A stretch of DNA of 34,595 bases from Akkermansia muciniphila (GTDB lineage: Bacteria > Verrucomicrobiota > Verrucomicrobiia > Verrucomicrobiales > Akkermansiaceae). A model generated the notes under the pieces. The model worked only from the letters and a program-made list of their open reading frames with translations, was not told the origin of the DNA and made no database searches. This document shows positions 1-34,595 of the stretch, in pieces (within the stretch, counting starts at the first letter, position 1; every line of letters begins with the position of its first letter). The translations under genes and the position numbers were made by a program. The DNA is taken from NCBI GenBank assembly GCA_945890645.1, contig CAMDCV010000041.1:1-34595 (forward strand), in the 5' to 3' direction.

Positions 1-2523
1 GAAGAATTCGGCGAGCCGGCTGCGGAGAAGGAACCAGGTCGTCGTGAGTGGGCCGGCTTTTGGAGTATGATGGTCCAGCAGACGCAAAATGCCTTCAACG
101 ATAAGATGGCGCAATTTCTTCTCGTCCCCTTGGGGGCAGCTGTGGGCATCGCAGTGGAATCATATGCCGGGATTATGATCGCATTGCCATTCGTGCTTTT
201 TGCTCCTTTGGCGGGGTGGCTGAATGATCGCTTTTCCAAACGTACGGTCGTGATCGGGTCGGCGATTTTTCAATTAGTCGTACTGATGTGGATTACGTTT
301 GAAGTGATGTCGCATCGGATTGTCGGGGCGATGTCGGGCTTTTTCCTCTTGGCTGTGCAATCGGCATTTTTTAGTCCAGCGAAGATCGGACTTAACAAAG
401 AACTGTTAGGCGCAAAGCACATTGGTATGGCATCGGGATTGCAACAGGCGATGGCGATGTTGGCGATTTTAGCCGGACAAATCACAGCCGGTGCAATCTT
501 TGACGGGCGCTGGAAATCGCTCGGTGGTAGCGCGGAAATGGCGTGGAAAGCAGCCCTTGTACCGCTCATAATACTGACGATTGCTTCTGTGCCGGCGATC
601 TTTATGGGTTTTATCATTCCGCCCCTGAAAGCGCATAGTCGAGAGCCATTTCGTTTATCGTTATTGGTGGGGCATTTCCAAGATTTGCGAACATTGTGGG
701 CGGATCGTCCGCTGCGACTCGGTTCTTTTGGAGTGGCCTTTTTCTGGGGCTTTGCCGCATTTATCAATCTCTGGTCACTGAAACTGGCGCGTGAGTTGAC
801 GCAGGGCGGTGAAGGTTTTGGCACAATTTCTTCACTGTTCATGGCGGCGGCTTCCATTGGCATGGCATCGGGATTTGGTGCAGCCTCGGTGTTACAAAGA
901 CGTCGCATCCAGCTTGGCTGGGTACCGATCTCTTCGTTCCTGATGTTGGTTTGTGCTCTGGTACTTTGCATAATACCTTATGGAACAGCAGACGGATATA
1001 AAGAGCTGATCGGTTTTTCTGTAGCTGACAGCGGGGGCTCTCTAACGAACGAGATTGTTTTTTTGGTCATTTTGATCTGCTTGGCTTTCAGCTCGGCCTT
1101 GTTCCTCGCCCCTATGAATGCGTGGATGCAGAATCGTTATCCCGCTGATAAGCGTGGTGAAATGCAGTCGGCTGTGAATTTGCAGGATTGTCTTGCTGGC
1201 ATATTTGCCGTTCTGGTCATTGCTCTCGTATCCGGGATTTGTGAGTGGATGAATGGCTCTGGACTCGCGGCGGTGCGTTGGCAGGTTTTGGTGGCATCGA
1301 CCCTCTGCGCGATTGCAACTTGGCAATCGCTTCGCCATCTCACAGCCGAATGTCTTCGTGTTCTGGTTTTACCCATCGTGCGCATGATTTATCGATTGCG
1401 TGTAATCGGGCGTGAACATATTCCGGACAATGGCGGCGTGTTGTTGTTGCCGAATCATGTCACTTGGGCAGATGCCTTTTTTGTTTCCGCTTCCTGTCAC
1501 CGTCGTGTGCGCTTTGTCATGTTTGATGGCTTTATGAAAGCGAAGGGCATCGGCTGGTTCGCGCGTTTGTTCGACACAGTACCCATCTCCGCCAGTCGTG
1601 CGAAGGATGCCGTTCGATTGGTCAGCGATGCTTTACAGGCGGGCGATGTGGTTTGCTTGTATGCGGAAGGTGAATTAACGCGCACGGGTTGTTTGCAAGA
1701 AATCAAACGTGGTTTTGAGTTGATGGCTCGTAAGGCAAATACGCCGGTGGTTCCGATGTGGATGGATGGTGCGTGGGGCTCGGTGTTTTCGTTTGAGCGC
1801 GGTCGCTATTTCAAAAAAATTCCTTACTCTCTTCCTTACCCTTTGACCATCGTATTGGGCGAACCCATGCCCGGAGAAATGGCTACAGCGGATCAAGTAC
1901 GTCATGCATTGCAAAAGGCGAGCGCGACGGCTCTGGAGCGTAAGGCAAAAAAACTGCGCGCGAGTCGTGGCGAACATGCACCTTTCTGGATCAATGGTAT
2001 CCAGATTGGTCAGGTCAATGCCTTGCCGCGCCAGCAAGTGATAGGTGTGTGGGAACACGATCCTATCGCGCAGGAGTTGGCGTGTATTCACACCGGATTC
2101 GCAAAGCAATTTAATTGTTCTGTCCTCTCGGAAAATTCAGATGTGCTGAGCGTTGCCAATCGCATTGGCGGTGCGGCGACCCGGGAAATGCTGCTAGAGG
2201 CTGGCGACGACGCGCAGCCGGGCGTGTTTTATGATTTCGAGTACGAGCCGGCAGCATTGTCTCCAAAAATTCTCCATTGTCCCTGTTACGCGCATGATGG
2301 CATCGTGATCGCGATGTCGATGCCCGACCCGCCGCTCGGAGTGGCAACAAGTAATGTGCAACCGGGATCGCGCGAGGGATCGGTCGGCCTTCTGTTGCCG
2401 GGGTTCTATGTCGATATTTCCGCCGAAGGTTTGCTGACGGTAAAAGGGCCTGCATTGCCTGAGCGGGGGATTACATTGCGAGCCGGCTCTACGCTGGATG
2501 ATCGCGGATTTTTGAGCATTTAA
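1..2523 (+). CDS. MFS transporter / glycerophospholipid acyltransferase fusion with a degenerate ligase tail (5' end outside window)
   Basis: The reading frame is open from base 1 with no start codon before the Met at 67, and the residues upstream (ending EWAGFWS) look like protein, so the gene begins before the window; 840 residues are visible. Counting from Met 67, residues 1 to about 430 form many hydrophobic helices of an MFS permease (QTQNAFND near the start is typical of the LplT-like type). Residues about 440-640 are a PlsC-type acyltransferase with the HX4D box in NHVTWAD (near 463) and an EGELTR block (near 533). The last 180 residues resemble only fragments of an AMP-binding ligase (GSVGLLLPGF, then LDDRGFL at the end). 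The family is a lysophospholipid transport and re-acylation system of LplT-Aas type, acting at the inner membrane. The next gene starts 11 nt downstream. Confidence 0.85.
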   Translation, partial: EEFGEPAAEKEPGRREWAGFWSMMVQQTQNAFNDKMAQFLLVPLGAAVGIAVESYAGIMIALPFVLFAPLAGWLNDRFSKRTVVIGSAIFQLVVLMWITFEVMSHRIVGAMSGFFLLAVQSAFFSPAKIGLNKELLGAKHIGMASGLQQAMAMLAILAGQITAGAIFDGRWKSLGGSAEMAWKAALVPLIILTIASVPAIFMGFIIPPLKAHSREPFRLSLLVGHFQDLRTLWADRPLRLGSFGVAFFWGFAAFINLWSLKLARELTQGGEGFGTISSLFMAAASIGMASGFGAASVLQRRRIQLGWVPISSFLMLVCALVLCIIPYGTADGYKELIGFSVADSGGSLTNEIVFLVILICLAFSSALFLAPMNAWMQNRYPADKRGEMQSAVNLQDCLAGIFAVLVIALVSGICEWMNGSGLAAVRWQVLVASTLCAIATWQSLRHLTAECLRVLVLPIVRMIYRLRVIGREHIPDNGGVLLLPNHVTWADAFFVSASCHRRVRFVMFDGFMKAKGIGWFARLFDTVPISASRAKDAVRLVSDALQAGDVVCLYAEGELTRTGCLQEIKRGFELMARKANTPVVPMWMDGAWGSVFSFERGRYFKKIPYSLPYPLTIVLGEPMPGEMATADQVRHALQKASATALERKAKKLRASRGEHAPFWINGIQIGQVNALPRQQVIGVWEHDPIAQELACIHTGFAKQFNCSVLSENSDVLSVANRIGGAATREMLLEAGDDAQPGVFYDFEYEPAALSPKILHCPCYAHDGIVIAMSMPDPPLGVATSNVQPGSREGSVGLLLPGFYVDISAEGLLTVKGPALPERGITLRAGSTLDDRGFLSI

Positions 2524-2534
2524 ACGAGCGAATC

Positions 2535-3272
2535 ATGAGAAATGACATTGCCATAGTGTTAGGTTCTGGGCTGGGCAGTCTGGCCGATCAGTTGACGGTT
2601 AAGCGCGAGGTTGCCTTTGCTGATGCGGGACTACCGACTTCCAAAGTCGCGGGTCATGCCGGGCGTTTTTTGTTAGGGAATTTTTTCGGCCAATCGCTGT
2701 GGGTGATGCAGGGTCGGGTGCATTTATATGAGGGGCACTCAGCGCCGGACGTGGCCGCTGGTATTCGATGGCTTGCTGAACAAGGTGTGAAGCGATTGAT
2801 TCTCACCAATGCCGCTGGTTCACTGAGCGCGGGATTTCCTCCCGGAGAATGGATGATGCTGAGTGATCATTTGAATTTAACTGGGACTTCTCCCTTAGAG
2901 GGCGGGGCTAACTTTGTCGACATGAGTGAAGTGTATTCCTCCTCATGGCGACAGCAGTTTCGGGATGCAGCCAAGAAACTCATGATGCCATTGCACGAAG
3001 GCGTGTATGCCGGATTGCGTGGTCCGCAGTATGAAACACCTGCTGAAATCCGCATGTTGCAAACTCTCGGTGCGGATGCTGTGGGCATGAGCACCGTGCT
3101 CGAGGCGCTGCAAGCCAAAGCGCTCGGTATGGAAGTGCTGGGCTTTTCGTGTTTGACGAATTGGGGTGCAGGGTTGTCTGATGATGGACTTGATCACGCC
3201 GATGTGTTGCAGACCGGAAAAAATGCGGCGGATGCGATGATGCAGTTGTTGAAGACAGCTCTTGCTTCTTGA
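2535..3272 (+). CDS. Purine nucleoside phosphorylase (trimeric PNP/MTAP family)
   Basis: This 245-residue protein cleaves purine nucleosides (probably inosine and guanosine) with phosphate to the free base and ribose-1-phosphate. Visible family features are the phosphate loop VLGSGLG (residues 8-14), the GRVHLYEGH block (60-68), TNAAGSL (91-97), GPQYETPAE with the base-binding Glu (163-171), GADAVGMST (179-187) and TNWGAG with the base-binding Asn (208-213). The usual family length is about 270; this start gives a short N-terminus, but no earlier plausible start is visible after the preceding stop 11 nt upstream. There is no Shine-Dalgarno-like sequence. It is probably co-transcribed with the acyltransferase gene before it, and it converges with the operon carrying a guanine-deaminase-like gene, which would use its product guanine. 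Confidence 0.92.
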   Translation: MRNDIAIVLGSGLGSLADQLTVKREVAFADAGLPTSKVAGHAGRFLLGNFFGQSLWVMQGRVHLYEGHSAPDVAAGIRWLAEQGVKRLILTNAAGSLSAGFPPGEWMMLSDHLNLTGTSPLEGGANFVDMSEVYSSSWRQQFRDAAKKLMMPLHEGVYAGLRGPQYETPAEIRMLQTLGADAVGMSTVLEALQAKALGMEVLGFSCLTNWGAGLSDDGLDHADVLQTGKNAADAMMQLLKTALAS

Positions 3273-3275
3273 TCT

Positions 3276-3300
3276 TGACGGAGGTGTCTCGCCTCCCAGC
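3276..3300 (-). repeat. Short hairpin repeat with AGA loop, copy 1
   Basis: A 7-bp stem with a 3-nt loop lies at 3280-3296: GGAGGTG, TCT, CGCCTCC, with one G-T wobble. Read on the minus strand, the 25-nt block matches the copy at 33658-33682 at 23 of 25 positions by eye. It follows the phosphorylase stop codon and sits between convergent genes. There is no T-run after it, so it is not a standard intrinsic terminator. Confidence 0.6.
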
Positions 3301-3344
3301 CTAAAGGCAGATGTTTCAAATTTGCTTGGGTTGAGATCAGGCAT

Positions 3345-3366
3345 GCGGGCGAGACGCCCGCGCCAC
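3345..3366 (+). repeat. Short hairpin repeat with AGA loop, copy 2
   Basis: A perfect 7-bp stem: GCGGGCG (3345-3351), loop AGA, CGCCCGC (3355-3361), followed by GCCACGG. The AGA loop, stem length and GCCACG flank are shared with the copy at 33658-33682. It lies just downstream of the stop of the minus-strand propeller gene and could cap its transcript. Confidence 0.5.
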
Positions 3367-3368
3367 GG

Positions 3369-4559
3369 TCACTGCGTGATCACAAAGATACCTTTTTTGC
3401 TCCCTACGGAGACATCGAGTTTGCCGTCTTGATTGATGTCTGTCGCGATGACATCGCAGCCTACACCGCCGTCTTCAGCGATGATTTGGCTCTGCCAATG
3501 GAGTTTGCCGTCTTTAAGGCGATTGTAAAAAATGACTGTCAAAGCAGGATCGCGGGCACCGGGATCTTTTCCGCCATGCGCCCAGTAGCGTTTGCCAGTG
3601 ACGAAGTCCATGCGACCGTCTTGATCAAAGTCACCGAGCGCAAGCGCGTGAAGTTGACTGAATTGTAGGCCGTCGATGCCCTTTTTCGTAGGGTCGGCGG
3701 GAAGGATTTCGTTATAGACCATTTCCCATTGTTTGTCTTTTCCGAGATTTTCATACCATCCGAGTCCATAGCCGTGGCCATCGAGACTGGTGACGATGTC
3801 ATTGTCGCCATCTTTATCGTAGTCGGCCACAAGCATCTGTGAGCCGCCTTTGCATTTTTGCGAGAGTTTATGATACGCCCATTCGCCGGGGAGAGTCGCG
3901 GGTTGTTCAAACCAACCGTCTTTTTCGATGATGTCATTTTTCCCATCGCCGTTAAGATCACCAACGCCGAGTCCGTGTACGTAGGGTGTGCCGCTGCGTT
4001 TGTCTGACACCGCAGTCCATGACCAAGGTTTGGTGACGTCTGACCAATCTGCTGTGTAGTAACCAAAACATCCTTGACGCGTGCAGGTGATTTCTTCCTT
4101 ACCATCACCGGTGATGTCCATGAAGATCGGGCTTTCGGTGGCGGCCTCCGTGATGATGAGGTGGCTTTTCCAATCGCCTTTGCCTTCAGCTCCGGGGTTC
4201 AGATAGAGAGTGATTTCCTTGCCTGGCCAGCCGACCATAATGATGTCCTCATGCTTGTCCTCATTGACGTCTTTGCTGAAGGTAATGAACGAATTTTTCG
4301 CATACTCGCCAATCGGATAGATTTGTCCCGGGCGAAACGGTTGGGCTTTTGCGAAATCTGGGCCGAGGTAAATGAGGTGACCGGCGACGATGTCAGGAGT
4401 CTTATCGCCATTCATGTCATGGACAGCAATGCCTTCTGTGACGAAGTCTGTGCTGATGACTTGTTTCGTCCATTTGCTGGTGCTCGGATTGGCAGAAATG
4501 GCGATGCCGAGCACGGTGCAGGGGATAGTGATTTGGCAGAGTGAGCGTAAGGATTTCAT
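3369..4559 (-). CDS. Secreted FG-GAP/VCBS-repeat beta-propeller protein
   Basis: A 396-residue exported protein. The N-terminus (MKSLRS, then a hydrophobic stretch to about residue 22) looks like a Sec signal peptide. Seven calcium-loop motifs of the DxNxDxxxD type are visible near residues 48, 97, 148, 201, 246, 310 and 374 (for example DLNGDGKND and DINQDGKLD), as expected for a seven-bladed FG-GAP/VCBS propeller. Such propellers bind ligands or other proteins, and I see no catalytic domain. It is the last gene of a tight minus-strand run: its ATG is 7 nt after the transporter stop, with no visible ribosome-binding site. The specific ligand cannot be inferred. Confidence 0.88.
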   Translation of the reverse strand: MKSLRSLCQITIPCTVLGIAISANPSTSKWTKQVISTDFVTEGIAVHDMNGDKTPDIVAGHLIYLGPDFAKAQPFRPGQIYPIGEYAKNSFITFSKDVNEDKHEDIIMVGWPGKEITLYLNPGAEGKGDWKSHLIITEAATESPIFMDITGDGKEEITCTRQGCFGYYTADWSDVTKPWSWTAVSDKRSGTPYVHGLGVGDLNGDGKNDIIEKDGWFEQPATLPGEWAYHKLSQKCKGGSQMLVADYDKDGDNDIVTSLDGHGYGLGWYENLGKDKQWEMVYNEILPADPTKKGIDGLQFSQLHALALGDFDQDGRMDFVTGKRYWAHGGKDPGARDPALTVIFYNRLKDGKLHWQSQIIAEDGGVGCDVIATDINQDGKLDVSVGSKKGIFVITQ

Positions 4560-4566
4560 ATTTTTG

Positions 4567-6054
4567 TTAGAGTATTAAGTAGGAGAGCAGCACGATGATG
4601 ATGAGGCAGGCAAAGTTGAGGAGTAGACCGTTTTTTACCATCGCCATTTGCGGTACGAGGCGGGTGCCAAACACTATCGCGTTCGGTGGTGTGCCTACGG
4701 GTAACATAAATGAGCACGAGCAGGCAAGCGCGATCGGAATGACGAGGCTAGCGGCAGACAGACCAAGTTCACCTGAAACGGAATAGAAAATCGGCACTAA
4801 CAAGGCGGCGCTTGCGGTGTTGCTTGCGAGTTCACCACTAATGATGGCAAAGGCCACGGCAGCGGCGAGGATGAGAATTACGGGCGCTCCGTCTATGTTC
4901 GATGACAGCAGCCGGGCGAGAAAAGTGCTGGCTCCTGTGCGATTCAGTAGCTCACTGAGCGAAAGACCTCCGCCGAAAAGTAACAGCACGCTCCAGTCTG
5001 TGCCGTTATCGATATCGCGCCAACGCACGACGCGAAAATAGAGCAGCAGGAAGACAGAGGTGAGAGCAATGATCGTATCGATAGCGACAGTGATGCCGAG
5101 CCATTTTGCAATCCAACTGCCGCAGATCCAGCAGAGCGCCGTGGCACCGAAGATCATTAAAGTGGCGGTGCGATGCCAATTAAAGACAAACGATTTTTCC
5201 TCCTCAACGATGGTGAGGGTTTTATCGGGCTTGCAGACTTTGTAGAGAATGAATGCCATGCAGGGGAGAAGCAGAAGAACACAAGGGATGCCGAATGCCA
5301 TCCACTGCGTGAAATTGATTTGTAGCTTCGCCGCCGCGATGCCGTTGGGTGGGCTGCCAATGATGGTGCCCAAGCCGCCGATGCTCGAAGAATAGGCGAT
5401 GCCTAACAATAAAAACAATGCATTCTTATTATGGGATGGGGTGCCGCCAGTGCGATGGATCACACCCAATGCGATCGGTAACATCATCGCAGTGGTGGCA
5501 GTGTTGCTCATCCACATCGAAAGAAATGCGGTGCAACCGAAGAGCAACAAGGCCACGGGAATGAATCGACCACGACCAAGTAGAATCAACTTGCGCGCGA
5601 TCCATAAATCGACTTTCTGATAGGAGAGCGCCGAGGCCAGTGCAAAGCCACCAAAGAACATGAAGATGAGTGGATCGGCAAAGGGGAGCAGCGCGGTTTT
5701 GATGTCGCTGATGCCTGCCAGTGTGGACAACAGGGGAACCAGCAAAGCGGTGGCGGCAAGCGGTAGCGCTTCGGTCAGCCACAAAAAGGCAATGCAGGCA
5801 AGAATGCCGAGACCGAGTGTGATTTTCGTGGCATCCAGGCCTTTTTCCATTTCCGCGAGGTAGGGCTGCGGCATCCAGCGCGCAATCACGAAGAGCATCA
5901 CGAGACTGAAAAATACCAACCACGTTCGCTTGCGGCGGAGAAAGGGAGTGAACATCTCCGTTTGATGAATGTCTTCGTGCGGATAGTCGCTTTCCTGCAG
6001 CGATGGCTCGACAGTGCGCGGCGTTTCCTCGGGGGATGGTAATTCTGCCTTCAT
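4567..6054 (-). CDS. DASS (SLC13)-family sodium:anion symporter
   Basis: A 495-residue inner-membrane transporter. After a polar Glu/Pro-rich cytoplasmic N-terminus of about 45 residues come numerous hydrophobic helices. The two SNT signature regions of the divalent anion:Na+ symporter family are clear: MSNTATTAMMLPIA with GSPPNGIA in the first half, and ASNTASAALLVPIF with LPVGTPPNAIVFG near the C-terminus. Members import sulfate or C4/C6 dicarboxylates with sodium, and sequence inspection does not fix the substrate. Its ATG directly abuts the stop of the guanine-deaminase-like gene (no spacer), so translational coupling is likely. The propeller gene follows 7 nt downstream. Confidence 0.92.
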   Translation of the reverse strand: MKAELPSPEETPRTVEPSLQESDYPHEDIHQTEMFTPFLRRKRTWLVFFSLVMLFVIARWMPQPYLAEMEKGLDATKITLGLGILACIAFLWLTEALPLAATALLVPLLSTLAGISDIKTALLPFADPLIFMFFGGFALASALSYQKVDLWIARKLILLGRGRFIPVALLLFGCTAFLSMWMSNTATTAMMLPIALGVIHRTGGTPSHNKNALFLLLGIAYSSSIGGLGTIIGSPPNGIAAAKLQINFTQWMAFGIPCVLLLLPCMAFILYKVCKPDKTLTIVEEEKSFVFNWHRTATLMIFGATALCWICGSWIAKWLGITVAIDTIIALTSVFLLLYFRVVRWRDIDNGTDWSVLLLFGGGLSLSELLNRTGASTFLARLLSSNIDGAPVILILAAAVAFAIISGELASNTASAALLVPIFYSVSGELGLSAASLVIPIALACSCSFMLPVGTPPNAIVFGTRLVPQMAMVKNGLLLNFACLIIIVLLSYLIL

Positions 6055-6531
6055 TCAATACGCGATTCGATTCGGCATACTGGCATAATCGTGGGCGAGT
6101 TGCAATGCGCCATCGCGGCAAACTTCGTTAGAGGGAATGAGTCGTAGCTCTTGGGGCAATGTGAATTGATCGAAGAGAAGCGAATCATCAAATCCAATGG
6201 CGGCAGCATCTTTGATACTAAATCCATAGTAGATGCTCGAAATTCTTGCCCAGTGAATGGCGCCGAGGCACATCGGGCAGGGTTGCCCCGTGGTATAAAT
6301 CACACTGCCAACAAGAGAAAATGTTTTTAACTGCGTGCAGGCATAGCGAATGGCCATGACTTCGCCGTGGGCCGTGGGGTCGTGATTTTTTACCACGTGG
6401 TTGGATCCTTCACCAATGATTTGCCCCTCACGCACGATCACCGCACCGAAGGGGCCGCCGTTTCCTGCAAGCATGCTGGCGCGTGCGAGAGCGATGGCCC
6501 GATGCATGAACTCTTCGTGTCTGTCGGACAT
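6055..6531 (-). CDS. guaD: Guanine deaminase-like nucleobase deaminase (CDA superfamily)
   Basis: This 158-residue zinc enzyme of the cytidine-deaminase fold resembles Bacillus GuaD along its length: GGPFGAVIV (25-33), DPTAHGEV (51-58), PCPMCLGAIHWAR (84-96), GFDDSLLF (113-120), and a C-terminus ending in an aromatic residue as in the domain-swapped GuaD dimer. The zinc ligands would be His55, Cys85 and Cys88, with Glu57 as proton shuttle. The usual HAE motif is HGE here. The expected reaction is guanine to xanthine plus ammonia. A tRNA adenosine deaminase (TadA) is a less likely alternative, given the GuaD-type GFDDS block. It starts 7 nt after the haem protein upstream and abuts the transporter gene. 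Confidence 0.8.
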   Translation of the reverse strand: MSDRHEEFMHRAIALARASMLAGNGGPFGAVIVREGQIIGEGSNHVVKNHDPTAHGEVMAIRYACTQLKTFSLVGSVIYTTGQPCPMCLGAIHWARISSIYYGFSIKDAAAIGFDDSLLFDQFTLPQELRLIPSNEVCRDGALQLAHDYASMPNRIAY

Positions 6532-6538
6532 GACCGGG

Positions 6539-9322
6539 TCAGTGATTGAAGATGAACTCCTTGGAATTGAGAATCGCCCAGAAGATGTCGTTGAGAACTT
6601 CTCGTCGTAGTTTTGGATCGACCTTAAGTGCCTCTTGCAAATTTTTCATTTCCACTTCGGTGGGTGCTCGGCATAAGGCGCTGAGATACAAGTATTTGAT
6701 GATTTCTTCGTCGGATTTTTTCTGTTCTAACAATGGCCCGAGAACCTTGCCCTGTGCTATGCGCGAGTTGGTGCTGTCGCCGTTTAGCAAGTGCAAAGCC
6801 TGCGAGAGATTCGGTTCTAGCTTCACTTCGCAGGAGCAAACCGTCGCGCGACTCGCGCGTCCGAAAGTGGTGAGGAAAAAGTTTGCGGTATTGCCATCGG
6901 CGATTTGCACCGCGCGGGCGCCCATCGGTAAACCTTTGAATTTGTTCGGAGTCTGAGTTACCTGCGAGATCGAATCGAGCAGCACCTCGGCGCGGATGCG
7001 ACGAATTAGTGAGTGAGAAAAATTGCGATCGTCGGTGGCGTTGGTGGCATTCGTTTTCGATGACAGTTGATAGGTGCGCGAGGTGCAGATATCGCGCACG
7101 AGTTTTTTCAGATCGAAATTGTATTCGACGAATTGCTTTGCCATCGCATCGAGTAGTTCGGGGTTCGACGCCGGATTCGAAATACGCATGTCGTCCACCG
7201 GATTGACGATGCCGATGCCGAAAAAGTGCGACCACGTGATGTTGGCGACATTGCGTGCGAACCATGGATTGTCCGGTGCGGCGAGCCAATCGGCGACAGC
7301 TTGGCGCCGCGTTTGTTTTTCCATCGTCGGTGCGGCGCCTCCGAGGAACTTGGGTGGCACGGGTTTTTTCGTGAGAAGATGCGGCACTTCACCTTCGCCA
7401 TCGAAGACGATGCGTTCGCGCGGGTCTTCGGCGGGCTTGCGTTTCACTTGGGCGAAGAACGAGGCAAAGCCGTAGTAGTCCTCCATGGTCCAGCGATCGA
7501 AGGGATGGTTGTGGCACTGGGCGCACTGGATGCGCGTGCCCATGAAGACCTGTGCGATGTTTTCCGTGAGCTTCAAAACGTCCTGCTCGATCTGGAAAAA
7601 ATTCGTCGCGGGTGTCGAGAAGGTGCCGCCCTCTGAGCCTAACAATTCTTTGATCACTTCATTGAACGGCGTGTTCGCAGAGATGCGATCGCGCAGCCAA
7701 TTGTAGTAGTTCAGCGCGGCCTTGTAGCTGACCTGCTTTTCTCCCGCATTGAAGGTACGAATCTGCAATAGCTCGGCCCATTTCATCGTCCACATTTCCG
7801 AGAACTCTTTGCGACCGATCAGGTTGTCCACGAGTGCCTCACGCTTCTTCGGATTGGTGTCGGCGAGAAATTTTTCGCGTTCCTCGATGGTGGGTAGTGA
7901 GCCGATGATGTCGAGATAGACACGGCGTAGGAATTCGACATCGGTACAGAGTTCGGAAGGAATGACTCGTAGCTTGTGGAGTTTCGAGAAGACAGCTTCG
8001 TCGATGTAGTTGTGACGCGGGACTTCTGGTTTGACGTAGTCCGTGCTTTCCGGAATGACGATGGCTTGCGAACCTTCGGTGAAGGTATGGAAACGTGCTA
8101 ACAAAAATGCCTCGCCGCGATGCTTCGAGGTGGTGATGCCCTTATGGTAATCGATGGTGGCCGAGTTATCGTTCGATGTCGAAAATGACGATAGCGTGGT
8201 GACATCGCGGTCAGTGCCATCGGAGTATTGCGCACGAACGGTGAATGGCACGCGGATACCTTCGCCTTTGAGCACGAGCTCGGGTGGTTCCAGTGTGATC
8301 GCAGTGGGGTGGGGGATTTTGTTATCGTCATCGATGATCGCACCCTTGCGAATCCAAGCGAGCATGGTTTGGTGGGCCGCGCTGCCTTTTTCAAATAGTT
8401 TGCCGCCCGTATGCGGGACATCGCCAACGGCCTTGGTGATCATCAGCGATTCCTCGGGCAGAGCTAGATTGATACGACGACCCGGCAACTGATGCGTGAT
8501 GCGGAAATGGTCGCCGTGCGGATCGAATCCATACAGTGATAAATGAAATCCATCCTTCCCGCTGGCGGCCCCGTGACAGGAACCCGCATTGCAACCGGCT
8601 GAGGTCAGGACGGGCATCACGTCGAGTTGAAATGAAACCTCGCGCTCGATGTCGGACTGTTTGACGGTGACGGGAATTTGATCCGTAAGGCCACGGTATT
8701 CGATGAGCAAGGTGGTCGTGCCATCCTTCAAGGGAGTGAGTGTGCCATCCTGCAATCGTGCGAGAGTCGGATCGGCGAGGGTGAGTTTTGCTTGGCGGCT
8801 GATGTCGCGGGTGGCGGCATCGTCGAAATGGGCGATGGCGATGACTTTGTGAAAATCGCTTTTGGTTTCGAGCGTGATGGCTTTCGGAAAGGCTTCGATT
8901 TTTTTGATCGCAGGGTCGGCTGCAGTATCGTGACGCGGCATCGCTTTGGGATCGGCGGGCTGCAGGACGAGGCCTTCGGGCCAAATGGCTCCGGCTTTGA
9001 TCCAGGCGGAAAGTTGTTCGATTTCCTCGGGGCTGAGTGGCTTGCCTTTTTTGGAGGGCGGCATGATGTCGTCATCGTCGTGCGGCAGACGCACGCGCAG
9101 GAGAATTTCTGATTTTTCCGGTTGTTTGAGATCAATGGCTGGCCCGCTATCGCCGCCTTTGAGAATTGAGGCGAGTGTGCTCATGTCGAGCTCCCCCTTG
9201 ACCTTATCGGGGTAGTGGCAGCTCAGGCACTTGGCTTCTAACAGCTCTGCCGGCAATTCTGCTGCGCCGACGCAAGCGATGGGCCAGAAGGAAAACAAAA
9301 GAGTGCGAGAGAAAGATAGCAT
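6539..9322 (-). CDS. Large secreted DUF1549/DUF1553 protein with three CxxCH-type motifs and Ig-like domains
   Basis: A 927-residue exported protein. The start chosen (MLSFSRTLLFSFWPIACVGAAE) gives a signal peptide; an in-frame upstream extension would run into mutM and lacks protein-like character. Domains in order: a planctomycete-type cytochrome domain with CLSCH just after the signal peptide and an IMPPSKKG loop; a bacterial Ig-like segment; a second cytochrome-like domain with CNAGSCHG; another Ig-like segment (SDGTDRDVTTLS); DUF1549 (YIDEAVFSKL onward) containing CAQCHNHPFDRW; and DUF1553 to the end (LNSKEFIFNH). Such proteins are typical of Planctomycetota and Verrucomicrobiota and are thought to be periplasmic, with unknown chemistry. 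It is the first gene of a four-gene run, and no DUF1501 partner is adjacent. Confidence 0.9.
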   Translation of the reverse strand: MLSFSRTLLFSFWPIACVGAAELPAELLEAKCLSCHYPDKVKGELDMSTLASILKGGDSGPAIDLKQPEKSEILLRVRLPHDDDDIMPPSKKGKPLSPEEIEQLSAWIKAGAIWPEGLVLQPADPKAMPRHDTAADPAIKKIEAFPKAITLETKSDFHKVIAIAHFDDAATRDISRQAKLTLADPTLARLQDGTLTPLKDGTTTLLIEYRGLTDQIPVTVKQSDIEREVSFQLDVMPVLTSAGCNAGSCHGAASGKDGFHLSLYGFDPHGDHFRITHQLPGRRINLALPEESLMITKAVGDVPHTGGKLFEKGSAAHQTMLAWIRKGAIIDDDNKIPHPTAITLEPPELVLKGEGIRVPFTVRAQYSDGTDRDVTTLSSFSTSNDNSATIDYHKGITTSKHRGEAFLLARFHTFTEGSQAIVIPESTDYVKPEVPRHNYIDEAVFSKLHKLRVIPSELCTDVEFLRRVYLDIIGSLPTIEEREKFLADTNPKKREALVDNLIGRKEFSEMWTMKWAELLQIRTFNAGEKQVSYKAALNYYNWLRDRISANTPFNEVIKELLGSEGGTFSTPATNFFQIEQDVLKLTENIAQVFMGTRIQCAQCHNHPFDRWTMEDYYGFASFFAQVKRKPAEDPRERIVFDGEGEVPHLLTKKPVPPKFLGGAAPTMEKQTRRQAVADWLAAPDNPWFARNVANITWSHFFGIGIVNPVDDMRISNPASNPELLDAMAKQFVEYNFDLKKLVRDICTSRTYQLSSKTNATNATDDRNFSHSLIRRIRAEVLLDSISQVTQTPNKFKGLPMGARAVQIADGNTANFFLTTFGRASRATVCSCEVKLEPNLSQALHLLNGDSTNSRIAQGKVLGPLLEQKKSDEEIIKYLYLSALCRAPTEVEMKNLQEALKVDPKLRREVLNDIFWAILNSKEFIFNH

Positions 9323-9398
9323 CAAACGGTAGTTACGAAGTGGGTGGGGGAAATATTTCGGGAAAAAATTAGTGGCACGCCGAGTAACTGCTGACTGG

Positions 9399-10220
9399 TT
9401 ACTTCTTCTGACAAATGCGGCAGAAATACGTGCTGCGCTGACCCTGGGTGATTTTTTTGATTGCGGTGCCGCAGTGGCGGCAGGGTTCGCCTTCGCGCTC
9501 ATAGACGAAAAGCTGCTGTCGGAAGTAGCCGGGTTCGCCGTTTTCGCGGAGGAAATCGCGCAGGGTGGTGCCGCCTTGTTCTATGGATCGACGCAAGACG
9601 TCCTGGATGCTATTCACCAACAAGCGCAGACGCGGCAACGAAATTTTGCAGGCGGGGGTGGCGGGATGAATGCCAGCGATGAACAAAGATTCCGAGGCGT
9701 AAATGTTGCCGACACCAACCACGATCGCATTGTCCATCAGGGTGAGCTTGATAGCACGCTTCATTGTTTTCAGGGCGGATTGCAAGTAGCGCGCGGTGAA
9801 GGCGTCTTCGAGTGGTTCGGGCCCCAGTGATGCGAAGAGCGGGTGCGTAAGTGGATCATCGGCGATGAAGTGCGTGACGATGCCGAAGCGACGCGGGTCG
9901 TGAAAACGCAGTTGTTTGCCGGTCGATAGCGTGAAAGCAATGTGATCGTGCGTGCGGAACTCCGTGGCAGGATCGACAATCCGCAAGCTCCCTGACATGC
10001 CGAGGTGGAGGATGACGTGATGGTGGCCTTTTAGGTGGATGATGAGATACTTCGCACGCCGCGAGACTCCCGTGACAATGCGGCCCTCGATTTCCGCCAG
10101 TGAGAGTGGAACAGACTGCCGCAGATCACGTCGACGGACGATCACTTCCTTGATTGAGGCCTTGATCAAATGCGGCGCGATTCCGCGCAGGGTAGTTTCC
10201 ACTTCCGGCAGTTCAGGCAT
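9399..10220 (-). CDS. mutM: Formamidopyrimidine-DNA glycosylase
   Basis: A 273-residue bifunctional base-excision repair enzyme that removes 8-oxoguanine and FaPy lesions and nicks the abasic site. The start is fixed by MPELPEVET, because Pro2 is the catalytic nucleophile and Glu3 is also required; an upstream in-frame ATG would mask Pro2 and is rejected. Other features are Lys57 in SRRAKYL, the GVGNIYASE DNA-binding loop, and a C-terminal zinc finger with CRHC and CRIC pairs. Length matches the family (about 270). The haem-protein gene begins 76 nt downstream, so the two may share a transcript. No Shine-Dalgarno site is seen. Confidence 0.97.
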   Translation of the reverse strand: MPELPEVETTLRGIAPHLIKASIKEVIVRRRDLRQSVPLSLAEIEGRIVTGVSRRAKYLIIHLKGHHHVILHLGMSGSLRIVDPATEFRTHDHIAFTLSTGKQLRFHDPRRFGIVTHFIADDPLTHPLFASLGPEPLEDAFTARYLQSALKTMKRAIKLTLMDNAIVVGVGNIYASESLFIAGIHPATPACKISLPRLRLLVNSIQDVLRRSIEQGGTTLRDFLRENGEPGYFRQQLFVYEREGEPCRHCGTAIKKITQGQRSTYFCRICQKK

Positions 10221-10289
10221 CGAGCGAAATCGTAAACGACGAGGCGTTTTTGACAATGGGGAATGTAGATATTTCTAGAGCCGAAGGCC

Positions 10290-10446
10290 TTGGACTGCGG
10301 TGAGTATCACCGCTTTTGTGGGATCGTCGATGAGCTAAGACGGTTTGTCGTTGTTTCCGCATTTGCGACCACCCGGAAAGCTGCGATGCTCGCAGCGTTC
10401 CAAGGCGGCTGCGCCGCTGAATTTGATTTGCGGAATAAATTCCGCG
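10290..10446. repeat. Cluster of four short perfect hairpins (REP-like composite repeat)
   Basis: The 239-bp gap between mutM and the large fusion gene holds four consecutive palindromes: GCGGTGA-gta-TCACCGC (10297-10313), GCTGCGA-tgc-TCGCAGC (10380-10396), GCGGC-tgc-GCCGC (10405-10417) and GCGGAAT-aa-ATTCCGC (10430-10445). Three have 3-nt loops. No reading frame here looks like protein. Hairpin-rich intergenic modules of this kind recall REP or MITE sequences. The rest of the gap (10221-10289) holds nothing I can name. Confidence 0.65.
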
Positions 10447-10459
10447 CTCCATCTTGCGT

Positions 10460-13400
10460 TTACTTCATCGGGTGTTCTTTGAGGAGTTCATCGACTAGGT
10501 AGATGGTCTGGCGGCCTTTGGTGGCTTCGCGGACTTTTTTGACTTGGTCGGGCTGGATAGCGGGGGCTTTGTTGCCGAAGTTGTTGCGGACATACGTTAA
10601 GACCGCGGCGACTTCGTCGTCTTTGAGCATGCCGCCAAAAGCTTGCATGGGGACGAGGCCGTCGTATTTTTTGCCGTGGAGTTCGAAGGGTCCCATTAGG
10701 CCGTGGAGGGTGAGTTTGATGAGGCGTTCGGGATCTTGGTTGACCCAGGGACTGTCATTGAGCGGTGGGAAGGCGGGTGCGAGGCCTTTGCCGTCGGCTT
10801 GGTGGCAGGTGGCGCAGTGGGCATCGCGGAAATAAATCTCATGACCAGCGAGGAATTGTTTTTTCTCGGCATCGGTGAGATGAGCCGGAGGCGTGGGAGC
10901 GGGGTGTTCGATCACTTCTGTTTCTGCGACACCAGCGAGTCTATCATTGGCGGTTTTGGCGGCGGCTTTGCTCCAATCATCGAGCGGTTGAGCCGAGGCG
11001 AGGGCGACGACTTTTTTGCCGACGGCATTGTCGAGCCAGGAGGCCGCGACGATGGCTTCGAGGCGAACGCGGCCCTCCGGATCGGTGGCGGCTTTTTCGA
11101 GCATCGCTGGGTGCTCAGGGATAGCATGGTAGTTGTAGCGGATCACGCGGACGCCAGCGGCGCGAGCGCGGAAGTCTTTTGAGGCGAGGACTTGTTTGAG
11201 GAGATCGACATCGACTTTGTTCAGCCCCCAGGTGACGTAGAGGGCTTCGAGAACGTGGTGTTCGTAGCGTGGATCGCTTTTATCGAGTTTGGCGACCCAG
11301 CCTTTAAGAGCGGGCATGACTTCGGCGACGGGCAAGGCGCGGAGGGCGCGGCGTGTGCGATAGCGCGAGCGGTTCTCGGGGAGTTTGAGATTCTCTAATA
11401 AAGTCGCGATCGGTGCACCGTCGATCTGGGCGGGCTTCACGAGTGGGCGCGAAGGGTAGGTGATGCGATAGATACGACCGTGGACGTGGTCGCGGAGGGG
11501 ATCGCGCGCATTGTGCTGCATGTGACCGATGAGAACGTTGTGCCAATCGATGACGAAGAGCGAGCCATCCGGCGCGAATTCAAGGTCGGCGGGGCGGAAA
11601 TTTCCGTCAGAGGATTTGAGTAGTTCGTGGCGGAAGGTGGTTTTGTAGCCGGTGCCTTCATCGGTGATGGCGTGTTGTTTGATTCCGAGGAAACCAATGG
11701 CATTGCAGAGGATGAGATCGCCCTGGACTTCATCGGGGAAGTGGCGGGAGGAAACGACTTCGAGGCCGGAGGTGGGGCGCACGCGTTGGCCCTCGGGGAT
11801 GAGGTCCTTGGTGAGGGGAGTGGTGGCTCCGTATTTGGGTTTCACCGAGGAAGGCATCATCCAGTTCATGGTCGGGCCGGAGGTGTGGAGGAAGAAATCT
11901 TGCCCCCATTGATCAAACACGATGCCCCAAGGATTCGGGATGCTGACCTGAGCGGTGCGCTCGAGCATGCTGCGTTGTGGGCTGTAGCGCCAGAAGCCAC
12001 CATTGACGCCGCGCACGGCACCGTAAGGAGTTTCGACATTGGTATGGAGGAATACGCCTTCACCCATGACAAAAGCACCGGATGGATCGGCGGTATAGGC
12101 GCTGATAGCGTGGTGGGTATCGTGGCTGTCGAAGCCGCCGAGCACGATTTCACGGACGTCGGCCTTGTCGTCGCCGTTGGTATCGCGGAGGAGAACGATG
12201 TTCGGTTCCTCGGAAACATAGACGCCTTCGGGAGCGAACTCGAAACCGATGGGGAGGTGGAGTTTGTCAGCGAAGACCGTTTCCTTGTCGGCCTTGCCAT
12301 CGCCATTGGTGTCTTCGTAAATGAGCAGTTTATCGTTTGGCATCGCATCGCCGGCGCGGTAGTGCGGGTAGGTCGGCATGACGGCAACCCAGAGTCGCCC
12401 TTTGTTGTCGAAGGACAACTGCATCGGATTCGCGAGGTTGGGAAATTCTTTTTCTGAGGCGAAAAGTTCGACTTTGTAGCCTTCGGGCACGGTCAATTTG
12501 CTTTCGGCGTCTTTGCCATAGAGGTAATCGGCAGTGCCGTTTTTACCGCCGGGGCGATAGTTGGTGGGCACGGCAGGTAATGGGTGAGTTTTTGAGTCAT
12601 CGACGGTGAGGTTGGTGGTTTTACCTGACACAACATCAAGAATCAATTGATCGCGCAGGGCGGCCATTTCACGGTTTTTCTTGCCTTCATCGGGATAGTT
12701 TTGCGGGCCGAAAGGAGCGTAACGGCGACCGAAGGCATGAACGCCATTGAGAATGTTATAGTCATGATTCCATAGCCAGTCCTTTTGTTTTACAGCGTCG
12801 AGGACTTTGAGTGGATCGGCTTTCGAAGTGTAAGAAGTTTTGCCATAGAGACCATTCGCAAGGATGGGGGCGAGGGCTTTGTAGCCTTCATCAGTGGGGA
12901 TGAAGCCTTTGTTGGTGAAAGGTTTCTTCGCATTAGCGTAGAGGGCCTTTGTGGGGTTAAAGAGATCGATGAACGTGAGCTTATGCTTCTGTGCGACGCG
13001 CTCCATGGCGGCGGTGTAGAGGGCCAGGTTGGCGTTTTCTTTATCGCCGGTGGGGAGGTCGTGAAGTGTGCTGAGATTTTCGAAGGCGATGGGTGAGACC
13101 AGCACTAAACGTGGTGCGGCTTTGCCGTTGTAGGCTTTGCTGAGGGTGTGGACGACGAAGGCATCGAGCTCGGCTTCGTAATTGGCAACGCGGCTGGGGC
13201 CATCGAACGATTCATTGTAACCGAAAAACGCGACAATGGTATCGGCCTTGAGGAAATGCAGCCATTGGTCAGGGGTGGGAAAAAATCCCTCTCCAGCGTG
13301 AGGTTTAAACTCGGGGCGGAATTGATCGGCGCCTGGGAAAGCCCACTGCGACTTGCGCGAAGGGTGGGGGCGGAAGGCGGGGGTGTCGCCGGGGCGGCCC

Positions 13401-14740
13401 ATGTTGCGGACGAACAATTGTTTGTCCGGGAAGCGCAACTGCAGTTCCGTTTCGAAGCGGCTGTAGTAGAGATCGCGCTCGGCGAGACCGTTGCCAAGGA
13501 AAACGATGCGCTCGCCATTGGAGGGGGCGGCCACTGCCTGTGCGCGGGCCGTGGTGGCGGCGGGTGGCTCTACGATCGGGGCGTGGCTGGCATTCGGCGC
13601 CGTGGTGGCTGCGGGAGCGCTGGCGGCGGGAGCTGCGATGGTAGTGGCGTTGGCTCGTTTTTCGGCGCGGGCTACTTTTTTGTCGGATCGATCATTTTTT
13701 TTTTCAGCGCCCTCTTTGACGGGGAGAGTGGCAGGACTTTTGCCGAGGCCGTAGTCGGCGGGCTTGAGATTGAGCGTTTTGAAATGGGCTTTGTCCTTGA
13801 TGAACTGGAATTTGCTGGGGGTGAGGGGATCGATGTAGGAAACATCGGCCTTTACGGGGACGGGTAGGCCGACCATGTGATGGGAAACATTCACGAAGAG
13901 GCGACGCAGGTCTTCATCGGCGAAGTCGGTGGACGCACCCATGGTGGTGCAGAAGGCTTTTCCTTTGGCGGTGCCATTCGGTGCGGTGTATTCGCGCAAC
14001 CAAGCGAGTGCCATCATGGGAGAGTTTTTCGGGCCCTCGAGATTTTTTGAATCCGGCTCAAGGGTTTCGGTGACTGCACCGCGGAGGAGGATGGTGGCAG
14101 CCTTTGGGTCGAGATTGACGACGCCGTATACATCGCTGGGGCCGAAAACTTCGCCGACATCGGCGAGGACGGGGTGTTTGGCGTTAGCGGCTTCAACTAC
14201 GCCGCGAGTGCCTTGGCTGCCGTGTTGGCCGTGGTGGCTAATCCATTTTTCCCCGAGGATATTGAGTCCGAAGTTCGCCCAAGCGAAGTCGCCTGTTTTC
14301 GCTGGTCCAGTGAAGGCGTGGGTGGCGGTGCGGAAGCCGATGACGGGCTTGCCAGCGTTGAGATACTCAGCGAAGTTCGCGAGTTGCGCATCGGGAAGTT
14401 GGCGGAAGCGGGTTCCAATGATGAGGAGGTCGGCGGATTTTAGCGCCTCGGTGCCGGGGATGTTGTTTTGGAAATTCGGGTCGATATAACCGCCTTCGGG
14501 ATTGATGGCGAAAAGGACTGTGCAATCAAAGCCGAAGCGCTGGCTGAGGATTTTCGCAAGCATCGGGCAGGATTCCTCGCTGCGGTATTCTTCATCGCCG
14601 GAGACGAGAACAATTTTTTTGCCATTGGCGGTCCCGGCTTTGGCAGGGAGGTGCAGCCATTCTTGAGCGGTGGCGTTGAGGGTAAAGGCTGCTGCGATGA
14701 GGCTTGGCAGCCAGCGAGTGAGGAGTTTTGCGGGATTCAT
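10460..14740 (-). CDS. Secreted ThuA / SGNH-like / propeller dehydrogenase / HEAT / cytochrome c fusion
   Basis: A 1426-residue exported protein. A signal peptide ends near residue 25 (LNATA-QEW). A ThuA-like domain (about 35-300; KIVLVSGDEEYRSEE, FRTATHAF) is followed by an Ala/Lys/Thr-rich linker (about 345-405). An SGNH-hydrolase-like domain (about 407-690) has GRPGDTP and FFGYNES but lacks the nucleophile Ser and the DxxH dyad. Next comes a soluble-dehydrogenase-like propeller (from about 748; the Pirellula/Verrucomicrobium 'membrane-bound dehydrogenase' type) with two DTNGD calcium-loop motifs, then HEAT-like helices, and a C-terminal cytochrome c domain with CATCH near residue 1310. Related proteins are abundant in this phylum and their substrates are unknown. 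The gene is divergent from htpG across a 217-bp gap. Confidence 0.88.
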   Translation of the reverse strand: MNPAKLLTRWLPSLIAAAFTLNATAQEWLHLPAKAGTANGKKIVLVSGDEEYRSEESCPMLAKILSQRFGFDCTVLFAINPEGGYIDPNFQNNIPGTEALKSADLLIIGTRFRQLPDAQLANFAEYLNAGKPVIGFRTATHAFTGPAKTGDFAWANFGLNILGEKWISHHGQHGSQGTRGVVEAANAKHPVLADVGEVFGPSDVYGVVNLDPKAATILLRGAVTETLEPDSKNLEGPKNSPMMALAWLREYTAPNGTAKGKAFCTTMGASTDFADEDLRRLFVNVSHHMVGLPVPVKADVSYIDPLTPSKFQFIKDKAHFKTLNLKPADYGLGKSPATLPVKEGAEKKNDRSDKKVARAEKRANATTIAAPAASAPAATTAPNASHAPIVEPPAATTARAQAVAAPSNGERIVFLGNGLAERDLYYSRFETELQLRFPDKQLFVRNMGRPGDTPAFRPHPSRKSQWAFPGADQFRPEFKPHAGEGFFPTPDQWLHFLKADTIVAFFGYNESFDGPSRVANYEAELDAFVVHTLSKAYNGKAAPRLVLVSPIAFENLSTLHDLPTGDKENANLALYTAAMERVAQKHKLTFIDLFNPTKALYANAKKPFTNKGFIPTDEGYKALAPILANGLYGKTSYTSKADPLKVLDAVKQKDWLWNHDYNILNGVHAFGRRYAPFGPQNYPDEGKKNREMAALRDQLILDVVSGKTTNLTVDDSKTHPLPAVPTNYRPGGKNGTADYLYGKDAESKLTVPEGYKVELFASEKEFPNLANPMQLSFDNKGRLWVAVMPTYPHYRAGDAMPNDKLLIYEDTNGDGKADKETVFADKLHLPIGFEFAPEGVYVSEEPNIVLLRDTNGDDKADVREIVLGGFDSHDTHHAISAYTADPSGAFVMGEGVFLHTNVETPYGAVRGVNGGFWRYSPQRSMLERTAQVSIPNPWGIVFDQWGQDFFLHTSGPTMNWMMPSSVKPKYGATTPLTKDLIPEGQRVRPTSGLEVVSSRHFPDEVQGDLILCNAIGFLGIKQHAITDEGTGYKTTFRHELLKSSDGNFRPADLEFAPDGSLFVIDWHNVLIGHMQHNARDPLRDHVHGRIYRITYPSRPLVKPAQIDGAPIATLLENLKLPENRSRYRTRRALRALPVAEVMPALKGWVAKLDKSDPRYEHHVLEALYVTWGLNKVDVDLLKQVLASKDFRARAAGVRVIRYNYHAIPEHPAMLEKAATDPEGRVRLEAIVAASWLDNAVGKKVVALASAQPLDDWSKAAAKTANDRLAGVAETEVIEHPAPTPPAHLTDAEKKQFLAGHEIYFRDAHCATCHQADGKGLAPAFPPLNDSPWVNQDPERLIKLTLHGLMGPFELHGKKYDGLVPMQAFGGMLKDDEVAAVLTYVRNNFGNKAPAIQPDQVKKVREATKGRQTIYLVDELLKEHPMK

Positions 14741-14857
14741 AAGCGACGATTTCGAATACGGGCGTGATCATTCAGATATTACAGGGGAATGCAAGGGGAT
14801 TGGGGAGGGAAAAGTTTTTGTTTGCGGGCAGGAAGGCGAGGACCCTGCTTCATTAAA

Positions 14858-14884
14858 ACTACGAAGGGCAAGCTGCCTCCGCCA
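14858..14884 (+). repeat. Degenerate copy of the short hairpin repeat
   Basis: In the gap between the divergent fusion gene and htpG, the sequence GGGCA-agc-TGCCT forms a 5-bp stem with a 3-nt loop and is followed by CCGCCACG, the same flank seen beside the hairpins at 3345 and 33658. The remaining part of the 14741-14957 gap should hold two divergent promoters, but I cannot place them with confidence; no CIRCE (HrcA) operator is seen. Confidence 0.35.
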
Positions 14885-14957
14885 CGAATTGTAAATGTGG
14901 GCTTGCTTGGTGGGGAAAGATGGGTAGTTTTTCCGCGCCTTACCAATCATCTTTATT

Positions 14958-16787
14958 ATGAGTAGCGAACATCAATCGTTTCAAGCAGAAGTCCGACAGT
15001 TGCTGGATATCGTCATTCATTCCCTTTACACGGATCGGGAAATTTTTACCCGTGAGCTGGTATCGAACGCCTCTGATGCGCTCGAAAAGCTTAAGCTGAT
15101 CCAATTGACTGAATCTGGAATTTACGAACCCGAGCAAGCGCTGCAAATCGAAATCACTACCGATGAAGAAAATCGGCAGTTGGTCATCACCGATCGCGGT
15201 ATCGGCATGACGCGTGAGGAGTTGGTGCAAAATCTCGGCACCATTGCGCATTCGGGCACCAAGGCGTTTTTGAAGAGCATGCAGGAAAAAGGCACGCAGA
15301 ACGGTGGCATGATCGGTCAGTTCGGCGTGGGTTTTTATAGCGTGTTCATGGTGGCGGATCGGGTGGATGTTTACACGCACTCGTGGCGCGAGGATGCGCC
15401 GTCGTTGAAGTGGTCGAGCGATGGTCAAGAGGGCTATGAGATTGAAGAAGTTGAAACTCAATCTCGCGGTGCACGGATGGTGATTCACTTGAAAGAAGAG
15501 CATGCCGAGTATGCGAAAGAAGCACGCATCAAGGAGCTGCTGAACAAGTATTCGAATTTCGTGGCGTTTCCGATTTTGCTCAATGGTGAGCGTGTGAATC
15601 AAGTCGAGGCACTGTGGCTGAAGGCGAAAGCAGATGTCACGGAGCAAGAGTATGAGGACTTCTATCGCTTCACGGCAAAGGCCTGGGATAAGCCGCGCTT
15701 TACGATGCACTTCACGGCAGACGCTCCGCTCGACATTCATGCGTTGTTATTTTTGCCAGAGGAAAATCAGGAGCGATTTGGCTTTGGTCCCGTGCAGGCG
15801 GGTGTGGCCTTGTATTGCAAGCGCGTGCTGATCGATCCACAACCGGAAGGCTTGTTACCCGAGTGGCTGCGCTTCGTGCGTGGTGTGATCGACTCCGCGG
15901 ATCTGCCGTTGAACATTTCACGTGAGTCGATGCAAGACAGCGCCTTGGTGAAAAAACTGGGTCAAGTGGTGACGAAGCGCTTGCTGAAATTTTTGGAGAA
16001 AAAAGCCGTCGATGATGTCGAGGCGTATCGCGCTTTTTACCAAGGCTTCTCGCGATTCCTGAAAGAGGGCATCGTGAGCTCGCATGAGCACCGCGAATCG
16101 TTGGCTGGACTGCTGCGTTTCGAGAGCTCAATGACCGAAGGTGATGCGTTGATCTCGTTCGATGACTACATCGCTCGAATGAAAGACGGTCAAAATGAAA
16201 TTTACTACCTCGCTGGCACAAGTCGATCCGTCATGGAATCAGGCCCGTATCTCGAAGCGTTCAAAGCGCGTGGTCTCGAAGTAGCATACTTCACTGAAGG
16301 CGTGGATGAATTTGTCTTCGAATCTCTCGGAACAGTGCGTGAGAAAAAACTCGTGCGCGCTGATCAAGCGGACATCGAACTCGAAGAGACAGCGATGGAA
16401 GGCGAAGCACTTGCGGCGGCTGATGTGGAAGCATTGCAAACGTGGTGGCAAGAGGCCATGAACGAGCAGCTCAAGGAAGTTAAAACGGGCAAGCGACTCG
16501 TGGGTAGTCCCGTAGTGGCACTCGTACCCGAAGATGCACCAAACCCGCAGATGCGAGCGATGATGAAAGCGATGGGTCAGGAAGTGCCAGCTGTGAAGCC
16601 TGTGTTAGAAATTAACCCTCGTCATGCGCTGGTCAAAAAACTGTCGGCACTGCGTAGTGAGCGTCCTGAGATTGCCACGCTGGTGGCGCAGCAATTGGTC
16701 GATCAGGCCTTATTATCAGCAGGCCTTGTCGAGCATCCCCAAGAACTCGCAACGCGGATGAATGAAATTTTAGAAAAAGTTCTTTAA
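14958..16787 (+). CDS. htpG: Hsp90-family molecular chaperone HtpG
   Basis: A 609-residue cytosolic ATP-dependent chaperone. The N-terminal GHKL ATPase domain shows RELVSNASDALEKL with the Mg-binding Asn37, TDRGIGM with Asp79, LGTIAHSGTKAF and GQFGVGFYSVFMV. The middle domain carries DLPLNISRESMQ with the conserved Arg. The C-terminal dimerisation region ends ILEKVL with no charged linker or EEVD tail, as expected for bacteria. Length matches the family (about 620). The ATG is preceded by CTTTATT rather than a Shine-Dalgarno sequence. Confidence 0.98.
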   Translation: MSSEHQSFQAEVRQLLDIVIHSLYTDREIFTRELVSNASDALEKLKLIQLTESGIYEPEQALQIEITTDEENRQLVITDRGIGMTREELVQNLGTIAHSGTKAFLKSMQEKGTQNGGMIGQFGVGFYSVFMVADRVDVYTHSWREDAPSLKWSSDGQEGYEIEEVETQSRGARMVIHLKEEHAEYAKEARIKELLNKYSNFVAFPILLNGERVNQVEALWLKAKADVTEQEYEDFYRFTAKAWDKPRFTMHFTADAPLDIHALLFLPEENQERFGFGPVQAGVALYCKRVLIDPQPEGLLPEWLRFVRGVIDSADLPLNISRESMQDSALVKKLGQVVTKRLLKFLEKKAVDDVEAYRAFYQGFSRFLKEGIVSSHEHRESLAGLLRFESSMTEGDALISFDDYIARMKDGQNEIYYLAGTSRSVMESGPYLEAFKARGLEVAYFTEGVDEFVFESLGTVREKKLVRADQADIELEETAMEGEALAAADVEALQTWWQEAMNEQLKEVKTGKRLVGSPVVALVPEDAPNPQMRAMMKAMGQEVPAVKPVLEINPRHALVKKLSALRSERPEIATLVAQQLVDQALLSAGLVEHPQELATRMNEILEKVL

Positions 16788-16882
16788 TTGCCATGAGAGA
16801 CTTTGCTGGACAAATCGTGAATCAGGTCGATAGGTTTTTCTATTGTTGGTAACGACATACGCTTGCTGAAAAATCCACCCCT

Positions 16883-17701
16883 ATGCGGTCCATCCTTATT
16901 GTCATTGGAATCCTGTTGATTGCGATCGCCTTGCGCACGGCGCGACGATCCTGCATTCGCAAATTGGGGGCCGTGGTATTTCTTGGGGCCAGCTACGCGG
17001 CGTGTTACTTTCTGGTAGGCGCTTGGTGGGGTGGGGTCTTAGGTGTGGTGGCATGGTTTTTCCTTCCTTGGTTTGAACTACTGACGCGGGTGAAGCGCAT
17101 GCGTTTGCCGATGGATAATCGATTGCGTCATCGCCCTGCACCGAATCCGTCGTTTTTTCCGAATGCTCAGGAAACGGTGGAAACGATGGAAGCGGAGCAG
17201 TTCGAGCATAGCGCGGATTGTGGTTGGGAGTGGTCGGGCATGAAACAGCACTATCGTTTGTTTGTGCATCCTTCCGGAAAGACGGTTGCGAGTTTGTGCC
17301 TGTGTGAGCAATCGGACGTGGTTTTTTCGTTTGTGTCGATCACCTCAGTCACTGCTGATGGTAAAGTGTTGCGCACCACAAATTATCCCTTTGCACCCAC
17401 ATTAAAGTATCCAGAAAAATTCCGTTGGAATCACGTGCCATGCACACGCAATTGTTTTCGCCAAATCCTTGCGAATCACCAAGAGCATTTATTGAAATGC
17501 AAGATCAGCGAGGCAGATCTAACCACCACTGATCCCGACCACCTTGAAGAAATGATCGAAGAAGAGATGCAGGAAATGATCGAGTATAACCTTGATCATG
17601 GCATCATCGAGTTTGCGGGCGATGGCTACTTTTGTTACAGCACCAAAGGATTATTCTACCTTTGGGGGCAGTTTCTTAAGGACATGGTTCGCCTTTGCTG
17701 A
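16883..17701 (+). CDS. Uncharacterised membrane-anchored protein
   Basis: I do not recognise this 272-residue protein. Residues 1-18 form one hydrophobic helix, followed by RTARRSCIRK, and residues about 28-70 form one or two more (rich in Trp, Gly and Val). The remaining 200 residues are soluble and rich in aromatic residues, Cys and His, with an acidic helix (EEMIEEEMQEMIEY) near residue 225. No catalytic motif is apparent. It begins 95 nt after htpG and ends 9 nt from the convergent AsmA-like gene, leaving no room for a separate terminator. Base composition and codon use look like those of the neighbours. Confidence 0.7.
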   Translation: MRSILIVIGILLIAIALRTARRSCIRKLGAVVFLGASYAACYFLVGAWWGGVLGVVAWFFLPWFELLTRVKRMRLPMDNRLRHRPAPNPSFFPNAQETVETMEAEQFEHSADCGWEWSGMKQHYRLFVHPSGKTVASLCLCEQSDVVFSFVSITSVTADGKVLRTTNYPFAPTLKYPEKFRWNHVPCTRNCFRQILANHQEHLLKCKISEADLTTTDPDHLEEMIEEEMQEMIEYNLDHGIIEFAGDGYFCYSTKGLFYLWGQFLKDMVRLC

Positions 17702-17710
17702 TTGCGAGGT

Positions 17711-20452
17711 TTAGCCTTCCGGCACCACTTCCGCTCTAAGTGGAGTGCTGCGAAGTAGTGCGTCTTTTTCTCCCTCGGGTGGTGAGGTGAAAATCACATG
17801 TTCCCATTTCGGTTTCGCCATCGGCCCCTTGCCTTGGAATTGGAATAAGCCTTTGATGAATGGTTGCAGTGGTAACGTGATGATGCCTAACAATCCCCGT
17901 GCATTCATGCGTATAGTCATGTCGATGGTTTTCTGATTCAAGTCGACAATGCCATTGCCGGTGAATTTTAGATTGCTGGTGTGAGTAATGAAATCGTTCG
18001 TAGTGACCACACCATTGCGAATGGTGAAATTACAAAATGCGTCTTTCGCTCGCTCGAAGCCAGCACGTCGATCTCCCAATACGCCGGATACTACAGGGGA
18101 AAGTGGCCCGAAGATTGGCACGGCAAATAGTTCACCCTTATCTAACGAACAGAGACCCTCTCCGTCGAGTGTGCGGGTCACGTCAGCCATGCCCGTTAAT
18201 GCAATACGACCGGTGAGTGTTCCGTATCCTTTTTCGTTAAACTTATAAGTTTCTGCGATGCTTCCTAAGGCGAGTCGATTCCAGCGAATATCGACTTCAA
18301 AGCGTTTCTCGCCCTGATGGCGGACGCGCACGATCCCTGCACAGTTCCCTCCGAATACCCCAGCGGTAAGGCGATTGAGTTGCACATACTGGCTGTCAAT
18401 TTGCAAGTCCGTTGAAACATTTGTAAACGTGACGGGCTCGCCGAGAAATTTCCAAGTCAATGCTTTCGCCTGTTGCAGAGATACTTTCAAGTTTGTGCGC
18501 CCTTCATTGCGGACATCGATGATTCCATCAGCATTCAAGGTGGGCGGCACGTGGAATCGGTATTCGGTAAGGGACTCGGCAAGAGGTTTGGCAAACATAC
18601 GCAACAAAGGCACAGGGTGCACATTGCCAGTAAGCCCATCGATTTTTACAAGACCACTACTATGATCATAGTTGACGCTCCGCGCTTGTACCGGACCATG
18701 GGTGCCACCTTGGTAGGCGGTCTGCAGTTCGTAATTGCGGTAGTCAAAATCGACCGCGATCTCACTGAAGTCGAAGGTGTTGTGACTGAGAGTAAAAACC
18801 GTGCGACATGAGTGTACCGGCACATTGCGATAGCTAATATTTTCAACCTTGCCCTCGCCAATGACATTCCATGCCGTGTGATCAGTGCGATCAAGACCAC
18901 CTTTCAATTTCACATAACAACGGCTTTGTGCATTGGCCGAAAAATCTGCGAGGATAATTTCTAAAGGTTGCTTTGGGAAAAACGGTTGCCACATGTCTGG
19001 GGGAAATGTGCTTTCGAGATCGTAGTGGATCTGATTTCCCACTACTTGGAGATTGCCCGCGAGTGTACCGACCGGATGCTCGAGATGGATGTCGCTAACG
19101 TGCAAGGTGTCGAGAGTGTATGCGTCATGTTTGCTGAGACTCGCATTGATCGAAGCACGGATAAGAGGCTTACCTTTCGCTTCGAAATTTTCGATCCCAC
19201 TGGCCACGGGTAAATCACGATAGAACGGTCGAGCAATAGTGAGCGGGATCACGCCATTCAATCGCACTTCCATCCGTTGATTTTTTTGCAATACCTGCCC
19301 CTGCATCTTACCTTGATCGTGCTTAAGCTGGATGTTACGCAAAAAGAAATCCTGATCACGCATGGAAAATTCGCAACTGAGGGAGGAGATCGGACTACCG
19401 CGGAACAACACATTGCGGCTATCCACACGACCATACATGCTAATTCGCATGGGATGTTCATGAGGGAATTCGAATTGACCACGTGCCTGCAATCGTGGTG
19501 ATTCAGCGAGAGAGAAATCATTCAACAAGCGTTTCCCCGTCAATTGGTAGCTCCAGTGCGGTACATCGAGAGTGGATACGCCATCAAAGTTGCCCGTGCG
19601 AGTGTTGAGGTCATAGTCGAGCGACAATTGAATTTGCCCTCTCTTGTCGTGAGCCGAGAGTTGATTGACTGTCACTAAGGCATTGACCACGTTGCCTGTC
19701 GCTACAAGGTCTTGCAGGTGGATTTCATCGCGACTCGCTGACTTGCAGGAAAAGGCAAACTGGCATTTTAATGCGGACCATTTCGTGGCATCGGCTTCAA
19801 TCTTAAGTGTGAGTTCGGGTGGCTGCAATGGATCGAGATTCCAGTGGTTGATCTCCTTCACAAATTCGCGCATCAATCGACGGTGTTTGCCACTGTTTTC
19901 ATCTTCATCTTTATAGCCGGGCACGGGCCTAAATCCGAGAATCACGGCATCAACCGTGAGGTGAATGCCATCGATGACACCACGACCTTGTTTGATTTCA
20001 AACTTCCGGCTTTTTGAGAGTAGTACCTTGCCATTCAAGTTGGTAATGTTGAGAGACTCGCTATTGGGGTCCTCTGCATTCAGTGGAAGCTCGAGGTCTG
20101 CGTTGAGTAGATCGATGTGAGTGAGGCGTATGATGCCGCGCATGGCTTTGGTTTTATCGAGGTCAAACACCAGACGCTCGAGGTGCGCCATGCGTCGGGT
20201 GCGCGTGGCATCGGAAAAGACTTCGACTTCCGTGGCCTCGATGCCACGCAGGGGAATGTATCGAAGCTTGCGAATGGTGACTTCTACTCCTTGCTTTGCT
20301 AGCTCTTTCTCCAGTGCTAATCGCCACGAAGGCGGCATGCCAGTGGCGTTGAGATAATACAAAGCGGCGGCCGTAAGAACAACAAATGCCAACACCATCA
20401 CATAAATGGTGGTGCGTAGATTGCGAAAAAATTTAAGTTTTTTGAGACCCAC
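17711..20452 (-). CDS. AsmA-like / TamB-like envelope protein
   Basis: A large protein of about 913 residues with one N-terminal membrane helix (IYVMVLAFVVLTAAALYY) and a long beta-strand-rich periplasmic part. The C-terminal 150 residues show the AsmA-like pattern (a LDKGEL segment, NFTIRNGVVTTNDF, FTGNGIVDLNQKTID, LLGIITLPLQPF). AsmA, TamB and YhdP relatives are implicated in outer-membrane lipid transport or protein assembly. An in-frame TTG at 20476 gives seven or eight more residues, but it overlaps a TATAAT promoter element, so I prefer the GTG at 20452 (then GLKKLKFF). It lies about 110 nt downstream of the L,D-transpeptidase gene on the same strand. Confidence 0.8.
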   Translation of the reverse strand: MGLKKLKFFRNLRTTIYVMVLAFVVLTAAALYYLNATGMPPSWRLALEKELAKQGVEVTIRKLRYIPLRGIEATEVEVFSDATRTRRMAHLERLVFDLDKTKAMRGIIRLTHIDLLNADLELPLNAEDPNSESLNITNLNGKVLLSKSRKFEIKQGRGVIDGIHLTVDAVILGFRPVPGYKDEDENSGKHRRLMREFVKEINHWNLDPLQPPELTLKIEADATKWSALKCQFAFSCKSASRDEIHLQDLVATGNVVNALVTVNQLSAHDKRGQIQLSLDYDLNTRTGNFDGVSTLDVPHWSYQLTGKRLLNDFSLAESPRLQARGQFEFPHEHPMRISMYGRVDSRNVLFRGSPISSLSCEFSMRDQDFFLRNIQLKHDQGKMQGQVLQKNQRMEVRLNGVIPLTIARPFYRDLPVASGIENFEAKGKPLIRASINASLSKHDAYTLDTLHVSDIHLEHPVGTLAGNLQVVGNQIHYDLESTFPPDMWQPFFPKQPLEIILADFSANAQSRCYVKLKGGLDRTDHTAWNVIGEGKVENISYRNVPVHSCRTVFTLSHNTFDFSEIAVDFDYRNYELQTAYQGGTHGPVQARSVNYDHSSGLVKIDGLTGNVHPVPLLRMFAKPLAESLTEYRFHVPPTLNADGIIDVRNEGRTNLKVSLQQAKALTWKFLGEPVTFTNVSTDLQIDSQYVQLNRLTAGVFGGNCAGIVRVRHQGEKRFEVDIRWNRLALGSIAETYKFNEKGYGTLTGRIALTGMADVTRTLDGEGLCSLDKGELFAVPIFGPLSPVVSGVLGDRRAGFERAKDAFCNFTIRNGVVTTNDFITHTSNLKFTGNGIVDLNQKTIDMTIRMNARGLLGIITLPLQPFIKGLFQFQGKGPMAKPKWEHVIFTSPPEGEKDALLRSTPLRAEVVPEG

Positions 20453-20464
20453 AGTTCTTCGAGG

Positions 20465-20492
20465 ATTATAACACAATTGCCCACGGAACCAA
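20465..20492 (-). promoter_or_regulatory. Sigma-70-like promoter for the AsmA-like gene
   Basis: On the minus strand, TTGGTT (20487-20492) and a perfect TATAAT (20465-20470) are separated by 16 nt. Transcription would begin around 20458, only a few bases before the GTG at 20452. This implies a nearly leaderless mRNA and argues against the TTG start at 20476. Confidence 0.5.
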
Positions 20493-20564
20493 GCGCGGAT
20501 TTAGCGAGAGAAATTTGCACAGTGAACAGCTGCTGCGCTCTTGCCGTGGGGCTTCTCTGACAAA

Positions 20565-21707
20565 TTAACGGATTTCCACCGAAGAGCCGGGACTCACGAA
20601 GGTGGGGAGGCGTATGGCGTCCCAGTTCGCGAGACGGATGCAACCAGCGGATTGGGCTCGACCGATGGTTTCGGGATCGGCTGTGCCGTGGAGGCCGATG
20701 CCTGACTTGCTGAGGCCGCACCAAATCACACCCACTGGGCTGTTGGGCCCGGACGGGAGATCATAAACACGCGACTTATCTTTGCTGCGCTTGCCCGTTT
20801 CTAACAATAATTTATCGTAGCGCCACGAGGGAAATTCCACGCAAGTGCGCATTTCCCACATGCCGCGGTGAATGAACTGTGGTTTGCCTGGTGTGATCGG
20901 AAATGAAGCGATCAGTGAGCGATTGGCCACAGGCTTGGGGGGGGCTGCAGCTTCTGCGGGATCCTCTGAAATGACGAGCGCCACGGGTGCCGCTTCAAAA
21001 ATGCGCACTTGGTTGCGCTTGGTATCCACAACCACGTGGCGCTGCGCTTTGACTTCATCGCGCGGGTGTTGGATGCCCGCGATTTTTTCTATTTCAAAGG
21101 GACTCACATTGGGCACTATCAATTCACTCCCAGCCTTGAGACCATAGACTTTTTGCGCACCATTCGTATCGATCAGGAAGTCAACATCGGTATGGTAGCG
21201 TTCCGCCATCAATTCCGCGACACTGCGGTAGCTGAGGCGTTTTGTTTTCGACTGAGCGATGCGATCATTCGGGAGTTTAGAATTCACCCACTTTGTAATA
21301 ATGTCGGGCACAGTTGCGGTGATGAGAGGCTCTTTGACTGCTTCGCGCGCAGCGTTCATAACGGTGACCCAGTCGGTCAGGGGATGACCGTTGACTTCAT
21401 TCCATGACATGACTGCGTGTTCGGTAAAAAGACCGGGCTTGCCATCGATGACACCGGGACCAAAGTTGGATTGATCAAGAAAAATTTGCAAACGCACTGC
21501 ATCAGCGCCTTCCGGTTTACCCGCAAGCGCATCGTTACTTTCGAGAGGTTTCGCGAGCGGAACCGACTCGGGGTCGAGCAATGGCACCGCTCGAAGGACG
21601 TTCGGTTTTACCAAAATGGCGTCAGGGCTGCTCGGCGCAGGCGTTTGCGCGAGTAGCTGACAAGTCAGAGCGACAATAGCAAAAAGGGAGAAAACGAGTG
21701 ACTTCAT
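20565..21707 (-). CDS. L,D-transpeptidase (YkuD family) with peptidoglycan-binding-like region
   Basis: A 380-residue exported enzyme that forms or modifies peptidoglycan cross-links. It starts with a Sec signal peptide (MKSLVFSLFAIVALTCQLLA, cut before QTP). Residues about 70-110 resemble a peptidoglycan-binding helix bundle (RLQIFLDQSNFGPGVIDG). The C-terminal YkuD domain has GIGLHGT and the catalytic SAGCIRLANWDA motif with the nucleophilic Cys. The start codon overlaps the hflX stop in an ATGA arrangement (4 nt shared), so the genes are co-transcribed and probably translationally coupled. Its cell-wall role fits the AsmA-like envelope gene downstream. Confidence 0.92.
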   Translation of the reverse strand: MKSLVFSLFAIVALTCQLLAQTPAPSSPDAILVKPNVLRAVPLLDPESVPLAKPLESNDALAGKPEGADAVRLQIFLDQSNFGPGVIDGKPGLFTEHAVMSWNEVNGHPLTDWVTVMNAAREAVKEPLITATVPDIITKWVNSKLPNDRIAQSKTKRLSYRSVAELMAERYHTDVDFLIDTNGAQKVYGLKAGSELIVPNVSPFEIEKIAGIQHPRDEVKAQRHVVVDTKRNQVRIFEAAPVALVISEDPAEAAAPPKPVANRSLIASFPITPGKPQFIHRGMWEMRTCVEFPSWRYDKLLLETGKRSKDKSRVYDLPSGPNSPVGVIWCGLSKSGIGLHGTADPETIGRAQSAGCIRLANWDAIRLPTFVSPGSSVEIR

Positions 21708-23026
21708 AAGGCAGAGGGAGCGGTGGGGGATATCGAGAATCCACTCAGTTTGCCTGCGATGGATTCTGGCACAACGGCCTCCACTATAATATCATTCTCT
21801 TCGTAAGAAGTCGAGAGCACTTTTGCATCGCGGTGCAAAAGATTTAGCACATCGCCACGTGCTTGTGGGATGCGGTACGATTGCTTGCGAATGCGATCCG
21901 CCAGGGCCTCGCAGCAGAGCTGCAGCAGGGCATCGAGGTTTTCCCCTTGCGCTGCCGAAGTGTAAATCGCACCTGGGTAGCGATTCTCTAACAATAGCCG
22001 CTGGACGGGGTCTTCGAGGAGGTCGGATTTGTTCAGAATCGTGATGATTTTTTTCTCTCCCGCTCCGAGTTCTTCGAGCACTTCGAGGGTGGTATCGTAA
22101 AGTCGATCAATCTCTGGTGACGAACAATCGAGCACGTGAATCAGGAAATCTGCGAGCACGGCTTCTTCCAGCGTGGCTTTGAAGGCCTCGACGAGGCGGT
22201 GCGGTAGATTGCGAACGAAACCGACGGTGTCTGTCAGTAGTAGCGGTTGGCCATCGGGCAGTTCGATGCGGCGCGTGGTGGTGTCGAGCGTCGCAAACAG
22301 CATGTCCTTTGCTAACACTTCTGAGCCAGAGAGTTTGTTGAGCAGAGTGGATTTGCCAGAGTTCGTGTAGCCGACGATCGCCGCGTGTGCGGTGCCAAGT
22401 TTTTCTCGTTCCTTGCGCTGGGTTTTCCGTTGACTCCGCACGTCTTCGAGTTCGCGTTTGAGTCGGTCGATGCGAGTATAGGCGAGCCGACGGTCCACTT
22501 CGATTTGTTTCTCACCCATGCCGCGGTTGGCACCACCGCCACCGCCGCTGCCACCTCCGGCACCACCGCCTTCGCGGTCAAGGTGTCCCCACATCCGCGC
22601 CATGCGGGGCAAAGCATACTGCATGCGCGCGAGATCGACCTGGATGCGAGCCTCGCGGGTGTGTGCGCGCTTGTTGAAAATATCCAAAATCACCTCTTCG
22701 CGGTCGATCACAGCGATGTCACCAAGTTTTTCCCAAGAGCGCTGCTGCGAGGGGGCGAGCCCGTTGTCGAAAATGATCACATCGCACTCATAGGCATGGG
22801 CGAGATCGACGAGTTCCTGAGCTTTTCCCGTGCCGCAAATGTATTGCTTGTGCATTTCGCGGCTGCGATAGAAGACGCTGTGGACGATGTTGATGCCGAG
22901 TGTGTCAACGAGTTCATGCAACTCCTCCAAGAGGGCTGCCGCTTCCTCTTCCTCGCGCGGATCAAAATAAATGCCTACGAGCATCGCGCGCTCGACCATT
23001 TCAGGGCGTTCTCGAACTTCAAACAT
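21704..23026 (-). CDS. hflX: GTPase HflX
   Basis: A 440-residue ribosome-associated GTPase that splits stalled 70S ribosomes under stress. I chose the ATG giving MFEVRERPEMVERAMLVG; an in-frame start 15 codons upstream is less typical. The N-terminal HflX domain contains ICGTGKAQEL and DNGLAPSQQR, followed by the Gly-rich linker seen in this family (around residues 160-185). The G domain shows the P-loop GYTNSGKST, the DTVGF G3 motif and NKSD G4. Length and domain order are normal. It is the first gene of an operon with the L,D-transpeptidase gene. Confidence 0.96.
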   Translation of the reverse strand: MFEVRERPEMVERAMLVGIYFDPREEEEAAALLEELHELVDTLGINIVHSVFYRSREMHKQYICGTGKAQELVDLAHAYECDVIIFDNGLAPSQQRSWEKLGDIAVIDREEVILDIFNKRAHTREARIQVDLARMQYALPRMARMWGHLDREGGGAGGGSGGGGGANRGMGEKQIEVDRRLAYTRIDRLKRELEDVRSQRKTQRKEREKLGTAHAAIVGYTNSGKSTLLNKLSGSEVLAKDMLFATLDTTTRRIELPDGQPLLLTDTVGFVRNLPHRLVEAFKATLEEAVLADFLIHVLDCSSPEIDRLYDTTLEVLEELGAGEKKIITILNKSDLLEDPVQRLLLENRYPGAIYTSAAQGENLDALLQLCCEALADRIRKQSYRIPQARGDVLNLLHRDAKVLSTSYEENDIIVEAVVPESIAGKLSGFSISPTAPSAL

Positions 23027-23134
23027 GGGGTGGGAGCTAAGATAACAGGAAAACAGCAGGACGCCATGCAAAATGTGAGTGGATTTTGGGGATGGTTTGT
23101 TGTAAAAGGCTCCAATTTTTTTCGTAGCATTCGC

Positions 23135-23163
23135 TTGTCAAAGGTCGGTTTCGCGACTAAAGA
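23135..23163 (+). promoter_or_regulatory. Possible promoter for the YlbF-family gene
   Basis: TTGTCA (23135-23140) and TAAAGA (23158-23163) are separated by 17 nt. The -10 match is weak. If it is used, transcription would start at or next to the ATG at 23170, giving a leaderless or nearly leaderless mRNA. Confidence 0.25.
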
Positions 23164-23169
23164 AGCCGC

Positions 23170-23631
23170 ATGTCACTCCTTTCAGAAGAATCCGCTGTCA
23201 TGGTCAAAACCCGCGAACTTTGTGCTACGATCGCGGGCGATGCTACTTTTCTCTCGCTGACCGAACGCGTGGAAGCATTCCTTGAAAACGATGCTGCGCG
23301 TTTGCAGTACCAGAGCGTTAATGAGCGCGGCGAGGAACTGCATCACAAGCAACACTCCGGCATCGAGCTTTCCAGTCGTGAAATCAAGGAGTTTGAAGAA
23401 GCACGCGATGCTCTTCTTTCCAATGACGTAGCGCGCAATTTTCTCGAAGCGCAACGCGAACTCGAAACCTTGCAGCGTTCGATCGGAAAATACGTCGGTC
23501 TTACCCTCGAGCTCGGTCGCGTGCCAACGGCAGATGATTTTGCCCAAGCCCAGGGCGGTGGCGGTTGCTGCGGCGGCAGTGGCGGCAGTGGCGGCAGTGG
23601 CGGCAGTGGCGGCGGCGGTTGCGGCTGCTAA
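23170..23631 (+). CDS. YlbF/YmcA-family protein with Gly/Ser/Cys-rich tail
   Basis: A 153-residue protein. Residues 1-125 are mostly helical and match the Com_YlbF family (SLTERVEAFLENDAARLQYQ, REIKEFEEARDALLSNDVA, FLEAQRELETLQRSIG). Residues 129-153 are almost entirely Gly, Ser and Cys, with Cys133, Cys134, Cys151 and Cys153. In Bacillus, the RicA-RicF-RicT complex of YmcA, YlbF and YaaT carries iron-sulfur clusters and influences RNase Y and development; the Cys tail suggests metal binding here too, which is inference. No partner Ric gene is in the window. The dCMP deaminase gene follows after 11 nt, so they are probably one transcript. Confidence 0.8.
   Translation: MSLLSEESAVMVKTRELCATIAGDATFLSLTERVEAFLENDAARLQYQSVNERGEELHHKQHSGIELSSREIKEFEEARDALLSNDVARNFLEAQRELETLQRSIGKYVGLTLELGRVPTADDFAQAQGGGGCCGGSGGSGGSGGSGGGGCGC
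23572..23616 (+). repeat. In-frame 9-bp tandem repeat
   Basis: Four exact copies of GGCGGCAGT (23572-23607) and a fifth variant copy (GGCGGCGGT) encode the Gly-Gly-Ser tail of the YlbF-family protein. Tandem units of 9 bp can vary in number without breaking the frame. Confidence 0.85.
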
Positions 23632-23642
23632 TCCGTTTTCTC

Positions 23643-24077
23643 ATGTCTTCGGAGCGTTTATCGATCCCTCAATACGCGATGGCTTTGGCTCATGTGGCCA
23701 GCCTGCGCTCGGAAGACCCGTATCGCAAAGTAGGCGCGGCGGCACTCGATCACGACAATCGAGTGATCGCCACCGCATACAATGGATTAGCGCCAGGCTT
23801 TGATGCGCCGGAGGGGTTTTGGGAAGACCGGGAACAACGGCAGAAATTCATGCTCCACGCCGAGGTGAATCTCTGCAGTTTGTTCAAACGGGGTGAAGCG
23901 AAAATCGTCGCCACTACGACCATGCCCTGCACGGCTTGCATGCAAACTTTGTGTGCGTATGGCATCAAGGAAATTTACTACCGTGATGTCTATCAGCAAT
24001 CCGACGCTCCGGAGATCGCCGAGACGTATGGCGTGAAGTTGGTGCATATACCCAATTTTCCACATTTTCCCGAATAG
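23643..24077 (+). CDS. dCMP deaminase
   Basis: A 144-residue zinc-dependent deaminase that converts dCMP to dUMP for dTTP synthesis. It carries RSEDPYRKVGAA (22-33), AYNGLAPGFD (45-54), the zinc and proton-shuttle motif HAEVNLC (His72, Glu74) and PCTAC (Cys96, Cys99). The start is the ATG at 23643; an in-frame ATG at 23565 would translate the Gly-tail repeat of the previous gene in another frame and is rejected. It sits 11 nt after the YlbF-family stop. A ComEB-type label would also fit. Confidence 0.92.
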   Translation: MSSERLSIPQYAMALAHVASLRSEDPYRKVGAAALDHDNRVIATAYNGLAPGFDAPEGFWEDREQRQKFMLHAEVNLCSLFKRGEAKIVATTTMPCTACMQTLCAYGIKEIYYRDVYQQSDAPEIAETYGVKLVHIPNFPHFPE

Positions 24078-24088
24078 ATTTTTACGCT

Positions 24089-24116
24089 ACTTGGAAGCAA
24101 AGCAGCGCAGCCAAGT
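24089..24116. terminator. Possible bidirectional terminator hairpin
   Basis: ACTTGG (24089-24094) pairs with CCAAGT (24111-24116) across a 16-nt GC-containing loop between the convergent dCMP deaminase and DUF1501 genes. A short T-rich stretch (GATTTTTACG) lies before it, which fits termination of the minus-strand transcript. The stem is short, so this is tentative. Confidence 0.3.
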
Positions 24117-24122
24117 GCATGA

Positions 24123-25535
24123 CTATGCCAAAATTTGTTTCACGACTTTCGCTGGTTCCACGCCGCTGAGTTTGAAATCGAGGCCTTGGAATTTGTAGGT
24201 GAAGGCCGCGTCATTGATGCCGAGCTGGTGGAGCATCGTGGCATGCAGGTCGTGAACGGTGACTTTGTTTTCGACGACACCGTAGCCGAGTTCGTCGGTT
24301 TTACCGTGGACAACACCCCCTTTGATACCGCCACCCGCCATGAGTAGACTGAAGGCGTTGATGTGGTGATCCCGGCCGGTGCCTTGACCCATGGGAGTGC
24401 GACCGAACTCGCCACCCCAGATGATGAGCGTGTCCTCGAGCATGCCGCGTTGTTGTAAGTCTAACAACAAAGCGGCGGTGGCTTGGTCAGTGTTGCGTGC
24501 GGAGACGGGCATATCTTTTTCGATGTTGCCGTGATGGTCCCATGCGCGATGATAGAGTTGCACGAAGCGCACACCGCGCTCGACCATACGTCGCGCGAGC
24601 AAACAGTTGCGGGCGAAGCTGTTTTCGTTCGGTTCTTTGATGCCGTAGAGATCGAGCACACTTTTTGGTTCGGCAGTCAGCTCGGTAAGTCCGGGCACTG
24701 AGGATTGCATGCGGAAGGCCATTTCGTATTGGGAAATGCGGGCAGCGATTTCGCTATCGTAACGAGTTTCCGCGAGTAGGCCGTTCATGCGTTTCACTTC
24801 ATCGACGACTTGTCGCTGCGTGGATTGACAGACGCCATCGGGATTGCCGAGATAGTGCACGGCGGCACCGTTGGATTGAAATTGCACGCCTTGATACTTG
24901 CCCGGGAGAAATCCCGAGGACCATTGCTTGGAGCTCACGGGTTGTGCGCCGCCACCGCCCGCTGACATGAGCACGATGTAACCGGGAAGATCGGATGTTT
25001 CTGCGCCGAGACCATAGAGCATCCATGAACCCATCGAGGGACGCCCTTTGACGATCGAGCCGCTGTTAAAAAAGGCATGCGCGGGGTCGTGATTGATTTG
25101 CTCGGTGGTCATCGAGTTGATGACGGCAAAGTTATCTATCACTTTTGCCATATGGGGGAAAAGTTCGGAAACGTAAATGCCCGATTGCCCGTGTTGTTGG
25201 AATTTCGCAAAGGAACCACGAGCGACCAGTTTCGATCCCTGCAACTGGGCAAGCTGCTGGCCTTTCGTGAAGCTCTCGGGAAAGTCTTTGCCGTTGAGTT
25301 TATTGAGTTCCGGTTTGTAATCGAACGATTCAAATTGCGAAGGACCACCGGCCATGCAGAGGTGGATCACACGCTTAGCTTTAGGTGCGAAGTGCAAGGC
25401 GTTATCGTAACGACCAGGCCATGGTGCTTGATTGCCCTGCGCTTGTTGCATCAGAGAGGCGAAGGCAACCCCACCGAGACCGGCGAAGGAACGCTCGAGG
25501 AAAGTACGGCGGTTGATGGAAAGAGGATCAATCAT
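24123..25535 (-). CDS. DUF1501 protein, Tat-exported
   Basis: A 470-residue DUF1501 member, a family related in fold to sulfatases and alkaline phosphatases. The N-terminus has a twin-arginine signal (INRRTFLERSFAGLGGVAFASLM), implying folded export. Recognisable segments are HLCMAGGPSQFESFDYKP, GSWMLYGLG, LPGYIVL, NCLLARRMVERGVRFVQLYHRAWDHH, IIWGGEFGRTPMGQG and GRDHHINAFSLLMAGGGIKGG. DUF1501 genes routinely follow DUF1549/DUF1553 genes in planctomycetes and verrucomicrobia, and here the spacing is 18 nt. The substrate is unknown. Confidence 0.94.
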   Translation of the reverse strand: MIDPLSINRRTFLERSFAGLGGVAFASLMQQAQGNQAPWPGRYDNALHFAPKAKRVIHLCMAGGPSQFESFDYKPELNKLNGKDFPESFTKGQQLAQLQGSKLVARGSFAKFQQHGQSGIYVSELFPHMAKVIDNFAVINSMTTEQINHDPAHAFFNSGSIVKGRPSMGSWMLYGLGAETSDLPGYIVLMSAGGGGAQPVSSKQWSSGFLPGKYQGVQFQSNGAAVHYLGNPDGVCQSTQRQVVDEVKRMNGLLAETRYDSEIAARISQYEMAFRMQSSVPGLTELTAEPKSVLDLYGIKEPNENSFARNCLLARRMVERGVRFVQLYHRAWDHHGNIEKDMPVSARNTDQATAALLLDLQQRGMLEDTLIIWGGEFGRTPMGQGTGRDHHINAFSLLMAGGGIKGGVVHGKTDELGYGVVENKVTVHDLHATMLHQLGINDAAFTYKFQGLDFKLSGVEPAKVVKQILA

Positions 25536-25553
25536 AACGTTTTTAAATTTGTG

Positions 25554-28500
25554 TCAATATCGTGTGATGGATTCGTGAAGGTTGAGGATGACGCGACAGG
25601 TTTGCGAGAGCGCGGCTTGTTCGTTGCTCATATTGATGGCTTTGCTTTCGCCTGAAGTGAAGAGGGCGAGTTGTTTGTTATAAAATTCCACCATGCCTTT
25701 CATTTCCTCATCGCGCGGGCTGCGGGCAAGTGCCAGCGTGAAGGCTTGGGTGATCGATGCTTGTAGGGAGCCGGCGTCTTTCACGCGCAGGGAAAGAGCA
25801 TTGGCGGCTTCGACAAAGACAGGGTCGTTCAGCAATGTTAGTGCTTGTTGGGGAGTATTCGCTTGCATGCGGTCGGCGCTACATTCTTCGCGGGAGGGTG
25901 CATCGAAGTTCGCGAGCATCGGATGCATGAAGGTGCGCTGCCAATGCGTGTAGAGGCCGCGGCGCATGCGACTGTGGCCAGTATCGGTAATCCAATCGCG
26001 GTTGGGAAATTGGATCGCGGCATAGTAACCGGGCGGTTGATAGGGCTTTGAAGGTGGGCCTCCGATGTAGGTGGTATCGAGCAATCCTGCGATGGTGAGA
26101 GCGTTGTCGCGAATGAACTCGGCATCAAGACGTCGGGCGCTTTGTTGTGCCAGCAGGCGGTTAGCAGGATCGATTTCCACGAGGTCTTTGCGCACAGCGG
26201 CGGCTTGTTGATAGGTTTTGCTCATGACGATCAAACGCACGATGTGTTTCGTGCTCCAACCGGATTCTCGGAATTCACTTGCCAGCCAATCTAACAATTC
26301 CGGATGCGTGGGTGCCTCACCTTGACCGCCGAGGTCGTCGAGTACGTTAGAGATTCCTTTGCCGAAAAATTGCTTCCACACGCGGTTGACATAGTTGCGC
26401 GCGGTGAGGGGATTTTCTTTTGCCGTGATCCAGTTGGCGAGATCGAGACGGGTAAGTTCGCGATCTTTCGGCAGTGAGTCTTGTGGTAAAAACGAAAGCA
26501 CGGCGGGCTTGACGACTTCACCACTTTCATCCTGCCAGTTGCCACGCGGTAAGATACGGGTGATGAGTTTTTTCTCGGCGGGCATGGAGACGGTGGTCAC
26601 GGTGCGTGTCCAACCAGCACGACAGCTTCGCATTTCGGTAAGTAGAGTTTGGTATTCGGGGGGAAGTTTCGCGACAGGTGTGGTGCAAAGATGGAAGGGG
26701 GCTTTGCTGGTGCTGAACGCGCTGAGGAAGCGTGAGGTAAACGCTGGCTGTCCGGGAACGGGATTGAGAACAGGTGAAGCGGAAATACGCAGACGTCCAA
26801 TGTCTTCGGATTTTACACGTAATACGAGTTTGCTACCGGCGGGCAGTGTGATGGGAGTTTCGAGACAAAGCACAGCGGTCTGTTTGCGTTTCGTGAGATC
26901 AGCGGGTGTTTCCAGAACAGCGGGAGCACTCATCCAAGTATCACCAAAATGAATCGTAGTTTCAAAACCACTGGAATAGGCAGCAGGGCGGCTCAAATCG
27001 GCTTGGCCATAGGCGACTTTGATGGGAGTGGCTTTACCGGTGGCATCGATCATTTCCAAGCTGGGGGAGAGTGAAAAACGTCCGTCTGCGGAGCGACCCA
27101 CGTGGCCTTGGGTCGCGGCATCGGGCATAGCTTCGATTCGGATGCTGCCGATGCTGATCAATGGGCTACCGAGATCATAGGTGATGTTGTCATCCTTGGC
27201 GACGGCGCCGGATGCCGTTGCGGAGCCATCACTTTGGATAGCGATGGGTGTATTTTTACTACTGGTGGCGGCGGTGACAGGAAGAGGCTGCCAACCATCG
27301 GGATGCGAGGTGGCAAATGCGGTGATTTGCGCTTTCCATGCATCGTGCGCTGCAGGAACGACTGGCACTTTTTCCAGTGCGGTGAAAATGTCGGCCTCGA
27401 TGCGTTTCATACGATCAAACAGTGCGCTTGATTGCGTGACAATCTCAGGCGGAAAGGGGGATTCGTTAGAGAAACCTTTTAGGTCCTGATTCGGTGAGTA
27501 ATTGTAGTTAGAGTAAACGCCCCATTGCTGCACATCGGCAAAAAACGCAGCGAGCGAGTAAAAATCTTTTGCGGAAATCGGATCGTATTTGTGATCGTGG
27601 CATTCGGCACATCCGGTGGTCTGTCCAAGGAAAGCTGTTCCAATGGCACGCACGCGGTCGGCGGAATATTTCGCGAGGTATTCTTTCGGCTGAGCTCCAC
27701 CTTCGCGAGTCATGAGGTTGAGTCGATTGAAGGCGGAGGCAATGCGTTGTTCTTCTGTGGCATTGGGCATTAGGTCGCCCGCAATCTGTTCACGCGTGAA
27801 CACATCAAATGGTTTATCAGTGTTGAAACTATTGATCACATAATCGCGATAAGCGAACACGCGCATGTTTTGGTCGCCATGAAATCCGACGGTGTCGGCA
27901 TAGCGCACGGTATCCAGCCATGGCACGGACATGCGTTCACCGAAATGCGGCGAGGCTAACAATTGTTCGACTTTGCTTGCATAGTGGGCAGGATTTTTAG
28001 CAAAAGTTTCGACATCGGCTGGCGATGGTGGCAGACCGGTGAGGTCTAGCGTAAGACGACGCACGAGATCATTTGCTGCGGCGCGCGGAGTGGGGGCGAT
28101 GCCCTTTTTTTCCAAGGGCGCCAGGATGAAGGCATCGATGGGATTGTTTGTCTCCCCCTTGACTATCGGCACGGCAGGACGTTGCAGCGGGGTATAGGAC
28201 CAATGCGGTTGATAAACGGCTCCCTCGCGAATCCAGCGCTCAATCAAATCGCGCTCGGCCTTCGTCACTGTCTTGTGCGATGTAGGCGGCGGCATAATGG
28301 AATCCGGATCGGTGGAGTCGATGCGTTTCATCACATGACTTTGCTCGGGCTTTCCGGGCACGATGGCGAAGCCTTGACTTTCCGTTAATGGCGCATAAGC
28401 CGCTTCCGCAAGGTCGAGGCGCAGGCCTGCTTCGCGGTGCTTGGCGTCGGGTCCGTGGCAGCCGATGCATTTATCGCTGAGGATAGGTCGGATATCGCGA

Positions 28501-28580
28501 TTGAACGAAAGAGGTTCTTCCGCATGTGCCGCGAAAGTCATACCTAAACCAATGGGAATGAGGAGCGTGGATCGTATCAT
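25554..28580 (-). CDS. Secreted planctomycete-type cytochrome c / DUF1549 / DUF1553 protein
   Basis: A 1008-residue exported protein in the classical architecture. A signal peptide (MIRSTLLIPIGLGMTFAAHA) is followed by the cytochrome domain with CIGCHGPDAKHREAGLRLD and IMPPPTSHK. DUF1549 runs from about residue 140 to 350 (IDAFILAPLEKKGI, LRRLTLDLTGLPPS-type segment, FGERMSVPWLDTVRYADT, and TTGCAECHDHKYDPI with a second CxxCH). A middle region is possibly carbohydrate-binding-like. DUF1553 follows (RLDLANWITAKENPLTARN, FFGKGISNVLDDLGGQGEAPTHPELLDWLA). It forms a two-gene unit with the DUF1501 gene. These pairs are often found near sulfatases and glycan-degrading genes elsewhere, but none is visible here. 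Confidence 0.95.
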   Translation of the reverse strand: MIRSTLLIPIGLGMTFAAHAEEPLSFNRDIRPILSDKCIGCHGPDAKHREAGLRLDLAEAAYAPLTESQGFAIVPGKPEQSHVMKRIDSTDPDSIMPPPTSHKTVTKAERDLIERWIREGAVYQPHWSYTPLQRPAVPIVKGETNNPIDAFILAPLEKKGIAPTPRAAANDLVRRLTLDLTGLPPSPADVETFAKNPAHYASKVEQLLASPHFGERMSVPWLDTVRYADTVGFHGDQNMRVFAYRDYVINSFNTDKPFDVFTREQIAGDLMPNATEEQRIASAFNRLNLMTREGGAQPKEYLAKYSADRVRAIGTAFLGQTTGCAECHDHKYDPISAKDFYSLAAFFADVQQWGVYSNYNYSPNQDLKGFSNESPFPPEIVTQSSALFDRMKRIEADIFTALEKVPVVPAAHDAWKAQITAFATSHPDGWQPLPVTAATSSKNTPIAIQSDGSATASGAVAKDDNITYDLGSPLISIGSIRIEAMPDAATQGHVGRSADGRFSLSPSLEMIDATGKATPIKVAYGQADLSRPAAYSSGFETTIHFGDTWMSAPAVLETPADLTKRKQTAVLCLETPITLPAGSKLVLRVKSEDIGRLRISASPVLNPVPGQPAFTSRFLSAFSTSKAPFHLCTTPVAKLPPEYQTLLTEMRSCRAGWTRTVTTVSMPAEKKLITRILPRGNWQDESGEVVKPAVLSFLPQDSLPKDRELTRLDLANWITAKENPLTARNYVNRVWKQFFGKGISNVLDDLGGQGEAPTHPELLDWLASEFRESGWSTKHIVRLIVMSKTYQQAAAVRKDLVEIDPANRLLAQQSARRLDAEFIRDNALTIAGLLDTTYIGGPPSKPYQPPGYYAAIQFPNRDWITDTGHSRMRRGLYTHWQRTFMHPMLANFDAPSREECSADRMQANTPQQALTLLNDPVFVEAANALSLRVKDAGSLQASITQAFTLALARSPRDEEMKGMVEFYNKQLALFTSGESKAINMSNEQAALSQTCRVILNLHESITRY

Positions 28581-28620
28581 GATTGAGGAAAATTGTTACG
28601 CAGTTGTGAAAATTTTTCGA

Positions 28621-29199
28621 TCACTTCCAACGATAATGCCCAGTGTGCGGGTAGTCAAATAGACAGTCTTCTTCCTTCGCACCTGCGCCGATATTATGCA
28701 GCACCATGTAGTGTCCGGACGAGCCTTTTTTATCGCTGACGATCATGATGTGCGGCAATTTTCCCGCCACAAGGCAAGTCACCAAATCACCGGGTTGGAA
28801 ACGGGCTTTGTCTTCCCCGGCAGGCTGAGAAAATCCCTGACGTTTGAAGTAGGTCATAAGATTCGGCACACGGCGGTGGTCGATGTTTTTATCGGGGCCC
28901 TTGAGTCCCCAAATTTTCGGATAAACTGCAAAATTGTTTTTCATATCTTGGTGCACCAGTGCCTGCAAGTCATGCCCGCACTCGCGCAAGGCGCGGATCA
29001 CAACATCCGTGCAGACCCCTCGTTCGCGTGGGATGTCGCCCATCGGGTAAGCAAGCGAGACGTATTCTGGATCGTAGCTGGTCGTGACACCGACTTGTGA
29101 ACGGGCGGCCTTAATGAGCTTTGCAGGAAATGCCTCCTCAGCCAGCGAAACTCCACAGCTTAGGGCGAGATACAGGATCGTGCGAAAGAAGGAATGCAT
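28621..29199 (-). CDS. DUF1287 (YijF-like) secreted protein
   Basis: A 192-residue protein with a signal peptide (MHSFFRTILYLALSCGVSLA). The DUF1287 signature is clear: RSQVGVTTSYDPEYV, YPMGDIPRERGVCTDVVIRALR, LVHQDMKNNFAVYPKIWGLKGPD, NIDHRRVPNLMTYFKR, FQPGDLVTC and LPHIMIVSD. The conserved Cys in GVCTD and the downstream His suggest an NlpC/P60-like cysteine hydrolase fold, possibly acting on cell wall, but no activity is established that I can name. It ends 40 nt before the DUF1549 gene on the same strand. Confidence 0.88.
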   Translation of the reverse strand: MHSFFRTILYLALSCGVSLAEEAFPAKLIKAARSQVGVTTSYDPEYVSLAYPMGDIPRERGVCTDVVIRALRECGHDLQALVHQDMKNNFAVYPKIWGLKGPDKNIDHRRVPNLMTYFKRQGFSQPAGEDKARFQPGDLVTCLVAGKLPHIMIVSDKKGSSGHYMVLHNIGAGAKEEDCLFDYPHTGHYRWK

Positions 29200-29309
29200 C
29201 TCGGAAAATACGCCGCGATGAGCGGAAATATTGCAGAAAAACGCATCAGCTAGTCGCCTCGAATTCTCCGCCAGTATCAGTCATTTATTAGAACAACGAC
29301 CAAATACGC

Positions 29310-29756
29310 TTATTTAGCAAACACTTCATTATTTGCGCTCAGCCAAGTCTTCTTCCGAGTTCTTGCCTCGGACTCTACGCGACAGATTTCCTGATGCTTC
29401 CAGACAATCACAGCGGATTCCAGTTGTGCTGGCGTGGCAGACACAATTCGATTGGGGTTGTTGAGGATTTCGTCGATTGTTTTTCTTGTCATCGTGCTCG
29501 GACTCGGGTGGTCACGAACAGCGAACTCAAAGAAGCATCCGCAATCGAGGTGAGCATATCCACCATAGTAAGTTCTCGCGAACGTATTGAAATCTGAATC
29601 GCTAAGTCCCACCGCCTGTAGAATCTTGTCACGCGGCAGATAACCTTCTTTATCAGGTTTCACGGCTCGTAGTGCTATGCAGGCTTGTTCACAACTCGGA
29701 TCATGAGCGCAGCTTGCCGCGAAAAGACCGATGAGTAGAATGAAAATCATTTTCAT
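29310..29756 (-). CDS. Small putative lipoprotein of unknown function
   Basis: A 148-residue protein not recognised as any family. MKMIFILLIGLFAASCAHD is a lipoprotein signal peptide with the lipobox AASC, so Cys16 should be lipidated. The mature part has further Cys residues (SCEQAC, LDCGC), a possible EF-hand-like start (KPDKEGYLPRDKIL) and a polar C-terminus. It is more AT-rich than its neighbours. It is divergent from the Nudix gene across 135 bp in which I see no strong promoter. Gap 29200-29309 also shows nothing I can name. Confidence 0.6.
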   Translation of the reverse strand: MKMIFILLIGLFAASCAHDPSCEQACIALRAVKPDKEGYLPRDKILQAVGLSDSDFNTFARTYYGGYAHLDCGCFFEFAVRDHPSPSTMTRKTIDEILNNPNRIVSATPAQLESAVIVWKHQEICRVESEARTRKKTWLSANNEVFAK

Positions 29757-29891
29757 GAAAAAAGTAATTTGGCCTAACGATTAAAAAAAGCGAGCCAATT
29801 GAATTGCCACAGCGATCTGATCCAGAATGGAGAATCTGGTGAGATGAGCTTCCTCTATTGACCAACAGCTTCCACTATTTAATATGGTGAC

Positions 29892-30284
29892 ATGCTTCAT
29901 GTTGTATGTGCTATCATAGTCCGACAGGACGGCGCGGTGCTAGCGTGCCAACGAGCTGCGGGCGGACATCTCGGCGGCTTGTGGGAATTCCCCGGTGGCA
30001 AAGTGGAAGAGGGTGAATCGCCTGATGAAGCATTGATTCGTGAACTGCGTGAGGAACTAGTCATTAAGGTTTCATGCGAACGCGCTATGAGCCCTGTGGA
30101 CTGGAACTACGGCCGAGGTCCCATGCGTCTGTTGCCGTATGTTTGTCGCATCATTGCGGGAGAGCCACAGGCTCTGGAACATGCGGCGCTGCGTTGGTGT
30201 CGTGCGGAGGATTTGCCATCGCTCGACTGGGCAGCGGCGGATGTTCCGGTTTGGCAGGAATACCTGTTAGAGCAGGTTTCCTGA
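29892..30284 (+). CDS. MutT-like Nudix hydrolase
   Basis: A 130-residue Nudix enzyme, probably an 8-oxo-dGTP diphosphatase that cleans the nucleotide pool. The Nudix box GX5EX7REUXEE is complete in GGKVEEGESPDEALIREL plus REEL (residues about 35-56), preceded by the MutT-typical GGLWEFPGG. Length and the C-terminal aromatic and acidic pattern (ALRWCRAEDLPSLDW, PVWQEYL) match MutT. It opens a plus-strand run with the oxidoreductase gene 64 nt downstream. No Shine-Dalgarno site is visible. Confidence 0.9.
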   Translation: MLHVVCAIIVRQDGAVLACQRAAGGHLGGLWEFPGGKVEEGESPDEALIRELREELVIKVSCERAMSPVDWNYGRGPMRLLPYVCRIIAGEPQALEHAALRWCRAEDLPSLDWAAADVPVWQEYLLEQVS

Positions 30285-30348
30285 TGGAGAAAAGTGCTGG
30301 ACATGCGGCGCGGTTCTGTGGTTTTTCTGAGCGCACAATCTCTTTATT

Positions 30349-31515
30349 ATGTCACTCAATCGAAAACTCAGAATGGGAATGGTCGGCGGCGGACGTGGTG
30401 CGTTCATCGGTGCTGTTCATCGCATGGCCGCGAATCTCGATGGCCAAATCGAACTGGTCGCCGGATGCTTTTCCTCGAATCCCGAGAAATCGAAACTTTC
30501 CGGTCAAGATTTGTATCTCGATCCAGCGCGCGTCTATACCAGCTATGAGGAAATGGCAGCCAAGGAATCGGCATTGCCGCTGGGTGATCGCATCGATTTC
30601 GTTAGTATCGTTGCTCGCAACGATATGCACTACAAAGTTGCTAAGGTATTTCTTGAAGCGGGGATTCACGTGGTTTGTGAGAAGCCGCTGGCGTTTTCTC
30701 TCGCTGAGGGCAAGCAATTGCGCGACGTAGCCATGAATAGCGGATTGGTCTTCGCACTGACTCACAACTACACTGGCTACCCGATGGTCAAGGAAGCTCG
30801 TGCCATGGTGCGTGCTGGCAAACTGGGGCGTATTTTGAAAGTGGTCGCCGAATACCCGCAGGGCTATGCGATCACCGCGCTGAAAGAACAGGCCGATGGT
30901 GCGATTTCCAATTGGCGCATGGACCCGAGTGTTTCGGGTGTGTCGAATTGCATTGGCGATATCGGATCGCACGCGGAAAACCTCGCGCATTACATTAGCG
31001 GGCTAGAGCTCGAAGAAGTCGCTGCGGAGTTGAATACCTTCATTCCCGGTCGTCCGCTCGATGACGATGGCAGCATGTTGCTTCGATACAAAGGCGGCGC
31101 ACGCGGTGTGCTTTATGCATCGCAAATTTCCACGGGCGATGAAAATAATCTCAACGTCCGCATCTACGGCACAGAGGCATCGATCGAATGGCACCAAGAG
31201 CATCCAAATGAATTAATCGTGAAATTTGCCGAACAACCGCGTCAGATTTGGCGTCGGGGCAACAGCTACAACGGCCCCGAGGCTGCGAAAAATACCCGCA
31301 CGCCCTTCGGCCACCCCGAAGGATTCATCGAGGCCTTCGCGAATATCTATCGCGCTGCGGGAGAAGCGATCGCTGATGCGATTCTGGGCAACCCCGCACC
31401 CATCGCTGGCTACGATTTCCCATCGATTGAAGATGGCGTCATTGGCATGGCATTCATTGAGGCCGCCGTGAAGTCATCGAAAAATAACTCTGCTTGGACG
31501 AAGTTGGATGTATAA
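30349..31515 (+). CDS. Gfo/Idh/MocA-family NAD(P)-dependent oxidoreductase
   Basis: A 388-residue enzyme. The N-terminal Rossmann domain begins at residue 8 with GMVGGGRGAFIG, followed by acid-rich turns and the family EKP motif in VVCEKPLAFS (around residue 115), where Lys acts in catalysis. The C-terminal alpha/beta domain includes GDIGSHAENLAHY with the conserved Asp and His that contact the sugar substrate. There is no Tat signal, so it is cytosolic, unlike many relatives in this phylum. Substrate is probably a sugar or cyclitol; sequence inspection cannot say which. The ATG is preceded by CTTTATT, the same bases as before htpG. Confidence 0.93.
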   Translation: MSLNRKLRMGMVGGGRGAFIGAVHRMAANLDGQIELVAGCFSSNPEKSKLSGQDLYLDPARVYTSYEEMAAKESALPLGDRIDFVSIVARNDMHYKVAKVFLEAGIHVVCEKPLAFSLAEGKQLRDVAMNSGLVFALTHNYTGYPMVKEARAMVRAGKLGRILKVVAEYPQGYAITALKEQADGAISNWRMDPSVSGVSNCIGDIGSHAENLAHYISGLELEEVAAELNTFIPGRPLDDDGSMLLRYKGGARGVLYASQISTGDENNLNVRIYGTEASIEWHQEHPNELIVKFAEQPRQIWRRGNSYNGPEAAKNTRTPFGHPEGFIEAFANIYRAAGEAIADAILGNPAPIAGYDFPSIEDGVIGMAFIEAAVKSSKNNSAWTKLDV

Positions 31516-31588
31516 AGCAAACCGCGTCAATTTTTCGCTGCTTTCATAAATCACTTCACCTCTGTTGCTTGCGTGGTATCTTGGCCGC

Positions 31589-32509
31589 GTGAGCGACGCG
31601 ATTTATGGTTGGAAATATCGCATGGAATCGCGCCATGCGCTGAACCGTAAAAGTGCGCAGTCGTGTGTGGAGGGTTTTTTGATTCGGCACGCAGGTGGCT
31701 ACGGATGTGTGCAACCTTGGGTAACGTTTGGGCACGCTTCACTTGAAGATCATTGGCAAGCATTGGAACAGGGGGGGAGTCTGCCATTGCTGGATCGGGC
31801 TTTGTTCTGTGCTCAGATGGATGGGGCGGCACGTGTTGAATCGCGTTCGTGGTGGGGGAATGTTGATGTGCCGCGAAGCCATGCGACGATTACTGATTTA
31901 GATACAATAGGGGTGGATTTATCAGAGCTCGGGTTCACTCATGCAAAACTCAAAGTGGGTGCCGATGGCATGGAACATCTTGTCCATTGGTCGGATCATC
32001 ATCCCGATTCTGCGTTGCGATTGGATTTTAATGAAGTTCCGACTCTTGCAGAAATGCAATCGTGGTTCTCGATATTGCCGCAGCGAGTCAGGGAGCGCAT
32101 TGATTGGATTGAGGATCCTTTTGCCTTTGATGCATTGCCGTGGAGAATATGGCAACAAGAGACGGGTTTACGATTAGCTCTCGACCGTGGATTATCCGAC
32201 GAGACTGCTGCTAAGGAATGGCAATCAATTTGGAAGCCAGCGTGGCAGGAGTTGCCATCAACAGTGAGTGCGGAATCGGTGGTGGTGACATCGGCGATGG
32301 ATCATCCTGTTGGTCAATGCTGGGCAGCCTACTGCGCGGTGAAGGCGGGTGTAAAACAGGTCTGCGGTTTGCGCACGGATCATTTGTTTGCTAGCGATAA
32401 TTTTCTCGATCGCATGGGGCCGTGGGGCCCGGAGTGGCCGAAGCTGGGTGGCAAAGGCATGGGTTTTGATGATTTGTTAGAAAACCTTCCATGGACGCGC
32501 ATTCGTTAG
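31589..32509 (+). CDS. menC: o-Succinylbenzoate synthase-like enolase-superfamily enzyme
   Basis: A protein of about 306 residues from the enolase superfamily, assigned to MenC because menE overlaps it. The GTG at 31589 gives VSDAIYGWKYRM, which fits the first strand of the family; an in-frame TTG at 31565 would add eight residues. Catalytic features are the KxK pair in AKLKVG, metal ligands in LRLDFNE, WIEDPF and ALDRG, and a C-terminal GPEWPKLGGKGMG segment. The reaction is dehydration of SHCHC to o-succinylbenzoate in menaquinone synthesis. Other men genes are not in the window. Confidence 0.82.
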   Translation: MSDAIYGWKYRMESRHALNRKSAQSCVEGFLIRHAGGYGCVQPWVTFGHASLEDHWQALEQGGSLPLLDRALFCAQMDGAARVESRSWWGNVDVPRSHATITDLDTIGVDLSELGFTHAKLKVGADGMEHLVHWSDHHPDSALRLDFNEVPTLAEMQSWFSILPQRVRERIDWIEDPFAFDALPWRIWQQETGLRLALDRGLSDETAAKEWQSIWKPAWQELPSTVSAESVVVTSAMDHPVGQCWAAYCAVKAGVKQVCGLRTDHLFASDNFLDRMGPWGPEWPKLGGKGMGFDDLLENLPWTRIR

Positions 32510-33597
32510 TAGTGCCAGAATTTTGGCAGAGTGAATCGTCGTTTCAGTTAGAAGCGGCGTGTGTTACATGGGTCGATGGTATAACGTGTCCGTCGTTGGT
32601 GTTTTCCACATCGGGTTCAACCGGTGTGCCGCGTCGGATCGTGTTATCGAAGAAGAGTTTGTTGATTTCCGCACAAGCGGTGAATGCGCATCTGTGTGTT
32701 GATGAAAGAAGCATGTGGGGGCTGTGTTTGCCCTGGTGGCATGTGGGGGGATTGGGTGTGATCGCGCGATCGTATCAGGCGCAAGCAGGGCTTTCGGTAT
32801 TCTCCTCACGTTGGAACGCAGGTGAGTGCCTGTCGTGGCTGAAGGAAAATTCGGTCACGCATCTTTCCCTCGTGCCGACTCAGGTGCATGATTTGATTTC
32901 GTTAGGGCTTCGTGCGCCGGATACTTTGCAAGCGATTGTGGTGGGTGGCGGACGTTTGGAAAATTCGTTAGGTCAACGCGCGCGCGATCTCGGTTGGCCG
33001 GTGTTGTCGAGTTATGGCATGACTGAGGCGGGATCGCAGATTGCGACACAAAATTTGGCCGCACTGGCGTTGCCTTATGCGATTGAGCCCTTACCGATTC
33101 TCTCTTGTTGGGAGGTGCGCAGCGGGGATGGGAATCGTTTGGAAATTCGTGGCGATGCTTTGTTTCATGGTGAAATGGAATTGGAACAGGGCGAGTGGAA
33201 GTATCGGGCACGAGTCGGCGATTGGTATGCGACGCAGGATTGTGGCGTGATTGGCGTCAATGGCCTGCGTCTCACGCATCGCGCGGATTCCTTGGTCAAA
33301 GTGCTGGGTGAATTGGTAAATCCCACGCTGATCGAATCGGCTTTGTGCGATGCGGGCCTCCCAGTGGGTTCTTTTGCAGTGCTGGCCATTCCCGATCCGC
33401 GAAAAGAACATCGTTTGGTGTTGGTGCATGAAAATCTAGAAGCGCCTTTGGTGTCGACAGCATTGGAGGTGTATCATCAAACTTGCGCGGGTTACGCGCG
33501 TATCGATGGCATACAAGTGGTGACAGAGTTTCCTCGCAGTGATCTAGGGAAGATATTGCGGGAGAGGTTGAGAGCTAGGGTTGAATGCTCATTCTGA
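32491..33597 (+). CDS. menE: o-Succinylbenzoate-CoA ligase-like adenylating enzyme
   Basis: A 368-residue ANL-superfamily ligase, shorter than the usual 450-490 because the N-terminal region before the P-loop is reduced. The P-loop is FSTSGSTGVPRR (the usual PK is PR here). LPWWHVGGLGV fits the MenE A4 region, SSYGMTEAGSQ is A5, and PRSDLGKIL near the C-terminus holds the catalytic Lys. The ATG lies inside menC (19-nt overlap in another frame), indicating one transcript and translational coupling. The role is activation of o-succinylbenzoate to its CoA thioester for menaquinone synthesis. Confidence 0.88.
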   Translation: MDAHSLVVPEFWQSESSFQLEAACVTWVDGITCPSLVFSTSGSTGVPRRIVLSKKSLLISAQAVNAHLCVDERSMWGLCLPWWHVGGLGVIARSYQAQAGLSVFSSRWNAGECLSWLKENSVTHLSLVPTQVHDLISLGLRAPDTLQAIVVGGGRLENSLGQRARDLGWPVLSSYGMTEAGSQIATQNLAALALPYAIEPLPILSCWEVRSGDGNRLEIRGDALFHGEMELEQGEWKYRARVGDWYATQDCGVIGVNGLRLTHRADSLVKVLGELVNPTLIESALCDAGLPVGSFAVLAIPDPRKEHRLVLVHENLEAPLVSTALEVYHQTCAGYARIDGIQVVTEFPRSDLGKILRERLRARVECSF

Positions 33598-33611
33598 GCC
33601 CATGGAAACCA

Positions 33612-33638
33612 CAGATTTCGCAGATTACTCAGATTTTT
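33612..33638 (+). repeat. Period-9 CAGATT repeat
   Basis: Three successive 9-bp units start with CAGATT: CAGATTTCG, CAGATTACT and CAGATTTTT, preceded by AAACCA. The block follows the menE stop codon by 14 nt in the convergent intergenic region. Similar phrase-like repeats occur between genes in many unrelated bacteria, as far as I recall. Confidence 0.6.
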
Positions 33639-33657
33639 GAAGTGTGATTCATGAGGG

Positions 33658-33682
33658 GCTGGGAGGTGAGACACCTCCGCCA
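33658..33682 (+). repeat. Short hairpin repeat with AGA loop, copy 3
   Basis: A perfect 7-bp stem GGAGGTG (33662-33668), loop AGA, CACCTCC (33672-33678). The 25-nt block matches the reverse complement of 3276-3300 at 23 of 25 positions by eye. It lies directly before the intrinsic terminator in the menE-side convergent gap. Confidence 0.65.
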
Positions 33683-33687
33683 CGTTT

Positions 33688-33722
33688 AAAAAAATGCCGC
33701 TCAGAGGAGAGCGGCATTTTTT
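33688..33722. terminator. Bidirectional intrinsic terminator
   Basis: A perfect stem TGCCGCTC (33695-33702), loop AGAGGA, GAGCGGCA (33709-33716) is flanked by an A-run on the left and a T-run on the right. It can therefore terminate both the plus-strand menE transcript and the minus-strand haem-protein transcript, which converge here. Confidence 0.9.
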
Positions 33723-33746
33723 GTCGATGGAATTTTTAACCACTCA

Positions 33747-34595
33747 TTATTTTCCTAACAGGAATGCGAGAAGGTCCTTGAGTTCTTCCTCGTTGAGGCG
33801 ATTGATCAGGGCTGGCGGCATCGGCGAGGTGGCGGAGGCTTTGGTGGCTTTTACGTCGGCCTTGGCGATTTCGGTGTGCTGCTGCATGTCGAAAGGGTTC
33901 ATGGCGACGATGAGCTTGCCATCTTTTTCATCGACAATTTTTCCAACTAGCGTCGAGCCGTCATGTTTTTCGATGGTAGAGAAAGCATATTGATCGGACA
34001 CCACTTTACCGGGATCGATGATGGCTTCGGCGATGTCACGTACGGAGAACCGTCCGCCTAAGGCATTCAATTGCGGTCCCGCGGCTCCACCTTCAGTTCC
34101 GATGACGTGACAGGCGGCACAGAGCGAGGCTTGATACATTTTCTTGCCGTTTTCGATGTTGCGACCCGTGAGTCCCGAGGCGGCGATTTTTACCACTTCC
34201 TCGACCGTCCAATTACGGCCGGGTCCTTTGATGGGTGGCAGATTGGCGAAGTGGTCGGTATTTTTCAATTGTGCATCTTTGCCATATGTTTTGCGTTCCG
34301 CTTCCGTGCCATTGGCGAGTGCCTCGTTGCGAGTGGCATTGAGGAAGCCAATGTAAGAATTTCCACCGCTGCGTTTGGCTGCTTCGCCGATCCAAGAGAA
34401 AAAGCGTTCCCGTTCTCCGGCTTTCCACGGGCCTTTGACGGCGCGAAGGCAATAGGCATAAAAAGTATTTTGCAGAGGAGGGGAATTCTCTAACATCTTT
34501 TTAATGCTGCTGCCATACTTACCATTGCGGCTGGCGAGTTCTGCCCAGTTAGGGATGGGTGTTGGTTTGGCCTGATCCATCAGAGTCAGAGTGCG
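33747..34595 (-). CDS. C-terminal part of a Pirellula/Verrucomicrobium-type haem-binding domain protein (5' end outside window)
   Basis: The frame stays open to the window edge, and the residues before the Met at 34580 (RTLTL) read like protein, so this is the 3' end of a larger gene. About 90 helical residues resemble the HEAT-type region of these proteins. A cytochrome-type domain follows with SLCAACHVIGTEGG, GPQLNALGGRF, IAEAIIDPGKVVSDQY, a DGSTLVGKIVDE segment and SPMPPALINRLNEEELKDLLAFLLGK. This is the 'putative haem-binding domain' abundant in Planctomycetota and Verrucomicrobiota. CAACH should bind haem c. The full protein probably has an N-terminal propeller dehydrogenase, which cannot be seen here. 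Confidence 0.88.
   Translation of the reverse strand, partial: RTLTLMDQAKPTPIPNWAELASRNGKYGSSIKKMLENSPPLQNTFYAYCLRAVKGPWKAGERERFFSWIGEAAKRSGGNSYIGFLNATRNEALANGTEAERKTYGKDAQLKNTDHFANLPPIKGPGRNWTVEEVVKIAASGLTGRNIENGKKMYQASLCAACHVIGTEGGAAGPQLNALGGRFSVRDIAEAIIDPGKVVSDQYAFSTIEKHDGSTLVGKIVDEKDGKLIVAMNPFDMQQHTEIAKADVKATKASATSPMPPALINRLNEEELKDLLAFLLGK

Follow-up and report, generated by a model that had tools for sequence, protein, structure and literature searches.

Four perfect hairpins in a short non-coding stretch raise the question of what kind of element they belong to and how it came to lie where it does. A sequence-only reading of the 34,595-nucleotide stretch of DNA analysed here (the window) had offered a composite REP/MITE element, a structured RNA or a protein-binding array. 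The first of these fits in its REP form, given the dispersed copies, the covarying stems and, in relatives, the units that flank a RAYT (REP-associated tyrosine transposase) gene. We consider it very probable that positions 10279-10418 are a REPIN spread by a RAYT with the motifs WPHAPPH and NHYH, lying beside a REP singlet of a second family, R2. As the R2 unit goes with another RAYT group, the stretch would be a mosaic of two families.

The hairpin cluster and its locus

The contig of the window (C41) belongs to a genome (G000) of 3.82 Mb in 66 contigs that is 97.55% complete. The repeat stretch sits between the ATG (10217) of mutM/fpg, encoding formamidopyrimidine-DNA glycosylase (9399-10217; Pfam PF01149, PF06831 and PF06827), and the stop codon (10460) of a gene for a 1426-amino acid protein (10460-14740), both genes being on the minus strand. 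According to Pfam, ThuA, GDSL-lipase, DUF7133 and cytochrome c domains occur together in the latter protein. Among 11 loci from 10 genomes of the genus, two of these loci being truncated by contig ends, the gene for the 1426-amino acid protein was found within 1.5 kb of mutM at the window locus only, and in an empty-site comparison the gene order around mutM was not common to the loci compared.

A hairpin scan of the window recovered all four palindromes of 10290-10446 where they had been reported, with stems of 5-7 bp and loops of 2-3 nt. The first (10297-10313) and second (10380-10396) each have a 7-bp stem and a 3-nt loop, the third (10405-10417) has a 5-bp stem and a 3-nt loop, and the fourth (10430-10445) has a 7-bp stem and a 2-nt loop. 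Two structures had been missed, a minor fifth hairpin (10280-10288; GCC-GAA-GGC) and a stem joining both ends of the element, and the true limits of the repeat-derived stretch are 10279-10418 plus 10429-10451.

The density of hairpins had been judged far above that of random sequence. The region is indeed the window's only cluster of four hairpins, but dinucleotide shuffling also produced four such hairpins within 157 bp in 5 of 100 versions of the window, which in total contains fewer hairpins of this kind than the shuffles do (58 vs a mean of 74). Hairpin density by itself is borderline evidence, and the repetition and covariation described below are stronger. The folding energy of the stretch is lower than that of shuffles, with z scores of -3.6 as DNA, -3.8 as RNA of the minus strand and -2.8 as RNA of the plus strand.

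Two repeat families side by side

Rather than a single series of four modules, as had been supposed, the hairpins belong to two repeat families side by side, R1 and R2. The R1 element (10279-10418) consists of a 38-nt unit A (10279-10316, plus strand; 63.7 bits with the R1 covariance model), a variable spacer of about 60 nt (10317-10376) and an inverted 42-nt unit B (10377-10418, 5'-AGCGGCGCAGCCGCCTTGGAACGCTGCGAGCATCGCAGCTTT; 49.8 bits on the minus strand). Unit A is made up of an outer mini-hairpin, the fifth hairpin above, which is similar in most unit A copies, followed by the tag CCTTGGACTGC, the 7-bp main hairpin (the first of the four) and TTT. The second and third hairpins are the main hairpin and the outer mini-hairpin of unit B, whose tag is degenerate in the window copy (AACGC for ACTGC). 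Across 12 own-genome copies the ends are conserved while the spacer drifts; the mean pairwise identity of A is 91% and that of B 79%, against 45% in the aligned centre. The foot of the R1 hairpin is TTGGACTGC or TTGGAGTGC, and neither a GTAG/GTGG nor a CGTC tetranucleotide was found at the hairpin foot of the R1 units examined. The hairpin loop reads G-N-A, with N variable, in 30 of 32 own-genome units; GNA loops are stable loops of single-stranded DNA, and the R1 unit loops are likened to them.

The stems covary, as an alignment of 34 units (32 from the own genome and two from genome G006) indicates. The main stem is GCGGTGA/TCACCGC in most A units and GCTGCGA/TCGCAGC in most B units, so that A and B differ by paired changes. 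In 33 distinct units 95.7% of stem cells are paired (87.0% in shuffles), 21 are changed on both sides (7.9 in shuffles), and the covariation score is 0.284 (0.145 in shuffles, at most 0.074 in slid controls); none of 500 shuffles reached any of the three values, though related rows inflate the stem counts. Two further stem measures are weak, namely the pairs changed on both sides (3, reached by 42 of 500 shuffles) and the further pair types (6, reached by 302 of 500). A consensus of 16 copies (12 from the own genome, four from one G006 array) gives a fold in which hairpins A and B sit on a terminal stem.

Searching the modules against the host genome and other Verrucomicrobiota, as the sequence-only reading had suggested, bore out their repetition: both families are multi-copy in the own genome, and R1 is present in relatives. 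A DNA search of the own genome with the repeat stretch gave 55 matches at E≤10, which fall into the two families. With the R1 covariance model at least 37 units were found at E≤0.001 and 42 at E≤1, counts that are lower bounds, 150 of 3083 first-look candidates having been scored. The 37 units form 11 inverted pairs (22 units), the two starts of a pair being 95-120 bp apart, plus 15 that occur singly, and each of the 11 pairs has one A and one B unit. R1 is a REP in the broad sense, namely a multi-copy, intergenic, hairpin-forming short palindrome, and it has the structure of a REPIN in that all 11 own-genome pairs are inverted, the spacer is less conserved and the consensus folds over the whole element.

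The fourth hairpin lies in a single REP-like unit of R2 (10429-10451, minus strand, 23 nt; 5'-TGGAGCGCGGAATTTATTCCGCA), recognized from its own-genome matches. The own genome contains another 18 R2 matches, of which 11 reach E≤0.01, and four inverted pairs by position, two of which were seen in sequence. Its foot is GGAGCGC. R2-like units, in which GGAACGC or GGAGCGC is followed by GCGGAAT, lie at both ends of a RAYT frame with the motif MPNHVH (L327, 1143-1871, G045:C2), and no R2 unit was found in the own-genome Y1 loci with up to 4 mismatches allowed.

R1 is found in genus mates and other PVC bacteria. A match at E≤0.001 was present in 17 of 60 genomes and 9 of 16 genera of a family sample, and one at E≤1e-4 under stricter filters in 13 of 145 genomes of a phylum sample. 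A 27-letter R1 pattern had no match across genome contigs; the looser pattern used instead matched Verrucomicrobiota, Planctomycetota and Lentisphaerae records in at least 117 stretches, 80 of which were obtained as loci. Among the matches listed, 71 of these 80 loci have an R1 model match at E≤0.01, which is partly by construction, and of the eight loci from Proteobacteria, Chloroflexi or Firmicutes, L152 alone has one among the matches listed. R1 copies are arranged in tandem in G006, where four copies repeat with a period of 158, and in G022, where the period is about 202. The units of G006 carry CTTTGG in 14 of 15 cases, eight of the 15 coming from one tandem array, and have 4-nt loops by eye; those of the own genome carry CCTTGG in 31 of 32. 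These lineage-specific versions differ in a way that suggests R1 may have been amplified inside each lineage.

G000 and G006 each have a homogeneous unit version of their own, though no strong cognate RAYT was found in either. In a planctomycete record (L113, 3175-3206) two units joined without a spacer make up a single perfect palindrome, which may be a collapsed REPIN, and overlapping matches similar to these occur at L149 and L124.

The copies in the own genome lie mostly between larger ORFs (23 of 26 sites), and the other three overlap ORFs of 74-93 amino acids. Gene settings were assigned with a crude ORF caller at 23 of the 26 sites, three weak ones being left out; 12 are convergent, 10 tandem and one divergent, and at 14 of the 23 a facing stop codon lies no more than 10 bp away. 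At two loci (L017 at 1501 and L021 at 1379) the AG with which the element begins seems to finish the TAG stop of the preceding gene.

Such positions would also be expected if the repeats were maintained chiefly as transcript-end elements, either terminators or stabilizers of mRNA 3' ends, whatever their origin. Along with the mostly convergent or tandem settings and the nearby stops, the GC-rich hairpin at 10297-10313 is followed by TTTT on the plus strand, and 3 terminator-like sites were found vs 0.8 in shuffles. However, the genes flanking the window copy are both on the minus strand, on which no terminator-like site was found, and selection against harmful insertions would be expected to produce the same position bias. 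A transcript-end role leaves the inverted pairing, the tag and the adjacency to RAYT genes unexplained, and we regard it as unlikely to be the main reason for which the repeats are kept.

In genome G151, two of the 11 recognized pairs have both the A and the B end complete, and each surrounds an open frame of its own, for an FKBP-type isomerase at L262 (829-1621) and for an unmatched 199-amino acid protein at L263 (914-1759). The two pairs share about 40 bp of inner left sequence, as if repeat ends bore cargo, and the remaining G151 pairs are 57 to about 440 bp long. Were paired units the termini of a platform that carries genes and is mobilized by a RAYT, REPINs would be the empty forms of small gene cassettes; we consider this improbable as an account of R1.

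A RAYT subfamily beside R1 units

Reading R1 as a REPIN spread by a RAYT calls for such a gene beside the same repeats, and a search for it, also suggested at the outset, found one in relatives. The R1-associated RAYT forms a distinct subfamily with an N-terminal WPHAPPH and the HUH motif NHYH. R1 units lie on both sides of one such gene (L247, motif NHYH), and a similar RAYT, 48% identical to the L247 protein, is encoded in the unit-rich genome G022 (L332, picked regardless of units). Strong relatives of these two proteins (E<1e-40) are present in 10 of the 60 family genomes, where R1 units at E≤0.05 lie within 1.5 kb of 8 of 11 strong loci and 0 of 14 weaker ones. A second search, with 12 aligned proteins as the query, covered 20 chosen genomes; by the same measure, 8 of the 9 strong loci that it yielded (E<1e-60) have units, as against none of 21 weaker ones, the latter being those with DNA obtained. 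Combined, R1 units lie beside 16 of 20 strong RAYT loci (15 of 19 when L367, which is L247 and was chosen for its units, is excluded), 0 of 35 weaker matches (33 genes, as L353/L374 and L357/L375 are identical) and 0 of 37 other Y1 loci, four weaker loci (L035, L086, L093 and L103) being counted in both control groups.

Four of the 20 strong loci (L342, L346, L348 and L386) have no R1 unit at E≤0.05; at the last three, a looser tag rule does pick up some units. Nor is the tag universal, since the units at L342 and L343 deviate from it. A tag-plus-hairpin rule, devised after viewing the loci and applied equally to controls, places a unit within 500 bp of 14 of 17 strong, 3 of 22 weaker and 1 of 35 other loci, and units on both sides of 11 of 17, 0 of 22 and 0 of 35, respectively; loci shorter than 3000 bases (3 strong, 13 weaker and 2 other) are omitted from these counts.

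The association also appears when approached from the repeat. At L162, which was reached via the repeat and not the gene, a RAYT (42% identity, tblastn 1e-45) lies between two R1 pairs whose units are the top-scoring among the 80 listed loci of the repeat scan (51.8 bits). One of these pairs has the same outer hairpin at both ends, so A/B end pairing is not universal. Together with L162, the 16 strong loci give the arrangement of a REPtron, a RAYT adjoining the same repeats, in relatives only. Of the 10 genomes in the family sample that have a strong gene, 7 also have R1, which is present in 17 of the 60 sampled (Fisher p=0.0035), and three are without an R1 match; adding three middling matches gives 10 of 13 (p=5e-5), with a cut chosen afterwards. 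Genomes G045 (56 units) and G015 (26 units) are without a strong gene, G015 having a middling match.

The proteins themselves are recognizable RAYTs, whose HUH and tyrosine core is related to that of TnpA-REP. The REP-associated tyrosine transposase model NF047646 is matched at E≤0.001 by each of the 12 aligned proteins; the first aligned member scores 75.3 bits, below the cut-off of 80, and the L247 protein 81.9. The HUH histidines (H64 and H66) and two tyrosines (Y120 and Y126) are invariant in the 12, and TnpA-REP (4ER8) is the only convincing solved relative (E 3e-10).

No strong WPHAPPH RAYT was found in the own genome, and thus no cognate RAYT for its REPINs, nor in eight other genus genomes (G005 was left out, and G002 and G008 are less than 90% complete). 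The own genome has eight PF01797 matches. One of them is a RAYT (L035, 1088-1905, G000:C19; NF047646 88.1 bits, cut-off 80) flanked by inverted repeats of its own, which are 26 nt long, 96% complementary and unlike R1. Because no RAYT of the WPHAPPH kind was found in its genome, the window R1 copy is an orphan, which loss of the RAYT gene, an assembly gap or another RAYT acting in trans could explain.

Other mobilizers were considered and set aside. Y1 transposases in general do not accompany R1: no unit at E≤0.1 was found at 37 Y1 loci of eight genomes (L038, next to L034, was left out), and at E≤0.05 units were near 4 of 30 Y1 loci of eight further genomes (L238, L246, L247 and L257), on both sides at L247 alone. 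Nor do other RAYTs, as among 40 loci and 9 earlier ones L302 and L247 alone have units at E≤0.05, and many other RAYT genes end in different inverted repeats. As to an autonomous element between widely spaced units, the frames at L116 and L117 look like ordinary genes by eye.

The same loci bear on whether R1 is MITE-like, left behind by a classical DDE transposon or an IS200/IS605 element. Its length of about 140 bp, terminal inverted repeats, intergenic position and copy number would all suit a MITE, and a unit lies about 200 bp downstream of the IS200-type locus L238. By eye, however, no target-site duplication was seen in 10 flank pairs, although duplications of 2-3 nt could escape; single units occur alongside pairs; and 37 Y1 loci are without R1, while one of the four with units, L247, is itself that of a WPHAPPH RAYT. 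We regard a MITE origin as very unlikely. A structured non-coding RNA, for which the minus-strand folding (z -3.8) and the stem covariation would speak, is least probable of all, given 0 Rfam matches in the window at the gathering score, a centre that is not conserved, units that exist singly and units that are lineage-specific.

Proposed mobility and described REP systems

In single-stranded DNA the REPIN of the window would be able to form a terminal stem, each arm of which bears a hairpin. TnpA-REP cuts single-stranded REP and requires a 5' tag, according to the available portion of PMC8266576, and by likeness to it the RAYT, an HUH/Y1 single-strand DNA transposase, would read the hairpin with the 5' tag TTGGASTGC and the 3' TTT on one strand. 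It may then cut and rejoin single-stranded REPIN copies and insert them between genes, often directly behind stop codons.

A literature search, with subscription papers mostly outside it, found no description of the R1 repeat, and a text search for TTGGACTGCGG listed papers on insects or osteosarcoma. A repeat that is widespread in Verrucomicrobiota and other PVC bacteria, and for which the literature searched gave no description, is now tied to a RAYT subfamily. It provides a REP system that retains the hairpin logic with a different tag, enzyme-substrate pairs for studying which features of single-stranded DNA are read by RAYTs, and an instance of homogeneous-looking REPINs in a genome where no cognate RAYT was found.

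REPINs have been described as RAYT-linked inverted doublets accompanied by decaying single units and are reported in tandem arrays, as far as the accessible text of PMC3116915 goes. R1 resembles the REPIN/BIME systems in the accessible portions of PMC3116915 and PMC8266576 in its short palindromes paired in inverted orientation around a spacer of lower conservation, its single units, its tandem arrays, its intergenic placement and, in relatives, the RAYT beside the same repeats. R1 differs from those systems, as portrayed there, in that its 11 own-genome pairs each combine an A end with a B end, in having the tag TTGGASTGC and the 3' TTT in place of GTAG, and in an own genome where no RAYT of the WPHAPPH type was found. 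Palindromic REP families, both single and dimeric, are likewise covered in the available part of PMC3733652, which reports such families for the verrucomicrobium O. terrae; the defining feature of the REPs there is an end that reads GTAG (sometimes GTGG) or CGTC, whereas R1 has neither.

The nearest described proteins seem to be those of TnpA-Y1 subclass 2.8 in the available portion of PMC6006769, which share with the WPHAPPH RAYT the motif NHYH, a length of about 200 amino acids, REP-flanked genes and, as we read the relevant passage, a proline-rich N-terminus. In the sample of that paper subclass 2.8 comprises eight proteins from Cyanobacteria only, with relatives in other phyla mentioned, and has GT[AG]G REPs, whereas the WPHAPPH RAYT, compared by description, comes from Verrucomicrobiota, Planctomycetota and Lentisphaerae records and has a different tag. 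Genes flanked by hairpin repeats without GT[AG]G, as in the R1 system, are described in the same portion for subclass 2.6 and class 3, but subclass 2.6 has NH[LIV]H and is mostly from Bacteroidetes, and class 3 combines NHVH with a Y----Q motif and a CnGA foot. With REPs, REPINs and RAYTs already known, what R1 adds to them is a variant with another tag and its link to a RAYT subfamily.
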